From positions 2,356,001 to 2,420,000 of the forward strand of contig NZ_AP023174.1 of the NCBI RefSeq assembly GCF_013426895.1: a DNA stretch of 64,000 nt, written 5' to 3'. Shown here one piece after another: positions 1 to 64,000 of this stretch (its first letter is position 1; each line of letters begins with the position of its first letter). The notes under the pieces were generated by a model, which worked only from the letters and a program-made list of their open reading frames with translations, ran no database searches and had not been told where the DNA came from. This DNA is from Paraburkholderia largidicola (GTDB taxonomy: Bacteria; Pseudomonadota; Gammaproteobacteria; Burkholderiales; Burkholderiaceae). The translations under genes and the position numbers were made by a program.

Positions 1-342
1 GCCCGGCATCAGCACCTGCGTGAACAGCTGGTAGGCGCCGATCAGCATCGCGCAGCCGAGCAGGCCGAGCAGCGTGCCGTAACGCAGCGCGACGACGAGC
101 GGCGCGAACCACAGCCACGGGAAGCCCGTGTGCAGCAGGAACGGATCGTTGCGATCGAGCGCGTACGAGACCGCGAAGACCACGCCGATGAACACGACCG
201 TCTCCACGATGGAAAACGGCCGCGACACCGCGGGCGCGACGAGACGCCGCCACGCGCTCAGGTTGCCGAACGGGTTCGATTGGCGCGGCTTGGCCGCACC
301 ATTGGCGGCACTGGCGGCGCTTTGCGCGCTGACGGTATTCAC
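1..342 (-). CDS. pelD: PelD, c-di-GMP-binding inner-membrane regulator of Pel export (5' part only)
   Basis: Only the first 114 codons are in the window; the 3' part lies beyond the left edge. The GTG start is preceded by GAGGAG. The N-terminal 25 residues are Ala/Asn-rich, then two strongly hydrophobic stretches (about residues 49-63 and 80-112) match the N-terminal membrane helices of PelD. In Pel systems these helices anchor GAF and degenerate GGDEF domains that bind c-di-GMP and switch on polymer export. Those domains would be off-window and cannot be checked. The call rests on position (fourth after pelA, pelB, pelC, same strand, 88 bp from pelC) and on the membrane pattern. Confidence 0.8.
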   Translation of the reverse strand, partial: MNTVSAQSAASAANGAAKPRQSNPFGNLSAWRRLVAPAVSRPFSIVETVVFIGVVFAVSYALDRNDPFLLHTGFPWLWFAPLVVALRYGTLLGLLGCAMLIGAYQLFTQVLMPG

Positions 343-430
343 AGCCGACTCCTCATCACGTGTCGAATTGCTCTGGTGTTGCAGATTGCCGCGCGCGTGT
401 CAGAAACCACGCGACCGACGCGCGACGCCA

Positions 431-982
431 TCAGCCGCGCGTGCGCAGCGGCGACAGCAGGCTGCCGATCAGCGACGAAGCGACGCTCGACAGGCTCGAA
501 CGCGTCCAGCCGCTCCTCGAACCCGTCGCGCTCCACACCACCTGACCCGACGCCACGTCGATCAGTTCGAACGTCACGCCCGCGACGGGCTCGCCGTCCA
601 CGCCGACCTTGTAGCGCCACTCTTCCACGGCGCCCGTCAGCACGTACTTCACGCGCTGCTCACGGGCCCATGCGAGCTTCTTCTCGCCGATATCGCGCTG
701 CGCGGTGTCGAACATCGCGTTCGCCGACGCATCGACGGGCGCCATGCGCACATCCGCAAAACCGTTCTGACGCAAGGCATTCGCCGCAATTGCGGCGGCG
801 CTGCTGCCCGCTGCCGGCGTTTCCGTGAAGTTCGCCATCGTCACCACGGCGACGGAGTCCTTCGATTCGATTGCGGGCGAACCCGCCTGGCGAATCGAAC
901 CGCACGCGCCCAGCACCAGCGCCGATGCGGCCGCTGCCGCCACCCACTTGATCAAACGTGTCCAGCCGTTGATGTTGCTCAT
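431..982 (-). CDS. pelC: PelC, outer-membrane lipoprotein of the Pel exporter
   Basis: 183 residues, the usual size of PelC. The start has GAGGAG upstream; longer upstream starts would run through the tandem-repeat spacer and are rejected. The N-terminus is a lipoprotein signal with lipobox LVLGAC (Cys near residue 26). The mature part begins with a charged strand region (SVAVVTMANF) followed by an alternating alpha/beta pattern as in the TolB/CsgG-like PelC fold. PelC forms a dodecameric periplasmic ring beneath the PelB pore and funnels cationic Pel polymer outward. It lies between pelB and pelD in the canonical pel order. Confidence 0.87.
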   Translation of the reverse strand: MSNINGWTRLIKWVAAAAASALVLGACGSIRQAGSPAIESKDSVAVVTMANFTETPAAGSSAAAIAANALRQNGFADVRMAPVDASANAMFDTAQRDIGEKKLAWAREQRVKYVLTGAVEEWRYKVGVDGEPVAGVTFELIDVASGQVVWSATGSRSGWTRSSLSSVASSLIGSLLSPLRTRG

Positions 983-1022
983 CGAACCACTCCTCAGAAA
1001 TGTCGTTATCGTTTCAATTCGC

Positions 1023-1082
1023 CGGATCAGCAGAACCCGGATCCGTAGCACCCGAATCAATAGAACCCGAATCAGTAGAACC
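1023..1082 (-). repeat. Four tandem 15-bp repeats spanning the pelB stop and the pelB-pelC spacer
   Basis: On the minus strand four adjacent units fit GGTTCTnyTGATyCG, with variation mostly at positions 4, 7-9 and 13. The first unit encodes the last residues of PelB (Trp-Phe-Tyr) and its TGA stop; three further copies follow in the untranslated spacer. If read through in another frame they encode repeats of VLLIR. Confidence 0.9.
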
Positions 1083-4000
1083 ATTTGTACCGCGCGCCCA
1101 GCAACGTGACGGGCGTGCCGATCTTCGACACGCGCTGATGCTGAAGGAACACCGCCAGGTGATCGCCGCCCAGCACCGCGCCGGCAATGCCGATACTCAC
1201 GTCCGGTCCCCAGCCCTGAATCGAGTCGTGCACGATGCCCACGTCGAAGAACGGACGCCATGCATGCGTGTACTGCTCGAGCAGATCGTTGCCGAAGCCG
1301 AAGTAGAAGCCGTATTGCGTGTACGTGTCCGGCATGAAGTCCTGCGGCGACGCAGGCTGCAAGGCCGTCGGCAACAGGCGCGTCATCAGCGCGTCGGCCT
1401 GGCCGCTTGCGCCGTAGCCGCCGTGCGTGATCAGCGCGCGCAACGTGTAGTCCGGGTAAGTCGTGCGGATGCGGTAGGTCACTTCCGCTGTCGACAGCAC
1501 GCCGCTGCCGATGTAGTTGCGCGCCTGGCTGTAGAAGCGGTCCGCTTCGACGCTGCCCGTGAGCGTGATGCGTTCGGTCATCCGATACGTCAGATCGCCG
1601 ATCACGTTGTCCTTCATGCCGCCGACCAGCAGTGTCTGGTTTTCATCCGCGACCTGGTTGCGGCCCGCGCGCACGCCGAGCGTGAGCGGCGAGTTGCGCC
1701 CCACTTCGCCCGCGAGATCGAGCGTGTAGAACGCGGCCGAACCGACGCGCCGGCCGCCTGTGATCCTGAACGACGTGTCGCGCGTTTGCCGCTCGCCGTA
1801 GATGTCGAGCCAGCGGTCGACGGACGGCACGTTGACCAGTTGCGTGATGTCGGTCGAATGCTGGAAGTGCTGCACGGCCGTCACGCCGACCAGATAGCGC
1901 TCGGCAATCTTGCGGCTGGCGGCGAGCGTCGTCTCGACGTAATCGAGCGGATGCTCGATGTGATTGACGACATCGGCGTCGATCGATTGCGGCCAGTCGA
2001 GCGTCGTTTCCGTCACGCGCGTATGCAGGTCGGTATCTTCCGGCGCGCCGTCGAGCGCGTTGAACGCGAGTTGCTGCGCGCGGTCCGGACGGTCGACGGC
2101 GATCGTCGCGTCGATGCGGTCGTTGACGGGCAGTCGCGAGCGCTCCACCGCGAGCAGGCGCTCCATCTCGGGGATATTGTTCTCGGCGAGCGCGATGGTC
2201 AGCTGCGCATCGGCGGGACGCGACAGGCGCTCCGCGTATTGCTGCGCGAGCCAGCGTTTCGCCAGCGGATTGCTTTCCTTCGACAACGCCCACGCCACGG
2301 CCACTTCCTTCGCAACGGCACCACGCACGCGCGCGTTCTCGGGCAGGCCGGCGCCGTCCAGCGGCGCGCCGCCCGGCAAGCCCTTCGCCGTGCCGATCAT
2401 CGAGCGGCGCGCGATCGAATTGTCAGCCGATGCGGGCCGCGCCGACATCAGGCTGTCGAGCAGCGCAGCGGACGTATCGCCCGTTGCGTAGTCGGCCGAG
2501 AGCGTCACGCGCCGGCCGCGCAGGTCTTCGAGCGTCTCGGCGTCCTGCGCGGTGCGGCCGCGCATGGCCGCGCGCTGCGCGCCGTGCAGTTTCACGAGCT
2601 GCGCTTCGTCCTGCTGCATCTGCAGCCACACCTTCTTGCGGATCGACCACGCGAGACCGTCGTGACCCGCCTGCTCCTGCGCGTCGGCATAGGTGAGCAG
2701 CCACAGCGGATCGCGCGACATCATCGCCGACTGGCGGCGCAGATATTCGAGCGCGGCGACCGGCCGGTTCAGGCGCATTTCGGCGGCTGCGTAGGGCTCC
2801 CACAAGGCCGAGCTTTGATCGGCACTGCCGCGCCAGCGCTTGAGCGCTTCGCGCAGATCGCCGTCGCTGCCGTAGTCGACCAGCGTCCACAGGTACGCCG
2901 CGCGCAGATCGGAGCTCGCGCCCGGCAGATCGACGGCGCGCTTCAGATCGGCGAGCGCCTTCTGCGGCTCGTTGATCAGGCGATAGTATTCAGCGCGCAC
3001 GCCGAGCAGCGCGGGCGAGGCTTCCGCTGCCTTGCGCTCGTCGGGCGTCAGGCTCGCGAGCAGCGTCGCGATGCGGTCCATCGCCTGCGCGTCGGTGTAG
3101 TAGAAGATTGCGTCCTGCAACGCGCGCACCGTGTGATCGCGGCGATAGCGCAATTCGGCGACACGGCCCGCATCGATCGGATACGGATCGTAGAAGTACG
3201 TCATGTCGCCGAGGTCTTCGGGCGTCGCCGCGCCGCTCGCGATCAGATGGAAATACGCTTCGTTCGCGTCGTCGTCCCGTTGCAGCAGACGCGCGAGTTC
3301 CGCGTAGTTGCGCCAGAAGTCCTCGTCGCTGTCTTTCGCGCCCGCGCGCGCCGTTTTCAGCGCAGCCAGCGACGCACGATAGTCGCCCTGCCGGTACAAC
3401 ACGCTGGCCGTGCGCAGCGCCGCATTCGCGTCGTTCGGATGACGCGCCTGCACCGCGCGATAGGTCGCGAGCGCCTGATCGTCGTGACCCGCGCGCTCGG
3501 CAAGCTGGCCGATGCGTTGATCGATCGCATCGGCATTTGTTGTGCGCGGCAGCGAGCGCAGGAATGCAAGGCCATCGTCGGGACGGCCGAGACGTTCGTA
3601 CGTTGCCGTCACGTTGTCGATCAGCTTCAGGTCGTTCGGCTTGGCGCGCGCCTCGTGCACGAGCGCCGTCAGATAGGCTTCGTCGTCATCGAGCATGGGC
3701 GCGATGCGCAGCACGTTCTGCCAGCCGACCTGATCGTTCGACAGTTGCGCGTAGTCGAGCCACGACTTCAGCGCGAGCGACGGATCGCGATTCCATTCGG
3801 CGACCTGCGCGAGACGCTTGACCCATTCCACCGAACGCGGATCGCGCTGCACCTGCTGCGCGGCGACTTTCTGCGCGCTCGCCAGATCGCCCGATTCGAC
3901 GAAGGCCTGGAATACGACGTTCGCGACGCTCGGGTCCGAACGGATTGCGGAGGCGTCGACGCCGTTCACACTGCTGGCGGCTTGCGGCGCTGACGCTGCT

Positions 4001-5052
4001 GGTGCGACCGGCGCTGCTTGCGTGGCGACGCGGATCACCCGCACTTCGCCCTGCTCTTGCGCGGCTGCCTCACGCATCGCGGCGCGCAGGCTGACGAGCG
4101 AGCCGCCATGCCGGTACGCGACGGGACCATCCATATACGCATAACCCGCTTGCGCCACGCTGCGCACATGCTCGGCGAGCGGCGACGTCGGCTCGGCGAG
4201 CGCGTACTTCGCCAGCAGCTTCGCATAGCGGTCCACAGCGTCCGGACGATTGGCCGCGCGCGCGAGATTGAGCATCACGATGAGCGTGGCGGGATCGTCG
4301 GCGAGCTTGCCGAGATGCGCGTCGGCGGCCGTCAGCGCGTCGTCGAGCAGATTGCCCGACTGCAGCGTGCGCACGCCCGCGACGAAGCAACGGCGCTGCT
4401 CGTCGCGCGTCTGCGCCACGGCTTCCTGACGGAACCATGCGTCGGCGGCTGCGTGATAGTCGCCGACCTGCAGCGCGTAGCGCGTGATCTGCGTGTCCCA
4501 CTTCGTGCGCCCGTCGGGATCGTTGGCCGACAGACGCGCGTACAGACGCGCCGCGAGATCGGGCATGCCGACGGCGGCCGAACGCTGCGCGAGCCACTCC
4601 AGATCCTTCGGCGCCCACGGCAGCTTCGCGGCCTGCGTCAGGCGCGCGCGCAGCTCTTCGAGCGCGGGCGCGCGGCGCGGGTCTTCTTCGGGAATCGCGA
4701 AGGTGCGCTGCTCCGTCACCGACAGATGCAGCATCATCGCGCTGCGCATCATGTCATCGGTGCCGAGCGCTTCCATGCGCGTGGCAATACGTTCGGCGTC
4801 GTCGGTGCGTCCCAGATATAGATACTGGGCGCCCAGCAACGACAGGAATTCTTCGTTGTCGGGCCGCACCTTCGACCACGCTTCCAGATACGCGACGCTC
4901 AACTCGCTCGGCGCGCCGACGGAGGCGACACGCTGACGCAAGCCGCCGCGCGGCGACACGCCGTACATGGTCGCGAGCACCACGCCCGTGAGCGTGTAGA
5001 CGAGCCACGTCGGAACGATACGGGGACGTTTGTCGTTCGTTTTATCGTTCAC
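1072..5052 (-). CDS. pelB: PelB, TPR-rich outer-membrane porin for Pel secretion
   Basis: About 1,326 residues, somewhat longer than the roughly 1,200 of Pseudomonas PelB. The chosen GTG start overlaps the pelA stop by 11 bp and puts a single membrane helix (PTWLVYTLTGVVLATMYGV) near residue 15; a longer open frame upstream lies inside pelA. The middle is Ala/Leu/Tyr-rich helical repeats typical of tetratricopeptide arrays. The last 300 residues alternate in the manner of a beta-barrel and end in an aromatic pair (Phe-Tyr), the outer-membrane sorting signal. In Pel systems the TPR part docks PelA and the barrel is the exit pore. Translationally coupled to pelA. Confidence 0.9.
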   Translation of the reverse strand: MNDKTNDKRPRIVPTWLVYTLTGVVLATMYGVSPRGGLRQRVASVGAPSELSVAYLEAWSKVRPDNEEFLSLLGAQYLYLGRTDDAERIATRMEALGTDDMMRSAMMLHLSVTEQRTFAIPEEDPRRAPALEELRARLTQAAKLPWAPKDLEWLAQRSAAVGMPDLAARLYARLSANDPDGRTKWDTQITRYALQVGDYHAAADAWFRQEAVAQTRDEQRRCFVAGVRTLQSGNLLDDALTAADAHLGKLADDPATLIVMLNLARAANRPDAVDRYAKLLAKYALAEPTSPLAEHVRSVAQAGYAYMDGPVAYRHGGSLVSLRAAMREAAAQEQGEVRVIRVATQAAPVAPAASAPQAASSVNGVDASAIRSDPSVANVVFQAFVESGDLASAQKVAAQQVQRDPRSVEWVKRLAQVAEWNRDPSLALKSWLDYAQLSNDQVGWQNVLRIAPMLDDDEAYLTALVHEARAKPNDLKLIDNVTATYERLGRPDDGLAFLRSLPRTTNADAIDQRIGQLAERAGHDDQALATYRAVQARHPNDANAALRTASVLYRQGDYRASLAALKTARAGAKDSDEDFWRNYAELARLLQRDDDANEAYFHLIASGAATPEDLGDMTYFYDPYPIDAGRVAELRYRRDHTVRALQDAIFYYTDAQAMDRIATLLASLTPDERKAAEASPALLGVRAEYYRLINEPQKALADLKRAVDLPGASSDLRAAYLWTLVDYGSDGDLREALKRWRGSADQSSALWEPYAAAEMRLNRPVAALEYLRRQSAMMSRDPLWLLTYADAQEQAGHDGLAWSIRKKVWLQMQQDEAQLVKLHGAQRAAMRGRTAQDAETLEDLRGRRVTLSADYATGDTSAALLDSLMSARPASADNSIARRSMIGTAKGLPGGAPLDGAGLPENARVRGAVAKEVAVAWALSKESNPLAKRWLAQQYAERLSRPADAQLTIALAENNIPEMERLLAVERSRLPVNDRIDATIAVDRPDRAQQLAFNALDGAPEDTDLHTRVTETTLDWPQSIDADVVNHIEHPLDYVETTLAASRKIAERYLVGVTAVQHFQHSTDITQLVNVPSVDRWLDIYGERQTRDTSFRITGGRRVGSAAFYTLDLAGEVGRNSPLTLGVRAGRNQVADENQTLLVGGMKDNVIGDLTYRMTERITLTGSVEADRFYSQARNYIGSGVLSTAEVTYRIRTTYPDYTLRALITHGGYGASGQADALMTRLLPTALQPASPQDFMPDTYTQYGFYFGFGNDLLEQYTHAWRPFFDVGIVHDSIQGWGPDVSIGIAGAVLGGDHLAVFLQHQRVSKIGTPVTLLGARYKWFY

Positions 5053-7810
5053 AGCGGATCTCGACGGGCTGATAGTGGACTTCGAGGGCATTGAGCGCGG
5101 GCGTGTCGAAGCGTGCGTAGGCGCCGTCGCGTTGCAGCGGCACCGCGCGGCCCGCGACGCTCGCGGTGCAGCTTTGTGCATTCGCGAGCTTCACGAACGG
5201 CTGGTAGTAGCTGCCGAACTCGAACGAGAGGTTCTTGCCGTCGCGTTTGAAATCGCGCACGAAGCCGTTCGCTTCGGCGATGTACGGCAGCGCATCCGCT
5301 TTCGGCAGCGCGCCGGCCGCATCGAATGAGACGCGCGCCGCGCCATCGGTGATATGGATGTACGTGCCGTCCGGTCCCGCCGCGTAGCCCGTCACGCCGC
5401 GCGACGCGCGCAGATCGGGCGACGTCGTCAGCGGCCAGTGCAATTCGCGCACTTCGCCGTTGCCGCGCACGATCCAGTCGCTCGACCTCGCATTCGACGC
5501 CTCGCTTTGCACCGTGCGCGCGACGGCGAACGAGCGCCAGTCGAGCACCTTGTGCGCGTAGTCCGTCATATGCACGGGCAGCACCGGCTGCTTGAGCACG
5601 GCCGAGAAAATCTGGTCGAGCGCGCGCAGCGACGCGACCTTCGTGCCGCTGTACATGTGGTAGTAGATATCGATCGGTTTGAAGCGCAGCGGCTTGTCCG
5701 TCATGTCGAAGGTTTCGAGCACGCGCGTGAAGCCGTAGAACGGGCCGAGCCAGTCGTTCGTGTAGACGTTCTCGTCCTGGTTCGGCGCATACACCTGGTA
5801 CGCGCCCGGCCCTTTCAGCACGCCGATGGGCGCGATATTGGTCCAGCTGTTCGCGCTCTTCGTGATGACGGTGTCGCCGCCGTTCACGTTATCGACGCCT
5901 GCTGCATAGACCTTGCGCACGACGATCGCGGGCGGCTCACAGTTGCCGGGCCATTGCAGGATCGTCGTCTTCTTGCCCGGGGGCGCGAGACGCGAGTTGA
6001 TGTAGTCGATCGAGCCCGTGACTTCGCGGTCGATATTGAACGTGTAGTTCGGGATGTTCAGCGAGAACGCGGTATCGCCACCGCCGCGATCGATGCGCTC
6101 GCCCGTCTTCGCATCGACGTTCTCCCATTCGAACGGATGCGAATACGTGTGCGTGCCGATCGCCACATACGGCAGCGCGAACATCTTGCGCGCGATCTCT
6201 TCGAGTCGCGGCGAGATCTGCGGATACAGGCCCTTCGGCCCCACTTCGCCTTCGATCACCGACAGCGTCATCGGCACCTTGTAGCGCGTGAAGATCTGCT
6301 GGAACAGCGCTTCGCCCGAATAGTCGGCGCCGGGAAATTCCGCGCGCGACGCGAAGCCGTCGCCGTCCACGTGCGACATGAACAGACGCCGGCCGTTTTC
6401 TGTCGTCACGCTGGGCGACGGCATCGGTTGCAGACGCAAGGCCTGGCGCAGGAACTCGATCGGCTGGATGGCCCAGCGCTCCTGGCCGATGCCGTTGAGC
6501 GAGACCACCGTGTAAGGGCTCATCGCGAAGCCGCCCCACGGCGTGATCGCAATCTGGTCGAGCGTCGCTTCGCCGCTCTTCACGCGCAGCAACGACTTGC
6601 TCGCGCTGCCGACCTGCACGCCCGTCAGATCGCGCGTGCCGAGCTTCGGATCGACTTCGAAGCCGACCATCGGATCGCGTGTGACGACTTCGATCTTGTC
6701 CGCGAACGGCCCCGCCACGGCTTGCAGATCGAGCGCGCGCCCTTCGTCTTCCGCGGCGTCGAAACCGAACTGGCCGAGAAACACCATCGGCACGTGCGCG
6801 GCGAAGCGCGCATCGACCCACGCGCGCCAGGCGCCGCTGTTCGGCGTCTCGTCGCCCTGCAGCCACGCGACCACGCCCGCATAGCGGTCCGGCGTGATGC
6901 CCTCGGGCAACGGCTCGTGGACATTCGCGTACTCGACGTCGTAGCCGAGATAGTTGAGCGGCGTTGCGAGATCGCGCACGCCGGGTGTTTCGTCGAGCGG
7001 CAGGTCTTCGTCGCTGTCCTGCACAATCAGTACCTTGCGCGGCAGCACTTCGATCGCGCCGATGCCGACCGCGTTCAGCGACGCGTTCGTCACATACGGC
7101 GTGAGGCCCGTGGCGAGCACCTGAGCAGCCGTCGCGCGCGCACAGGCGCGGTCGTCGGCGGGACAGGTTTCGATCGTTACGACGGGCACGCCCGTCGCTT
7201 GGGTGAACTGTTGCGCGGCGGCGCTGCGCGCGTCGCGCTCGCCTGCCGCGACATTGCCGCTCGCTGCGTCGCGCACGAGCGACGGGCCGACCACCGCATA
7301 CAGCGCTTTCGCATGCGGCGACGCTGCCTGCAACGCCGCGTCGCCGCCGATCACGATCTTTGCGTCGGGATGCGCGGCGCGGATTGCATCGACAGCTGCA
7401 ATGGCCGTCGGCGTGTCGAGCAGGAAGCCGCGAAAGCCGCGCTGCCAGAGCGGTTCGATCTGTGCAGCAACGAATGCGTCGGGCGTGCCTTGCGCGGCAT
7501 CGGCCTGCGTGCGGGCGAGCCATACCGTATGACGCAACGGATGCGCGGCAGGATCGAAGCCGCTGGCGGGATCGATCACGACGGCATCGAATGCCTGCAA
7601 CTCGCCGACGGGCACGCGCGAGCCATAGAAGAATGCGAGATTGACGTGCGGCGTCTGTGTGCCGCCCGATGCTTGCGCGTGCAACTGAGTGGACGCGGAA
7701 GTCTGTGCGTGCGCGGCGACGCCGTGCAGCGCGAGCGCTGCCGTCGCCATGAGCGCAACCATGCGGGCGTGCGTCAGCGCACGAACGAGCGCGCGCGGTT
7801 GCGCCATCAT
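5042..7810 (-). CDS. pelA: PelA, periplasmic Pel deacetylase/glycoside hydrolase
   Basis: About 922 residues from the chosen ATG, close to the 948 of P. aeruginosa PelA. The first 45 residues hold a signal peptide (RMVALMATAALALHG...AHA). An N-terminal GH114-like hydrolase region is followed by a flavodoxin/reductase-like segment (VLIVQDSDEDLP). The CE4-type deacetylase domain carries HVDGDGF near residue 478 and the metal-binding GTHTYSHPF near residue 552. PelA deacetylates Pel in the periplasm so that it becomes cationic and exportable. First gene of the operon. Starts at 7807, 7843 or 7897 are also possible; none has a strong ribosome site, so the N-terminus is uncertain. Confidence 0.9.
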   Translation of the reverse strand: MMAQPRALVRALTHARMVALMATAALALHGVAAHAQTSASTQLHAQASGGTQTPHVNLAFFYGSRVPVGELQAFDAVVIDPASGFDPAAHPLRHTVWLARTQADAAQGTPDAFVAAQIEPLWQRGFRGFLLDTPTAIAAVDAIRAAHPDAKIVIGGDAALQAASPHAKALYAVVGPSLVRDAASGNVAAGERDARSAAAQQFTQATGVPVVTIETCPADDRACARATAAQVLATGLTPYVTNASLNAVGIGAIEVLPRKVLIVQDSDEDLPLDETPGVRDLATPLNYLGYDVEYANVHEPLPEGITPDRYAGVVAWLQGDETPNSGAWRAWVDARFAAHVPMVFLGQFGFDAAEDEGRALDLQAVAGPFADKIEVVTRDPMVGFEVDPKLGTRDLTGVQVGSASKSLLRVKSGEATLDQIAITPWGGFAMSPYTVVSLNGIGQERWAIQPIEFLRQALRLQPMPSPSVTTENGRRLFMSHVDGDGFASRAEFPGADYSGEALFQQIFTRYKVPMTLSVIEGEVGPKGLYPQISPRLEEIARKMFALPYVAIGTHTYSHPFEWENVDAKTGERIDRGGGDTAFSLNIPNYTFNIDREVTGSIDYINSRLAPPGKKTTILQWPGNCEPPAIVVRKVYAAGVDNVNGGDTVITKSANSWTNIAPIGVLKGPGAYQVYAPNQDENVYTNDWLGPFYGFTRVLETFDMTDKPLRFKPIDIYYHMYSGTKVASLRALDQIFSAVLKQPVLPVHMTDYAHKVLDWRSFAVARTVQSEASNARSSDWIVRGNGEVRELHWPLTTSPDLRASRGVTGYAAGPDGTYIHITDGAARVSFDAAGALPKADALPYIAEANGFVRDFKRDGKNLSFEFGSYYQPFVKLANAQSCTASVAGRAVPLQRDGAYARFDTPALNALEVHYQPVEIRCER

Positions 7811-8400
7811 CGTTCTGTGTCTTTGCGGCTTATCGCCTTGCATTACCCCGTCGAGCGCCGGTCGCGCTTCGAATATCGTTTGAATCCCCACTGGCATACG
7901 ATTTTTTCTTCGGTTTATTGCTTTTTTTACCGACCGGCTTTAAACGCCGGTTTTCCCCGGGATTTATGTCCCTACGGCAGCATTGGATGGCCAAATGTCA
8001 AATACTGGCCAGCCGCGGCAAGCGGATGAAAATCTGCAGACTGGAAAGATCAGAGGATATGAAGCGCTATCTCTGTGAATCGGCGCGAATTCTAACGCGT
8101 CCATCGTCAAAAAAGACGGGTGTCGCAAAAATATCACGCGCTTAAAAATGCTTTAACGACGGGCACAGACGATATCGGATTAACCTGAGAAAGGCTCGCA
8201 AACGTTAAACAGATAATCGCGAACGGATATTCACTTTTCATTATTTTTCAATTCGGCACCGTGCGATACCCGGTATTTCATGCAGGGCGTGGCCATTTTA
8301 AAACTCCAATATCTGGAAACTGAAAGGCGCGCAAACGATTTCGCGGTTGCAACGCATTGCAACTCGCGTCGGCGCACGCGTTCATGCGATCATCGGGCGC
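7811..8400. other. Divergent intergenic region between pelA and the AraC-type gene
   Basis: 590 bp, clearly more AT-rich than its surroundings, probably holding promoters for the pel operon (leftward) and the AraC gene (rightward). A 6-bp stem with a 7-nt loop (ACCGGC/GCCGGT, 7933-7951) lies in the presumed pelA leader. Two TGGCCA palindromes 18 bp apart flank a TGTCAA motif (7988-8011). Three TTAA-rich motifs occur at 8145-8210. I find no convincing sigma-70 pair and no gene. Confidence 0.5.
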
Positions 8401-9216
8401 ATGAACGATCAACGTTACTGGTGCGACCCACAGCTGCCGTTCGTCGAAAGCCGGCGGGCTTCTCATTCGCGCGCGTGCTACGTGCCGCATACGCACGACA
8501 CGCTGTCTATCGGCGCCGTCGACAGCGGGCATAGCAACTACGCGTGCGGCGACGACCGCGCGCGTCTGGGTCCAGGCAGTCTCGTGCTGATTCCGGCGAT
8601 GCGGGTCCACTCGTGCAATCCGGACACGGAAAGCGAGTGGAGCTATCAGATGCTTCATCTCGACGTCGCATGGGCGAGCGCGGTGCTGCGCGAAAGCGGC
8701 AGCGCGGACGCCGATGCCGTGCTCGCGCGTCCGTCGATCAACGAGAGCCGCGAAGCGTACCTGCGTTACTGCGCGCTCAACCGGCTGTTGTTCTCGAACG
8801 CGGATAGCGCCGCCAAGGAAGCGGCACTGATCCTGTTCGTCGGCGAACGGTCGTGGCTCGGCGAGGCACGCGATGTGCCGCCCATACAGCCTATCGCCGC
8901 CGAGCGCCTCGCGCGCATCACCGAACTTCTGCATGACGCGTATGGCGAGCGCCTGCCCATTGCCGAGCTCGCGCAGATGGCAGACATGAGCCGCTACGCG
9001 TTCATTCGCGCGTTCCGCGCCGCGACGGGCATGTCGCCCCATGCGTATCAGCTCGATCTGCGCATCAACGCGGCGCGGCGCCTGTTACGCCATGGGCGCG
9101 CGCTCACGGCCATCGCGCATGAACTCGGTTTCGCGGACCAGGCGCATTTCCAGCGCGCCTTCAAGGAGCGCGTCGCGATGACGCCGGGTGCTTACCGTCG
9201 CGCAGCCGTCTCATAA
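8401..9216 (+). CDS. AraC-family transcriptional regulator
   Basis: 271 residues. The N-terminal half is an AraC-type cupin sensor domain (about residues 10-150) with a His-containing beta-barrel segment (PHTHDTLSIG). The C-terminal 100 residues are two helix-turn-helix motifs ending in the family signature (LGFADQAHFQRAFKERVAMTPGAYRR split across the second motif). The first ATG after an in-frame upstream extension was chosen because it starts the cupin domain; the ribosome site is weak. It is followed 88 bp later by a LysE-type exporter on the same strand, a common Burkholderia pairing in which the regulator controls the exporter. A role in controlling the divergent pel operon is possible but unsupported. 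Confidence 0.85.
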   Translation: MNDQRYWCDPQLPFVESRRASHSRACYVPHTHDTLSIGAVDSGHSNYACGDDRARLGPGSLVLIPAMRVHSCNPDTESEWSYQMLHLDVAWASAVLRESGSADADAVLARPSINESREAYLRYCALNRLLFSNADSAAKEAALILFVGERSWLGEARDVPPIQPIAAERLARITELLHDAYGERLPIAELAQMADMSRYAFIRAFRAATGMSPHAYQLDLRINAARRLLRHGRALTAIAHELGFADQAHFQRAFKERVAMTPGAYRRAAVS

Positions 9217-9304
9217 GCGTGCCCTTCCGCGCCGCGTCGCGCACTTTTCTTCAATATCTTCGCTCGCAAGTCCAGCAGACTCCCGTCACACACAAGGAGT
9301 CGAG

Positions 9305-9955
9305 ATGGGTCTTTCTCTTCAGCAATTCGTGATGGTCGCGGGCGCGCATCTGCTTGCGCTGCTTAGCCCCGGCCCGGACTTTTTCCTGGTCGCGCGCAGC
9401 GCGCTGCTGCGCGGCTGGCGCAAAACGGGCGCCGTGTGCTTCGGTATCGCCTGCGCAAACGGCGTGTTCATCGCGCTCGCGGTCGGCGGCTTTGCGGCGC
9501 TGCATCGGCATGGCCTCGCGTTCGCGCTCGTGCAGGCGGCGGGCTGCGCGTATCTGTTCTATCTCGGCGTATTGATGCTGCGGCACGCAAGAGCGGCATC
9601 GATCGAGGCGCACGTGCAGGACGGCTCGCCTGCGACGCAGACAGGCGCGTGGCATACGCGTTTCGCGATGGGTTTCGCGTCCGCGATTCTCAATCCGAAG
9701 AACGCGCTCTTTTACGCAAGCCTGTTCGCCTTGCTCGCGGCCCGCGACGCGCCGTTCGGCGCGCAAATTGTGTACGGCGTATGGATGTTCGCCGCCGTGT
9801 TCGGCTGGGATCTGCTCGTGGCGATGGGCATCGGGCATCCGTCCGTGGTCGCGCGCTTCACGCGGCATAGCGCCACGATCGAACGCACCACGGGTGCCGT
9901 GCTGCTCGCGATCGGAGCGAGCGTGCTGACGATGCTCGCTCGCGAATGGCTATGA
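9305..9955 (+). CDS. LysE/RhtB-family amino-acid exporter
   Basis: 216 residues with about six membrane segments, the standard LysE/RhtB length. The start has AAGGAG six bases upstream. The family signature LLSPGPDFFLV occurs at residues 18-28, followed by a small-residue helix (GIACANGVFIALAVGG) and, near residue 120, the NPKNALFYASL motif. These inner-membrane proteins export amino acids such as lysine, threonine or homoserine by proton exchange; the substrate cannot be read from sequence. Placed downstream of the AraC regulator and convergent with the DUF523 gene. Confidence 0.9.
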   Translation: MGLSLQQFVMVAGAHLLALLSPGPDFFLVARSALLRGWRKTGAVCFGIACANGVFIALAVGGFAALHRHGLAFALVQAAGCAYLFYLGVLMLRHARAASIEAHVQDGSPATQTGAWHTRFAMGFASAILNPKNALFYASLFALLAARDAPFGAQIVYGVWMFAAVFGWDLLVAMGIGHPSVVARFTRHSATIERTTGAVLLAIGASVLTMLAREWL

Positions 9956-9979
9956 AGGCGTTGGCGTCTTGACTCTGCG

Positions 9980-10471
9980 TTATCGATCACGATCGATCAA
10001 TGCCGCAAGCTCATCGATCCCGTCAGGCGCGAACACGCGTATGCCGTGCCGTTCGAGCAAGGCGGCTGTCACGCCGGATGCGTCGTGTGCGACGCCCCAA
10101 AACGTACCGTCATGGATGAAACTGCTGCCACACGACGGACTGCCGTCGGCGAGCAGCGCATAGCGGCAACCGTGCGCGAGCGCCTGCTGGAGCGCGTGAC
10201 GCGCGCCGTCGACGAAAAGCGCGGTGACATCAGCGCCGGCGTTATCGCGGATGCGGGCCGTGCCGTCGAGCACGTCGCGTCCGTTGCGGCGCAACTGGAT
10301 TTCGGCGGGACGGCGCGGCGTGCTGAAGCCCGCTGCCACTTCCGGACACACGACGACGAGCCGCCCTTCATCGCGCCACGTCTGCATCAGCGCGCCCGCG
10401 AGCGACTTCGCGGAACCGTCGTATCGCACCGGTAAACCGGCGAGGCACGCGCTAACGAGTATCCTTTTCAT
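9980..10471 (-). CDS. DUF523-family small protein
   Basis: 163 residues, typical for DUF523. The start was chosen at [12 protein letters not shown], the conserved N-terminal motif of this family, with the invariant Cys at residue 8; a longer open frame upstream has no family similarity. Other conserved elements are VCPEVAAG near residue 47 and DGSPSCGSS near residue 115, both with Cys, suggesting a metal- or sulfur-related function. The biochemical role of DUF523 is not settled, although some members are linked to thiouracil desulfuration. Cytosolic, apparently monocistronic. Confidence 0.85.
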
Positions 10472-10637
10472 GTCGGGACGATTGGGTTTCAGCGAGCTGC
10501 GGGCGTTCGACGGATGCCCAATGGGCACGGGTGTTGCTCCATGCCGTGACGGCGGCGCCTGTGTCCGTCGATGCGGTTCCCGCGCGTGGGTCGATCATCG
10601 GATCGATCTGTCCAGCAATCCTTTGGTGGAGGCTTCC

Positions 10638-10799
10638 ATGCTTCGATACGCTGCCATCTTTTTCGTCATCGCCATTATCGCGGCAATCTTCGGGTTTGGC
10701 GGCATTGCCGCTGGCGCGGCCGAAATAGCGAAGGTGCTGTTCTTTATCTTTATCGTGATCTTTCTCGTCACGCTGCTCATGGGCGTGATCAGACGCTGA
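10638..10799 (+). CDS. DUF1328/YtjA-family small membrane protein
   Basis: 53 residues with two hydrophobic helices separated by a Gly/Ala-rich turn ([15 protein letters not shown]), the hallmark of the UPF0391/DUF1328 family (E. coli YtjA). A GGAGG ribosome site precedes the ATG. The function is unknown; homologues are often stress-induced. Stand-alone gene. Confidence 0.88.
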
Positions 10800-10930
10800 G
10801 GCTGCGTGCGGGCCTTGCGCTTCTTCAAAGGCCTGCGAAGTGATGGACCTTGCCGGCGGGCGTGCAATTTATAGTGCGTCCGCTTGCAATACTTTCCGCC
10901 CGATAGCGTCTGATGGCCTGTCCGGCGGCC

Positions 10931-11134
10931 TTACGCCCCCGTGAGCGACTCCAGCACGCTCAGTGCCTCATCCAGCCTTCGCGCGCGGCTCTTTTGAGCG
11001 GGAATACGCGCTGCGGCCGACACGTCGTCGACGCGCTTGCGCCAGTACGACAGCGGTATGTGATCCGTGCCGGAAATCCGCGCCAATACATGTTCGAGAT
11101 GGTCGAGCGCCGACTCGAGCTGGTGATGGTTCAT
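10931..11134 (-). CDS. Small conserved-looking cytosolic protein
   Basis: 67 residues starting MNHHQLESALDHLEHVL, amphipathic and mostly helical, with no signal peptide or membrane segment. The ATG has a CGGGGAA ribosome site. The frame is open for another 78 codons upstream, but that part is Arg/Cys-rich and lacks a good start, so the short form was chosen. I recognise no domain. The charged C-terminus (QKSRARRLDEALSVLESL) suggests a helical bundle. Could be an unnamed Burkholderia family protein; the call as coding rests on the ribosome site and codon pattern. Confidence 0.6.
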   Translation of the reverse strand: MNHHQLESALDHLEHVLARISGTDHIPLSYWRKRVDDVSAAARIPAQKSRARRLDEALSVLESLTGA

Positions 11135-11345
11135 GCTGTTCCCCGATCGCACCGTCCGCGCGAACCGACTGTGTGTCGTCGCGGCGGCGTCGAATTGATA
11201 TGTCCTGCAGGAGGCCATCACGCGCTCGTGATCCGGATGATGCATCGGATTGGCAAGTGCTCGCGGCCGTCGGACGCACAATATGACATCCTGGAAAAAT
11301 CCCCCGCAAGCCCGCCGTTGCTTATACGAGGAATCCTCATAACTT

Positions 11346-12017
11346 TCACGCGCTTGTAAAACTGTCATCCTCCGGGGCCAGTCGCGGAATGTCCGGACTG
11401 AGGTCGTAATTCAGGAAGCCGAGAATCAGGCGGACCATTTCGTCTTCGAACGCATCGGTGCCGAAGTAATGCGGCCGCTCCAGCGCTGTCGCGAGCAGGA
11501 CGCCGGAGATCGCGCGAAACAGCACGAAGCGCGCTTCGTCGCGCTTGATGCGCTTGCCCAGATCCGGGTTCTCACGGTTCAGCGTCCCCGCGATCAGTTC
11601 GAAGTAGCGCAGCATGCCCTGCCCGATCGCCGTGTCGGGCGCGGCGTCCGCCCATTCGGCGCGCAGGATGCTGTAAAGCCGCGGACGGTCGCCGATGAAG
11701 GCCGCCGTCGCGCGCATCATGCGGCGCGCGTTCAGGCCCGTGCCGAATGGCGCGGGCTGCGTGAGCGCTTCTTTCATCATCGCCGTGAGGCGTTCGAGTT
11801 CGCGCCGCGCGAGTGCTTCGATCAACCCGTCCTTGTTCGGAAAGTACTGATAGATCGCACCGATGCTGAAGCCTGCCGTATCGGCGACGCGCTGTGTCGT
11901 CAGCCCTGCCTTGCCATGGGATTCGAGCGTGCGTGCGGCCGCTTCGAGAATGCTGTCGAGCGCGAATTCGGCGCGCGCCTGCTTGGGCTGCCGACGCGAC
12001 GTGTGAGTCGTGGGCAA
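11346..12017 (-). CDS. TetR/AcrR-family transcriptional repressor
   Basis: About 223 residues. The N-terminal helix-turn-helix is clear (ILEAAARTLESHG, then FSIGAIYQYFPNKDGL). The C-terminal ligand domain resembles the TetR_C group with a conserved Arg/Ala-rich helix. The start is ambiguous: a TTG preceded by GGAG was chosen, while an ATG at 12104 would add 29 residues without recognisable homology. No target gene is adjacent in a divergent arrangement except the region in front of the LysR gene 3' end, so its regulon is unknown. Confidence 0.85.
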   Translation of the reverse strand: MPTTHTSRRQPKQARAEFALDSILEAAARTLESHGKAGLTTQRVADTAGFSIGAIYQYFPNKDGLIEALARRELERLTAMMKEALTQPAPFGTGLNARRMMRATAAFIGDRPRLYSILRAEWADAAPDTAIGQGMLRYFELIAGTLNRENPDLGKRIKRDEARFVLFRAISGVLLATALERPHYFGTDAFEDEMVRLILGFLNYDLSPDIPRLAPEDDSFTSA

Positions 12018-12186
12018 AGAAACTCCGTGAATGAATGAAGGTTGAAGATCGTTGGGTGTGCAACGTGATGTTCGATCGAACCTCTCTACGCAAGCAGTTT
12101 GCATCAACCATGCCGATGAGGGAACGCCATAACGCGAAAACGGTGCACGATCCGCGCAGCGAGGTTATCACGCGCCTCGCCGCCTA

Positions 12187-13083
12187 TCACCGTCGTGGCG
12201 CTCTAGACGTGCGTTCGATGAAGTCGAGATCGAGCGCTTCGCAGAGAAAGCGCTGCAAGGCATCGACGGCTGCTTCCTGCGCGCCTGCCGCCTGCCGCAC
12301 GAACAGGCCGAGGTCGGCGGCGGGCGGTTCGGGCAGGCCGTCGGCGGCGCCGAGCACGCGCATCGTGTCGTAACGGATATTGCCGTCGAGCAGCACCGAC
12401 ACGCCCAACCCCGCCTCGACGGCCGACTGCACAGCGGGCAGGCTCGTGCTCGTGCAGACAACGCGCCACGCGATGCCCGCGCGCCGCAGCACCGTCATCA
12501 CCTGCTGCTGCCACAGACACGTACCGCCGAATGCAACGAGCGGCAACGGCGACTGCGGGTCGGCAAGATAGCCGCGCGCGCCGACCCAGAAGAGCGGCTG
12601 CGTCCACGCGACGAGCGGCGTCGCGTCGACCATCGCGGGATCGCCGACGAGCACATCGAGCGCGCCGTCGTTGAGCCGTTGCGACAGCGCCGCGCTCGCA
12701 TCGACCACGATCTCCAGCGCGACCTGCGGATGCGCCGCCGAAAAGCGCCGCAACGCGCGCGGCAGGCGGCCCACGGCCACGTCTTCGAGCATGCCGAGGC
12801 GCACGGTGCCCGCCACGTCGCCGACTTCGAGCGCGCGCCGGGCGTCTTCGCCCGCGCCGAGAATCGCATGGGCATACGGCAGCAGCCGGTGCCCGGCGTC
12901 CGTCAACCGCACGCCGCGCGGCGAGCGGTCGAGCAGCCGCTGGCCAATGTCGTCCTCCAGCCGCCGCAACTGCATGCTGACGGCCGCCTGCGTGCGTGCA
13001 AGACGCACGGCCGCCGTGCTGACCCCGCCCGTTTCGGCGACCGTCACAAAGGCTCTGAGAAGGCTACTGTCGAAGTCACGCAT
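12187..13083 (-). CDS. LysR-family regulator (divergent from RhtA-like exporter)
   Basis: 298 residues. Residues 1-60 form the winged HTH (DSSLLRAFVTVAETGGVSTAA, then TQAAVSMQLRRLE); the rest is a periplasmic-binding-like effector domain. An ATG three codons upstream is an alternative start. It is transcribed away from the DMT exporter with a 99-bp shared promoter region containing an ATAAG-N9-CTTAT inverted repeat, so it most likely controls that exporter and itself. Confidence 0.9.
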   Translation of the reverse strand: MRDFDSSLLRAFVTVAETGGVSTAAVRLARTQAAVSMQLRRLEDDIGQRLLDRSPRGVRLTDAGHRLLPYAHAILGAGEDARRALEVGDVAGTVRLGMLEDVAVGRLPRALRRFSAAHPQVALEIVVDASAALSQRLNDGALDVLVGDPAMVDATPLVAWTQPLFWVGARGYLADPQSPLPLVAFGGTCLWQQQVMTVLRRAGIAWRVVCTSTSLPAVQSAVEAGLGVSVLLDGNIRYDTMRVLGAADGLPEPPAADLGLFVRQAAGAQEAAVDALQRFLCEALDLDFIERTSRAPRR

Positions 13084-13105
13084 TATTAGCATCCGTGATA
13101 GCGGC

Positions 13106-13124
13106 ATAAGAAATATCAGCTTAT
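13106..13124. promoter_or_regulatory. Putative LysR operator (ATAAG-N9-CTTAT)
   Basis: A perfect 5-bp inverted repeat with a 9-bp AT-rich spacer, located between the divergent lysR and rhtA-like genes, 23 bp from the LysR start. The spacing fits a LysR-type dyad; binding is inferred from position only. Confidence 0.45.
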
Positions 13125-13182
13125 CTTAACGCCCGTTTCGTCGATATGATGAGCCTGTCTGTAGTGCACCCGCTCGAACCCC

Positions 13183-14079
13183 ATGAAAAATTCCACGCTC
13201 GCCGAACCGCTTCCCTTTGATACCGCGCCGCCGTCGAGCGCGCCGAAGCGCCATGTCGGCATGGCTGCGCTGCTCGGTCTGCTGTCGATGTCGTGCGTGC
13301 AGTTCGGCGCCGCCCTTTCCGCGCCGACGATGGCCGCATTCGGCGCGTTCAGCACGACATGGCTGCGGCTCGCGTGGGCCGCCGTGATTCTTGCGCTGGT
13401 CGTGCGTCCGAAGCTGCGCAGCTACTCGCGCGCGCACTGGATCGCGGCGGGCGTGCTCGGCGTGGCGATGGCGGGCATGACGCTATGTTTTTTCTCGGCG
13501 ATCGAGCGCATTCCGCTCGGCCTCGCCGTCGCGATCGACTTTCTCGGGCCGCTGACCGTCGCGACGCTGGGTGTACGGCGCCTGCGCGCGCTGCTTTGGC
13601 CGCTGCTCGCCGTCGCGGGCGTGCTGCTGCTCGCGCATGACCGTTCGGGTTGGATCGGCGAGCCCGTCGGCATGCTGCTCGCGGTGGGCGCCGCGTGCGG
13701 CTGGGGCAGCTATATCGTGCTGATGAAAAAAACGGGCGCGCTGTTCGACGGGTTGGAAGGTCTCTCGGTGTCGCTGATCGCGGCAGCCCTCGTTGCGACG
13801 CCGTTCGGCCTCGTCGAGCACGGCCTGCACATCGCGCCGATGCAGTTCGCCGCCACGGCGGGCCTCGCTGTGCTCGTGCCGCTGCTGCCGTACGCGCTTG
13901 AAATGATCGCGCTGCGTCACATGCCCGCTGCGTCGTTCGGGATTCTGATGAGTGTCGAGCCTGCCATCGGCGCGGCGGCGGGCTTTATCGTGCTGCATCA
14001 GCCGATGACGGCGCTGCAACTGGCAGGCACGTTGTTCGTCGTGAGCGCGAGCGTTGGTGTGATCGTCACGTCGAAGTGA
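13183..14079 (+). CDS. RhtA-like DMT exporter (EamA family)
   Basis: 298 residues with ten predicted membrane helices in two EamA repeats. The N-terminal segment (MSCVQFGAALSAPTM, then GAFSTTWLRLAWA) resembles E. coli RhtA, a threonine/homoserine exporter, and length agrees. The start ATG lies at the end of the divergent promoter region and has only a modest ribosome site. An inner-membrane efflux role for small amino acids or related metabolites is likely; the substrate is inferred. Regulated presumably by the divergent LysR protein. Confidence 0.85.
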   Translation: MKNSTLAEPLPFDTAPPSSAPKRHVGMAALLGLLSMSCVQFGAALSAPTMAAFGAFSTTWLRLAWAAVILALVVRPKLRSYSRAHWIAAGVLGVAMAGMTLCFFSAIERIPLGLAVAIDFLGPLTVATLGVRRLRALLWPLLAVAGVLLLAHDRSGWIGEPVGMLLAVGAACGWGSYIVLMKKTGALFDGLEGLSVSLIAAALVATPFGLVEHGLHIAPMQFAATAGLAVLVPLLPYALEMIALRHMPAASFGILMSVEPAIGAAAGFIVLHQPMTALQLAGTLFVVSASVGVIVTSK

Positions 14080-14161
14080 ACCGTCCGATCAGGTCTGGAT
14101 GATGCTGCGTGTGAGCCGTCTACAATCGACGGATCGCATGCCGACCTGCAAGGAACCCAAC

Positions 14162-14551
14162 ATGACCGACGACGAACGCGCCATTCGCCAACTGATCGAT
14201 GACTGGCTCGCCGCAAGCAAGGCGGGCGACACGGCGACCGTGCTGAGCCTGATGACCGACGACGCGATTTTCATGGTGCCTGGGCAGAAGCCGTTCGGCA
14301 AAGCTGCGTTTATGGCAGCGTCCGAAGGGCAGAAGAATGTCGATATCGACGGGAAGAGTGAGATTCTGGAGCTTCAGGTGCTGGGGGATTGGGCGTTCCT
14401 GCGGTCGCAGCTCGAAGTGACTATCACGGTGAGGGATGGCTCCGCGCCGCCAGTGCGTCATGCTGGGAATACACTTACGATTCTGCGCAAGGAGATTGAT
14501 GGACGATGGTTGCTGGCGAGGGATGCGAATTTGCTTGTGGTGGAGGGGTGA
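14162..14551 (+). CDS. SgcJ/EcaC-type SnoaL-like (DUF4440) protein
   Basis: 129 residues, an NTF2-like alpha+beta barrel. It starts after AAGGAA. Motifs are the helix IRQLIDDWLAASKAGD (residues 7-22), the strand MTDDAIFMVPG and a C-terminal WLLARDANLL. Proteins of this group are small cytosolic enzymes or ligand binders with no uniform reaction, often annotated as SgcJ/EcaC oxidoreductases. Convergent with the E1 gene across the large fold-back repeat. Confidence 0.8.
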   Translation: MTDDERAIRQLIDDWLAASKAGDTATVLSLMTDDAIFMVPGQKPFGKAAFMAASEGQKNVDIDGKSEILELQVLGDWAFLRSQLEVTITVRDGSAPPVRHAGNTLTILRKEIDGRWLLARDANLLVVEG

Positions 14552-14601
14552 ACGCTTTTTCGTTGTTCACTTTTGGGTTTTGTTTTTGTTTTGCTGTTTT
14601 G

Positions 14602-14680
14602 CTGGCATCTGCGTGCTTTTGCGCTGGCATCCGCGTGCTTTTGCGCTGGCATCCGCGTGCTTTTGCGCTGGCATCCGCGT
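14602..14680 (+). repeat. 3.6 tandem copies of a 22-bp repeat
   Basis: Unit CTGGCATCCGCGTGCTTTTGCG; the first copy differs by one base (T for C), the last is truncated after CCGCGT and runs into T7. One further copy lies in inverse orientation on the far side of the fold-back element (15308-15327). Confidence 0.92.
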
Positions 14681-14696
14681 TTTTTTAGCGTGCTTC

Positions 14697-15291
14697 AAGC
14701 GTTGCCCCTGTGCGGGGCGGCACCTACTTTTCTTTGCCGCCGCAAAGAAAAGTAGGCAAAAGAAAGCGGCTAACACCGCCAATCCTCGTTACTGCCTGAG
14801 GGCCCCCACAGGGTCTTACACTTCACACGGCAATCACGTCATACATGCTCGCTGCCAGCGCTCTAATGTGCGCCTCACCCGCTTCGTGCTCCCGCGTTTC
14901 GGCATGCCACGCCAGACAGTCCACCGCCGTCCAGGTGGCAAACTGTGTGTCGGCCCGCGTGCTCCACACGCCTTACTTCGGACCGATAGCACACGCGTTC
15001 CACCTGTAAGAGCGCTAACTTATACGACGCGACAACCTACACACAGTTTGCCACCTGGGCGGCACCTACCATTCGCTGCCGTCTGCCGTTGTACGGGTGC
15101 CTGACGCGGGTGATGCGATTGTTCGAAGCGTTGGCAACGGGCAACGAACAACGCGTTACCGTGTGACGTGTGGGGACGTTGAGGGCCCGTGGATAAGCAC
15201 ACGGGCTGGCGGTGTGAGCCGCTTTCTTTTGCCTACTTTTCTTTGCGGCGGCAAAGAAAAGTAGGTGCCGCCCCGCACAGGGGCAACGCTT
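14697..15291. repeat. Large fold-back element with 74-bp perfect inverted terminal arms
   Basis: Arms 14697-14770 and 15218-15291 are perfect reverse complements and continue for about 11 bp more with one mismatch. Each arm contains its own hairpin (CTACTTTTCTTTGC / GCAAAGAAAAGTAG, 4-nt loop). Inside, a 20-bp block ending in ACTGTGTGT (14931-14950) is repeated inverted at 15039-15058, and the stretches between are weakly similar. The structure therefore reads as two diverged copies of a roughly 250-bp element, head to head. No transposase or credible gene lies inside. It separates two convergent genes and could act as a bidirectional terminator or be a mobile repeat relic. Confidence 0.92.
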
Positions 15292-15307
15292 GCGAACCAA
15301 TAACATC

Positions 15308-15327
15308 ACGCGGATGCCAGCGCAAAA
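15308..15327 (-). repeat. Single inverse copy of the 22-bp tandem unit
   Basis: ACGCGGATGCCAGCGCAAAA is the reverse complement of the unit repeated at 14602-14680, extending the inverted symmetry beyond the 74-bp arms. Confidence 0.9.
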
Positions 15328-15383
15328 AACCAAAACCACCACCCCAGCGTCGCAGACATAAAAAAACCTAACCCGAAAACCCA

Positions 15384-18107
15384 TCACCTTTCCCAAGGCG
15401 TAGCCTTACCACCCCCAACCAACCCATACTGCTCGCGCGCACGCGCAACAACATCACGCGCAATCGCGCCCTCATCAACGAGAGCCTTCAAAGCCGCAAT
15501 CACAATCGACGCACGGTCGACCTCAAAGAACGCCCGCAGCGCCGCGCGCGTATCGCTACGTCCGAATCCATCCGTCCCAAGCGTCACATAACGCCGCGGC
15601 ACATACGCGCGAATCAGCTCGGGCACGGCCCGCACGTAATCGGTTGCGGCAACCACCGGACCACGCGATGCAGCAAGCGCAGACGTCACATACGGCGTCG
15701 CCGTTTCACCATCATCGAACAGGCGCTCGGCGCGCTCCGCCGCGGCCCCATCGCGATGCAACTCGGTAAAGCTCGTTACGCTCCATACAGCGGCGTCGAT
15801 GTTCCAGTCGTTCTTCAACATGCGGGCGGCCGCCTGCACTTCGCCGAGTATCGCGCCCGAACCCAGCAACTGGACCTGCGCGGTCTCCAGCGAAGAAACT
15901 TCCAGTGGGTACATGCCCTTCAGCACGCCTTCGCGCACGCGATCAACAGAAGCCGCAGGCAATGAAGGCTGCGCATAGTTCTCGTTCGTGACGGTCAGGT
16001 AATAGAACACGTCCCGCTGTCGCCCGATCATTTCTTGCATGCCTTCGTCGACGATCATTGCCACTTCATAGGCGAACGCGGGATCGTACGCGCGGCAGTT
16101 AGGCACCGTCGATGCCGCGAGATGGCTCGTGCCGTCCTGATGCTGCAAGCCCTCGCCGCCGAGCGTCGTCTTGCCCGCCGTCGCACCGACCAGAAAGCCT
16201 CGCGCGCGCTGATCGGCGGCTGCCCAGATCAGATCGCCGATGCGCTGGAAGCCGAACATCGAGTAGTAGATGTAGAACGGCAGCATGGGCAGATCGTGAA
16301 CGCTGTACGACGTCGCCGCCGCGATCCACGACGACACCGCGCCCGCCTCCGAAATGCCCTCTTCGAGAATCTGCCCGCCCGTGTCTTCGCGGTAGTACAG
16401 CATCGAGCCCATGTCTTCCGGCTCGTACAACTGGCCAAGCGGCGAATAGATGCCGACCTGGCGGAACAGGTTCGCCATGCCGAAGGTGCGCGCCTCGTCG
16501 GCGACCACGGGCACGACCCGAGGCCCAAGCGACGCATCCTTCAACAGACTGCCGAGCATGCGCACGATCGCCATCGTCGTCGACATCTCCTTGCCGTTCG
16601 CGTCCAGCGCGAATTGCCCCCAGGAAGACATCGCAGGCACGGTCGGTGTCTGCGATGCCGCTTTCCGCCTTCTGGGCAGATAGCCTCCCAAGGCAGCCCG
16701 GCGTGCATGCAGGTACTGCATTTCCGGGCTGTTTTCCGCTGGCTTGTAGAACTTGAGCTGCTCGACGTCGCTATCGGACAACGGCAGGCGAAAGCGGTCG
16801 CGGAACGTCTTCAACTGCTCGACGTCGAGCTTTTTCTGCTGGTGCGTCGTCATGCGCCCCTGGCCGATCGCGCCCATGCCGAAGCCCTTCATCGTCTTCG
16901 CAAGAATCACCGTGGGCTGGCCGCTGTGCTTCAACGCGCGGTCATACGCAGCGTGCAGCTTGCGCACGTCGTGGCCGCCGCGCCGCAAGCGGTCGATATC
17001 GTCGTTGCTCAGATGCGCGGCGAGCGCGGCCAGCTCCGGGTTCTGTCCGAAGAAACGTTCGCGGTTGTAGGCGCCGTCGTTGGCCGAGAAGGTCTGGAAC
17101 TGGCCGTCGACCGTATGTGCGAACGCGCGCAGCAAGGCCCCCGTACGATCGCGCGCAAACAGGGCATCCCAGTCCGAGCCCCATACGACCTTGATGACGT
17201 TCCAGCCCGCGCCCGTGAACTGCGCTTCGAGTTCGTCGATGATGCGGCCATTGCTGCGCACAGGACCATCGAGCCGCTGCAGATTGCAGTTGATCACGAA
17301 CACCAGATTGTCGAGGCCTTCGCGCGCCGCCAGGGACAACGCGCCGATCGATTCCGGCTCGTCCATCTCGCCATCGCCGAAGAAGCCCCACACCTTGCGG
17401 CCTTCCGTCTTCTGCAGGCCGCGGTTTTGCAGGTAGCGCATGAAGCGCGCCTGGTAAATCGAGTTGATGGGACCGATGCCCATCGAGCCCGTCGGGAACT
17501 GCCAGAAGTCCGGCATCAGCCACGGATGCGGATACGAACACAAGCCCGGCCCCGCGATCTCACGGCGGTAATGTTCGAGATGCGTCTCGTCGAGAAAGCC
17601 TTCGAGGAAGGCACGCGCATACACGCCCGGTGACGAATGCGGCTGGAAGTAGACGAGATCGCCGCCATGCCCGTCGCCGACCTGATTCGCGGCGCGGAAG
17701 AAATGATTGAAGCCAACTTCGAACAGATCCGCCGCCGACGCATAGCTGGCGATATGGCCGCCCAGTTCGCCGTACGCGCGATTGGCCCGCACCACCATCG
17801 CGAGCGCGTTCCAGCGCAATGCAGCGGCGAGCTTTTCCTCGGTGTCGAGGTCGCCTGGATACGGCGGCTGCTGATCGACGGAAATCGTATTCGCGTACGG
17901 CGTGACATTCGCGCGCGCCGTCGCAACCCCATTGCCAAGCGCATGTGCGGCCAGCCGGTCGAACAGATATTGCGCGCGTTCGAGGCCGACGTGCTGGACG
18001 ACGCCATCGAGCGCAGTCAGCCATTCGGCCGTCTCCTGCGGATCGCTGTCGATGCGAGCTCGAGTGAGGGCAAGAACGGGGCGGGCACCGCTCGATAAGT
18101 CCGTCAT
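15384..18107 (-). CDS. Homodimeric pyruvate-dehydrogenase-type E1 (AceE/MdeB-like), orphan
   Basis: 907 residues, the length of E. coli AceE. The thiamine-pyrophosphate motif GDGEMDEPES begins near residue 244 and ends in NCN about 25 residues later. The ATG has a GGAG site. In the usual operon aceE is followed by aceF and lpd; here neither is present. Instead the gene is divergent from an Lrp/AsnC regulator. This recalls Pseudomonas putida mdeR-mdeB, where an Lrp-type regulator controls an AceE-like 2-ketobutyrate dehydrogenase E1 used after methionine gamma-lyase; no mdeA is visible here. The substrate (pyruvate or 2-oxobutyrate) is therefore open. It would need to borrow E2 and E3 from elsewhere. 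Confidence 0.85.
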   Translation of the reverse strand: MTDLSSGARPVLALTRARIDSDPQETAEWLTALDGVVQHVGLERAQYLFDRLAAHALGNGVATARANVTPYANTISVDQQPPYPGDLDTEEKLAAALRWNALAMVVRANRAYGELGGHIASYASAADLFEVGFNHFFRAANQVGDGHGGDLVYFQPHSSPGVYARAFLEGFLDETHLEHYRREIAGPGLCSYPHPWLMPDFWQFPTGSMGIGPINSIYQARFMRYLQNRGLQKTEGRKVWGFFGDGEMDEPESIGALSLAAREGLDNLVFVINCNLQRLDGPVRSNGRIIDELEAQFTGAGWNVIKVVWGSDWDALFARDRTGALLRAFAHTVDGQFQTFSANDGAYNRERFFGQNPELAALAAHLSNDDIDRLRRGGHDVRKLHAAYDRALKHSGQPTVILAKTMKGFGMGAIGQGRMTTHQQKKLDVEQLKTFRDRFRLPLSDSDVEQLKFYKPAENSPEMQYLHARRAALGGYLPRRRKAASQTPTVPAMSSWGQFALDANGKEMSTTMAIVRMLGSLLKDASLGPRVVPVVADEARTFGMANLFRQVGIYSPLGQLYEPEDMGSMLYYREDTGGQILEEGISEAGAVSSWIAAATSYSVHDLPMLPFYIYYSMFGFQRIGDLIWAAADQRARGFLVGATAGKTTLGGEGLQHQDGTSHLAASTVPNCRAYDPAFAYEVAMIVDEGMQEMIGRQRDVFYYLTVTNENYAQPSLPAASVDRVREGVLKGMYPLEVSSLETAQVQLLGSGAILGEVQAAARMLKNDWNIDAAVWSVTSFTELHRDGAAAERAERLFDDGETATPYVTSALAASRGPVVAATDYVRAVPELIRAYVPRRYVTLGTDGFGRSDTRAALRAFFEVDRASIVIAALKALVDEGAIARDVVARAREQYGLVGGGKATPWER

Positions 18108-18217
18108 GGCACAACTCCGGCTGAAAAACGTACGTGAAAACGACTCGGGAACGTGTAATCAGCTTACCCATGCACCCGCAAAATGTGCGTCTCTTTTGCT
18201 TGCGTCAGCGCTTTCAG

Positions 18218-18267
18218 ATAGTGTATTTATTCCGGTAAATCGGCTTTACATGGAATATTTACACTAT
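18218..18267. promoter_or_regulatory. 16-bp imperfect inverted repeat overlapping the lrp start codon
   Basis: Arms 18218-18233 and 18252-18267 match at 14 of 16 positions (ATAGTGTA...ATTCC). The right arm includes the first two bases of the downstream ATG. AT-rich, as Lrp/AsnC sites usually are, and placed between two divergent genes. Probable autoregulatory operator. Confidence 0.55.
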
Positions 18268-18805
18268 GACTTCCGACACAAAACCGGCCGCACGGCGGCT
18301 GGACCGCATCGACATCGCGATCCTGCAGCAGCTTCAGCAGAACGCGCGCATCACCAACGCGGAACTGGCGCGCGCCGTCAATCTGTCGCCGACGCCCTGC
18401 TTCAACCGCGTGCGCGCGCTCGAAAAGCTCGGCCTGTTCCGTCAGCAGGTCACGCTGCTCGACGCCGGGGCGCTCGGGCTGCGCATCAACGTGTTCATTC
18501 AGGTGAGCCTCGAAAAGCAGGTCGAAGACGCGCTGCGCCGCTTCGAGCAGGAAGTCGGCGAACGTCCCGAGGTGATGGAGTGCTATCTGATGACGGGCGA
18601 TGCCGACTATCTGCTGCGCGTCGTCGTGCCCGACATGCAGGGCCTGGAACGGTTCATCGTGCAGTGGCTGACGAAAATTCCCGGCGTGTCGAACATCCGC
18701 TCGAGCTTCGCGCTCAAGCAGGTGCGCTACAAGACGGCGCTGCCGTTGCCCGTCGCGGGCCTGACGCTGTCGACGGAGGATGACGCGCCGCGCGAGTGGG
18801 CCTGA
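18266..18805 (+). CDS. Lrp/AsnC-family regulator
   Basis: 179 residues. Residues 12-65 form the HTH ([24 protein letters not shown], with [16 protein letters not shown] as recognition part); residues 70-160 are the RAM effector domain ([18 protein letters not shown]). No Shine-Dalgarno stands at normal distance before the ATG, and an inverted repeat covers the start codon, so translation and transcription may both be tightly controlled. Divergent from the orphan E1 gene, which it probably activates in response to an amino or keto acid. Confidence 0.92.
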
Positions 18806-18827
18806 TCGTGGCCGCCTCGTCTGTCGA

Positions 18828-20459
18828 TCAGCGCGGCGTCACGCGTTCGCGCAGTTCGCGCCGGATGACCTTGCCCGTCGCCGTCATCGGCAACGCATCG
18901 ACGAAATGGATCGCGCGCGGATACTCGTGCGCGGCGAGATGCGTCTTCACGTGCTGCTGCAACGTCTGCACGAGCGCGTCGCTCGCCTGATAGCCTGGGT
19001 TCAGCACGACGAACGCGGTGACGATCTCCGTGCGCTGAACATCGGGCGCGCCGACCACGGCCGCCATGCGCACGGCGGGATGACGCAGCAGGCAGTCTTC
19101 GATCGGCGCGGGACCGATCCGGTAACCGGCGCTCGTGATCACGTCGTCGTCTCGTCCGACGAAGCGGATAAAGCCGTCCGCGTCCATCAATCCCATGTCG
19201 CCCGTCAGCAGCCAGTCGCCGCGAAACTTGTCGCGCGTCGCGGGCTCATTGCGCCAGTAGCCGAGGAACATCACGGGGTCGGGCGCGTGGATCGCGATGT
19301 TGCCGGGTTCGCCGCGCGGCACCGTGTGCCCCGTGTCATCGACGATTGCCACGCGATGGCCCGGCACCACCTTGCCGATCGAACCGAAGCACGGCTCGAA
19401 CAGCGTAGCGCATGACGCCACGACAACATTGCATTCCGTCTGTCCGTAGAACTCGTTGATCGTCACACCGAGCGCACGCCGTCCCCATTCGATCAACTCC
19501 GCGCCGAGCGATTCGCCGCCGCTCGCCACCGCACGCAGCGACAGAGCCCAGCGCTCGGGATGTTCGACGGTGCGCATCATCTTGAGCGCCGTCGGCGGCA
19601 GGAATGCATGCGTGACCGCGTGACGCTGCATCAGGTCGAACGCGGCCTCGCCGTCGAACTTCTCGAAGCGCCGCGCCAGCACGGCGACGCCGTGATGCCA
19701 CGACGGCAGCAGCACGTCGAACAGCCCGCCGATCCATGCCCAGTCGGCGGGCGTCCACATCAGACGTGCGTCGCTCGGGAAGAACGCTTGCGGCATCTCC
19801 ACGCCGGGCAGATGACCGAGCAGCACGCGATGCGCATGCAGCGCGCCCTTCGGCTTGCCTGTCGTGCCGGACGTGTAAATGATGACGGCGGGGTCGTCGG
19901 CGGAAGTCGGCTCCGCGTCGAAGGCGGCTGGCGATTCGTTCAACGCCGACCAGAACGATTCGACCTGCAACGCGGCATCCGCGTGGTCGGTGTCGACGCA
20001 GAAGATCGAACGCAATTCGGGCAGACTCGAACGCAACGAGGCGATTTTCTGCGCGCCGCCCAGGTCCGTGACGAGCGCGACGGCGCCGCTGTCGGACAAA
20101 CGGTATTGAAGCGCGTCGGGACCGAACAACGCGAAGAGCGGCACGGCGATCGCGCCGCATTTGTAGACGGCGAGATGCGCGAGCGCCGTCTCCACCGATT
20201 GCGCGAGAAAGATGCCGACACGGTCGCCCTTCTGTACGCCGCTTTTACGCAGCGCATTGGCGAAGCGGTCGGACAGCGATTTGAGTTCGTCGAAGGTGTA
20301 TTCGGTCGCCTGTCCTTCCCGCGTCTCGCAGATCAGTGCGAGACGGCCGCTGCCGTCGGCCCATTTGTCGCAGACATCGATGCCGATGTTGTACTGCGGC
20401 GGAATGCGCCATTCGAACGCGGCGACGAGGCCGTCGTAGGTGTCAGCGGCGGGGAGCAT
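18828..20459 (-). CDS. AMP-forming acyl-CoA synthetase
   Basis: 543 residues, ANL superfamily. AGGAG precedes the ATG. The P-loop-like motif VIIYTSGTTGKPKG, the FYGQTECN A5 motif, the TGDMGLMDADGF A7 motif, and the C-terminal TATGKVIRREL with the catalytic lysine are all present. It resembles medium/short-chain or benzoate-type AMP ligases of the acs-like branch, activating a carboxylic acid to its CoA ester with ATP. No catabolic partners adjoin it, so the substrate is unknown. Convergent with the lrp gene (22 bp apart). Confidence 0.9.
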   Translation of the reverse strand: MLPAADTYDGLVAAFEWRIPPQYNIGIDVCDKWADGSGRLALICETREGQATEYTFDELKSLSDRFANALRKSGVQKGDRVGIFLAQSVETALAHLAVYKCGAIAVPLFALFGPDALQYRLSDSGAVALVTDLGGAQKIASLRSSLPELRSIFCVDTDHADAALQVESFWSALNESPAAFDAEPTSADDPAVIIYTSGTTGKPKGALHAHRVLLGHLPGVEMPQAFFPSDARLMWTPADWAWIGGLFDVLLPSWHHGVAVLARRFEKFDGEAAFDLMQRHAVTHAFLPPTALKMMRTVEHPERWALSLRAVASGGESLGAELIEWGRRALGVTINEFYGQTECNVVVASCATLFEPCFGSIGKVVPGHRVAIVDDTGHTVPRGEPGNIAIHAPDPVMFLGYWRNEPATRDKFRGDWLLTGDMGLMDADGFIRFVGRDDDVITSAGYRIGPAPIEDCLLRHPAVRMAAVVGAPDVQRTEIVTAFVVLNPGYQASDALVQTLQQHVKTHLAAHEYPRAIHFVDALPMTATGKVIRRELRERVTPR

Positions 20460-20553
20460 CCGTTGTCTCCTGAGTATCGGATATCCGCGGGTATCCGCGG
20501 GTGCAAGCACGCTCATGCTACTCCGCAAGCAACGCCTGCGGCGCGTGCGCGCC

Positions 20554-21084
20554 TCACTCGACGCGCTTCGACGGTTCGTCCGATGCTGGTTTGTCATCCG
20601 TGTTGTGCGGCACGAGCGGCTTGAACATCCGCACGCCGCCGAGGATCACGAGCGCGATCACCGTGCTGAGAATGGCGGTCGCTTCGCGCCCGAGTCCCGT
20701 CGCGACGCCGACGCCCGCTGAGAGCCAGAGACTCGCGGCCGTCGTCAGTCCGCGCACTTCCCGCTCCGCGCTGAGTTTGATGATGGCGCCCGCGCCCAGA
20801 AAGCCGATGCCCGATACGAGGCCCTGCAACACGCGGCTCATGTTGTCCTGCGAAAACCCCGCCTGCAACGGCACGAGCACGAACAGCGCCGAACCCGTCG
20901 CGACCAGCATGTGCGTGCGCAGCCCCGCGTCGCGCCCGGCCATTTCGCGCTCGAAGCCCAGCGCGCCGCCCAGCAGCAGCGCGAGACCCAGGCGCATCAC
21001 GACTTGCGTGATCGCCTTGACGTCGTCGAGATCCGAGAATTCCCGGGCTACGGTCAACCAGACTTCATGCCACCATCCACCCAT
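20554..21084 (-). CDS. MgtC/SapB-family inner-membrane protein
   Basis: 176 residues, with four to five membrane helices. The ATG is preceded by a strong GAGGAGGAGG site. The conserved N-terminal block (LGLALLLGGALGFEREMAGRDAGLRTHMLV) and the glycine-rich GIGFLGAGAII are diagnostic of MgtC/SapB. Such proteins modulate F1Fo ATPase and Mg2+ adaptation in pathogens; plain environmental versions are poorly understood. It lacks the long C-terminal soluble domain of Salmonella MgtC. Confidence 0.9.
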   Translation of the reverse strand: MGGWWHEVWLTVAREFSDLDDVKAITQVVMRLGLALLLGGALGFEREMAGRDAGLRTHMLVATGSALFVLVPLQAGFSQDNMSRVLQGLVSGIGFLGAGAIIKLSAEREVRGLTTAASLWLSAGVGVATGLGREATAILSTVIALVILGGVRMFKPLVPHNTDDKPASDEPSKRVE

Positions 21085-21257
21085 GCCCTCCTCCTCTCGA
21101 CACGACAACGCACGCGCTGCGCCCTTGCAGGAAAGCATAATGTAATGTCAACGCGTGCGGCCGGATAGCGGGCCCGACACACTGAACCCCGCTAAAGTTT
21201 TTTTCAGTTGCCTGTTGCGGCCCTCGCCCGCGACAATGCGCCAACCGAGGGAGGACT

Positions 21258-21530
21258 ATGAAGAAGTGCATTCTGCTCGCCGGAATTGGCGTGCTTGCCG
21301 CGTGTACCGCGGTTTCGGGCGTGGACAGAAAGCAGAACGGCTACCTCTCGGTCACGAGTCGCGGGCGCATCAGTCTGATTTCGTGGAATAGCGTCCGCAA
21401 CGCGGGGATCAAGCATGCCAAGGCGTATTGCCGCGAACAGAACAAGGAATTGCACACCGTCGAGATCCACACGAACGGCGTGCGCGGCGCAGGCACTCAG
21501 ACCGTCGAAGTGGTGTTCGAGTGCATCTGA
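21258..21530 (+). CDS. Small putative lipoprotein
   Basis: 90 residues. MKKCILLAGIGVLAAC is a lipoprotein signal with a Cys at position 16 in a LAAC context. The mature part is charged and contains two more Cys (AYCREQ and VVFECI) that may form a disulfide. GAGGGAGG precedes the start. I recognise no defined family; short lipoproteins of this pattern are common in Burkholderia. Confidence 0.8.
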   Translation: MKKCILLAGIGVLAACTAVSGVDRKQNGYLSVTSRGRISLISWNSVRNAGIKHAKAYCREQNKELHTVEIHTNGVRGAGTQTVEVVFECI

Positions 21531-21563
21531 TGAAATGATGACCGGCACACCTTATGACGGCGC

Positions 21564-21935
21564 TCAGTGCGTGCCCGCTTCGTCCGCGACCGTGTCGCCG
21601 AAATGGCTCGCCACGAACGCGCGCATCGCGGCAATCAGCGGCGATTCACCGACCTGCTCGATGGTGCTCGCGCCGGCCGGAACCGACCCCGTCCATGATG
21701 CGCGATCGCCCGCCGCGGCCGGCACGAGATGGATTCTCGCCCGTTCGATGATCGGGCCGCATTGCGCCCAGTCCGTGGACGGCGCAAATGCGGCTTCGAG
21801 CGCGCCAGCGGGATCGCCGTCGCAGGCGGGCTCCTCGATCCAGCAGAAGCCGTCGTCGACGCGCGGCTTCGGCAGATTGTCTGCTCGTGCGACCCAATAA
21901 TCGAGTAACGCGCCTTCCAGCTCTGAAACTCTCAT
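21564..21935 (-). CDS. DUF2591 (phage NinX-like) protein
   Basis: 123 residues. Starts MRVSELEGALLDYWVARA after a GAGGAG site; the motif LDYWVARAxxL and the later WAQCGPIIER, AAMRAFVASHFGD blocks are those of DUF2591, a family first seen in lambdoid phages (NinX). Function unknown. The open frame continues upstream but is antisense to the next gene and not credible. No other phage gene lies nearby, so this is a chromosomal member rather than evidence of a prophage. Confidence 0.85.
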   Translation of the reverse strand: MRVSELEGALLDYWVARADNLPKPRVDDGFCWIEEPACDGDPAGALEAAFAPSTDWAQCGPIIERARIHLVPAAAGDRASWTGSVPAGASTIEQVGESPLIAAMRAFVASHFGDTVADEAGTH

Positions 21936-22061
21936 CTCTGCTCCTCGTGGAGATCGTATGTGCCGAACGCAGCATCGATTGTGCATCAAGTTCGTGTTGC
22001 CCTTTGTGACGCCGCGAGATCCGTTCGCGGCGACTGACGTCCAACTCAATTGCGAGGCACC

Positions 22062-22838
22062 ATGACGTTCGACTATCGACAGGCAAGTCCGCGCGCAAAC
22101 CCGTTGCACAAACGCTGGCGCGCGCTGGCATTTGTCCTGCTCGGCATCGCCGCGACGCAGGCCGATGCCGCTACTGGCCCGGCGCATGTCGTGGCAGCGG
22201 CGGGCGCCGCGGACAGGCCCATCATCATCGACGCGCAAGGCGATTCGACGATGTTCGGCTATCAAACGTCGGACGGTTTCAACAAGTCGTGGCAAACACG
22301 GGACAATCCGCCCGCCCTGCTTCAGGCCGCGTTGCAGGCCCGCTTCGGCCCGCATGTGATCGTGCAGAACAACGGTGTGCCGGGCGCCACGCTCGTCGAT
22401 CGCGAGAAAGGCATCAACGGATATAGCCAGCCCTACGCGCAATGGGCCGCGACGTCGCCGGCGCATATCGTGATCGTCAACTTCGCGCTCAACGATGCCG
22501 ACAATCACGTCAAGGAACCGCCCTCGGCGTTTCGCGCGCACCTGATGCGCTTCATCGAAGAATCGCGAGGCGCGGGCCGGATCGTCGTGCTCGAAGAGCC
22601 GAACCCCGTCGATTATTCCGTGAATAGAAGGATCGTGCCGCGCTATGTCGCCGTCGTCGATGAAATGGCGAAGCATTACCGGCTCGCGCTGATCCGGCAG
22701 TACGCGTATATCGGCGCGATGCATGACTGGCGTTCGCTGTTGATCGACCGCGTGCATCCAACGGATGCGCTCTATCGGCTCAAGGCCGAGCGGCAGCGCG
22801 AAGTCGTCGAGCCGATCGTCGCCAAGCTGGTCGAGTGA
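22062..22838 (+). CDS. Secreted SGNH/GDSL hydrolase
   Basis: 258 residues with an N-terminal signal sequence (about residues 20-41, RALAFVLLGIAATQADA). Block I is DAQGDSTMFGY with the nucleophile Ser; block III contains NFALND; the catalytic Asp-His pair is in DRVHPTDALY near the C-terminus. Such enzymes deacylate or de-esterify lipids or polysaccharides in the periplasm. It is divergent from the DUF2591 gene, and convergent with the PAAR gene 12 bp away. The substrate is unknown. Confidence 0.85.
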   Translation: MTFDYRQASPRANPLHKRWRALAFVLLGIAATQADAATGPAHVVAAAGAADRPIIIDAQGDSTMFGYQTSDGFNKSWQTRDNPPALLQAALQARFGPHVIVQNNGVPGATLVDREKGINGYSQPYAQWAATSPAHIVIVNFALNDADNHVKEPPSAFRAHLMRFIEESRGAGRIVVLEEPNPVDYSVNRRIVPRYVAVVDEMAKHYRLALIRQYAYIGAMHDWRSLLIDRVHPTDALYRLKAERQREVVEPIVAKLVE

Positions 22839-22850
22839 TCGGGCGACGCT

Positions 22851-23138
22851 TCACTCGCCTACGGAGAATGTCTGCTGCGACGCGATCAGCTTCGGCGGCG
22901 GCTCGCATCCGCAGATGCAGAGATCGTCGCTCAACGCGGCGTGACGGCCATCGGGTGCCGTCATCACTTCGCGCGGGCCGTCGCATTGGATCTTGCCCGT
23001 CGTATTGCACGCGGGACAGATCACGTTGTCCCCTTCATGCGCGACGTCGCGGCCTTCGAGTTGAATCGTCGTCGATACGGCTTGCACAGTGCCACTCACC
23101 GTCGTCGTATCGCCGTTCAGGATCAGATAGCGTTTCAT
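22851..23138 (-). CDS. PAAR-domain protein
   Basis: 95 residues. A PAAR-type fold is indicated by the repeating short beta segments with Gly turns, HEGDNVICPACNTTGKI in the middle, and DDLCICGCEPPPKLIAS near the end. PAAR proteins cap the VgrG spike of type VI secretion systems and can carry effectors. This one has no extension, and no vgrG, hcp or effector gene adjoins it, so it is an orphan tip protein. The ribosome site is weak. Confidence 0.8.
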   Translation of the reverse strand: MKRYLILNGDTTTVSGTVQAVSTTIQLEGRDVAHEGDNVICPACNTTGKIQCDGPREVMTAPDGRHAALSDDLCICGCEPPPKLIASQQTFSVGE

Positions 23139-23341
23139 GGATGGGGCGTCTGTTGGAAGCTGCGTTTTTGAGGGTGTAGGCGGATAGCGTATTGCGTGTT
23201 TGCTTTCAAACGAATTTTCGGATTCTACAAAAAACCGCTAATGAATTCACCATCGAATGGTTTAAGGCATACGACAAGACGCTATATGCAATAAGCATTC
23301 AATCAATTTTTCCGCGCTTTAATAAGGCCACGACAGGCAAT

Positions 23342-23377
23342 AAAGAAGCCATCGAATCATGTTGCATTCGACGGCTC
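23342..23377 (-). terminator. Rho-independent terminator of the five-gene organic-acid operon
   Basis: AAGCCATCGAAT pairs with ATTCGACGGCT (one G-U) around an 8-nt loop; on the minus strand the stem is followed by TTCTTTATT. It is 21 bp beyond the last gene's stop codon. The rest of the spacer up to the PAAR gene is AT-rich with no gene seen. Confidence 0.75.
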
Positions 23378-23397
23378 GATAACCACGAAGCGCGGGA

Positions 23398-24753
23398 TCA
23401 TCGCCAGTACGCGAACACTCCCAACGCCGCCATCACCGTCAACGCGCCGCCGATACGCGTCGCAATCTGCGCAAACGGCATCAGTTCCATCCGGTTGGCC
23501 GCCGTGAGAATCGCCACGTCCCCCGTCCCGCCGAGCCCGCTATGCGTTGCATTGACGATAGCGGCTTCGACGGGATACATGCCGACCAGCCTGCCGACGA
23601 AGAAGCCCGTCGTCGTCAGCGTCAGCACCGTCGAAACCGCCGTGACGATATTGACCCAATGAAACGCCGTCACGATCTCGCCCCACGGCGTCATCGCGAC
23701 GCTGATCGCGAACATCAGCGGATACGTCACGGCCGTCGAGAAAAAGCCGTACATGAAACGCGCGCCGCCTCGCACGCGCGGCGACACGACCTGGAATAAC
23801 TGCGCCGCGACGACCAGCACGAGCATCACGACGGGCGCAGGCCAGCCGAACAGTTGATGACTGAGCACGCCAAGCAGATAGAACGCGATAGCCGTCGAGC
23901 CTGCCGCCGCGACCGAGCCGACGTCGAATTCGAATGACGCCGGGCGTTGCGCGATGTCTTCGTCGCTGCCGTCCGCTTTGGTCAAACGTCCGTTGCCCGT
24001 CCAGTCGGGCCGGCGCGTGCCGAGATAGCTCAGCAAGCCGGCGCAACAGATCGCCGCGATATTGCCGAGCATCACGGCCGACAGGACCTGCGCGAACAGC
24101 GGCCCCTGCTCGACGCCCAGAATCTGCGCGTAGCCCGCCGACAACGGCAGCGCGCCCTCGCCGACTCCACCCGCCATGATCGGCACCACGACCATGAACA
24201 ACGCATGGCGCGCATCGAGCCCGAGCGCGGTCCCCACGGCGGTGCCGACCGCCGCCGCGGCGACGGAACCCGCCGCAACGGGAATGAAGATCCGCACGAA
24301 GCCCTTGATCAGCATCTGACGGTCCATGCTGAGCACACTGCCGACAATGATCGCCGCGATGAACAGATACAGAAAATTCGATGTCTTCGTGAAGGTCGTT
24401 ACTGCCTTGACGACGGGCTCGGGCATCAGCTTGTAGTACACCAGCATCGACGGGATGAAGGCCGCAAAGATCGACGTGGCGCCGATATGGCGAATCCACG
24501 GAATGCGCCTCGCCAGTTCGGCGCATGTGAAGCCGCCGACCGCGACGAGCGCGATGCCCGTGGGCAGATCCGCCGCGAGCTTGCCTTTCGCCGTCATCGC
24601 GCCGAGCACGCCCAGCATCAGCACATAGACGGGCAATGGCAACGAACCGATGCGTATGTCGAACACGCGCCACCACCATTCGATGACGGCGTGCGGCACG
24701 TGCGCCTCGCCGCTCGAAGGAGCGCTCAACGTAGCTGGCGTCGATGATTTCAT
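23398..24753 (-). CDS. 2-hydroxycarboxylate transporter (2HCT family)
   Basis: 451 residues with about 11 hydrophobic segments. The two Gly-rich re-entrant loops of the 2HCT family are visible (MAGGVGEGALPLS and GLGGTGDVAIL), as in CitS, CimH and MleP. GGAG precedes the chosen ATG; an in-frame longer form exists but is antisense noise. Family members take up citrate, malate, lactate or citramalate with Na+ or H+. Last gene of the operon, 38 bp behind the AtoE-like gene. Confidence 0.9.
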   Translation of the reverse strand: MKSSTPATLSAPSSGEAHVPHAVIEWWWRVFDIRIGSLPLPVYVLMLGVLGAMTAKGKLAADLPTGIALVAVGGFTCAELARRIPWIRHIGATSIFAAFIPSMLVYYKLMPEPVVKAVTTFTKTSNFLYLFIAAIIVGSVLSMDRQMLIKGFVRIFIPVAAGSVAAAAVGTAVGTALGLDARHALFMVVVPIMAGGVGEGALPLSAGYAQILGVEQGPLFAQVLSAVMLGNIAAICCAGLLSYLGTRRPDWTGNGRLTKADGSDEDIAQRPASFEFDVGSVAAAGSTAIAFYLLGVLSHQLFGWPAPVVMLVLVVAAQLFQVVSPRVRGGARFMYGFFSTAVTYPLMFAISVAMTPWGEIVTAFHWVNIVTAVSTVLTLTTTGFFVGRLVGMYPVEAAIVNATHSGLGGTGDVAILTAANRMELMPFAQIATRIGGALTVMAALGVFAYWR

Positions 24754-24791
24754 TGGATGGTCTCCGTTCATTGTTTCGACGGGCGCCCCGC

Positions 24792-26156
24792 TCAGACGAG
24801 CAGCAGCAATGCGGCGCCATACACCAGCGCGCCGACGATAAACGTCATCACGGTGAAGCCGAGCACGCGCTGCACGCCGATGCCCGCCATCGCGACGACG
24901 GGCGCGGCCCAGAACGGCTGCATCATGTTCGATACCTGCTCGCCCATGGCGACGGCCATCGTCGTCGCGGGGACGGACGCATGCAGCGCGACGGCGGCGG
25001 GCACGACGAACGGCCCTTGCACTGCCCAGTGGCCGCCGCCGCTCGGAATGAAGAACGTGACGATCAGCGAGCAGACGTAGCTCCAGAACGGCAGCGTATG
25101 CGCGTTGGAAATAGCGATGAAGAAATGCGAAATGACGTTCGGCAAACCGGTCGCATCCATCATCCCCATGATCCCGCCGTACAGCGGGTATTGCAGCATC
25201 ATCGAACCTGTCTGCCGCGCCGCGTTCTTGACGGCATCGGCGTACGCGAGCGGATAGCCATGCAGGATCACGCCCGCAATGAACATCACGAAGATCACGG
25301 CATTCACGCCGGAAAACGCGATGTGCTCCGCCTGCGCGAGCACCAGCAGCGCCACGCCCGTCGCGCCGATGAATGCCGAGCCGAGCCACGAATATTCGAT
25401 CCAGCGCGCGAAGCTGAGCTTGCCGGTGGGCTTCTCACGCGGTGGCGCATCGGGATGCTTCTGCGTATCGAGCAACACGGCGTCTTCGTCGCGCGGCTTG
25501 AGCCACGCGAGTACGAACGGCATGGCCAGCAGCATCGCGATGGTCGGCACCAGATTGAAACCCGTGAACACCGTTGCGCCGAACGGCAGCACCTCGCCCG
25601 TGATCTTCTGCACGACGTTCATCGCGCTGCCCGGCGTCGACTGCGCAAGCGCAATCGAACTGGAGATGCCGCTCGCCCACACGACCCATCCCGAGAAACC
25701 CGCCGCGACGATCCACGCGAAGTCGACGCGCATGCGCTTGGCGACCTCGCGTGCCAGCAACGCACTGACGACCAGCCCCAACCCCCAGTTGCAAAACGAC
25801 GCGACGGCCACGAGCACGAACGTGAGCGTCGCCGCCTGCACGGGTGTGCGCGCAACGGAAACGAGGGCCTTGAACACGCGTTGCACGATGGGCGCGTGAG
25901 CAAACGCGTGTCCCGTCACGAGCACCAGCGTGATCTGAAACGCGAACGTGAGGATGTCGAAGAAGCCCTTGTACCAGCCGCCGACCAGCTTGCCCAACGA
26001 CGCATGTGGCGCGAACAGCGCCGACAGCACCGCAACGATCGCCGTGATCAGGATTGCAAGCACGAACGGATCGGGGATGGTGCGCTCGAACAGGCCGATC
26101 GTCGCTTCGGTGAAGCGGGTCTTGCGCACTGACGATGGCGCAACGGTGGATTTCAT
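24792..26156 (-). CDS. AtoE-family short-chain fatty acid transporter
   Basis: 454 residues, multi-spanning. Family motifs include FERTIPDPFVLAILIT near the N-terminus, FCNWGLGLVVSALLAREVAKR, and IPSGGGHWAVQGP. GGAGA precedes the ATG. E. coli AtoE imports short-chain fatty acids, and relatives transport other small carboxylates. Having two different carboxylate carriers in a single operon suggests the pathway handles two substrates, or a substrate and a product. Confidence 0.88.
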   Translation of the reverse strand: MKSTVAPSSVRKTRFTEATIGLFERTIPDPFVLAILITAIVAVLSALFAPHASLGKLVGGWYKGFFDILTFAFQITLVLVTGHAFAHAPIVQRVFKALVSVARTPVQAATLTFVLVAVASFCNWGLGLVVSALLAREVAKRMRVDFAWIVAAGFSGWVVWASGISSSIALAQSTPGSAMNVVQKITGEVLPFGATVFTGFNLVPTIAMLLAMPFVLAWLKPRDEDAVLLDTQKHPDAPPREKPTGKLSFARWIEYSWLGSAFIGATGVALLVLAQAEHIAFSGVNAVIFVMFIAGVILHGYPLAYADAVKNAARQTGSMMLQYPLYGGIMGMMDATGLPNVISHFFIAISNAHTLPFWSYVCSLIVTFFIPSGGGHWAVQGPFVVPAAVALHASVPATTMAVAMGEQVSNMMQPFWAAPVVAMAGIGVQRVLGFTVMTFIVGALVYGAALLLLV

Positions 26157-26236
26157 CACGTGTCTCCGGTTTGGAATGTGCCCGCGTTTTGTGTGGTCGG
26201 CGGGTCGTCTCTTCAGGTCATGTCGGTGCAAGGCGC

Positions 26237-27073
26237 TCAGTTGCCGAATCCATATAGCGTTGCAGCGTTGTCGACGAGGATGCGGTCGCGCGTGGCCGTG
26301 CCGTTCGCCCATTCGCCGAGCAGATCGAGCAGCAATGGATCGTCGGGCTTGTGCGTTTCCGTCACGTGCGGCCAGTCGCTGCCCCACACCAGCCTGTCCG
26401 GCACGGCCGAGACCCACGCACGCGCAGTCGGCGCCGCATCGGCATAGCGACGATCGCGTCCTTCGATCGAATCGAGATACGGACCGGACAGCTTGATCCA
26501 CGCACGCCCGGCATCGGCAAGACGGCGCACGATGGGAAACGCCGCGTGCGACGCGCCCTCGGGCAACGGCAGGCGCGCGCAATGATCGAACACGATCGTC
26601 GACGGAAGACGCGTGAGCAGCGCTTCGTGCTCGACGATCTGCGCGGCCGTCCAATGCAGTTGCACATGCCAGCCGAGTTCGGCCACGCGTGCTGCCAGCG
26701 GCTCGACCATATCGAATCCGACCACGGCGTTGGCCGGCGTATAGAGCGTGAAGCGGATGCCGCGAATGCCGCCCGCGTGCAGCGTTTCAAGCTCGGCGTC
26801 CGTCACGTCGGGACGCACGACGGCGACGCCGCGTGCGTTCGCGATGCCGAATTGGCGAATCGCATCGAGCGTCACGGCGTTGTCGGTGCCATAGATGCGC
26901 GGCGTGACGATCACCACGCGTTGCGTGCCGATCCGCGCCTGCACGTCGCGATACGCAGCGACATCCGCTGCGTCGACGAAACCTGGCGCGTCGCGATTCG
27001 CGAGGAACGCGCGGCTATAGATGTGAATGTGTGAATCGCAAGCGCCTCGTGGCGTGTGCCGAAGTGCGTCCAT
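26237..27073 (-). CDS. Amidohydrolase-family lactonase-like protein (COG3618)
   Basis: 278 residues, a TIM-barrel amidohydrolase. The metal-binding CDSHIHIY is at residues 12-19; the LVWGSDWPH motif with the catalytic Asp is at about residue 225. Relatives are 2-pyrone-4,6-dicarboxylate hydrolase (LigI), 4-sulfomuconolactone hydrolase and galactarolactone isomerase, all acting on lactones of acidic compounds. AAGGAAGGAG precedes the start. In this operon it may open a lactone to the hydroxy acid taken up by the neighbouring CoA-transferase and lyase; that is inference. Confidence 0.87.
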   Translation of the reverse strand: MDALRHTPRGACDSHIHIYSRAFLANRDAPGFVDAADVAAYRDVQARIGTQRVVIVTPRIYGTDNAVTLDAIRQFGIANARGVAVVRPDVTDAELETLHAGGIRGIRFTLYTPANAVVGFDMVEPLAARVAELGWHVQLHWTAAQIVEHEALLTRLPSTIVFDHCARLPLPEGASHAAFPIVRRLADAGRAWIKLSGPYLDSIEGRDRRYADAAPTARAWVSAVPDRLVWGSDWPHVTETHKPDDPLLLDLLGEWANGTATRDRILVDNAATLYGFGN

Positions 27074-27102
27074 GCGTGTCTCCTTCCTTTTTTTGAGGAT
27101 CT

Positions 27103-28308
27103 CTACAGCACGGCCCGCTTCTCGCGCAGACTGTCGATGTCCGCGTCCGAGCATCCCGCGTCGCGCAGCACGGCATCCGAGTGCTCGCCGAACGCGGGCG
27201 CTGCGAACGGCTCGGGCAACGGCCCCGAGCCGAACCGGATCGGATGCTTGAAGCCGCGATACCGACCCACACCCGGATACTCGAAGTCGGTCACCATGTC
27301 TTCGGCCAGCACCTGCGGATGATCGAACATGTCTTCGATGCCACGCGCCGCGGCGCACGGAACCGCGTCGCCGAAATGCGCTTCCCATTCGAGCGCCGTG
27401 CGAACCTGCAACGCCGCGCGAAGCTTCGGAACGATTTCGCCGTAATGCAACGCGCGCTTGCGCACCGTGTCGTAGCGTTCATTCTTCGCAAGCTCCTCGA
27501 GGCCCGTCTTTTCGCACAGCGCCTGCCAGAAATGCGGCGTGTTCGCCGACAGATACAGATAACCCTCGCGTGTCGGATGAATGCCCGTGATGCCGCCCGA
27601 GCGCATATCGCGACCGACCTCTTTCGGCTCGTCGTCGGCCCAGACCATGCGGGCCGACTGCATCGCCAGCGCGCTGCGCAGCAACGACACGCCCACGTAC
27701 TGACCCGCGCCGCTGCGCTCGCGGTCGAACAGCGCGGACGACACGCCCGCCGCGACCAGCGCGGCGGCATAGTAGTCGACCACCGAGCCATAGACGATTT
27801 CGGGCGGACCGCCGTTTTGACCTTGCAGCGCGCAGATGCCCGTCATCGTTTGCAGGACCTGGTCATAGCCCGCCTTGTCGCGGCTCGGGCCCGTTTCGCC
27901 ATACCCTGTGACCGCGCAATAGATCAGCCGCGGATTCACCTCGCGCAACTGCTCGTATCCGATGCCGAGACGCTCCGGCACGCCCGGCCGGAAGTTGTGC
28001 ACGAGGACGTCAGCCGTCGTCACGAGACGCATCATCACGTCGAGTGCTTCGGGCTGCTTCAGATCCAGCACGAGGCCGCGCTTGCCGCGATTCACGCCGA
28101 GAAAAGCGCGGCTTTCGGCTTCGAGCGTCGAGGGATACTTGCGCAGGTTGTCGCCCGAAGGCGGCTCGATCTTGATGACCTCGGCGCCCTGATCGGCGAG
28201 CAGCGTGCAGCCGTACGGCCCGGCGATATAGGCGCTCAGGTCGAGCACGCGCAGGCCGGCGAGCGGTCCCTGCGGTCGTGCGTCCGCTGATGGCGATGGT
28301 CGTTGCAT
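27103..28308 (-). CDS. Family III CoA-transferase (CaiB/BaiF type)
   Basis: 401 residues. The N-terminus LAGLRVLDLSAYIAGPYGC and the LVHNFRPGVPERLGIGYEQL block with NPRLIYCAVTGYGETGP are classical CaiB/BaiF motifs; the catalytic Asp is in the GYDQVLQ region near residue 165. The start follows GGAG. It moves CoA from succinyl- or acetyl-CoA to a carboxylic acid. Between a CitE-like lyase and an amidohydrolase, its likely substrate is a hydroxydicarboxylic acid such as citramalate. Confidence 0.9.
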   Translation of the reverse strand: MQRPSPSADARPQGPLAGLRVLDLSAYIAGPYGCTLLADQGAEVIKIEPPSGDNLRKYPSTLEAESRAFLGVNRGKRGLVLDLKQPEALDVMMRLVTTADVLVHNFRPGVPERLGIGYEQLREVNPRLIYCAVTGYGETGPSRDKAGYDQVLQTMTGICALQGQNGGPPEIVYGSVVDYYAAALVAAGVSSALFDRERSGAGQYVGVSLLRSALAMQSARMVWADDEPKEVGRDMRSGGITGIHPTREGYLYLSANTPHFWQALCEKTGLEELAKNERYDTVRKRALHYGEIVPKLRAALQVRTALEWEAHFGDAVPCAAARGIEDMFDHPQVLAEDMVTDFEYPGVGRYRGFKHPIRFGSGPLPEPFAAPAFGEHSDAVLRDAGCSDADIDSLREKRAVL

Positions 28309-28355
28309 CTGTTTCTCCAACTCGATTCGATATGTGTGCACGAGAGCGCGCGGCT

Positions 28356-29258
28356 TTACGAAGCCCTGCTGTCGACAACGGCGCGCTGTTCGACCGTCAG
28401 CAGTTCGAGGCGCGCGGCGTGCTGCACGAGCGCGCGAGCCCGCTCGAAGAACGGCGGATCGATCATCCTGCCGTCGACGACGTACGCGCCCAGGCCTTTG
28501 CTCTGCGCATCGCGCGCTGCTTCGACGACGCGCACCGCATGCGCGATGTCCGCGTCAGACGGACGGAATACGTCATTGGCCAGCGCAATCTGGCTCGGAT
28601 GAATGCAGCTCTTGCCGAGGAAGCCCATCGCTTGCGCGAGCTGCGCTTCGGCGCGGAAGCCCGCTTCGTCCTTGATGTTGGCGAACGCCGAGTCGTACGC
28701 GAAGACGTTCGCCTCGCCCGCTGCGATGCGCAGCGTGAACATCGCCTGCTGAATCGCCGACTGCTCGCGACGCGCGATACCAAGCGGCTCGAACAGATCG
28801 CCCAGCCCGAGTTGCAGCCCGGCGACGCGCGGATGCGCGGCGGCGAGTTCCGCCGCGCGCCGCAACGCTTTCGGCGACTCGATGTTGAGCAGCAGGCGCA
28901 CCGGCACCCTCACGCCGTTTGCCTGCTCGGCCCGTTCGAGCGCGGCGGCAGCGGCGCGCACGTCGTCCGCGCTTTCGGGTTTCGGGAGATTCAGGTAGTC
29001 GAGGCCGGGCTGGACGACGGCATTGAGGTCTTCGGCAAAAAACGGCGTGTCGAGCGCATTGACGCGCACGATCAGCACCTTCCGATGCTCGCGCACCGCG
29101 CTGTCGCGCAACAACGCGCGCAGCGCGACACGCGCTTGCGGCTTGCGCTCTGGTGAGACGGCGTCTTCGAGATCGAACGAGAGGGCATCGGCGGCACTGG
29201 CGAGCGCCTTGGCGAACAGCTCCGGGCGCGATGCCGGCACGAACAGCTTGCTTCTCAT
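28356..29258 (-). CDS. CitE/HpcH-family CoA-ester lyase
   Basis: 300 residues, HpcH/HpaI aldolase fold. Features: N-terminal RSKLFVPASRPEL, the acidic SFDLEDAVSPERK with the metal ligands, LLNIESPKALRRA, and GFLGKSCIHPSQI near residue 215. These match stand-alone CitE-like lyases, such as malyl-CoA or citramalyl-CoA lyase, rather than the three-subunit citrate lyase (no CitD/CitF neighbours). GGAG before ATG. First gene of the operon, 102 bp from the divergent LysR. Confidence 0.9.
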   Translation of the reverse strand: MRSKLFVPASRPELFAKALASAADALSFDLEDAVSPERKPQARVALRALLRDSAVREHRKVLIVRVNALDTPFFAEDLNAVVQPGLDYLNLPKPESADDVRAAAAALERAEQANGVRVPVRLLLNIESPKALRRAAELAAAHPRVAGLQLGLGDLFEPLGIARREQSAIQQAMFTLRIAAGEANVFAYDSAFANIKDEAGFRAEAQLAQAMGFLGKSCIHPSQIALANDVFRPSDADIAHAVRVVEAARDAQSKGLGAYVVDGRMIDPPFFERARALVQHAARLELLTVEQRAVVDSRAS

Positions 29259-29313
29259 GTCTCCGTTCCAGTTGCTTGTTAGCTGGCAACCAGTCTACGG
29301 ACAGACAGGTTTT

Positions 29314-29356
29314 AGATAAACTATCTGTGCCTATCTTCAAACCATAGAATATCTAT
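29314..29356. promoter_or_regulatory. Two short palindromes between the citE-like operon and its LysR gene
   Basis: AGATA-AAC-TATCT (29314-29326) and ATAG-AATAT-CTAT (29344-29356), 30 bp centre to centre, so about three helical turns. The second is 4 bp before the LysR start. Suited to a LysR tetramer; assignment is positional. Confidence 0.5.
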
Positions 29357-29360
29357 CATC

Positions 29361-30281
29361 ATGGACATTCACTTTCTCGGCAATCTGCTGCTGGTCGTCG
29401 ACACGGGCTCGATGGCCGAGGCCGCGCGGCGCGTCGGCGTGACGCCTGCGGCGATCGCGCAGCAGGTGCAGGCGCTCGAACGCGAACTCGGCGTGCCCCT
29501 GCTCGTGCGTGCGGGGCGCACGGTGATTCCGACGGAAGCGGGTCATCGCGTGATTGCGCGCGCGAGGAATCTCGTGCGTGAATTCGCGGAGTTGAAGGCG
29601 TTCGCGCTCGAGGACGAAGCTGCGGGCGAATTGCGCATCGGCACGATCAACACGGCGCTGCTGTCGTTGCTGCCGGACGTGCTGGCGGCATTTGCGCGGG
29701 CTTTTCCGCGGGCGAACGTGCTGATACGCGCGGGCACGTCGATGGAACTGTATGAGACGCTGCAACGCGGTGATCTCGACGTTGCCGTTTGTCTGCATCC
29801 CGCGTTTGCGCTGCCCAAGGCGTACGACTGGCATCTGCTGCGCGAGGAGCCGATTGTCGTGCTTGCGCCGTCGCGGCTGAAGGATGAAGACCCGCATGAA
29901 CTGCTTCGGCGCGAGCCGTTCATCCGCTATGACCGCTCGCTCGGCGGCGGCAAGCAGGCGGATCACTATCTGCGCTCGGCGCGGATCGTTCCGCGTGAAC
30001 TGTTCGAACTGAATTCGCTGATGGCGATTGCGATGATGGTCGATCGGGGGCTGGGCGTGTCGCTGGTGCCCGATATCGTGTCGCCGCTGACGACGACGCT
30101 AAAGGTCGCGAGACTCGCGCTGCCGACGCCGACAGAGCCGAGGCGTTTCGGTGTGCTGTGGCAGAAGACGTCGCCGCGTGGGCGGTTGATCAGGGGGTTC
30201 TTGCAGTGTGCGGATGAGGTGCTTGGAAAGGGGGACAGCGGTGGCGATGGGAGGAAGGCGCGGCGTCGTTCGGCAAGTTGA
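29361..30281 (+). CDS. LysR-family regulator of the citE-like operon
   Basis: 306 residues. HTH: FLGNLLLVVDTGSMAEAARRVGVTPAAIAQ at residues 5-34, then a LysR effector domain (ELRIGTINTALLSLLPDVL). The C-terminal 20 residues are Arg/Gly/Ser-rich and beyond the usual fold. Divergent from the five-gene organic-acid operon over a short promoter region with two palindromes, so it very probably controls that operon. Confidence 0.92.
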   Translation: MDIHFLGNLLLVVDTGSMAEAARRVGVTPAAIAQQVQALERELGVPLLVRAGRTVIPTEAGHRVIARARNLVREFAELKAFALEDEAAGELRIGTINTALLSLLPDVLAAFARAFPRANVLIRAGTSMELYETLQRGDLDVAVCLHPAFALPKAYDWHLLREEPIVVLAPSRLKDEDPHELLRREPFIRYDRSLGGGKQADHYLRSARIVPRELFELNSLMAIAMMVDRGLGVSLVPDIVSPLTTTLKVARLALPTPTEPRRFGVLWQKTSPRGRLIRGFLQCADEVLGKGDSGGDGRKARRRSAS

Positions 30282-30363
30282 AGATTGTGCCGTCGCGAAC
30301 GGGCGGTTGGCTGTCGCCAGCTAAAACATACGGCCCTGCGACACGACACATGCGCCAGAAAAC

Positions 30364-30401
30364 AAATAACCCCGCAAATCAGTGATTTGGCGGGGTTATT
30401 T
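30364..30401. terminator. Long-stem terminator downstream of tRNA-Ser
   Basis: AAATAACCCCGC pairs with GCGGGGTTATTT and inside it AAATCA pairs with TGATTT, leaving one bulged G. T-rich on the minus strand (TTATTTGTTTT) and 13 bp past the tRNA 3' end; may also stop the converging LysR transcript. Confidence 0.85.
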
Positions 30402-30414
30402 ATAGGCAATCTTG

Positions 30415-30505
30415 TGGCGGAGAGACGGGGATTCGAACCCCGGATAGGTTATTAACCTATACACGCTTTCCAGGCGTGCGACTTAAACCACTCATCCATC
30501 TCTCC
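30415..30505 (-). tRNA. tRNA-Ser (anticodon GGA, codons UCC/UCU)
   Basis: 91 nt including an encoded CCA. Acceptor GGAGAGA pairs with TCTCTCC, discriminator G. The anticodon stem-loop is CACGCCTGGAAAGCGTG with GGA in the loop. The long variable arm (TAGGTTA-ATAACCTA) is typical of serine tRNAs. The T-arm is GGGGTTCGAATCCCC. Confidence 0.97.
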
Positions 30506-30566
30506 GGCGGGAGGCGCATTATAGCAGATTCTGTCTCTATTGCCACCTCGTCCGGAAGGCCAGCCG

Positions 30567-32585
30567 TCACGGATGCCGGATATAGTCCACCAGCGCCCGT
30601 GTATACGCATCCGGCTTCCGGTCCACGAGGCTCACGAGCACCGTCACCAGAAAGCCCGCCGGCACGCCGAACACGCCTGAGCTGATCGGCTCGATGCCGA
30701 ACCAGCGCGGCCCGACAAAGCCCGTCAGCTGCGTGAAGAACGGATACGTCGACACGATGTACCAGATGCACACCACCAGCCCCGCCACCATGCCCGCCAC
30801 CGCGCCCAGGCGCGTCGTCCGCTTCCAGAACACCCCGAGTACGAGCACGGGAAACAGACTCGACGCCGCCAGCGAAAACGCCGCCCCCACCAGAAACAGA
30901 ATGTTCCCCGTATTCAGCGACGCCACATAAGACGCAAACAGCGCTACCCCGAGCAACAGGATCTTCGAAATCGTCACCCGCTTCTGGCTCGACGCCTCGG
31001 GATCGACCATGTGGTAGTACACATCGTGCGACAGCGCATTGGCGATGGTCAGCAGCAGGCCATCGGCGGTTGAAAGCGCCGCCGCCAGCGCGCCCGCCGC
31101 GATCAGCCCCGACATCACGTACGGCAGCCCCGCTATCTCCGGCGCGGCGAGCACGACCATGTCCGGTTGCATCTGGATCTCGCTCCAGCGCACGATGCCG
31201 TCGCCGTTCACATCGGCGATGCTGAGCAGGTAAGGCTCGACGTGCCGCCACTGCATCACCCATTGCGGCAGGTCGGAAAACCGATGCCCGACGAGATTCG
31301 ACAGGATCTCGTACTTGATCAGCACCGCGAGCACGGGCACCGTCAGATAGAACAGCGCGACGAAGAACAGCGTCCAGCCGACCGAGCGCCGCGCCGACGC
31401 CACCGACGTCGTCGTGTTGTAGCGCGTGAGGATATGCGGCAAGCTCGCCGTGCCCAGTGAGAGGCACAGCAGCAGCGACAGAAAATTGCGCAGATGCAGG
31501 CGCCGCTCGTCCTCGTTCGAAGCGGGAAACGGCTCATGCATCGGCACAGGCGACGCCGCGCGCTGCATCATCTCGTCGCGTTGCTGCGCCCACACGATCT
31601 GCGCCGTCGCGGGATCACGCGGGAAACGCGCGATGCGCCGCTGCAGATCGGCGATCTCGCGCAACGGCCCGTTATGTCGCCGCAAATCTTCGAGCTGCGC
31701 AGTGAGGCGGCCTTTCTCGTCGATATACGACTGCGGCAGGCTGTCGATCTGCGTCTGAATTAACGCGGCGCGCATCCGATAGTCGTCGCGCACCGCCTGC
31801 TCCGTCGGCGCATCGCGCACCTGGCGCTCGAGCGACTCGACGCGCTCCATCAGGCGTCCATAGTGGAGTTGCGGCACCCAGCCGAGCCCGTCCTTGTGCG
31901 CAATCATCGACACGGGAATCAGGAACGCCACGATCAGGATGATGTACTGCGCAACCTGCGTCCACGTGACCGCGCGCATGCCGCCGAGAAACGAGCACAC
32001 CAGAATGCCCGCCAGCCCGCAGAAGATGCCGATCGCAAAGTCGACGCCGATGAAGCGCGTCGCAATCAACCCGACGCCCTGAATCTGCGCGACCAGATAA
32101 ACGAACGAGCACAGGATCGCCGACAGCGCCGCGAGTCCACGCACCGCATTGCTCGAAAAGCGCGTGCCGAGAAAATCGGGAATCGTGTAGCGCGCGAGTT
32201 TGCGCACGTATGGCGCGAGCAGAAACGCAACGAGGCAATAGCCGCCCGTCCAGCCCATCATGTAGGCGAGGCCGTCGTAGCCCGTCGCGTACAAGCTGCC
32301 CGCCAACCCGATGAACGACGCCGCCGACAGCCAGTCCGCCGCCGTCGCCATGCCGTTGAACGCGGACGGCACGCGCCGCCCGGCTACGTAGTATTCGACG
32401 AGATCGGAAGTTCGCGAGAGCAAGCCGATCACCGCATACACCGCGATCGGCACGAACAGGAACACGTAGCCGATCCACATGCCCGGACCGTTCGCGGCTT
32501 CGATGCGCCAGAGCAGATAGATGAAGACCAGAAAGCCGAGCGTGTAGAGCGAATACGAACGGATCAGCCGATGGGCGAGCTTCAT
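30567..32585 (-). CDS. VC_2705-type sodium:solute symporter, large subunit
   Basis: 672 residues, longer than the approximately 550 of ActP. About 13 membrane helices of the SSS fold; FNGMATAADWLSAASFIG and the LSTADGLLLTIANALSHD motif are conserved SSS elements. Between helices a soluble insertion (about residues 240-350) is rich in charged heptads and probably a coiled coil. A second soluble loop contains DVNGDGIVRWSE at residues 458-469, an EF-hand-like loop. It overlaps the small-subunit gene by 4 bp (ATGA) and precedes acs, so acetate or another short carboxylate is the likely substrate. Confidence 0.9.
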   Translation of the reverse strand: MKLAHRLIRSYSLYTLGFLVFIYLLWRIEAANGPGMWIGYVFLFVPIAVYAVIGLLSRTSDLVEYYVAGRRVPSAFNGMATAADWLSAASFIGLAGSLYATGYDGLAYMMGWTGGYCLVAFLLAPYVRKLARYTIPDFLGTRFSSNAVRGLAALSAILCSFVYLVAQIQGVGLIATRFIGVDFAIGIFCGLAGILVCSFLGGMRAVTWTQVAQYIILIVAFLIPVSMIAHKDGLGWVPQLHYGRLMERVESLERQVRDAPTEQAVRDDYRMRAALIQTQIDSLPQSYIDEKGRLTAQLEDLRRHNGPLREIADLQRRIARFPRDPATAQIVWAQQRDEMMQRAASPVPMHEPFPASNEDERRLHLRNFLSLLLCLSLGTASLPHILTRYNTTTSVASARRSVGWTLFFVALFYLTVPVLAVLIKYEILSNLVGHRFSDLPQWVMQWRHVEPYLLSIADVNGDGIVRWSEIQMQPDMVVLAAPEIAGLPYVMSGLIAAGALAAALSTADGLLLTIANALSHDVYYHMVDPEASSQKRVTISKILLLGVALFASYVASLNTGNILFLVGAAFSLAASSLFPVLVLGVFWKRTTRLGAVAGMVAGLVVCIWYIVSTYPFFTQLTGFVGPRWFGIEPISSGVFGVPAGFLVTVLVSLVDRKPDAYTRALVDYIRHP

Positions 32586-32947
32586 CGGTCGGCGGCGCGC
32601 TCGGCGAAGTCGTCGGTCGCGCTGGCTGCGAGCGCGCGCAGCAGCGCCGCGTCGGCGCGCTGCATCAGCACGATATACACGGCGATCAACACCAGGTACA
32701 CGAGAATCGCGCCTTGCGCGCCCATGTAGAACGGCAGGCTGAAGCCCGCAAAACGCGCGTGCTCGAGGTTTCGCGCGATGAGCGGCACGATGAACGACAC
32801 GAAGAAGCCGATCAGCATCAACACGACGATCAACATGACGTTGAAGCGCCAGTAGCGCGCGTGCGCGCGCGCCATCGCCGCCGTCACGGGCGGCGGCTCG
32901 GGCACGGGATTGATCGTGTGTCGCGAAGTGTGGTGTGGCGCGGCCAT
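32582..32947 (-). CDS. DUF4212 small subunit of the sodium:solute symporter
   Basis: 121 residues with two membrane helices (VMLIVVLMLIGFFVSFIVPL and YMGAQGAILVYLVLIAVYIVL), the arrangement of DUF4212 proteins that accompany VC_2705-type symporters. The conserved YWRFNVMLI precedes helix one. Starts after AGGCGC; a TTG five codons upstream is an alternative. Overlaps the large-subunit start by 4 bp, giving translational coupling. Confidence 0.9.
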   Translation of the reverse strand: MAAPHHTSRHTINPVPEPPPVTAAMARAHARYWRFNVMLIVVLMLIGFFVSFIVPLIARNLEHARFAGFSLPFYMGAQGAILVYLVLIAVYIVLMQRADAALLRALAASATDDFAERAADR

Positions 32948-33042
32948 GCGCCTATTTATCAAAAAGGTGTTGCATCGGCAATCGGGGTTGTCCGCGCAAC
33001 GATTTCGCGCGAGGGTTCGAGGGCGACATCACAGGCGTATGC

Positions 33043-33075
33043 AAAAACGGCGCACCCTGAGCGGATGCGCCGTTT
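33043..33075 (-). terminator. Terminator of acs
   Basis: Perfect 10-bp stem AAACGGCGCA/TGCGCCGTTT with an 11-nt loop, followed on the minus strand by T5. It starts 36 bp after the acs stop. Confidence 0.85.
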
Positions 33076-33110
33076 GCTTCAAGCCTTCACGTCTTCGCCG
33101 TTGTGCGAGA

Positions 33111-35093
33111 TCAGCGCGATTCGCCCAGCTGGTCGAGAATGGCCGGGTTCTCGAGCGTCGATACATCCTGCGTGATCTCTTCGCCCTTCGCGAGCGAGCG
33201 CAACAGGCGGCGCATGATCTTGCCCGAACGCGTCTTCGGCAGGTTGTCGCCGAAACGGATGTCCTTCGGCTTCGCAATCGGACCGATTTCCTTGCCGACC
33301 CAGTTGCGCAGTTCCGCCGCGATCTTCGCAGCCTCTTCGCCCTCGGGACGCGAGCGCTTCAGCACGACGAACGCACACACGGCTTCGCCCGTCGTCTCAT
33401 CGGGACGGCCGACCACGGCCGCTTCCGCGACCAGCGGATTCGCGACCAGCGCCGACTCGATCTCCATCGTGCCGAGACGGTGGCCCGACACGTTCAGCAC
33501 GTCGTCGATACGGCCCATGATCGTGAAGTAGCCCGTGTCCTTGTCGCGCACCGAGCCGTCGCCCGCGAGGTACAGCTTGCCGCCGAGTTCCTCGGGGAAG
33601 TAGCTCTTCTTGAAGCGCTCCGGGTCGCCCCAGATCGCGCGGATCATCGCCGGCCACGGACGCTTGACGACGAGAATGCCGCCCTGCCCGTTCGGCACGT
33701 CCTGACCCGTTTCATCGACGATCGCGGCCATGATGCCCGGCAGCGGCAGCGTGCACGAACCCGGCACGAGCGGCGTCGCGCCCGGCAGCGGCGTGATCAT
33801 GTGGCCGCCCGTTTCTGTCTGCCACCACGTATCGACGATCGGGCAACGCGAGCCGCCCACATTCTCGTAATACCACACCCATGCTTCCGGATTGATCGGC
33901 TCGCCAACCGTGCCGATGATGCGCAGTGTCGACAGGTCGTAGCTCTTCGGATGCACCTTCGCGTCGGCTTCGGCTGCCTTGATCAGCGAACGGATCGCCG
34001 TCGGCGCCGTGTAGAACACGGTGACCTTGTGTTTCTGGATCATGTCCCAGAAGCGGCCCGCGTTCGGATACGTCGGCACGCCTTCGAACACGACCTGCGT
34101 GCCGCCGAGCGCGAGCGGACCATACGTGATGTAGCTGTGACCCGTGACCCAACCGATGTCGGCCGTACACCAGAAGACATCCGTGGGCTTCCAGTCGAAG
34201 GTCCACTTCATCGTCTGCGCAGCCCACAGCAGATAACCGCCCGTGCTGTGCTGCACGCCCTTCGGCTTGCCCGTCGAACCCGACGTGTAGAGAATGAAGA
34301 GCGGATGCTCGGCGCTCACCCACTCGGGCGCGCACTGATCCGATTCGTTCGCGGTGATCTCGTGCATCCACAGATCGCGCTGGTCGTCCCAACCGATCTT
34401 GCCGCCCGTGCGCTTGTACACGACCACGCTCTTCACGGCTTCGCAGCCGCCCATCGCGAGCGCTTCATCGGCGATGCTCTTCAACGGCAGCGCCTTGCCG
34501 CCGCGCATCTGCTCGTCGGACGTAATCAGCGCAACCGCGCCGACATCGACCAGACGTTCGTTCAGCGACTTCGACGAGAACCCGCCGAACACGACCGAGT
34601 GCGTTGCGCCGATTCGCGCGCACGCCTGCATCGCGACGATGCCCTCGATCGACATCGGCATATAGATGACGACGCGATCGCCCTTTTTGATGCCACGCTT
34701 TTTCAGCGCATTCGCGAAACGAGACACGCGTTGCAGCATGTCGTTGTACGTGACGTTGGTGACGGTGCCGTCGTCGGCTTCGAAGATGATCGCGACGCGC
34801 TCGCCGTTACCCGCTTCGACATGACGGTCGATGCTGTTGTACGACGCGTTCAGTTCGCCGTCTTCATACCACTTGTAAAAAGGCGCGTTCGATTCGTCGA
34901 GCACCTTCGTGAAGGGCTTTTTCCAGCTGAGCGTCTCGCGCGCCAGCCTGCCCCAGAAGCCTTCGTAATCGCGCTCGGCCTCGGCGACGAGCGCCTTGTA
35001 CGCGTCCATGCCGGACACAGTAGCCTGCGCCGTCACTTCGGCGGAAGGCGGAAACACGCGGCGTTCTTGAAGAACCGATTCAATCGCAGACAT
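33111..35093 (-). CDS. acs: Acetyl-CoA synthetase
   Basis: 660 residues, full length. The motifs [14 protein letters not shown] (ATP), WWQTETGG, the [22 protein letters not shown] hinge region, and [11 protein letters not shown] are canonical; the lysine at residue 625 is the one that protein acetyltransferases modify to switch the enzyme off. It converts acetate, ATP and CoA to acetyl-CoA in the cytosol. It lies 163 bp upstream, in transcription order, of the symporter pair on the same strand, forming an acetate-use locus, although the terminator between them indicates separate transcripts. Confidence 0.96.
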
Positions 35094-35529
35094 CGACTAC
35101 CCCTTGGTGAAGATGAAACGTCAATCCTTGCCGGTGCGCTCGCGATGCATGCCAGCCGCAGCCGGCGCAGCGCGTCGCTCCCTATCGTCATACTGGTCAT
35201 CGTGGCGCCGCGCATGATGGTGTCCCGCGGCGTGTCTCCCACCCTCGTGCGCATCGGCAGCGATGCGCACACAGCGATTCGGCGAATGACAACTGCGGCG
35301 TCGCATGATCCGGCGCGCCGCATGTCTTCATCAGCTTCGATCACTTCCCACGATAAGCGTTGCAACTTACCGCGTTCTTACGTGCGGGTCGAGCGGCCGT
35401 CAGGCTAAACACCAGGTACGGCGACTCGCGTGCGGCGCTGCAAGCAGTCCGCAAGGCGCGCAGACCCGCTTTGCGCCGATGTTAGCGCCCTTTTACAATG
35501 CTAACTGATCTCGCCGTCCGGATTCCAGC
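35094..35529. other. Divergent spacer between acs and an EamA transporter
   Basis: 436 bp. I see no credible gene: open frames here are antisense-type with poor starts. The right end carries the EamA promoter (see next entry). Nothing recognisable for acs beyond its immediate ribosome site. Confidence 0.5.
35471..35505 (+). promoter_or_regulatory. Sigma-70-like promoter with overlapping inverted repeat for the EamA gene
   Basis: TTGCGC (-35), 17 bp, TACAAT (-10, 35494-35499). GTTAGC and GCTAAC (13-bp spacer, 35481-35505) frame the -10 box, so a repressor bound there would block the promoter. Confidence 0.55.
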
Positions 35530-36429
35530 TTGAACCGCTACTCACTGTTCCTCATCGCCGCGATGCTGCTCGTCGGCAGCAACGTCGGCATCGGCAAGTC
35601 GATTGTCGCGTTCGTTCCCGTTCCGCTCTTTGCGCTGCTGCGCTTCGTCATCGCCATGGCCGTGCTATGGCCGCTGTTGCGCGTGAGCAAGCTGCGCCGC
35701 GTGAAAGCGGGCGAGTGGCTCAACCTTTTCCTGCAGGCGCTGTTCGGCACATTCGGGTTTACGCTGCTGATGCTCAATGGCGTGCATCGGACCAGCGCCG
35801 TCGCGGCAGGCGTCATCACGAGCACGATTCCCGCCGTGGTCGCACTGTTCTCGTGGATCTTCCTCAAGGAAAAGCCTGATCGCCGCGCACTGGCCTCGAT
35901 TGCGCTGGCCATCGCCGGCGTGGTCGTGATCAATCTGGCGCACGCGGGGGCCGCTACGGGCGCTTCCAGCGAGAGTTCGTTCACCGGCAACCTGATGGTG
36001 CTCGGCGCGGTTTGCTGCGAATCGCTCTACGTGATCCTGTCGCGCCGCCTCACGCAGACGCTCGCGCCCATCGACATCTGCGCATACACGCATCTGTTCG
36101 GCCTGTTGCTGATGCTGCCGCTCGGCGTGTCGTCGCTGTTCGCCTTCGACTACACCGGCGTGCCCGTCGGCATCTGGGCGCTGGTGTTGTGGTACGGCCT
36201 GTCGGCGAGCATCTTCTCGTTCTGGCTGTGGATGAAGGGCATCCGCCACGTGCCGGGCAGTCTCGCCGGCGTGTTCAGCGCGGTGCTGCCCGTCGCCGCT
36301 GCGTTATATGGAATCGTGTTTCTCGACGAACGGCCGACCCTCGCGCATGGCATCGCGCTCGCCTGCGTGATCGCGGGCATTGCGCTCGCGAGCATGAAGG
36401 CGCGACGCGTGCCGCCCGTCGCTTCATGA
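35530..36429 (+). CDS. EamA-family DMT transporter
   Basis: 299 residues, ten membrane helices in two EamA repeats (first ends with FSWIFLKEKPDRRA, second with YGIVFLDERPTLAHG, the conserved acidic-Arg-Pro turn). A TTG start is chosen because the next ATG would delete half of helix 1. The transcription start predicted from the -10 box puts only about 20 bases in front of TTG. Likely exporter of a metabolite; substrate unknown. Confidence 0.85.
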   Translation: MNRYSLFLIAAMLLVGSNVGIGKSIVAFVPVPLFALLRFVIAMAVLWPLLRVSKLRRVKAGEWLNLFLQALFGTFGFTLLMLNGVHRTSAVAAGVITSTIPAVVALFSWIFLKEKPDRRALASIALAIAGVVVINLAHAGAATGASSESSFTGNLMVLGAVCCESLYVILSRRLTQTLAPIDICAYTHLFGLLLMLPLGVSSLFAFDYTGVPVGIWALVLWYGLSASIFSFWLWMKGIRHVPGSLAGVFSAVLPVAAALYGIVFLDERPTLAHGIALACVIAGIALASMKARRVPPVAS

Positions 36430-36708
36430 CGTGAAATCAAAAGGACGCGACGCAGGTGCGCGCCGCCGCGCCATGCTGCCCGGCGCCCGCATGAGTGCCC
36501 GGTTGCCCGCCTCGACATGGCTGTCACGGATCACGCTGTACAATATCGCGCCCAACGCGCCTTGCCGGCCTGTCTCACCGCCGAGCCGCTGACTGCCGGT
36601 CGTTCATGGTTCACGTGATCCGCCGCCGTCGATGCGAGCGCGTCCGTGCCCGCCGTATCCGTCGCCACGATCCGTCACCAAGAAGCGCCAACACTACGTC
36701 GACCCTAC

Positions 36709-37326
36709 ATGACCGCTCCGCGCCCCACTCTGTCCGGCCAGCCGCGCCGCATGCGCCTTCTGCCCTCCGTGATCTTCATGAGCCGCTGGCTGCAGGTGCC
36801 GCTGTATCTGGGCCTGATCGTCGCACAAGGCGTCTACGTCGTACTGTTCGCGAAGGAAGTGTGGCACCTCGTCACCCACGCGATGACGCTCGACGAAACC
36901 AACATCATGCTCGTCGTGCTCGGCCTGATCGACGTGGTGATGATCTCGAACCTGCTGATCATGGTGATCGTCGGCGGGTATGAAACCTTTGTCTCGCGCC
37001 TCGGCCTGGAAGGTCATCCCGACGAGCCCGAATGGCTCGACCATGTGAACGCAGGCGTGCTGAAGGTGAAGCTGTCGATGGCGCTGATCGGCATCTCGTC
37101 GATTCATCTGCTGAAGACCTTCATCGACCCGGACAAGCACACGCAGCAGGCCGTGATGTGGCAGGTCATCATCCACGTCACGTTCCTCGTGTCCGCGCTG
37201 GTGATGGCATTCGTCGACCGTCTGACCACGCATACGCACCCGGAACACTTTCACGAGCCCGCCGCGCGCGGCGGCGCATCGCACGGCAACAACCCAACGA
37301 TTTCCAACTCCCCTGAAGGCGTCTGA
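36709..37326 (+). CDS. UPF0114/YqhA-family membrane protein
   Basis: 205 residues, three to four membrane segments. Motifs [42 protein letters not shown] and FVSRL are those of UPF0114 (E. coli YqhA). The C-terminus is His-rich ([11 protein letters not shown]) and disordered. Function unknown. Followed after 60 bp by the fumarase, probably in one transcript. Confidence 0.88.
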
Positions 37327-37386
37327 ACGGCCGCGTCGTCACGCAGCCGCGATAACAGGCGCCACAATGCCCCACTGAGCCTAGCC

Positions 37387-38910
37387 ATGACCGTCATCAA
37401 ACAGGAAGACCTGATCCAGAGTATTGCCGACTCGCTGCAGTACATCAGCTACTACCATCCGCTCGACTACATCGAGGCGCTCGGCCGCGCGTACGAGCTC
37501 GAGGAGAGCCCGGCCGCGAAGGATGCGATCGCGCAGATCCTGACGAACAGCCGCATGTGCGCCGAAGGCAAGCGCCCGATCTGCCAGGACACGGGCATCG
37601 TCACGGTGTTCGTGAAGGTCGGCATGGACGTGCGCTGGGACGGCGCAACGATGTCCGTCACCGACATGATCAACGAAGGCGTGCGCCGCGGTTACCTGAA
37701 CCCGGACAACGTGCTGCGCGCGTCAATCGTGAGCCCGCCCGAAGGCGCGCGCAAGAACACGAAGGACAACACGCCCGCCGTGATCCACTACGAGATCGTG
37801 CCGGGCGACAAGGTCGACGTGCAGGTCGCGGCGAAGGGCGGTGGCTCGGAGAACAAGTCGAAGTTCGCGATGCTGAACCCGTCGGACTCGATCGTCGACT
37901 GGATTCTGAAGACCGTGCCGACCATGGGCGCTGGCTGGTGCCCGCCCGGCATGCTCGGCATCGGCATCGGCGGCACGGCTGAAAAGGCGATGCTGATGGC
38001 GAAGGAATCGCTGATGGACCCGATCGACATTCAGGACGTCATCGCGCGCGGCCCGCAGGACTGGATCGAGGAACTGCGCGTCGAACTGCACGAGAAGGTC
38101 AATGCGCTCGGTATCGGCGCGCAGGGCCTGGGCGGCCTCGCGACGGTACTCGACGTGAAGATCATGGCCGCGCCGACGCACGCGGCGTCGAAGCCGATCG
38201 CGATCATCCCGAACTGCGCCGCCACGCGCCACGCGCACTTCACGCTCGACGGCTCGGGCGTCGCGAAGCTCGAAGCGCCGTCGCTCGACGCATGGCCCAA
38301 GGTTCAGTGGGAACCGGACACCGAGAAGAGCAAGCGCGTCGACCTGAACACGCTGACGCCGGAAGAAGTCGCGTCGTGGAAGCCGGGCCAGACGCTGCTG
38401 CTGTCGGGCAAGATGTTGACGGGCCGCGACGCCGCGCACAAGCGCATCGCCGACATGCTCGCGAAGGGCGAAAAGCTGCCCGTCGACTTCACCAACCGCG
38501 TGATCTACTACGTCGGCCCGGTCGACCCGGTACGTGACGAAGCCGTCGGCCCGGCAGGCCCGACTACCGCGACGCGCATGGACAAGTTCACGGAAACGAT
38601 GCTCGCGCAAACCGGCCTGATCTCGATGATCGGCAAGGCCGAGCGCGGCCCCGTCGCGATCGAGGCGATCAAGAAGCACAAGGCGGCGTATCTGATGGCT
38701 GTGGGTGGCGCGGCGTATCTCGTGTCGAAGGCGATCCGCAGCGCGAAGGTGCTCGCGTTCGAAGATCTCGGCATGGAAGCCATCTACGAATTCGACGTGC
38801 AGGACATGCCCGTGACGGTCGCCGTCGATTCGAACGGCACGTCGGTTCACCAGACGGGACCGAAGGAATGGCAGGCGAAGATCGGTAAGATTCCCGTCGC
38901 GACTGCTTAA
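37387..38910 (+). CDS. Class I (Fe-S) fumarate hydratase
   Basis: 507 residues, single-polypeptide class I type (FumA/FumB-like). The three cluster cysteines appear in RPICQDTGI (near residue 66), ATRHAHFTLDGSG region preceded by NCAATRHAHF, and GGGSENKSKF/PPGMLGIGIGG marks the substrate-binding area. It hydrates fumarate to L-malate with an oxygen-sensitive [4Fe-4S] cluster in the TCA cycle. Located next to iron-storage genes. A perfect hairpin terminator follows. Confidence 0.95.
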   Translation: MTVIKQEDLIQSIADSLQYISYYHPLDYIEALGRAYELEESPAAKDAIAQILTNSRMCAEGKRPICQDTGIVTVFVKVGMDVRWDGATMSVTDMINEGVRRGYLNPDNVLRASIVSPPEGARKNTKDNTPAVIHYEIVPGDKVDVQVAAKGGGSENKSKFAMLNPSDSIVDWILKTVPTMGAGWCPPGMLGIGIGGTAEKAMLMAKESLMDPIDIQDVIARGPQDWIEELRVELHEKVNALGIGAQGLGGLATVLDVKIMAAPTHAASKPIAIIPNCAATRHAHFTLDGSGVAKLEAPSLDAWPKVQWEPDTEKSKRVDLNTLTPEEVASWKPGQTLLLSGKMLTGRDAAHKRIADMLAKGEKLPVDFTNRVIYYVGPVDPVRDEAVGPAGPTTATRMDKFTETMLAQTGLISMIGKAERGPVAIEAIKKHKAAYLMAVGGAAYLVSKAIRSAKVLAFEDLGMEAIYEFDVQDMPVTVAVDSNGTSVHQTGPKEWQAKIGKIPVATA

Positions 38911-38930
38911 CGATTTTCTTTGTTTTACCG

Positions 38931-38960
38931 AAGCCGGGACGTTATAGTCCCGGCTTTTTT
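38931..38960 (+). terminator. Terminator of the fumarase gene
   Basis: AAGCCGGGAC, six-base loop, GTCCCGGCTT, then T6 in total run. Textbook rho-independent form, 20 bp after the stop. Confidence 0.95.
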
Positions 38961-38990
38961 ATTGTTCACGCAGAATACAAATTAAATTGC

Positions 38991-39009
38991 GCGAATGATT
39001 CTCAACAAC
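38991..39009. promoter_or_regulatory. Possible Fur box upstream of bfr
   Basis: GCGAATGATTCTCAACAAC shares the AATGATTCTCA half common in beta-proteobacterial Fur sites; the left half is weak. 75 bp before the bfr start. Confidence 0.4.
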
Positions 39010-39083
39010 CATATTCGTCCTTGGCTTTTAGTTTTCAGACGTTTATTGTTGTTGGAAAACCCAGCTCTTGAAGAGGAAACGTC

Positions 39084-39560
39084 ATGCAAGGCGATAAAAA
39101 AGTCATTGAATATCTGAACGCCCAGTTGAAGAACGAACTGACCGCGATCAACCAGTATTTCCTGCACGCGCGGATGTACAAGCACTGGGGTCTCGAGAAG
39201 CTCGGCAAGCATGAGTACGACGAATCGATCGGCGAAATGAAGCACGCCGACATGTTGATCGAACGCATTTTCATGCTCGATGGCCTGCCGAATCTGCAAG
39301 ACCTGCACAAGCTGCTGATCGGCGAGGAAACGAAGGAAATTCTCGAATGCGATCTGAAGCTCGAATACATTTCGCAGGGTACGTGCAAGGAAGCGATCGC
39401 TTATTGCGAGACGGTGCGTGATTTCATTTCGCGCGAAATCTTCACGACGATTCTCGACGACACCGAAGAACATATCGACTGGCTCGAAACGCAAATCGAT
39501 CTGATCGACAAGGTTGGCATCCAGAACTACCAGCAGTCGGCGATGGGCTCGCCGGAATAA
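39084..39560 (+). CDS. bfr: Bacterioferritin
   Basis: 158 residues, four-helix ferritin fold. Ferroxidase ligands lie in [19 protein letters not shown] (Glu18 region) and [13 protein letters not shown] (Glu51, His54); the heme-ligating Met is in ADMLIERI (Met52 region). GAGGAAA precedes the ATG. It stores iron as a mineral in a 24-mer cytosolic shell. Its usual partner, Bfd, is encoded 1.3 kb downstream beyond murI. Confidence 0.96.
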
Positions 39561-39615
39561 TAAGACAACACCCGAGCTGGGAGCGTCCGCACTCCTGCTA
39601 CACTTCTGCGGTCCG

Positions 39616-39658
39616 ATCCGCGCAACGTTCGTTCACACGCGCTGCGCGGATTTTCTTA
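39616..39658 (+). terminator. Hairpin with T-run directly in front of murI
   Basis: ATCCGCGCA/TGCGCGGAT (9 bp, 18-nt loop) followed by TTTCTTAT. It has the form of a bfr terminator but ends 2 bp before the murI ATG at 39660, so it also covers the murI ribosome site. Confidence 0.7.
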
Positions 39659-39659
39659 T

Positions 39660-40571
39660 ATGGCTTCCGTTGAAACCATGACCGCTTCGTCCCCCGCCGC
39701 CGCTAACTCCGCTTCGATTCCCCCGCTCACCTCGCTCGATCCGCGCGCGCCCGTCGGCATTTTCGACTCGGGTCTCGGCGGATTGTCGGTGCTGCGCGCG
39801 GTTCGCTCGCAACTGCCGGACGAAGCGCTCATCTACGTCGCGGATTCGCTCTATGCGCCCTACGGCGAGCGCGACGACGACTTCATCGCCGACCGCACGC
39901 TCGCGATCGGCGAATGGCTCGTCGCGCAGGGCGCGAAGGCGCTGGTCGTCGCGTGCAACACGGCGACCGCGCAATCGATCGCGCTGGTGCGCGAGAAATT
40001 GCCCATTCAGCTGATCGGCGTCGAACCGGGCGTGAAGCCCGCGGCGTTGCAATCGAAATCGCGCGTGGCGGGCGTGCTCGCGACCCGCGTGACGCTCCGT
40101 AGCGCCCGCTTTCAGGGGCTGCTCGAACGCTACGCCAGCGACTGCCGTTTTCTGTGCCAGCCGGGCCTCGGTCTCGTGGAGGCCGTCGAGCGCTGCGACA
40201 TCGGCTCGCCCGAACTGCGCGCACTGATCGAAAGCTACCTTCAGCCGATGCTCGACGCCGGCGCCGATACGCTGGTGCTCGGCTGCACGCACTACCCGTT
40301 TCTGGATGCCGCGATCCGCGATATCGCGGGCGACCGGCTGACGCTGATCGATACGAGCGTCGCCATCGCCCGGCAACTGGAGCGCGTGCTCGACCAGCAA
40401 GGGCTGCGTTCGCCCGCGCGCGACGCCCTGCCGCAGCCGCGCTTCTGTTCGACCAGCGACGGCGCGCATCTCAAACAGCTCGCGGCGACGCTGCTCGATA
40501 TCGATGCGCCCATCGAGCGCGTGCACATTCCATCGCGCCGCACGATCACGCCGGATTCGCACGCCGCCTGA
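39660..40571 (+). CDS. murI: Glutamate racemase
   Basis: 303 residues. The two catalytic cysteines stand in VVACNTATA (Cys99) and LGCTHYPF (Cys209); VGIFDSGLGGLSVL marks the N-terminal domain. It makes D-glutamate for peptidoglycan in the cytosol. The first 25 residues are Ala/Ser-rich and non-conserved, so an ATG at 39678 is an equally good start and would move translation further from the upstream hairpin. Confidence 0.95.
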   Translation: MASVETMTASSPAAANSASIPPLTSLDPRAPVGIFDSGLGGLSVLRAVRSQLPDEALIYVADSLYAPYGERDDDFIADRTLAIGEWLVAQGAKALVVACNTATAQSIALVREKLPIQLIGVEPGVKPAALQSKSRVAGVLATRVTLRSARFQGLLERYASDCRFLCQPGLGLVEAVERCDIGSPELRALIESYLQPMLDAGADTLVLGCTHYPFLDAAIRDIAGDRLTLIDTSVAIARQLERVLDQQGLRSPARDALPQPRFCSTSDGAHLKQLAATLLDIDAPIERVHIPSRRTITPDSHAA

Positions 40572-40778
40572 GGCGGGCGGACCGCGCCGCGCCGCCGGTG
40601 GTTTCCATGCGTCGGCGCCGCATCAAATACCCCACAGCCCGACGGAAACCCGCTCCCACAGCGCCCCTCCGCCACGGCCACCGTCGTCTGGCCATAGACC
40701 CAACCGGACGAAACCCTTCTAACAGGCTGGTTTTGTTACAAAATTTTGCCTGGGAGGCTTGCCAAACCGACCAAACAA

Positions 40779-40797
40779 AATGATAATAATTCGCATT
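40779..40797. promoter_or_regulatory. Fur box upstream of bfd
   Basis: AATGATAATAATTCGCATT, a good match to the 19-bp Fur consensus, 24 bp in front of the bfd ATG; iron-replete repression expected. Confidence 0.7.
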
Positions 40798-40820
40798 AAC
40801 GTTAGCTATCGCGAGCTGTC

Positions 40821-41057
40821 ATGATTGTCTGCGTGTGCAAGTCAGTGTCCGACCGGAAAATCCGTGCAACGATCGCCGAGGGCGTCGATTCATTCGACGA
40901 ACTCCAGTTCGAGCTGGGCGTCGCCATGTGCTGCGGCAAGTGCGAAGAGTCCGTGCGGGATGTAATGGCGCAAAGCGGCGTCTGCGCGAGCCGTTGTGGT
41001 GTCGAGCACCACACGCAAGCTGCACCGCTGACGTTCTACGAACGCAAGGCAGCCTGA
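40821..41057 (+). CDS. bfd: Bacterioferritin-associated ferredoxin
   Basis: 78 residues. The [2Fe-2S] ligands CVC (residues 4 and 6) and CCGKC (near residues 37-41) show the Bfd pattern C-x-C...C-x2-C. Bfd reduces the bacterioferritin mineral so iron can be released. The C-terminus has two further Cys (CASRCG), not part of the usual cluster. A Fur box sits just upstream. Confidence 0.95.
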   Translation: MIVCVCKSVSDRKIRATIAEGVDSFDELQFELGVAMCCGKCEESVRDVMAQSGVCASRCGVEHHTQAAPLTFYERKAA

Positions 41058-41197
41058 AGCCGGTTCCCGGCCTTTGACGCGTTTCAACGTAGTGCTTCGA
41101 AAAGCGTGCCACTATCGGGCGCCGTAGTTTTTTCGTTTCCGCCGTCAGCAAGCCAGTCCGACACCAGCCAGCGACGCCATTCTTCGAGGAGTTCGAG

Positions 41198-41260
41198 ATG
41201 GAATTGCTGATCGGTTTTCTGACCACCGTTTGTATTTCGTTGCTGATATTCCGAACATGA
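41198..41260 (+). CDS. Micro-ORF 1 in the tonB leader (20 residues, membrane-type)
   Basis: MELLIGFLTTVCISLLIFRT with a strong GAGGAG site nine bases before ATG. The peptide is a single hydrophobic segment with an acidic N-end and basic C-end. Its stop overlaps the ATG of a second micro-ORF (ATGA). Nothing similar is known to me. It may be a genuine small membrane protein or a translated leader. Confidence 0.5.
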   Translation: MELLIGFLTTVCISLLIFRT

Positions 41261-41307
41261 CGCTGTTTTGCATGACGTGCTGCATCGTCGGCGCGCCGCC
41301 ACGCTAA
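41257..41307 (+). CDS. Micro-ORF 2 in the tonB leader (16 residues, Cys-rich)
   Basis: MTLFCMTCCIVGAPPR, starting on the ATGA overlap with micro-ORF 1 and ending two bases before the tonB ATG. It has no ribosome site of its own, so it would be translated only by coupling. Three cysteines in 16 residues are noteworthy. The coding claim is inference from the spacing. Confidence 0.35.
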   Translation: MTLFCMTCCIVGAPPR

Positions 41308-41309
41308 CC

Positions 41310-42044
41310 ATGCAGGCCACGCCTTCCCTCCCAACCGGCCTCGCGCCGGACGCTTCCGCCCGAATCAACCCGCGTATCGCCACGGTGACGGGTATCGTCA
41401 TCGGACTTCACGTTATCGCGCTCGCTATTGCGTTCACGGTGCGTACGGTCACGCCTTTGCCGGTCGAAACGCCACGTACGATCACCGCGGAACTGTTGCC
41501 GCCGCCGGCGCCAGCCGCCGCGCCTGTTGCGATCGAATCGGCCCCGCCACCGCCGAAGCCCGTCCCCGTGCAGAAGGTCAAGCCGAAGGTGCAGCCGCGC
41601 CCGACGCCGACGCCAAAGCCCACGCCGACTCCGATGCCCGTCGCGCAAGCGCCGTCGCAGCACGAGATCAGCGCGCCCGAGCCGGCTCCGCCCGCGCCGC
41701 CGGCACCTGCTGCGCCCGCGGCACCGGCCGCGCCCGCCGCGAAGCCGGTGATGTCGATCACAGCACCGAAAGACGCGTCGCACCTGAACTGCAGCATCGT
41801 CGAACCGACTTATCCGGCGATGTCGCGCCGTCGCGGCGAAACGGGCCGCGCGGTCGTGCAGTTCATTCTGTCGGCGTCGGGCCGGATCGAAAACGTCGAA
41901 CTGAAGAAGAGCAGCGGCTCCGATCGCCTCGATCAGGCCGCGCTCGATGCGATTCGCTCGAGCTCGTGCAAACCCTATCTGGTGGACGGCGAGCCGACTC
42001 GCGTACCCGCCGTCCAGCCGTTCGATTTCAGCCTGAACAATTGA
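41310..42044 (+). CDS. tonB: TonB energy-transducing protein
   Basis: 244 residues. One N-terminal membrane helix (VTGIVIGLHVIALAIAFTV), a long Pro/Lys/Ala-rich periplasmic spacer (residues 65-150, PKP, PTPKPTPTP and PAPP repeats), and a C-terminal TonB domain (YPAMSRRRGETGRAVVQF...). TonB carries proton-motive energy to outer-membrane siderophore and heme receptors. The ATG is two bases after the stop of a micro-ORF and has no clear Shine-Dalgarno, so it probably depends on upstream translation. First main gene of tonB-exbB-exbD. Confidence 0.93.
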   Translation: MQATPSLPTGLAPDASARINPRIATVTGIVIGLHVIALAIAFTVRTVTPLPVETPRTITAELLPPPAPAAAPVAIESAPPPPKPVPVQKVKPKVQPRPTPTPKPTPTPMPVAQAPSQHEISAPEPAPPAPPAPAAPAAPAAPAAKPVMSITAPKDASHLNCSIVEPTYPAMSRRRGETGRAVVQFILSASGRIENVELKKSSGSDRLDQAALDAIRSSSCKPYLVDGEPTRVPAVQPFDFSLNN

Positions 42045-42087
42045 CATTGATCAGCTGATCAGAATTTCAAAGAAAAAAGGAATTGCC

Positions 42088-42819
42088 ATGCAGAACTACG
42101 GTATTGCCCACGTCTGGGCACAAGGGGATTTCGTCACGCGTGGTATCGCGGTGACGTTGCTGATCATGTCGGTGCTGTCGTGGAGCGTGATCGTCGTCAA
42201 GAGCTGGAACGTGATGCGCCTGAACCGCCTGACGAAGAACGCTGAAAAGGCTTTCTGGCATTCGGACGATTTCGCCGATGGCATGAAGAAGCTCGGCCGC
42301 GACACGTCGTCGCCGGCTGAAAACCCGTTCCTCGCGCTCGCGCTGTCGGGCCAGGAAGCCGCCGATCACCATCATCAGACGCAGCCGCATCTGCACGACC
42401 GCATGGACGTGTCGGACTGGGTCACGCGCTGCCTGAAGGACACGATGGACGAAAGCGTCGCGCGCATGCAGAGCGGCCTCGCGGTGCTGGCGTCGATCGG
42501 CAGCACGGCGCCGTTCGTCGGCCTGTTCGGCACGGTGTGGGGCATTTATCACGCGCTGCTGTCGATCGGCGCGGCAGGCCAGTCGTCGATCGATCAGGTC
42601 GCCGGCCCGGTTGGCGAAGCGCTCATCATGACGGCCTTCGGTCTGTTCGTCGCGATTCCCGCTGTGCTCGGCTATAACGCACTGACGCGCGCCAACAAGG
42701 GCATCGTCAGCAAGCTGAGCCGCTTTGCTCACGGTCTGCATGCGTTCTTCGTGACGGGCGCACGCCTGTCGTCGTCGAAGCGCGGCGATGGTCTTCGGCT
42801 CGCGACCCGCGCCAACTAA
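42088..42819 (+). CDS. exbB: ExbB, TonB-complex proton channel
   Basis: 243 residues, three membrane helices (residues 15-38, 130-158, 170-195). SIGSTAPFVGLFGTVWGIYHAL is the MotA/TolQ/ExbB signature. A His-rich cytosolic loop (DHHHQTQPHLHD near residue 92) is longer than in E. coli. AAAGGA precedes the start. Works with ExbD and TonB. Confidence 0.95.
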   Translation: MQNYGIAHVWAQGDFVTRGIAVTLLIMSVLSWSVIVVKSWNVMRLNRLTKNAEKAFWHSDDFADGMKKLGRDTSSPAENPFLALALSGQEAADHHHQTQPHLHDRMDVSDWVTRCLKDTMDESVARMQSGLAVLASIGSTAPFVGLFGTVWGIYHALLSIGAAGQSSIDQVAGPVGEALIMTAFGLFVAIPAVLGYNALTRANKGIVSKLSRFAHGLHAFFVTGARLSSSKRGDGLRLATRAN

Positions 42820-42835
42820 CTAGCGAGGCATAGCG

Positions 42836-43255
42836 ATGGCAATGAGCCCTTTCGCCGGCGACGATGACGACGGCCTCATGAATGAAATCAACATGACGCC
42901 GCTCGTCGACGTCATGCTGGTGCTCCTGATCGTGTTCATGGTGACGATCCCCGTGATCCGCCATGCGGTGAAGATCGACCTGCCGCACGCGAGCAGCCAG
43001 AAGGAAGACACCAAGCCTGCGCAGGTGACGATTGCGATCGACGCCGACGGCAACCTGATGTGGGACGAACAGAAAATCTCCGACGACATGCTGCAGGCGA
43101 AGATCGCCGCCGCTGCGCAGCAGGAGCCGCAGCCTGAACTGCATCTGAGCGCGGACCGCAAGGTCGCGTATGAAAAGGTCGCGCAGGTGATGTCGGCTGC
43201 GCAGGCGGGCGGCCTGACGAAGATCGGTTTCGTCACGGAGCCGAAGGCGAAATAA
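42836..43255 (+). CDS. exbD: ExbD, TonB-complex component
   Basis: 139 residues. One membrane helix with the proton-carrying Asp (MTPLVDVMLVLLIVFMV, Asp25 region), then a periplasmic domain. It starts 16 bp after exbB. Completes the energising module for iron uptake; a strong terminator follows. Confidence 0.95.
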   Translation: MAMSPFAGDDDDGLMNEINMTPLVDVMLVLLIVFMVTIPVIRHAVKIDLPHASSQKEDTKPAQVTIAIDADGNLMWDEQKISDDMLQAKIAAAAQQEPQPELHLSADRKVAYEKVAQVMSAAQAGGLTKIGFVTEPKAK

Positions 43256-43273
43256 GCACCTTCGTTTGAACAA

Positions 43274-43333
43274 AAGCCCTGTTTTTCAGGGCTAAAAGTA
43301 AAAGGCCTTCATCGTCGGATGAAGGCCTTTTTT
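43274..43333 (+). terminator. Two-hairpin terminator after exbD
   Basis: A short stem AGCCCT/AGGGCT (43275-43293) is followed by a strong stem AAAGGCCTTCATC/GATGAAGGCCTTT with T6. The second hairpin is the effective rho-independent terminator. Confidence 0.92.
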
Positions 43334-43364
43334 CATGCGCACTCGGCGCCTTCGGGCGGTGGGA

Positions 43365-43481
43365 TCATTTACCATTGCTTGTGCTCTGGACCTGATCACC
43401 ACATGCGAAAGCCGTGGTCGACACGGACAACGCGGTCAGCCCTATCAGGCTCACTATCAAAGCGGCCGTGATTTTTCGCAT
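43365..43481 (-). CDS. 38-residue secreted peptide
   Basis: MRKITAALIVSLIGLTAL leads into a signal peptide cut after AFA, leaving a mature peptide of about 13 residues (CGDQVQSTSNGK-like tail with a single Cys). The Cys at the cleavage point (TAFAC) makes a lipoprotein also possible. AAGGAG lies six bases before the ATG, which strongly supports translation. No known family. Confidence 0.65.
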   Translation of the reverse strand: MRKITAALIVSLIGLTALSVSTTAFACGDQVQSTSNGK

Positions 43482-43632
43482 AGGAGACTCCTTAGCGAAG
43501 GGATTTCAATATAAGCCCGTGAGCTTTTCCATTCAAGCCTGCGGCCATTGAAAGTATCCATCGCCGGCCGCGCTTGCATGGCGAAAAGGTATTTCACTTC
43601 CTGCGCGCGCGTGAAAGTCCGCGCCGCATTCG

Positions 43633-44613
43633 TCACGCCACGGCCGCTTTCAGCCGCAGATTCTTCGCTTCGCGCTCCGGGCATTCCTGCTGGATATGCT
43701 TGCCGGTGTCGGGATCGAGCATCTCGACGAGATAATCGACGAAGGTCCGCACCGCCGGCACCATGCCCTGCCGCGACAGAAAAACGGCATACAACTGCGG
43801 CGACGGCAGCGTCCATCCCGGCATCACGGGTGACAGCCGTCCACTTCGAAGCGCGGCGCCGTACATCATTTCCGGCAGCGCCGCGATGCCGACGCCCGCG
43901 AGCGCTGCTTCCAGGATCATCATCAGGTCGGCCGTGACGAGGCGCGGCTCATGGTCGTGCGCGTGGCGCGTGCCGTCGGGCGCGATCAGGTTGTAGACAT
44001 GGCGGCCGTCGCCCGTGGGCACGTCGAGCGTCTCGAAGCGCTTCAGATCGCCGGGCTCGAGCGGCGGCGCGTTCTGGCTGAGCAGGCTCGGCGCGCCGAC
44101 CAGCATCTGCTGCGTGCGCCACAACGGTCGCACGACGATATTCGCGTTCTCGGGCGGCTCCGAACGCACGCGCAGCGCGACGTCGATCGAATCTTCGAAC
44201 AGATCGACCACGCGGTTCGTCACGCGCATCACGACACGCACTTCCGGAAAACGATGCATGAACTCCGGCATGATCTGCGACATGATGGTCTGCGAGATCG
44301 TCACGGGCACACTCACGCGCACCGTGCCGCGCGGCGACGAGCGCAACTGCTGCACGACGTTGACGGCCGCCTGTGCCTCCGACAGCATCGCCTGACAGTG
44401 CTGGTAGAACAGTTGCCCTGCTTCCGTCAGCGCGAGCTTGCGCGTCGAGCGCTGCAGGAGACGCACACCCAGCGACGCCTCCAGCTCCGTCAGCCGGCGC
44501 GACAGGCGCGACTTCGAAATGCCGAGCACGCGTTCGGCGGCGGAAAACCCGCCATGTTCGACGACCTGCGAAAAGTACATCAGGTCATTCAGGTTATGCG
44601 AATCGATCTTCAT
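43633..44613 (-). CDS. LysR-family regulator, pirin-linked
   Basis: 326 residues. HTH at residues 8-40 (LNDLMYFSQVVEHGGFSAAERVLGIS). The effector domain contains GVGIAALPEMM. The charged C-terminus (EREAKNLRLKAAVA) extends past the fold. Divergent from a pirin gene; this pair is common in Burkholderia and the regulator probably controls pirin and perhaps the OsmC-type gene behind it. Confidence 0.92.
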   Translation of the reverse strand: MKIDSHNLNDLMYFSQVVEHGGFSAAERVLGISKSRLSRRLTELEASLGVRLLQRSTRKLALTEAGQLFYQHCQAMLSEAQAAVNVVQQLRSSPRGTVRVSVPVTISQTIMSQIMPEFMHRFPEVRVVMRVTNRVVDLFEDSIDVALRVRSEPPENANIVVRPLWRTQQMLVGAPSLLSQNAPPLEPGDLKRFETLDVPTGDGRHVYNLIAPDGTRHAHDHEPRLVTADLMMILEAALAGVGIAALPEMMYGAALRSGRLSPVMPGWTLPSPQLYAVFLSRQGMVPAVRTFVDYLVEMLDPDTGKHIQQECPEREAKNLRLKAAVA

Positions 44614-44650
44614 GTCATCGTTTCACTAGCAGAACAATCCATTGCGGTAG

Positions 44651-44684
44651 ACGGCCTGTTACGGCCCAAAACGGTCCATATAAT
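44651..44684 (+). promoter_or_regulatory. Pirin promoter with three ACGGCC-type repeats at 10-bp period
   Basis: ACGGCC begins at 44651 and 44661 and ACGGTC at 44671, exactly one helical turn apart. A perfect -10 TATAAT (44679-44684) abuts the last copy. The -35 region is weak, consistent with activator dependence. Confidence 0.6.
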
Positions 44685-44735
44685 AGCCCTATGTTTCAGA
44701 AATAACGCTATTCCCCAATTTTCGAGGTGATTTTG

Positions 44736-45608
44736 ATGAGCGCGACCCGCACGATCGAACGCACGTATCCTTCCGTACGCACGGTTGAAGGCGGCGGTTT
44801 CGTCGTCCACCGCCCGTTTCCGACCCGCATGCTGATGGATTTCGACCCGTTTCTGCTGCTGGACGAAATGGGCCCCATCGACTACGCGCCCGGCGAGGCG
44901 AAAGGCGCGCCGGATCATCCGCATCGCGGCTTTGAAACGGTCACGTACGTGCTCGAAGGGCAATTTGGTCACAAGGATTCGGCGGGCCACTCGGGCACGC
45001 TGCGCGCAGGGGACGTCCAATGGATGACGGCAGGCGCGGGCGTCGTGCATAGCGAAATGCCCGATCCTTCTTTCATCGCGACGGGTGGACGCGTGCACGG
45101 CCTGCAACTGTGGGTGAACCTGCCGAAGCGCGACAAGATGATCGCGCCCCGCTACCAGGAAATGCCGTCTGCGGGCATTCCCGTCGCGACCTCCGCCGAC
45201 GGCAAGGTGCGCGTGAAAGTGATCGCTGGCGAAGCGCTCGGCGTGAAGGCGGCGATCGAAACGCGCACGCCGATTCTCTATCAGCATTTCACGCTGCAAC
45301 CGGGCGCGCAGCTGGTGCATCCCGTGCCGCGCGACTATCGCGTGTTCGCTTACGGGCTGTCGGGAAAAGGCCTGTATAGCGACGAGCGGCTCGAAATCGA
45401 CGCGCAGCAGATGATCGTGTTCGACAACGACGGCGACACGGTGACGATCGCCGCCGGCGCTGAACCGCTCGACGTGCTGCTGTTCGGTGGCGTGCCGCTG
45501 AACGAGCCTGTCGTCCGTTACGGCCCGTTTGTGATGAATACGGAAGACGAAATCCGTCAGGCTGTGATCGATTATCAGGCCGGCCGCATGGGACAGATCA
45601 CGCACTAG
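44736..45608 (+). CDS. Pirin-family cupin protein
   Basis: 290 residues, two cupin halves. The metal-binding motif PHPHRGFETVTYVLEG-type (DHPHRGFETVTYV, residues 58-70) with HSEMP near 103 gives the His/His/Glu ligands. CGAGGTGA precedes the ATG. Pirins bind Fe and some act as quercetin dioxygenases or redox sensors. Its neighbours are a LysR regulator and an OsmC-type protein, suggesting an oxidative-stress role. Confidence 0.92.
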   Translation: MSATRTIERTYPSVRTVEGGGFVVHRPFPTRMLMDFDPFLLLDEMGPIDYAPGEAKGAPDHPHRGFETVTYVLEGQFGHKDSAGHSGTLRAGDVQWMTAGAGVVHSEMPDPSFIATGGRVHGLQLWVNLPKRDKMIAPRYQEMPSAGIPVATSADGKVRVKVIAGEALGVKAAIETRTPILYQHFTLQPGAQLVHPVPRDYRVFAYGLSGKGLYSDERLEIDAQQMIVFDNDGDTVTIAAGAEPLDVLLFGGVPLNEPVVRYGPFVMNTEDEIRQAVIDYQAGRMGQITH

Positions 45609-45724
45609 GCGTCCATACAGCTTTTCGCGGGTCGGCACTCAACCGCGAATCACAGCAAATTCGTTCACAATAGCGGTTCGAGCCGCGCGCCGCTTCATGC
45701 GCCGCGCGGCGCTATCGTTCTAAC

Positions 45725-45747
45725 TGAGCGTTCCAGGTGAACGCTCA
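45725..45747. promoter_or_regulatory. Perfect 9-bp inverted repeat upstream of the OsmC-type gene
   Basis: TGAGCGTTC-CAGGT-GAACGCTCA, 26 bp before the ATG. It could be a repressor operator or an RNA hairpin over the leader. Confidence 0.5.
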
Positions 45748-45773
45748 ACTCAACGTCCCGCACAGGAGCGCGC

Positions 45774-46172
45774 ATGGCAGACACGAAGGTCACCGCACAC
45801 ATCGGCTCGACGGATTTCCAGGTGCTGTTCGACGATGGCACCCACACGTGGCTCGCCGACGAACCCGAGTCGCTGGGCGGCGGCGATCGCGGCCCGACGC
45901 CGAACTCCCTGCTGCTGTCGAGCCTCGGGGCCTGCACGTCGATTACGCTGAAGATGTACGCGCAGCGCAAAGGGTGGCCGCTCGAAGAAGTGCGCGTGAC
46001 GCTGTCGATGCAAAAAGAAGGCGACGGCACGGCGATCGACCGCCAGATCGTCCTGACGGGCAATCTGTCGGACGAACAGCAGGAACGACTCCTGCAAATC
46101 GCCAATGCATGTCCCGTGCACAAGATCCTGAGCAATCCGATCTCGATCCGCACGGGCCTGGCCGTCGCCTGA
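45774..46172 (+). CDS. OsmC/Ohr-family hydroperoxide reductase-like protein
   Basis: 132 residues. The resolving/peroxidatic cysteines stand in LGACTSITL (Cys near 54) and NACPVHKIL (Cys near 114), the typical OsmC pair. CAGGAG before ATG. Reduces organic peroxides in the cytosol or detoxifies thiols. Followed 39 bp later by an AtaL-like gene on the same strand. Confidence 0.92.
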
Positions 46173-46211
46173 TATTGCGTGAATTTTGAGCTTTAAGAGG
46201 AAGCTGTCGTC

Positions 46212-46703
46212 TTGAACTTCGAACATCTCATTCAGATCAACGATCCGCTCAACCCGCTCGTCGAAACGCTGACGCGCGAGCAACTGTGGGAAGGGCTCGT
46301 GCTGCGCGCGGAGCAGCCGCAGCTATTCGTGATGGGCCTCGACAGCTGCTCGATCCTGTCGCGCACCGACAGCACGATGGAGCGCGAGCTGCACTATGGC
46401 CACGCGACGGTGCGCGATCACGTCACGCTCACGCCGCAAAAAAGCGTGCGCTACGACATCAGCGCGACAGCCGATTACGTCGGCGGCTCGCTGACGATGA
46501 CCATCGAGCAGCCCGACGATCTGCAGCTTTTCCTGCGCTTCGAGTACAGGACAAGTCTGCCGTCCGCTGACGAAAACGGCGACCCGGACGCGCATCAAAC
46601 GGAAGAGATCGTGAAATCGGCGTATCGCGAGTCGGACATCGATACGGTCCGCCTGATCCGCCAGTACGTCAGCGCGCGCAATACGCCTGACCAGTTGCAC
46701 TAG
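46212..46703 (+). CDS. AtaL-like (DUF1857) START-domain protein
   Basis: 163 residues, SRPBCC fold. It begins with TTG; GAGGAA lies ten bases upstream. N-terminal FEHLIQINDPLNPLVETLTREQLWEGLVLRA is the AtaL/DUF1857 signature and YGHATVRDHVTLTPQKSVRYDI follows. A hydrophobic ligand-binding cavity is expected; the ligand is unknown. Likely cotranscribed with the OsmC-type gene. Confidence 0.87.
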   Translation: MNFEHLIQINDPLNPLVETLTREQLWEGLVLRAEQPQLFVMGLDSCSILSRTDSTMERELHYGHATVRDHVTLTPQKSVRYDISATADYVGGSLTMTIEQPDDLQLFLRFEYRTSLPSADENGDPDAHQTEEIVKSAYRESDIDTVRLIRQYVSARNTPDQLH

Positions 46704-46790
46704 ATCCCGCGCGCCGCCAACGACTTCAGGCGGCGCAACTCCCCTCGCCTATCGAAACACCAAACCGATTAAATTTGAAACCTTGTAAAT

Positions 46791-46809
46791 GGGAATGGTT
46801 ATCATTTAG
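46791..46809. promoter_or_regulatory. Fur box upstream of hemP
   Basis: GGGAATGGTTATCATTTAG; centre GGTTATCATT matches the Fur consensus well. 38 bp before the hemP ATG. Confidence 0.7.
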
Positions 46810-46846
46810 AATCAATCTAACGAATCGACGAACACCAACGGCAAGC

Positions 46847-47119
46847 ATGACGAACATGACACGCTCTTCCACGCTTAGCCTGCGCCGCCCCGCGGCCGCG
46901 GCACTGACGACCAGTCGTCCCGCCAAATCCGTGACGACGGCGCCTGCGGAACGTCAAGCAGCTAACGGGAATAACGCTGCGCCGGCTGCAGAAACGTCGG
47001 ACCGCGTGCTGCGCAGCGATGCGCTGCTCCAAGGCCGCAGCCATGTGAGCATCATGCACAACGGCGAGACGTATCAGTTGCGCGCCACGCGACTGGGCAA
47101 ACTGATTCTGACGAAGTAA
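46847..47119 (+). CDS. hemP: HemP/HmuP hemin-uptake regulator
   Basis: 90 residues. The last 40 residues are the HemP domain (SDALLQGRSHVSIMHNGETYQLR...TRLGKLILTK); the first 50 are Ala/Thr/Arg-rich and disordered, typical for Burkholderia forms. HmuP binds DNA and activates heme receptor genes when iron is low. Normally a heme receptor gene follows; here none does, and a structured RNA follows instead. Confidence 0.92.
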   Translation: MTNMTRSSTLSLRRPAAAALTTSRPAKSVTTAPAERQAANGNNAAPAAETSDRVLRSDALLQGRSHVSIMHNGETYQLRATRLGKLILTK

Positions 47120-47145
47120 CGAATAGCTGTAGTACCGAGTATTGT

Positions 47146-47266
47146 GGGGACCACCTCCCAGAGAGGTGTTGGGCACTAGCCAGCCACGACGGCTTGCACG
47201 CGAGATCTAGACCCCTTCGTGCAGACACCAAGCCAGCCGTCGAAGCAAGCCAGGCCGTTTTTTTTG
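47146..47266 (+). ncRNA. Candidate sRNA or 3'UTR RNA downstream of hemP
   Basis: A small hairpin CACCTC-N5-GAGGTG (47152-47168), then CGACGGCT/AGCCGTCG (47187-47194 with 47235-47242) containing TGCACG/CGTGCA. An alternative helix, GGCTTGC/GCAAGCC (47191-47197 with 47245-47251), excludes the previous one and is followed by T8 (47258-47265). The placement after a Fur-controlled hemP resembles the B. cenocepacia iron-response sRNA BrrF as I recall it; I cannot confirm identity. Confidence 0.6.
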
Positions 47267-47324
47267 GTTCTCACCGCAGTGTGCGCGCTTATGAATCGCG
47301 CAACGTTTTATGAATGTCGAAAAC

Positions 47325-47361
47325 AAAGCCGTGCAGGTGACATCGTCTGCGCGGCTTTTGT
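47325..47361. terminator. Bidirectional terminator between hemP side and hbpS-like gene
   Basis: AAAGCCGTGCA/TGCGCGGCTTT with one mismatch, 12-nt loop, T4 on the plus strand and A-rich flank giving T's on the minus strand. Confidence 0.7.
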
Positions 47362-47384
47362 CTTATGCGGGTCGCGCGGAACGA

Positions 47385-47861
47385 TCAGTGCAGTTCGAGT
47401 GAGGCAATGGCCGCGCGCGCAATCGCCGTGTCCTGCTCCGATTTCACGCCCGACACGCCGATCGCGCCTACCGTCTCACCTTCCACGACGATGGGCACGC
47501 CGCCTTCGACGAACGCCGCGAGCGGCGCACTCAGAAACGCGATGCGCCCCTGCTTGATGACGTCCTCGTAGACCTTGGTTTCGCGGCGCCCGAGCGCGGC
47601 GGTGCGCCCTTTCGCGGTCGCCATGTCGACCGTGCCGGGTGCCGCGCCATCCATTCGGTGCAGATGCAGGAGATGACCGCCGTCGTCGAGAATCGCGATC
47701 GTCACGGTCCAGTGATTCGCCGCCGCATGCGCTTGCGCCGCGGCGGCCATCTTGCTGACGTCTTCGTCAGTCAATACGGGTTTGGTTCTCACGGGCGCCT
47801 CGCTCGAATACGCGGCGCCGCCGATCAATGTGCCGGCCAGTACCAGAACATCAGCCACCAC
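47385..47861 (-). CDS. HbpS/GlcG-family heme- or corrinoid-binding protein
   Basis: 158 residues. A short hydrophobic N-terminus (VLVLAGTLIGGAAYS) may act as signal or anchor. The conserved fold motifs are AILDDGGHLLHLHRMDGA, A-TAKGRTAA, and GGVPIVVEGETVGAIGVSG. The GTG start lies inside the end of ftrD (37-bp overlap) with no ribosome site, so translation is coupled. HbpS proteins bind heme or are extracellular redox sensors; joined to an iron-uptake operon, a heme/iron role is plausible. Confidence 0.85.
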   Translation of the reverse strand: MVADVLVLAGTLIGGAAYSSEAPVRTKPVLTDEDVSKMAAAAQAHAAANHWTVTIAILDDGGHLLHLHRMDGAAPGTVDMATAKGRTAALGRRETKVYEDVIKQGRIAFLSAPLAAFVEGGVPIVVEGETVGAIGVSGVKSEQDTAIARAAIASLELH

Positions 47862-49234
47862 GCGCTATCGACGACGGCCAGTGCTGCCATGAACCATACC
47901 ACCGACCACGCGCGCAGGAAAATCCGTTCCGTGTAGCGGCGCGTCACGAGCCACGCGAGCCATGCGCTCCACGCGTTCGAAATCACGAGAATGGCGATGC
48001 GCACGTCCGACGCCCAATCGAGCGGCACATGTTCGGCCTTCAGCAGCGACAATGTGGTCGCCGACAGACCGAGGAACACGCCCGTGCCCGCAATCGGAAT
48101 CAGCGCCTGCGCCAGATGATGCAGGCGCGTTCTGTCGAAGCGACCCAGCGCGCGCGTCGCGCCCGCCAGCAGCGCGAGCAGCACCGTGCCGTAGACCACG
48201 CCCGTCGCGAGAATGTAGGCGATGATCATCGTGCCGTCGAGCCAAGAGAACACGTCGTTCTGTTCCGGATAATGCGTGAACAGGAACCACGGCGCGTTCG
48301 TGTCGAGCGGCCACATGATGTCGTGATCGACGAGCCATGTCGCGAGCGACTGCTTGATATCGATGAACCACGGCGAGCCCGTCCAGTGGAACGCGCCAAT
48401 CGCGATGCCGAGCAGACCGTAGAGGATCAGCGCGGTGTCCCAGGCGCTTGCCTGTTTGTCGCCGAGATTCACCACTTCCGTCGACGGCTTGCGCCACGTC
48501 AGCGCGATCGCATCGCGGTGCCCGCTGCAGCGGCCACACATATGGCAGGCGGCGGCGCCTTCCATCTTGCGCAGCGGCACGAGCGGCGCGCAGTTGATGG
48601 GGATCACACGGTGACCGTGTTCGCCTTCCTTGTACGACCGGCGCCACGCGTCTTCGTCCACCTTGTAGTGGAACGGCGCGAGGCGCGCCAAAAGCGAAAA
48701 AACCCCGTTGACGGGGCACAGGTATTTACACCAGACGCGCTTCTCTCGACCGTATAACAACCCGATGATCATCGCGGCGAAGGTCGATCCGCCCAGCACC
48801 AGCAAAACCGCTTTTGGATACTGATAGACGCTGACCATCTGGCCGTAGATCGTCGTCAGACCGAAAGCGACGAATGGCCAGCCGCCCCATCGCATCCAGC
48901 GCGGGATCGCCCAGCCTCGTCCGTATTTGCTCGCGAACTCCGCGAGCGCCCCTTCGGGACACAGCACGCCGCACCAGACGCGCCCGAGCATCACCATCGA
49001 CAGCAGCACGAACGGCCACCAGATGCCCCAGAACACGAACTGTGCAGCAAGCGTCAGGTTGTTCCACAGATGCGCGGTGTCGCCCGGCAGTTCGGTGAAC
49101 GCGGGTACAAGAATCAGAAACGCGTAGACGGCAACGACGACCCACTGGATACCGCGGATGGCAGCGCCGTGGCGCTGCATCCAGTTACCGGCTTCGGCGA
49201 GCCGGCTGCGGCGATTTGCAACTGCCGCCGTCAT
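47825..49234 (-). CDS. ftrD: FtrD, polyferredoxin-type membrane electron carrier
   Basis: 469 residues, around ten membrane helices. Iron-sulfur cysteines lie in RVWCGVLCPEGALAEF (near residue 93), RVWCKYLCPVNGVFSLL (near residue 170) and CHMCGRCSGHRDA (near residue 230), as in NapH/CcoG-type proteins. In Bordetella and Burkholderia FtrABCD this protein supplies or accepts electrons during ferrous-iron uptake across the inner membrane. ATGA overlap with ftrC. Confidence 0.9.
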   Translation of the reverse strand: MTAAVANRRSRLAEAGNWMQRHGAAIRGIQWVVVAVYAFLILVPAFTELPGDTAHLWNNLTLAAQFVFWGIWWPFVLLSMVMLGRVWCGVLCPEGALAEFASKYGRGWAIPRWMRWGGWPFVAFGLTTIYGQMVSVYQYPKAVLLVLGGSTFAAMIIGLLYGREKRVWCKYLCPVNGVFSLLARLAPFHYKVDEDAWRRSYKEGEHGHRVIPINCAPLVPLRKMEGAAACHMCGRCSGHRDAIALTWRKPSTEVVNLGDKQASAWDTALILYGLLGIAIGAFHWTGSPWFIDIKQSLATWLVDHDIMWPLDTNAPWFLFTHYPEQNDVFSWLDGTMIIAYILATGVVYGTVLLALLAGATRALGRFDRTRLHHLAQALIPIAGTGVFLGLSATTLSLLKAEHVPLDWASDVRIAILVISNAWSAWLAWLVTRRYTERIFLRAWSVVWFMAALAVVDSAWWLMFWYWPAH

Positions 49235-50076
49235 GCCGCGCGCCCTGCCGCCTGTTGCGCGGGAACGCGCTTCGAACGGCGAATCAGATACCACACGACG
49301 ACCCAGTACAGCGCGTACGTGATCAGGTTCATCAGCGCCGGATGCGCGCGATAACCCGTCAGCGTCGCGATCAGCGAGCCGAACGTGCTCGAGTCGTCGA
49401 GAATCATCGACGTGTTCCAGATGCGGTCGGCGATGGTCGGCAGGATTTCCTTGTCGATCAGCTTGTCGACGCCCGTCTGGAACAGGCCTGCGCCGAGGAA
49501 CAGCAGCATGATTTCCGTGACGCGGAAGAACAGCCGCCACGAGAAGATCTTGCCGCCCAGTTGCAGCAGGTAGAACGTGACGAACGCGAGGCCGAGGCCC
49601 AGCAGCACGGCAAGAACCTGGTCCATGCCGACGTGGCCCGACTGGCCGAAGCCGAGGCCGTACAGGAAGATCACCGTCTCGCTACCTTCACGCGCGATGG
49701 CCAGCGCGACCAGCACGGCAACGCCCCACCAGTTCGCGCTCTGCGTGCTCTTCTGCAGCGACTTTTCCATGTCGCGTTTGAGCGTGCGCCCGTGAGACTT
49801 CATCCAGATCACCATCTGCACGATCAGCACGCACGCGATCAGCACCATCGCGGTCTGGAAATAATCCTGTGCATCACCGGACAGCACCTCGGTGAACCCG
49901 ACCAGCGCCGCGCCCAGGCCGATCGCAGCCAGAATGCCCGTGGCGACGCCCGCCCACAGATACGGCAGACCGTGACGCGCCTGTTCGTCGCCATTCTTCA
50001 GCCACGCATACAGAATGCCGACCACGAGCAGCGCCTCGACGCTTTCCCGCCAAACGATGAACACTACCTGACCCAT
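49231..50076 (-). CDS. ftrC: FtrC, FTR1-family iron permease
   Basis: 281 residues, seven membrane helices. The paired iron-binding motifs RESVE (residues 10-14) and REGSE (near residue 130) are conserved. TTGGAGG precedes the ATG. It transports iron through the inner membrane after oxidation by the P19/cupredoxin components. Confidence 0.93.
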   Translation of the reverse strand: MGQVVFIVWRESVEALLVVGILYAWLKNGDEQARHGLPYLWAGVATGILAAIGLGAALVGFTEVLSGDAQDYFQTAMVLIACVLIVQMVIWMKSHGRTLKRDMEKSLQKSTQSANWWGVAVLVALAIAREGSETVIFLYGLGFGQSGHVGMDQVLAVLLGLGLAFVTFYLLQLGGKIFSWRLFFRVTEIMLLFLGAGLFQTGVDKLIDKEILPTIADRIWNTSMILDDSSTFGSLIATLTGYRAHPALMNLITYALYWVVVWYLIRRSKRVPAQQAAGRAA

Positions 50077-50139
50077 CGAAACCTCCAACCACTTCAGTGG
50101 ACGCCGCGCGCCCGAGTTACGGCTTGTGCTGCCGCGACG

Positions 50140-50475
50140 TCATTTGGCGACGATCACGCCCTGCGCCTGCTGATGGAAATCGTCAAAGAACTTATAGGTG
50201 CCGGGATCGAGCGGCGCGATCACGACCACCGATTCCGCGCCCGGCGCCAGAACCTTTTCCTTGCGCAGTTCGACGCTTTCGAATTCCGCCGCGCCCTTGC
50301 CCGTGTTCTTCACTTCGATCCGGATACGCTTGCCCGCGGGCACTTCGATACGCGCCGGCGTCAGCTTGCCATCCGTCATTTCGAGCTTGAACGTCACGGC
50401 TTCCTCGGCGGCGTGCGCTACGCCGAAGAACGATGCCGCCATCGCGAGAACGGCAATCCTCTTGTTCACTCTCAT
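50140..50475 (-). CDS. ftrB: FtrB, periplasmic cupredoxin-like protein
   Basis: 111 residues with a cleavable signal peptide (IAVLAMAASFFGVAHA). The cupredoxin_1 beta-sandwich is seen (FKLEMTDGKLTPARIEVPAG ... GTYKFFDDFHQQAQG). Classical type-1 copper ligands are incomplete: the His/Asp cluster near the C-terminus is present but no Cys. It probably binds Cu or Fe and helps oxidise Fe2+ before transport. Confidence 0.88.
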   Translation of the reverse strand: MRVNKRIAVLAMAASFFGVAHAAEEAVTFKLEMTDGKLTPARIEVPAGKRIRIEVKNTGKGAAEFESVELRKEKVLAPGAESVVVIAPLDPGTYKFFDDFHQQAQGVIVAK

Positions 50476-50560
50476 GCACCTTCCTAAGAATGCGGCACGC
50501 TCTCACGCGCCGCTTACACCCGCCGCTTACACCAATAGGGATCGCGATGCGATCGAACGA

Positions 50561-51109
50561 TCAGTACCCGCCCTTCTTGCCGATGCCCGCGAACGTGAAG
50601 TCGTATTCGAGCGTGATCGGCTTGAACCACGGGCCCACGCCCGTTTCCTTGTCGACGTGACGGCCGAACGCCATATGGCCTTCCTGCATCGGCGGTTCGA
50701 CGATCAGCTTCAGGTGATACTTGCCCGGGCCGGCGAGCTTGACGTTGTCGCCATAGTGCGGACCGTCGTCGGCCACCATGGCCATCAGATCACCCTTCTG
50801 GTCGTAGCTCGAGCCTGGCTTCGTCAGTTCGTAGTGCACTTGCAGATACGGCATCCAGTCGCCTTCCGCGAACCCGGTCGGATTCTTCTTGACTGCATGG
50901 ATGTCGGCTTCCAGGTGCACGTCGGAATCTGACGCCTTGCGCATCATGCCTTCCGGATCCATCGTGATCGGCTGCAGATAGACGGCGCCGATTTCCATGC
51001 CGCCATGGATCTGCTGCTTGCCGATCGGATATTCAGCCGCCGACGCCGACATCACGGCAACGGCAGCGAGGGCAGCTACTCCGCCGCTCAAGATTGACGA
51101 AACGCGCAT
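50561..51109 (-). CDS. ftrA: FtrA, P19-type periplasmic iron-binding protein
   Basis: 182 residues with signal peptide cut near ASA-AEYPIG. Mature P19 motifs: GMEIGAVYLQPITMDPEGM with a Glu/Met ligand set, SDVHLEADIHA with two His, MQEGHMAFGRH. P19 proteins bind Fe and Cu and present iron to FTR1. AAAGGAGT before ATG. First gene of ftrABCD; Fur box upstream. Confidence 0.93.
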   Translation of the reverse strand: MRVSSILSGGVAALAAVAVMSASAAEYPIGKQQIHGGMEIGAVYLQPITMDPEGMMRKASDSDVHLEADIHAVKKNPTGFAEGDWMPYLQVHYELTKPGSSYDQKGDLMAMVADDGPHYGDNVKLAGPGKYHLKLIVEPPMQEGHMAFGRHVDKETGVGPWFKPITLEYDFTFAGIGKKGGY

Positions 51110-51496
51110 TGAAACTCCTTTGGTTTTTTTAGACTGAAGCAACGAAAAGCAGTACTCGGAAAGGCGCGTTGAAGAGGTCTCGCCAGCGCGTGGTCTTCAC
51201 GTCTTTCACGAATTGTCCGACGCCGCTAACGCAATTGCGAAAGCACTAACGAACGGTAATGCGAACCATTCTCAATACTTGAACCAGTTTATCACTGTTC
51301 GGATGGAGAAACAAATGCGAAAGCGTGGAAAGCCTTGCTGCGACAGGGTCTTACGCCAAGCTTAAGCGCCGCTTTCGCGCTGTTTCCGGCATGGCGCCGC
51401 GATGGCGTTCGTCCTAAACGTGGAAAGCGTGAGATGCGCGGCGGCAAAGCGCCGCGCCTGGTAGCCTGCCCGCAATAGCAGAAACGTGGACGAAAT
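51110..51496. other. Spacer between ftrA and uvrB
   Basis: 387 bp. Contains the ftr promoter area with a Fur-like site and, near the uvrB end, a strong hairpin GCGCGGCG/CGCCGCGC (51436-51457) without a T-run. No gene seen. Confidence 0.5.
51258..51276. promoter_or_regulatory. Fur box upstream of ftrA
   Basis: TAATGCGAACCATTCTCAA: both ATT/AAT halves with the beta-proteobacterial ATTCTCA end. About 150 bp from the ftrA start. Confidence 0.6.
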
Positions 51497-53590
<2,094 letters not shown>

Positions 53591-53969
53591 GGAAGCGGCA
53601 CCTCGGCCGGAAGCAAACGACTATTCTAGCGGTTTGCGAACAGGCGGGCTGACGCCTCGCCGGAGGTCCGGAACGCACCCGGCGTGCATCCGCCGGCGCG
53701 CCCGGATTGATGCAAAAGCGGCATAAAAACGCCGCCAGATCGCTGTTTTCATTGCAAATTAATCGGCCGACGGGCGCCGCCGATGTCAAAAACCCCGGCG
53801 AGATTCGTTACAATGGCACGTTGCGCGCCAGCGCGGCCGTCGGTTGAATGCGTCGCAGGAACCCGAACCAGGACTTTCCGCCACGATTGCCGAACCCGGT
53901 CGCCACACGGTGCATACGGTTCCTGGCTGCATCCGAAGTTGTCCCTCTTTTCACTACTGCCGAATCATC
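53591..53969. other. Spacer between uvrB and the aromatic aminotransferase gene
   Basis: 379 bp. A TACAAT -10-like box at 53809-53814 with a weak -35 could start the aminotransferase mRNA, leaving a leader of about 150 nt. The leader has no ribosome site at normal distance from the start ATG. No gene seen. Confidence 0.5.
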
Positions 53970-55169
53970 ATGTCTCTGTTCTCCGCTGTCGAACTCGCTC
54001 CCCGCGACCCGATTCTGGGCCTGAACGAAGCTTTCAACGCAGATACGCGCACCACCAAGGTCAATCTGGGCGTTGGCGTGTATACCAATGAAGAAGGCAA
54101 GATTCCTCTGCTGCGCGCTGTGCGTGAAGCAGAAAAGGCACGCATCGAAGCGGCGCTGCCGCGCGGCTATCTGCCCATCGAAGGTATCGCCGTCTATGAC
54201 GCCGCCGTGCAGAAACTGCTGCTCGGCAACGATTCGCCGCTGATCGCGGCCGGCCGCGTCGTCACGGCGCAGGCGCTGGGCGGCACGGGCGCGCTGAAAA
54301 TCGGCGCGGACTTCCTGAAGCGCGTCAACCCGGCATCGAAGGTCGCGATCAGCGATCCGAGCTGGGAAAACCACCGTGCGCTGTTCGAAGGCGCGGGCTT
54401 CGAAGTCGTCTCGTACCCGTACTACGACGCGAAAACGCACGGCGTGAACTTCGAAGGCATGCTGTCCGCGCTCAACAGCTACGAACCGGGCACGGTCGTC
54501 GTGCTGCACGCGTGCTGCCACAACCCGACGGGCGTCGATCTGACGGTCGACCAGTGGAAGCAGGTGGTCGAAGTCGTGAAGGCACGCGCACTCGTGCCGT
54601 TCCTCGACATCGCCTACCAGGGCTTCGGCGACGGCATCGACGCCGACGCTGCCGCAGTGCGCCTGTTCGCGCAATCGGAACTGAACGTGTTCGTGTCGTC
54701 GTCGTTCTCGAAGTCGTTCTCGCTGTACGGCGAGCGCGTCGGCGCGCTGTCGATCATCACGGGCAGCAAGGAAGAAGCGGCGCGCGTGCTGTCGCAACTC
54801 AAGCGCGTGATCCGCACGAACTACTCGAACCCGCCGACGCACGGCGGCGCCGTCGTCGCAGCCGTGCTCGGCTCGCCGGAACTGCGCGCGACGTGGGAAA
54901 CGGAACTGGGCGAAATGCGCGACCGCATTCGCGCGATGCGCAATGGTCTCGTCGAGCGTCTGAAGGCTGCGGGCATCGAACGCGACTTCAGCTTCGTCAA
55001 CGCGCAACGCGGCATGTTCTCGTACTCGGGCCTGACGGCTGCGCAAGTGGACCGTCTGCGCGAAGAGTTCGGCATCTACGCGGTCGGCACGGGCCGCATC
55101 TGCGTGGCCGCGCTGAACACGCGCAACCTGGACGTGGTGGCTAACGCGGTCGCTGCTGTCCTGAAGTAA
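53970..55169 (+). CDS. tyrB: Aromatic/aspartate aminotransferase
   Basis: 399 residues, fold-type I, class I PLP enzyme. N-term FSAVELAPRDPILGL is that of AspC/TyrB; HACCHNPTGVDLT and DIAYQGFGDG bind PLP; the Schiff-base lysine is in SSSFSKSFSLYGERVGAL near residue 248. Transfers amino groups among aspartate, tyrosine, phenylalanine and 2-oxoglutarate. Symbol is by similarity; AspC-like specificity is possible. No Shine-Dalgarno is obvious before the ATG. Confidence 0.9.
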   Translation: MSLFSAVELAPRDPILGLNEAFNADTRTTKVNLGVGVYTNEEGKIPLLRAVREAEKARIEAALPRGYLPIEGIAVYDAAVQKLLLGNDSPLIAAGRVVTAQALGGTGALKIGADFLKRVNPASKVAISDPSWENHRALFEGAGFEVVSYPYYDAKTHGVNFEGMLSALNSYEPGTVVVLHACCHNPTGVDLTVDQWKQVVEVVKARALVPFLDIAYQGFGDGIDADAAAVRLFAQSELNVFVSSSFSKSFSLYGERVGALSIITGSKEEAARVLSQLKRVIRTNYSNPPTHGGAVVAAVLGSPELRATWETELGEMRDRIRAMRNGLVERLKAAGIERDFSFVNAQRGMFSYSGLTAAQVDRLREEFGIYAVGTGRICVAALNTRNLDVVANAVAAVLK

Positions 55170-55220
55170 TCATTGCGAGCGAGACGGCGCTAAGCGTCGT
55201 CTCTCACTGCTTGCGATTGA

Positions 55221-55248
55221 AAAGGCGCTCGTTTCGAGCGCCTTTTTT
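55221..55248 (+). terminator. Terminator of tyrB
   Basis: AAAGGCGCTCG-TTT-CGAGCGCCTTT then TTT: perfect 11-bp stem, 3-nt loop. Also reads into the patatin gene's far end, where it may stop that transcript. Confidence 0.92.
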
Positions 55249-55273
55249 CATGCCTTCGACGTGAAGATCGTGC

Positions 55274-56527
55274 TCAGCGCAAGTCGCGGTGAATGTCGTG
55301 CGTAACAAAGGCTGCGTCATTGTCGGGCATATCGAGCCAGCCCGGTTGCGCAAGCGAATTACGGATGTCTTCGAGGCCGCTTTCCCAATGCTGAAGCATC
55401 GTCGACAAGCCGAACTGATAGTCCTTGTAGTGCCCTTCGTATTCCTTGTTGCGGTAGATCAGGTGAACGATGTTGTAGCGCTTCGAGCACGATAGTTCTT
55501 CGGCAAGCTTGCACCATGGATCACTGCGATGCTCGGGCGACACGCGATCGAGCACTTCGCGCAGCACATGCCGGAAGCGCTGCGTGCGCTGCATCATGTC
55601 CGTCACGAGGCGCGTGCGGCTCGAATACTGAATGTCCTTCATGCGGCCTTGCACATCGGTGATGTTGTCCGGCACGGGACCCAGCGCGCTCCACAAGTCG
55701 ACCTGAAACGCGAGCGTATCGCGGCGCGGACTGGCTTGCGCGACCTCGTACAGCGGCGTATTCGACATCAGTCCGCCGTCCCAGTAAAACTCTCCGTCGA
55801 TCTCGACGGCTCCGAAGCCCGGTGGCAACGCGCCCGACGCCATGAAATGCTCGGGTTTCAGCGTCTTATGCATATTGTCGAAATAGGCGAAGTTGCCCGT
55901 ATGCACATTCACAGCGCCAACCGAAACGTGCATTTCCTTCGAGTTGATCCGGTCGAAATCGCATAGCCGCTCGAGCGTCGCCTTGAGCGGCGTCGTGTCG
56001 TAATAGCTTGCGAGTTGCGGCGGAACGGAAACGGCGGGCAGTGGCGGAGGGAACCGCGGCGTGAAAAAGCCCTTCTGCCCGTCGACGAGCGCGCCGACTG
56101 CCTGCATCGCGGTGAACGCCTTACGCACCGTATCGTTCGAGTTGAAGAACGCCTGTTCGACGGAAGGCGGCATGGGCGGACCATAGGCCGGCTGGCAAAT
56201 GGTCTCCCAGAACTCGCGCAGTTTCTCGACGCGATGCTCGGGTGCATTGCCCGCAATGATTGCCGTGTTCAGCGCGCCAATCGAAATACCCGCCAGCCAG
56301 TTGGGCCGGATGCCTGCCTCGTCGAGCCCCTGATACACGCCCGCCTGATACGCGCCGAGCGCGCCGCCGCCTTGCAGCATCAGCGCGACGGTCTCGTACT
56401 GAGGCAGCGCCGCGTGATGACTGGCGCGAACGCCGGACGCCGCGCCCGCCTCCCCGCTTTCTCCCGCGCCGGCACCGCCGGCGCGCGCCCGCTTCACACC
56501 TGGTCGTGAATCGCGTTGCGCCATCAT
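55274..56527 (-). CDS. Patatin-like phospholipase with DUF3734
   Basis: 417 residues. Oxyanion loop GGGALGAYQAGV (near residue 52), nucleophile GISIGA (near 80) and catalytic DGG (near 235). The C-terminal DUF3734 region follows. The first 40 residues are Arg/Gly/Ala-rich. GAGGAGG before ATGATG. In an operon with 3-hydroxybutyrate dehydrogenase (23-bp gap); this pair in Burkholderia points to lipid or polyhydroxybutyrate turnover. Confidence 0.92.
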   Translation of the reverse strand: MMAQRDSRPGVKRARAGGAGAGESGEAGAASGVRASHHAALPQYETVALMLQGGGALGAYQAGVYQGLDEAGIRPNWLAGISIGALNTAIIAGNAPEHRVEKLREFWETICQPAYGPPMPPSVEQAFFNSNDTVRKAFTAMQAVGALVDGQKGFFTPRFPPPLPAVSVPPQLASYYDTTPLKATLERLCDFDRINSKEMHVSVGAVNVHTGNFAYFDNMHKTLKPEHFMASGALPPGFGAVEIDGEFYWDGGLMSNTPLYEVAQASPRRDTLAFQVDLWSALGPVPDNITDVQGRMKDIQYSSRTRLVTDMMQRTQRFRHVLREVLDRVSPEHRSDPWCKLAEELSCSKRYNIVHLIYRNKEYEGHYKDYQFGLSTMLQHWESGLEDIRNSLAQPGWLDMPDNDAAFVTHDIHRDLR

Positions 56528-56550
56528 CACCCTCCTCGCTTGGTGAGACG

Positions 56551-57348
56551 TTATTGCATGTACCAGCCGTGGCTTACGATGAACGATTGACCCGTGAGCG
56601 CGGCCGTCGGGAACGACGACAGGAACAGCACCGTCTGCGCGACGTCTTCGACCGTGGTGAAGATGCCGTCCACCGTGCCGCCCAGCATCACGCGCTTGAC
56701 CACTTCTTCCTCGCTGATGCCCAGTTCCTTGGACTGCTCGGGAATCTGCTTGTCGACGAGCGGCGTGCGCACGAAACCCGGACATACGACATGCGAGCGC
56801 ACGTTATGTTTCGCGCCTTCCTTCGCGAGCACGCGCGACAGGCCGAGCAGCGCATGCTTGGCCGTCACGTAGGCCGACTTCAGCGGCGACGCTTCGTGCG
56901 AATGCACCGAGCCCATGTAAATCACGATGCCGCCGCGATCGTCCTTGTACATGTGCTTGAGCGCGGCTTTGGTGGTCAGGAAGGCGCCGTCGACGTGGAT
57001 GGCCTGCATCTTCTTCCAGTCCGAGAACGAGTAGTTCTCGATCGGATTAACGATCTGAATGCCGGCGTTTGAAATCAGGATATCTACCGAGCCGAGCTCG
57101 GCTGCGACCTTGTCGATGCCCTGATTGACGGCGTCTTCATTCGTGACGTCCATCGCGACGCCGAGCGCCTTGCCGCCCGCCTTGTTGATTTCTTCGGCGA
57201 CGGCGTTCGCGCCGTCCTGGTTCAGGTCCGCAATCGCGACGGCCGCGCCCGCCGCCGACAGCGTCAACGCGATCTGCTTGCCGATGCCGCTCGCCGCGCC
57301 CGTGACGACGGCGACCTTGCCTTTCAGACTATCGTTAGATGACGACAT
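56551..57348 (-). CDS. bdhA: 3-hydroxybutyrate dehydrogenase (SDR)
   Basis: 265 residues. NAD site [12 protein letters not shown]; catalytic [19 protein letters not shown] with Ser, Tyr and Lys; the C-terminal [16 protein letters not shown] is characteristic of D-3-hydroxybutyrate dehydrogenases. GGAGG precedes ATG. Oxidises 3-hydroxybutyrate to acetoacetate during PHB use. Confidence 0.93.
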
Positions 57349-57563
57349 CCAGAACCTCCATGCAGTTGATTGAGCAATGACAACATGGCGCGCAGGCACC
57401 GTAAAGCTGGCTGAATGGCATATGCCGTTCGGTCGATTGCTGCGCTGCGGCCGACTCCGCTATTGTGCATGAAGCAACGCGAACTACACACCCAAAGGCA
57501 CGTCTTCCCGATTCGGATTAATGTGTGGGGTTCCGGCTACGACACTCACAAAAGGAGATCTGC

Positions 57564-58535
57564 ATGAACTACCGACGTCTCGGCCGTTCCGGCCTGCAAG
57601 TCAGCGAGCTGTCCATCGGCTCATGGGTGACTTACGGCAATCAGGTGGACCGGCGCGCCGCGCGCGAATCGCTGGCGGCCGCGCGCGACGCGGGCGTGAA
57701 TTTCTTCGACAACGCCGAGGTCTACGCGGGCGGCAAGTCCGAGCAGATCATGGGCGAAGCGCTGAAAGAACTGAACTGGCCGCGCGTGAGCTACATCGTC
57801 TCGACCAAGTTCTTCTGGGGGCTCAACGAAGCGCCCAACCAGTATCACACGCTCAACCGCAAATACCTGCTGAATGCGATCGATCACTCGCTCAAGCGTC
57901 TGCAACTCGATTATGTCGATCTCGTGTTCTGTCATCGTCCTGACCCAAACACGCCCGTCGAAGAAACCGTGTGGGCGATGAGCGACATGATCACGCGCGG
58001 CAAGGCACTTTACTGGGGCACGTCCGAATGGAGCGCCGATGAAATTCGCGCGGCATACGAGATCGCCGAGCGGCATCATCTGCACAAGCCCGTGATGGAG
58101 CAGCCGCAATACAACCTGTTCCATCGCAAGCGCGTCGAGCAGGAGTATCGCCGGCTTTATGAAGACATCGGTCTCGGCCTCACTACGTGGAGCCCGCTTG
58201 CTTCCGGTCTGCTTACGGGCAAGTATCGCAACGGCGTGCCGGCTGGCAGCCGCGCGGAGCTGCAAGGCTACGACTGGCTGCGCAAGGAGCTGACGGACTC
58301 CGGCAAGAACAGCGTGGTCGGCAAGCTCGGAGAAGTCGCGGACGAACTCGGCTGCACCATCGGGCAACTGGCGCTCGCGTGGATCCTGACGAATCCGAAC
58401 GTCAGCACGATCATTACCGGTGCGTCGCGTGTCGAGCAGATCGCGGAAAACATGAAGGCGCAGGACGTGGCCGTGCAGATCACGCCAGAACTCAAGGAGA
58501 AGATCGAAGCGATCGTCGGCGACGCTTATCAGTGA
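57564..58535 (+). CDS. Kv-beta-like aldo/keto reductase
   Basis: 323 residues, TIM barrel. Asp/Tyr/Lys/His tetrad in [14 protein letters not shown] (Asp, Tyr), VSTKFFW (Lys) and DLVFCHRPD (His). [20 protein letters not shown]-terminus and [14 protein letters not shown] are of the potassium-channel beta-subunit class (YghZ-like). NADPH-dependent aldehyde reductase. AAAGGAGA before ATG. Confidence 0.92.
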
Positions 58536-58794
58536 TCGTTGGGCGCGCTGCGCGGACCGCGCGAATGATGCATGCGGCCCGCCGCGGCGAATGGGCAGCG
58601 CAGCGGCAGCGCGAGGACAGCGAGGGGCGAAACGGCCCGCTCGCGTACCTCGCGTACAATACGCAGCCCCGACGTTTGACCCCTGCGGCCGCGCGGCCGG
58701 AAGCCGAGACAATGCGCTTTGCGCAGCCTTTTCATCGGCGTTCGCCCCGCACGGCAACCGCGTAATTCGCTTCTTCACTAGCGCCTTCATCACC

Positions 58795-59640
58795 ATGCTC
58801 AGTTACCGCCACGCTTTCCACGCAGGCAATCACGCCGACGTCCTGAAACACGCTGTCGTCGTGCAGTTGCTGCGCTACCTTGGACAAAAGGACAAGGCGT
58901 ACTGGTACATCGACACGCACGCGGGCGCAGGCGTCTATTCGCTGAAGGAAGGCTACGCGACCAAGACCGGCGAGTTCGAAACGGGCATTGCGAAACTGTG
59001 GGGCCGCAAGGATTTGCCGCCCATGCTCGCGGAATATGTCGATGAGGTCTCCGCGCTGAACGCCGACGGCGAATTGCGCTACTACCCGGGCTCGCCCTAT
59101 CTCGCGTGGCGTCTGATGCGCGAGCAGGACCGCATGCGTCTGTTCGAATTGCACAGCACCGAGATCGACGTGCTGCGTCACAACTTCCGCGACGCGGGCC
59201 GTCGCGCGATGCTCTTCTCGGGCGACGGGTTCGACGGCATCAAACCGCTCTTGCCGCCGGCGCCGCGTCGCGCGCTCGTGCTCGTCGATCCGTCCTATGA
59301 AGACAAGCGCGACTACGGGCGCACGCTGAATTGCCTCGAAGAAAGTCTGAAGCGGTTTGCGACGGGAACGTATGCCGTCTGGTATCCGCAGGTCGCGCGA
59401 CCGGAATCGCAGCGCTTTCCCGAGCAGTTGAAGCGGCTGCAGGACAGGAACTGGTTGCATGTTTCACTGACCGTCAGCAGTCCGCCCACCGACGGCTTTG
59501 GGCTCTTTGGCAGCGGCATGTTCATCCTGAATCCGCCCTACACGCTGGCGAAGATGCTGAAGGAAACCATGCCGTGGCTCGTCGAGGTGCTTGGCGAGGA
59601 CAAGGCCGCGCAATTCAAGCTGGAACATCGCGGCGATTGA
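58795..59640 (+). CDS. rlmJ: RlmJ, 23S rRNA (A2030-N6)-methyltransferase
   Basis: 281 residues. LSYRHAFHAGNHADVLKHAV is the unmistakable RlmJ N-terminus; the SAM-binding YIDTHAGAGVY (residues 41-51) and the catalytic LVDPSYEDK (near 163) follow. Methylates A2030 in 23S rRNA. Stand-alone gene. Confidence 0.96.
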   Translation: MLSYRHAFHAGNHADVLKHAVVVQLLRYLGQKDKAYWYIDTHAGAGVYSLKEGYATKTGEFETGIAKLWGRKDLPPMLAEYVDEVSALNADGELRYYPGSPYLAWRLMREQDRMRLFELHSTEIDVLRHNFRDAGRRAMLFSGDGFDGIKPLLPPAPRRALVLVDPSYEDKRDYGRTLNCLEESLKRFATGTYAVWYPQVARPESQRFPEQLKRLQDRNWLHVSLTVSSPPTDGFGLFGSGMFILNPPYTLAKMLKETMPWLVEVLGEDKAAQFKLEHRGD

Positions 59641-59673
59641 GCGGCCCGCGCGCAACGCGACAAGCCGCGCGAC

Positions 59674-60708
59674 TTACTTGACCTGTTCGGCTGCCTTACG
59701 CGCGAAGTCGTTCGTATAGGTCGCCTTCAGATCGACCTTCGACGCATCGAGTCGCGTATCGAACGAAGCGAGCGCGCGCAATGCCGTCTGCGGTCCGTCG
59801 GCGGGCATTAGACCGTCGGGCGAGTAGGCTTCGCGGACGTTGTGGAAGGCATCGATGTACAGCGCCTTGTCGTTGAGCAGATAGGCTGCGGGCACCATCT
59901 TCACGATATCGTCATCGCTTGCCGTCTGAAGCCAGCGATCCGCGCGCACGATTGCATTCGCCAAAGCCTGTGTCGTCTTCGGATTCTTCTGTATGAAGCT
60001 GTCCGATGCGTAGAGCGTCGCCGCCGGCATCGTCCCGCCGAACACTTCCTGCGTGCCCTTCACGGTACGCGTGTCGACCAGCACCTTGATATCGCCCGAG
60101 CGTTGCAGCTTCGTCATCATCGGGTCGACATTCGACAGCGCGTCGACCTGCCCGTTGCTCACCGCCGAAATCACGGTCGCACCGCTGCCCACGCCGATCA
60201 CCGAGATATCGCTGCGTTGTACGCCGGCCTTGCGCAGGGCAACGGTCAGCACGAGATCGGTCGATGAACCCGGCGCGCTCACACCCACTTTCGCGCCTTT
60301 GAAATCAGCCAGCGACTTCATCGTGTCGGCTTTGCTTTTCGTCACCGCCACGGCGATCTGGGGTGCGCGGCCCATCAGCACGAACTCGCGGTAGTGCTGG
60401 CCTTTCGCCGCCATGAAGATCGTGTGCTCGTACGCGCCGGCGCCGACATCCGCGCTGCCGCCCACCACCGCTTCGAGCGCCTTCGATCCGCCCGCGAAAT
60501 CCTCGAGCGTCACATCGAGCCCCTCGTCCTTGAAGAAGCCCAGTCGAGAGGCTGTCAGCACGGGGAGATAGTAGAGACCCGGCAAGCCGCCGACGGCCAA
60601 TGTGAGCGCCGGCTTTTCAGGCGTTTCCTTCGCGATGGCGGAGTGGTTCACAAGTGCCAGCAGCGCCGCGCAGACACTTGCGGCACGGCGAAAACAGAGG
60701 TCGCGCAT
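59674..60708 (-). CDS. Orphan ABC substrate-binding protein (SsuA/TauA/NrtA type)
   Basis: 344 residues with a signal peptide (ASVCAALLALVNHSAIA). The mature domain starts with TLAVGGLPGLYYLPVLTASRLGFF, has GLDVTLEDFAGGSKALEAVVGGSADVG, and KVGVSAPGSSTD. This group binds sulfonates, taurine, nitrate or thiamine precursors. AGGAG before ATG. No permease or ATPase gene adjoins it, so its partners are elsewhere. Confidence 0.87.
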   Translation of the reverse strand: MRDLCFRRAASVCAALLALVNHSAIAKETPEKPALTLAVGGLPGLYYLPVLTASRLGFFKDEGLDVTLEDFAGGSKALEAVVGGSADVGAGAYEHTIFMAAKGQHYREFVLMGRAPQIAVAVTKSKADTMKSLADFKGAKVGVSAPGSSTDLVLTVALRKAGVQRSDISVIGVGSGATVISAVSNGQVDALSNVDPMMTKLQRSGDIKVLVDTRTVKGTQEVFGGTMPAATLYASDSFIQKNPKTTQALANAIVRADRWLQTASDDDIVKMVPAAYLLNDKALYIDAFHNVREAYSPDGLMPADGPQTALRALASFDTRLDASKVDLKATYTNDFARKAAEQVK

Positions 60709-60868
60709 TCGTTGTCTCCTGTTCTGTTCGAATTGTTCGTCTCGCTGCGTGGGACGCGTCGAATGCACGCCCGCGAGCGATGATCGCGCAGCGATTGTCG
60801 TCTGAGGATGGGGTGCGCGCCATGCGCCGAAACCCGAATAATCGAACGAGTTGCGGCGCCGGGCTGAA

Positions 60869-61219
60869 CTACTGCGAATGCGGCATGGATCGCGGACGCG
60901 GCTGAGGCGTCGACGGATAGGGATACGGAGCCTGCGTGGCGCCCGGCACCTGAATATACGGTGCAACGATAAATGGCGGCGCCCCGTTGGGCGCGAGTTC
61001 CTCGGGCGCGGCAATCGGCTGCGCCTCGACGATGCGGCTGTGGGACAGCGGCCCCGTCGTCAGGATAGTGCCGCTCTGGCCGTCGCTGATGCCGGCTTGC
61101 GTATCGAGAACCAGCGGCGGCCGGCTCGTCGATGATGCGGCAAATGCCATCGATGCCGCCCCGAGCAGCACGACAGCCGCTGCGGATCGCAGCAGATACA
61201 TCGAGTGGTCTGAAAACAT
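60869..61219 (-). CDS. Secreted Pro/Ser-rich hypothetical protein
   Basis: 116 residues. Signal peptide LLRSAAAVVLLGAASMAFA, then a low-complexity Ser/Pro/Gln region (APYPYPSTPQPRPR). No domain recognised. An alternative start is at 61201. Proline-rich end suggests envelope association. Confidence 0.65.
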   Translation of the reverse strand: MFSDHSMYLLRSAAAVVLLGAASMAFAASSTSRPPLVLDTQAGISDGQSGTILTTGPLSHSRIVEAQPIAAPEELAPNGAPPFIVAPYIQVPGATQAPYPYPSTPQPRPRSMPHSQ

Positions 61220-61344
61220 GGGCGCCCCGGATGATTGTAGAAAATGCCGGTTATCGCGAAAACATCATACCTTACCGCGGCACAGGCTTTTGAGCTAGTC
61301 GCTGCCGATCAGCGTAGCGCAATCCACTGGCTCCAGATGTGACA

Positions 61345-61365
61345 AAGCCCCGCATGACGGGGCTT
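61345..61365 (-). terminator. Terminator of the DUF3563 gene
   Basis: AAGCCCCG-N5-CGGGGCTT, 8-bp stem, then TTG on the minus strand; weak T-run. Confidence 0.55.
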
Positions 61366-61421
61366 GATCTTCTACCAGGGCTCGCGGCGCATCACTGCCC
61401 GCGCGAGCCGGGGCGAACGAC

Positions 61422-61568
61422 TTACAGCGAGTAGCCGCTGGTTTCGAGAGCGCGGATACGCTGCTCGAGCTGGACGATATCCGACGATGCTGCGAGGTAA
61501 GCCTCACGACGGCTACGTTCAGCAGTTTCAAACCAGTTGCTCAGCTTTTCGATTACAAATGCAAACAT
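61422..61568 (-). CDS. DUF3563 small protein
   Basis: 48 residues beginning MFAFVIEKLSNWFETAERSR and ending ALETSGYSL, matching the DUF3563 family of short Burkholderia proteins. A TTGGAG site precedes the ATG. Amphipathic N-terminal helix, then a charged helix; function unknown. Confidence 0.88.
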   Translation of the reverse strand: MFAFVIEKLSNWFETAERSRREAYLAASSDIVQLEQRIRALETSGYSL

Positions 61569-61850
61569 GATGAACTCCAAGGATCAGTTAAGAATCCCCG
61601 GTGAATTGGGCATCAGGGATTTCCCGTAGAAGGGTTAACCCGGATTATAGACTTCTGGTGCAACCTTGCCAGTGAATTGCACGAATGACGTGCATTCCGT
61701 TTTGGAATGGTGCATGTTAATTTCACAGTCAAACCGTTGATTTCGAGCCTATTTTTCGAGATTCATCGAAAAATCGCTCAATCGATGCACCGTTTTAGCA
61801 CCATTATGGTGCGCACACGGTGATTGCTCACAACGCTGCGTCACTGTTTT

Positions 61851-62276
61851 TCAATGCCCGTGACAATGCGGCGCAGCCGGCGTCGAATCCACGGCGGCAA
61901 GGCTTTCGATAATCGGGCAATCAGGACGGTCGTCGCCATGGCAATGGTCGGCAAGATGCGCGAGCGTGTCGCGCATCTCGGTCAATTCGGCAATCCGGCG
62001 GTTCAGTTCGGCGACATGCTCCAGCGCAATCGATTTCACCTCCGCGCTAGCACGCGACCGGTCGTTCCACAGCGCAAGCAGCTTGCGGATATCCTCGACA
62101 AGAAATCCCAAGCGCCGCGCCTGCCGGATAAAGCGCAGCGAATGGACTTCCTGCGTTCCGTAAACCCGGTATCCAGCCTGCGTGCGCTCTTTCGCCGCGA
62201 GCAATCCGACGCTCTCGTAATAGCGGATCATTTTCGCCGTCACGCCCGACGCACGGGCCGCTTCACCAATATTCAT
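61851..62276 (-). CDS. cueR: CueR-type copper-sensing MerR regulator
   Basis: 141 residues. MerR HTH ([20 protein letters not shown], residues 2-21), dimer coiled coil (70-110), and the metal loop [10 protein letters not shown] with Cys112 and Cys120, the same spacing as E. coli CueR. The extra C-terminal His/Cys tail (APHCHGH) may bind more metal. Activates the divergent copZ gene. Confidence 0.94.
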
Positions 62277-62318
62277 CGCTCGTTCCCCACTCTGCTTTCA
62301 CGATATGTTGCATGATTC

Positions 62319-62345
62319 TTGACCTTCCCACAGTGGGAAGGTCAA
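62319..62345. promoter_or_regulatory. CueR operator: perfect 27-bp palindrome with overlapping -35 boxes
   Basis: TTGACCTTCCCAC-A-GTGGGAAGGTCAA. The CCTTCC-N7-GGAAGG core is the CueR signature. Each end supplies a TTGACC -35 box; AATCAT (plus) and AAGAAT (minus) follow at 19 bp as overlong-spaced -10 boxes. Confidence 0.88.
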
Positions 62346-62410
62346 TCATGTAGTTGCCGGTCGACAGGCATAATTCAACCATTGCAGGACTTATCAGCTA
62401 GAGGAAAAGC

Positions 62411-62620
62411 ATGAGCATCGAATTCAAGGTAGAAGGCATGAGCTGCCAGCATTGCGTCGCGGCCGTCACGCGCGCCATCCAGGAACAGGACGCAGGCGCG
62501 CAGGTTAAGGTCGACCTGTCGGCTGGCAAGGTCGCCGTCCAGTCGGGCGCATCGGTCGACACGCTGAAGGCCGCGATCGACGAAGCCGGTTACACGGTCG
62601 TCGGCGTTGGCGGCCACTGA
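62411..62620 (+). CDS. copZ: CopZ-like copper chaperone
   Basis: 69 residues, ferredoxin-like HMA fold. The metal motif GMSCQHC is at residues 9-15. GAGGAAA precedes the start. Carries Cu+ to a P-type ATPase; none is adjacent. Controlled by the divergent CueR. Confidence 0.93.
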   Translation: MSIEFKVEGMSCQHCVAAVTRAIQEQDAGAQVKVDLSAGKVAVQSGASVDTLKAAIDEAGYTVVGVGGH

Positions 62621-62635
62621 GCGGGGAACACGCGC

Positions 62636-63553
62636 ATGTTCAAGGTGGCCGTTATCGGCGCATCGGGTTTGCTGGGACGCGCGATCGTCGGTGAATTGAC
62701 GCGGCAACCGGACTGGCAGCTCGTGCAGACGACCTTCAGCCGTCCCGTCGGGCAAAGCGTCACGCTGGACATTCGCGATGCCGACGCCGTCGCGCGGTTC
62801 GTCGATCGCGAGCGGCCGGATGCGATCGTCATCGCGGCAGCCGAGCGGCGTCCCGACGTGTGCGAGCACGATCCCGCGCTCGCGCGTGCGCTGAACGTTG
62901 ATGCCGTGCGCGCGATCGCATCGGCGACGCAGCGGCACGACGCGTGGGTGCTGTCCATTTCCACAGACTACGTGTTCGACGGCACGCAACCGCCCTATCG
63001 CTACGACGCGACGCCGTCGCCGATCAACGCCTACGGCCGCAGCAAACTGGAAGGTGAGCAGGCGCTGGCTGAATCGACGGATCTCGGCTGCGTGCTGCGC
63101 CTGCCGCTGCTGTTCGGGCCGATCGTCGACTGGCGGGAGTCGGCCGTGACGAGTCTCGTGCCCGCGATCGCCGCGTCGGCACGCACGGCTTCGTCCGAAG
63201 CGAAAGCGGCCGTGATGGACGCGTGGGCGATCCGCTATCCGACGTATACGCCCGACGTGGCTGTGGTCGTGCGTCAGTTGCTGGAATGGCACGCGCGCGA
63301 TGAAGCGGTGTGCGGCACGGTGCAGTGGTCCGGCGACGAGCCGATGACGAAATACGATATCGCGCGGCATCTCGCCAGCGCGCTGCAGATCGACGCGCAA
63401 CTCACGCCACAACATACGCCGACGGACGCGACGCCGCGCCCGCACAACTGTCACCTCGATTCGACGCGACTCGAAACGCTCGGCATCGGTCGGCGCACGC
63501 CGTTCGATACGGCGATTCGCGACGTGCTCGCGCAATTTCCGTGGCGCGGTTAG
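62636..63553 (+). CDS. RmlD-like SDR reductase
   Basis: 305 residues. NAD(P) site VIGASGLLGRAIV (residues 6-18), active-site YGRSK near residue 133 and STDYVFDG before it, the RmlD/MAT2B pattern. GGGGAA before ATG. Either dTDP-4-dehydrorhamnose reductase-like or a paralogue; no rmlABC neighbours. Starts 15 bp after copZ, so cotranscribed by position. Confidence 0.88.
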   Translation: MFKVAVIGASGLLGRAIVGELTRQPDWQLVQTTFSRPVGQSVTLDIRDADAVARFVDRERPDAIVIAAAERRPDVCEHDPALARALNVDAVRAIASATQRHDAWVLSISTDYVFDGTQPPYRYDATPSPINAYGRSKLEGEQALAESTDLGCVLRLPLLFGPIVDWRESAVTSLVPAIAASARTASSEAKAAVMDAWAIRYPTYTPDVAVVVRQLLEWHARDEAVCGTVQWSGDEPMTKYDIARHLASALQIDAQLTPQHTPTDATPRPHNCHLDSTRLETLGIGRRTPFDTAIRDVLAQFPWRG

Positions 63554-63577
63554 CGGAGCATCGCGCGCTGTAGAAAG

Positions 63578-64000
63578 TCAGTGGAAGTCGCGGCTCGCCG
63601 ATTGCAAGCCACCCAGCAGATGCGACATATCGACGAGCCGTTGCGCCACCAGGTGCCGCACTTCCCCTTCGCATTGCCACGTGCCGTAGACGGCGAGCAG
63701 CGATGCGCCGAGCGCTTCTTTCCTTTGTCTCTCCAGCAAACTCGGCCAGATGATCACGTTGACGTTGCCCGTTTCGTCCTCGATCGTCACGAACAGCACG
63801 CCCTTGGCCGTTCCCGGCCGTTGCCGCACGGTGACGATGCCGCAGCCGCGCGCGAGCCTGCCATTGCGATAGCTGCGCAAGGCCGACGCGGGCATCAGCC
63901 GCTGTTCCAGCAATGCGGGCCGCAGCAGTTCCAGCGGATGGCGGCCGAGCGTCAGTCCCACCGAGCGGTAATCCGCTACGATGTCCTGCGCCTCCGACGG
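63578..64000 (-). CDS. dnaE2: DnaE2 error-prone DNA polymerase, C-terminal part
   Basis: The last 140 residues of a gene that continues past the right edge. PSEAQDIVADYRSVGLTLGRHPL and the OB-fold region (ARGCGIVTVRQRPGTAKG, VTIEDETGNVNVIIWPSLLERQR) are typical DnaE2/ImuC. Part of the SOS mutasome (ImuA-ImuB-DnaE2), whose other genes would be off-window. Convergent with the RmlD-like gene. Confidence 0.92.
   Translation of the reverse strand, partial: PSEAQDIVADYRSVGLTLGRHPLELLRPALLEQRLMPASALRSYRNGRLARGCGIVTVRQRPGTAKGVLFVTIEDETGNVNVIIWPSLLERQRKEALGASLLAVYGTWQCEGEVRHLVAQRLVDMSHLLGGLQSASRDFH

Follow-up and report, generated by a model that had tools for sequence, protein, structure and literature searches.

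A fold-back element of two inverted halves lies between convergent genes in Paraburkholderia largidicola. It raises the question of whether such a sequence belongs to a repeat family, terminates transcription or serves chromosome structure, and of what has kept its arms alike. These possibilities were put forward in a first-pass annotation of the window, meaning the entire 64,000-nt stretch of DNA analyzed here, to which coordinates refer unless a locus or replicon is named.

Layout of the element and extent of its family

The element is a near-complete imperfect palindrome that matches its own reverse complement with 72% identity over 688 nt. Its core, from inner terminal inverted repeat (TIR) to inner TIR, occupies positions 14661-15327 and aligns full length with 38 other copies. 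The 148-nt arms (14661-14808 and 15180-15327) are 84% complementary and contain a nested, perfect 74-nt inverted pair (14697-14770 and 15218-15291). Both arms hold a hairpin with GCAAAGAAAAGTAGG at 14723-14756 and 15232-15265; this arm hairpin gave four matches versus 0.01 expected from shuffles when up to two mismatches were allowed. Closer to the center, a 28-nt block at 14926-14953 (+ strand) is repeated in inverted orientation at 15036-15063 (- strand) with 93% identity. The flanking genes are convergent, as the stop of a SnoaL/DUF4440-like gene at 14551 faces that of a pyruvate dehydrogenase E1 gene on the - strand at 15384. The first-pass annotation was therefore correct in describing perfect 74-bp arms with internal hairpins, an inverted inner block and two paired halves between convergent genes. 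Its placement of a 22-bp tandem unit on both sides holds for the left side, where four copies occupy 14592-14679 (+ strand) and the exact inner TIR CGCTGGCATCCGCG occurs at 14622, 14644 and 14666; the right side carries a single diverged copy. The right inner TIR is found at 15309-15322 (- strand). An outer TIR, TCTGCGACGCTGG on the - strand, follows at 15344-15356, past the end previously set at 15327, with an A-tract at 15360-15366 after it. With the left tandem end and the right outer inverted repeat included, the whole element spans 14592-15357, its left limit being uncertain. Open reading frames run across the element; the repeat is apparently non-coding. A scan for sigma-70 promoters found none in the element interior.

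In the P. largidicola genome (G000), the 15-nt arm core GCAAAGAAAAGTAGG was matched 355 times on the forward and 354 times on the reverse strand, with no matches to a backward control. The first 100 arm matches listed comprised 43 pairs spaced 506-514 bp apart, 5 pairs spaced 1.6-1.8 kb apart and 4 unpaired arms, such that 96 of these 100 were in inverted pairs. This count and pairing suggest about 175 elements in the genome. The exact pair pattern was passed by 39 of 41 loci and all 39 align full length, the other 38 copies having 76-90% identity to the window copy. About 75 nt per arm are nearly invariant among copies. The exact arm core was present in 34 of 58 genus genomes (own genome included), with 0 to 370 forward matches per genome, and, among 299 family genomes, the exact 34-nt hairpin occurred in 13, which include the own genome and belong without exception to its genus. 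The suggestion of a Burkholderiaceae repeat family is thus borne out, since the arms are numerous in their own genome and also occur in other genera, rather than being confined to this locus. A chromosome-structure role gained no support, because the spacing of 52 places from the first 100 matches listed was as irregular as random (CV 0.94), and even spacing among them was rejected.

Copies were also found in plasmid records of P. caribensis, P. largidicola and Paraburkholderia sp. PGU19 and 22B1P (83-88% identity over 90-98% of the query) and of P. phymatum (69% over 77% of the query). Matches in Caballeronia and Burkholderia plasmid records covered 9-26% of the query, as arm pieces. A 70-kb plasmid of Paraburkholderia terrae carries a partial element covering 40% of the query (L088, 914-1211), and plasmids may therefore act as carriers. 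Phages gave no match to the element, and a search of the open-access literature for the letters of the core returned only unrelated papers.

A predicted triple-helix pseudoknot in the arms

Each 48-bp arm can be fitted to an H-type pseudoknot containing a pyrimidine triple helix, arranged 5' S1a - T1 TTTCTTTT - T2 TTTTCTTT - loop with S1b - R AAAGAAAA. Outward along the arm, S1a and T1 are followed by the lower stem and T2, then by the loop with S1b, by R, by the lower stem again and finally by a further hairpin, HP2. T1 mirrors the sequence of T2 and consequently matches R by pyrimidine-type Hoogsteen rules. In the proposed fold, T1 would lie along R of the T2:R hairpin and S1a would pair with the loop, and HP2 would come after this structure. 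The right arm unit (15218-15265, + strand) consists of S1a at 15218-15222, T1 at 15223-15230, a lower stem at 15232-15236/15261-15265, T2 at 15237-15244, S1b at 15245-15249 and R at 15253-15260, with HP2 at 15270-15284 (+ strand). In the left arm unit (14723-14770, - strand) the corresponding parts are S1a at 14766-14770, T1 at 14758-14765, the lower stem at 14752-14756/14723-14727, T2 at 14744-14751, S1b at 14739-14743 and R at 14728-14735, with HP2 (GCCCC-loop-GGGGC) at 14704-14718 (- strand).

The evidence for this fold comes from comparison among copies. In a scan that placed no condition on T1, the tract was present in 268 of 283 distinct contexts, the majority of which came from three close genomes. 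The 15 contexts scored without T1 were 10 keying duplicates in which T1 lies on the opposite strand (the key being split by loops of odd length), three IS30 junctions (L011-L013), one lengthened T2 (L165) and one context truly without T1 (L178). T1, T2 and R co-vary in four concordant forms, namely TTTCTTTT/TTTTCTTT/AAAGAAAA in 32 sources, a 7-nt form in 6, a C-shifted form in 3 and a two-C form in 2. Across 35 distinct combinations of S1 and loop, 4.29 of 5 positions were paired versus 2.69 after shuffling, and none of 5000 shuffles reached as high a value. S1 pairing was weak in some units: two of five positions in L084, L085, L199, L209 and L014, three in L197 and L204, and none in L177 under a strict register. 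An alignment of 45 distinct units, in which related rows inflate the pairing and covariation scores, had 96.1% of cells paired versus 80.6% in shuffles, both-side changes in 113 cells versus 31.3, and a covariation of 0.379 versus 0.113 (at most 0.080 in a slid register). One of the five measures, further pair types in these 45 units, was not raised (23 versus 21.6 in shuffles; 140/500). This three-way and pairwise covariation supports the prediction that a single-stranded arm adopts a pyrimidine intrastrand triplex within an H-type pseudoknot. A covarying RNA fold of the whole element was considered and rejected, as the covariation term was a negligible -0.93 of -261 and involved 9 of 169 pairs.

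Wobble pairs were counted in order to ask which nucleic acid the fold concerns. Among 804 cells, the pyrimidine strand gave 14 G.U versus 4 A.C, along with 27 other mismatches, and 8 of the 14 G.U cells fell in one column pair. This bias weakly favors an RNA of the pyrimidine strand.

The strand order of the arm unit recalls telomerase RNA, whose pseudoknot runs stem 1, U-rich loop, stem 2, loop and purine strand with U.A-U triples; no sequence kinship is claimed. Among bacteria, intrastrand triplex repeats are known, and the one studied, the G/C-rich TM of E. coli, has been linked to instability, although its stable folding was not seen in cells (PMC4666352). The arm resembles the BoxC/PIT/TM repeats in having three tracts on one strand with a Hoogsteen match, and some of those repeats also form inverted pairs (PMC4666352). 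By sequence its third tract qualifies it for their class IV, which has the same Hoogsteen-pyrimidine-purine order (PMC4666352). Unlike TM, which is of the G/C-rich purine type, the arm is of the A/T-rich pyrimidine type and has an extra pseudoknot stem, a lower stem and HP2, and its loop of 8 nt exceeds the 1-6 nt limit of the search for such repeats (PMC4666352). Within that article, a word search for "burkholder" turned up an author's name alone. The first-pass annotation did not notice a triple-helix pseudoknot, nor the units in other genera and the likeness to Rfam RF02421 described below. What would be new here is the pseudoknot fit of the 48-bp arm, a predicted structure supported by covariation. 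If true, it would be a covarying triple-helix pseudoknot occurring naturally in bacteria, with hundreds of copies in some genomes, and its folding, partner and use could be tested by base swaps.

Location, mobility and exchange between copies

Gene context, as called with a home-made gene caller, was convergent for 22 and co-directional for 17 of the 39 copies read, and divergent for none; the baseline in the window was 10 divergent pairs among 49 pairs of neighboring genes. The co-directional sites were 14 of the -- and 3 of the ++ orientation. In 26 of the 39 copies, the inner-TIR edge was no more than 60 bp from the facing stop. This location at gene 3' ends would be expected of a bidirectional terminator or 3'-end stabilizer under selection between convergent genes. 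An inward-reading T-tract accompanies the element, and T5 within 25 nt past the stop was found for 2 of 50 called window genes, both of them neighbors of the element. Six terminator-like sites were found versus 1.9 in shuffles, two of them consisting of HP2 and a T-rich tract reading inward from both sides, as consensus matches only. Against a terminator stands a site that is empty in P. largidicola (L092). The empty sequence was matched in a single piece in G000, G019, G020 and G004, and in two pieces with a gap of 0.7-0.9 kb in G041, G052 and G042. In G052 and G041 an intrinsic terminator was read, with the element directly past its T-tract, and the terminator was also read in G000, G020 and G004. 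The terminator role suggested earlier is thus not established, given that at this site an intrinsic terminator is present in element-bearing and empty-site genomes alike. The exact arm core is moreover absent from 24 of the 58 genus genomes, and L101 has by eye lost the hairpin that would make T1 a U-tract, yet kept its S1-loop pairing. We regard selection for termination or 3'-end stability as an unlikely explanation. An FMN riboswitch lies about 1 kb from one copy (L056, 1016-1186).

The occurrence of both empty and filled sites in relatives (two of the first seven sites of G052 were empty in P. largidicola, so the family is not entirely fixed in place) is consistent with a mobile element such as a MITE of some insertion sequence with ends GTCTGCGACGCTGG. 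Terminal inverted repeats are indeed present, the inner TIR at 74 of 78 ends and the outer TIR at 34 of 78, versus 1 in a reversed control. A derivation of this kind is nonetheless improbable in view of several observations. Outer ends are variable and G/T-rich, and no target duplication was found at the L092 site, the only empty site examined closely, where empty and filled versions differed by about 23 bp by eye; a second site was too diverged. The first-pass annotation had reported no transposase inside the element, and this extends to the copies read, none of which had a transposase of its own; no linked transposase was found. Among the places listed and read, which comprise a minority of the 355 arms, no autonomous element with identical ends was present. 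The five stretched pairs of P. largidicola, considered as autonomous copies, instead hold IS481- or IS30-like genes, and those in relatives hold IS256-like or IS66 genes, so the repeat seems to be a landing site for insertion sequences. The genes inside elements were IS30-like in L011-L013, IS256-like in L192-L194 (and by eye in L196) and IS66 in L195; Pfam was applied to L010, L011, L192 and L195 among the IS-bearing copies. An IS481-like element occupies the arm-hairpin loop in three copies (L009 ~1515-2792, L010 ~1335-2612 and L014 ~2728-4005), the insertion being flanked on either side by CGGCGG (or CCGCCG). Runs like (GGTTTT)n or (GGGGTTTT)n, T/G-rich inwards, border some copies (flanks of L042, L046, L057 and L066). 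Element ends that appear tandemly duplicated at intervals of about 102-107 bp occur in P. largidicola on C2 (2125222-2125448, 1983509-1983625 and 455505-455620) and on C1 (499608, 1153526 and 1288991).

A second kind of mobility is that of REP sequences and REPINs, in which the arms would be REPs with a GTAG tag, mobilized by a RAYT tyrosine transposase that works on single-stranded hairpins. REPs are 20-40 bp long, many are GTAG-tagged, and most lie at gene 3' ends, those between convergent genes adjoining both open reading frames (PMC3733652); every RAYT gene is described as having inverted REPs on either side (PMC2817692). In the present family, the copies listed or read are likewise extragenic inverted doublets at gene 3' ends, a location bias similar to that reported for REPs, and the family shares with the GTAG and CGTC superfamilies of REPs, BIMEs and REPINs an occurrence in convergent and co-directional gaps, a high copy number and an uneven distribution among species (PMC3733652; PMC3116915, PMC2817692). 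GTAG is found beside the HP2 palindrome in the P. largidicola arms, and this mechanism also agrees with the single site read, which lacks a target duplication. The tag is not kept in relatives, being GTAA or GTGA in Burkholderia and Caballeronia, and an element of ~670-750 bp with a conserved arm of ~75 nt differs in size from the 20-40 bp REP unit (PMC3733652). The family also differs in having no RAYT gene flanked by its arms and in the predicted triplex pseudoknot within them. Two Y1_Tnp matches were found in the P. largidicola genome, and arms were absent from their 3.2-3.3 kb loci, i.e. within about 1.5 kb; one locus (L070) had one weak inner-TIR-like word with two mismatches. A Y1_Tnp match was present in all 58 genus genomes irrespective of arm count. 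RAYT was rejected as a simple mover on the evidence of these Y1_Tnp genes, and membership of the family among REPs and REPINs is quite unlikely. The family resembles both REP/REPIN and intrastrand-triplex repeats, and fits neither fully.

Copies were compared at 20 chosen sites in P. largidicola and two relatives, where flanks were 86-96% identical, with one flank unmatched at three sites. Interiors at these shared sites averaged 0.794 and 0.807 for orthologs versus 0.779 and 0.794 for non-orthologous copies, and the ortholog was the top-ranked interior match in 2 of 20, 2 of 18 and 2 of 18 cases. The best-matching orientation was reversed in 9 of 38 ortholog comparisons. Because ortholog interiors are no closer than random copies, copies seem to overwrite one another at shared sites. 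L045 and L046 shared the maximum identity, 98.7%, with their orthologs at 76-79%; L053 and L055 have interiors 98% alike with different ends, L038 and L039 have one half in common, and the center is inverted by eye in L030, L043 and L044. Ectopic gene conversion, together with flips between nested inverted repeats, would be the best account of these patterns. A burst just before speciation could equalize ortholog and paralog distances but not yield near-identical paralogs. It had been proposed earlier that the arms are held by selection or gene conversion; gene conversion is supported by the comparison of copies, with the qualification that the interiors were exchanged as well. Among nine spacers from other lineages, eight had no match to eight P. 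largidicola copies, and each of these eight had a self-inverted match (67-90% over 29-359 nt), which spanned almost the entire spacer in L101 and L083 only. The ninth, from L072, had short matches to P. largidicola copies and no self-inversion. If this is right, a repeat with sites common to several species and sequence that passes from site to site would offer a system for measuring bacterial ectopic gene conversion.

Single units, a catalogued sRNA and the origin of the family

With the own genome counted, 17 of the 321 class genomes, in 15 of 243 genera, had the hairpin pattern, with no match to the control, and 7 of the 399 order genomes had a stricter pattern. Fifteen loci were read in 11 of the other 16 class genomes; the mirror tract was present in 14, and in most of these loci the position of HP2 is taken by a GC hairpin with another sequence. 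Eight lone units were checked for aceF and lpdA. Four lay between both genes (L084 of B. cepacia, by annotation; L014 of P. largidicola; L199; L209), all in Burkholderiaceae, and four did not (L085, L197, L200 and L204). The pyrimidine strand was antisense to aceF and lpdA in all four genomes, which is at odds with a cis-acting role in that mRNA.

Two of these units, L084 and L085, matched Rfam RF02421 (Bp1_684 sRNA) with 118.8 and 92.9 bits, above the cut-off of 44. The window arms scored below this gathering cut-off, at 39.3 bits (15255-15353, + strand) and 34.4 bits (14618-14733, - strand). Bp1_Cand684 is among the Burkholderia sRNA genes validated by RT-PCR, with its locus named as pdhB and lpdA (PMC3521395). 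The RF02421 model corresponds to R, HP2 and the outer stretch of the arm unit; it begins at R and omits S1a, T1 and T2. The previously catalogued part of the arm unit is thus its 3' half only, as an sRNA, and the unit would, if the proposed fold is right, complete a model that omits half of the structure. Elsewhere in the window, the Burkholderia sRNAs BTH_s39 and ncS011 were matched at 47139-47266 (+) and 43297-43504 (-), respectively.

Detection of Bp1_684 by RT-PCR (PMC3521395) also bears on whether the arms may act solely as DNA, as an H-DNA-like triplex and fragile site that drives recombination, with RNA being irrelevant. Mirror repeats are compatible with DNA and RNA alike, intrastrand triplex repeats have been tied to instability (PMC4666352), and both the exchanged interiors and the IS insertions at the arms would suit such a site. 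Since the G.U over A.C bias points weakly to RNA, as does the RT-PCR result, we view a DNA-only triplex as possible though doubtful.

Taken as a whole, the material is explained best, and with moderate probability, by a non-autonomous, triplex-armed repeat that spread in REPIN-like fashion and is now subject to gene conversion. It would be a high-copy repeat at gene 3' ends, with two conserved, outward inverted arm units around a faster-changing spacer. A trans-acting partner may recognize the arm unit as a structured nucleic acid. The arm pair would first have spread as a REPIN-like selfish element, moved by some enzyme and inserting behind genes, and would now largely stay in place and be mixed by gene conversion. 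Single units may have been recruited to host use, perhaps between aceF and lpdA. We are evenly balanced on the more specific proposal of a bacterial RNA or single-stranded DNA triplex pseudoknot of telomerase order that is scattered over the class and, in Paraburkholderia, was paired into a very large palindrome, amplified in this genome to about 175 copies and mixed by gene conversion. Arm units also occur around other sequence, as in a class relative where two outward inverted units (L182, 471-1745) surround 1.2 kb with a 159-codon frame (785-1261); the product of this frame resembles a membrane protein by eye and is a possible cargo.
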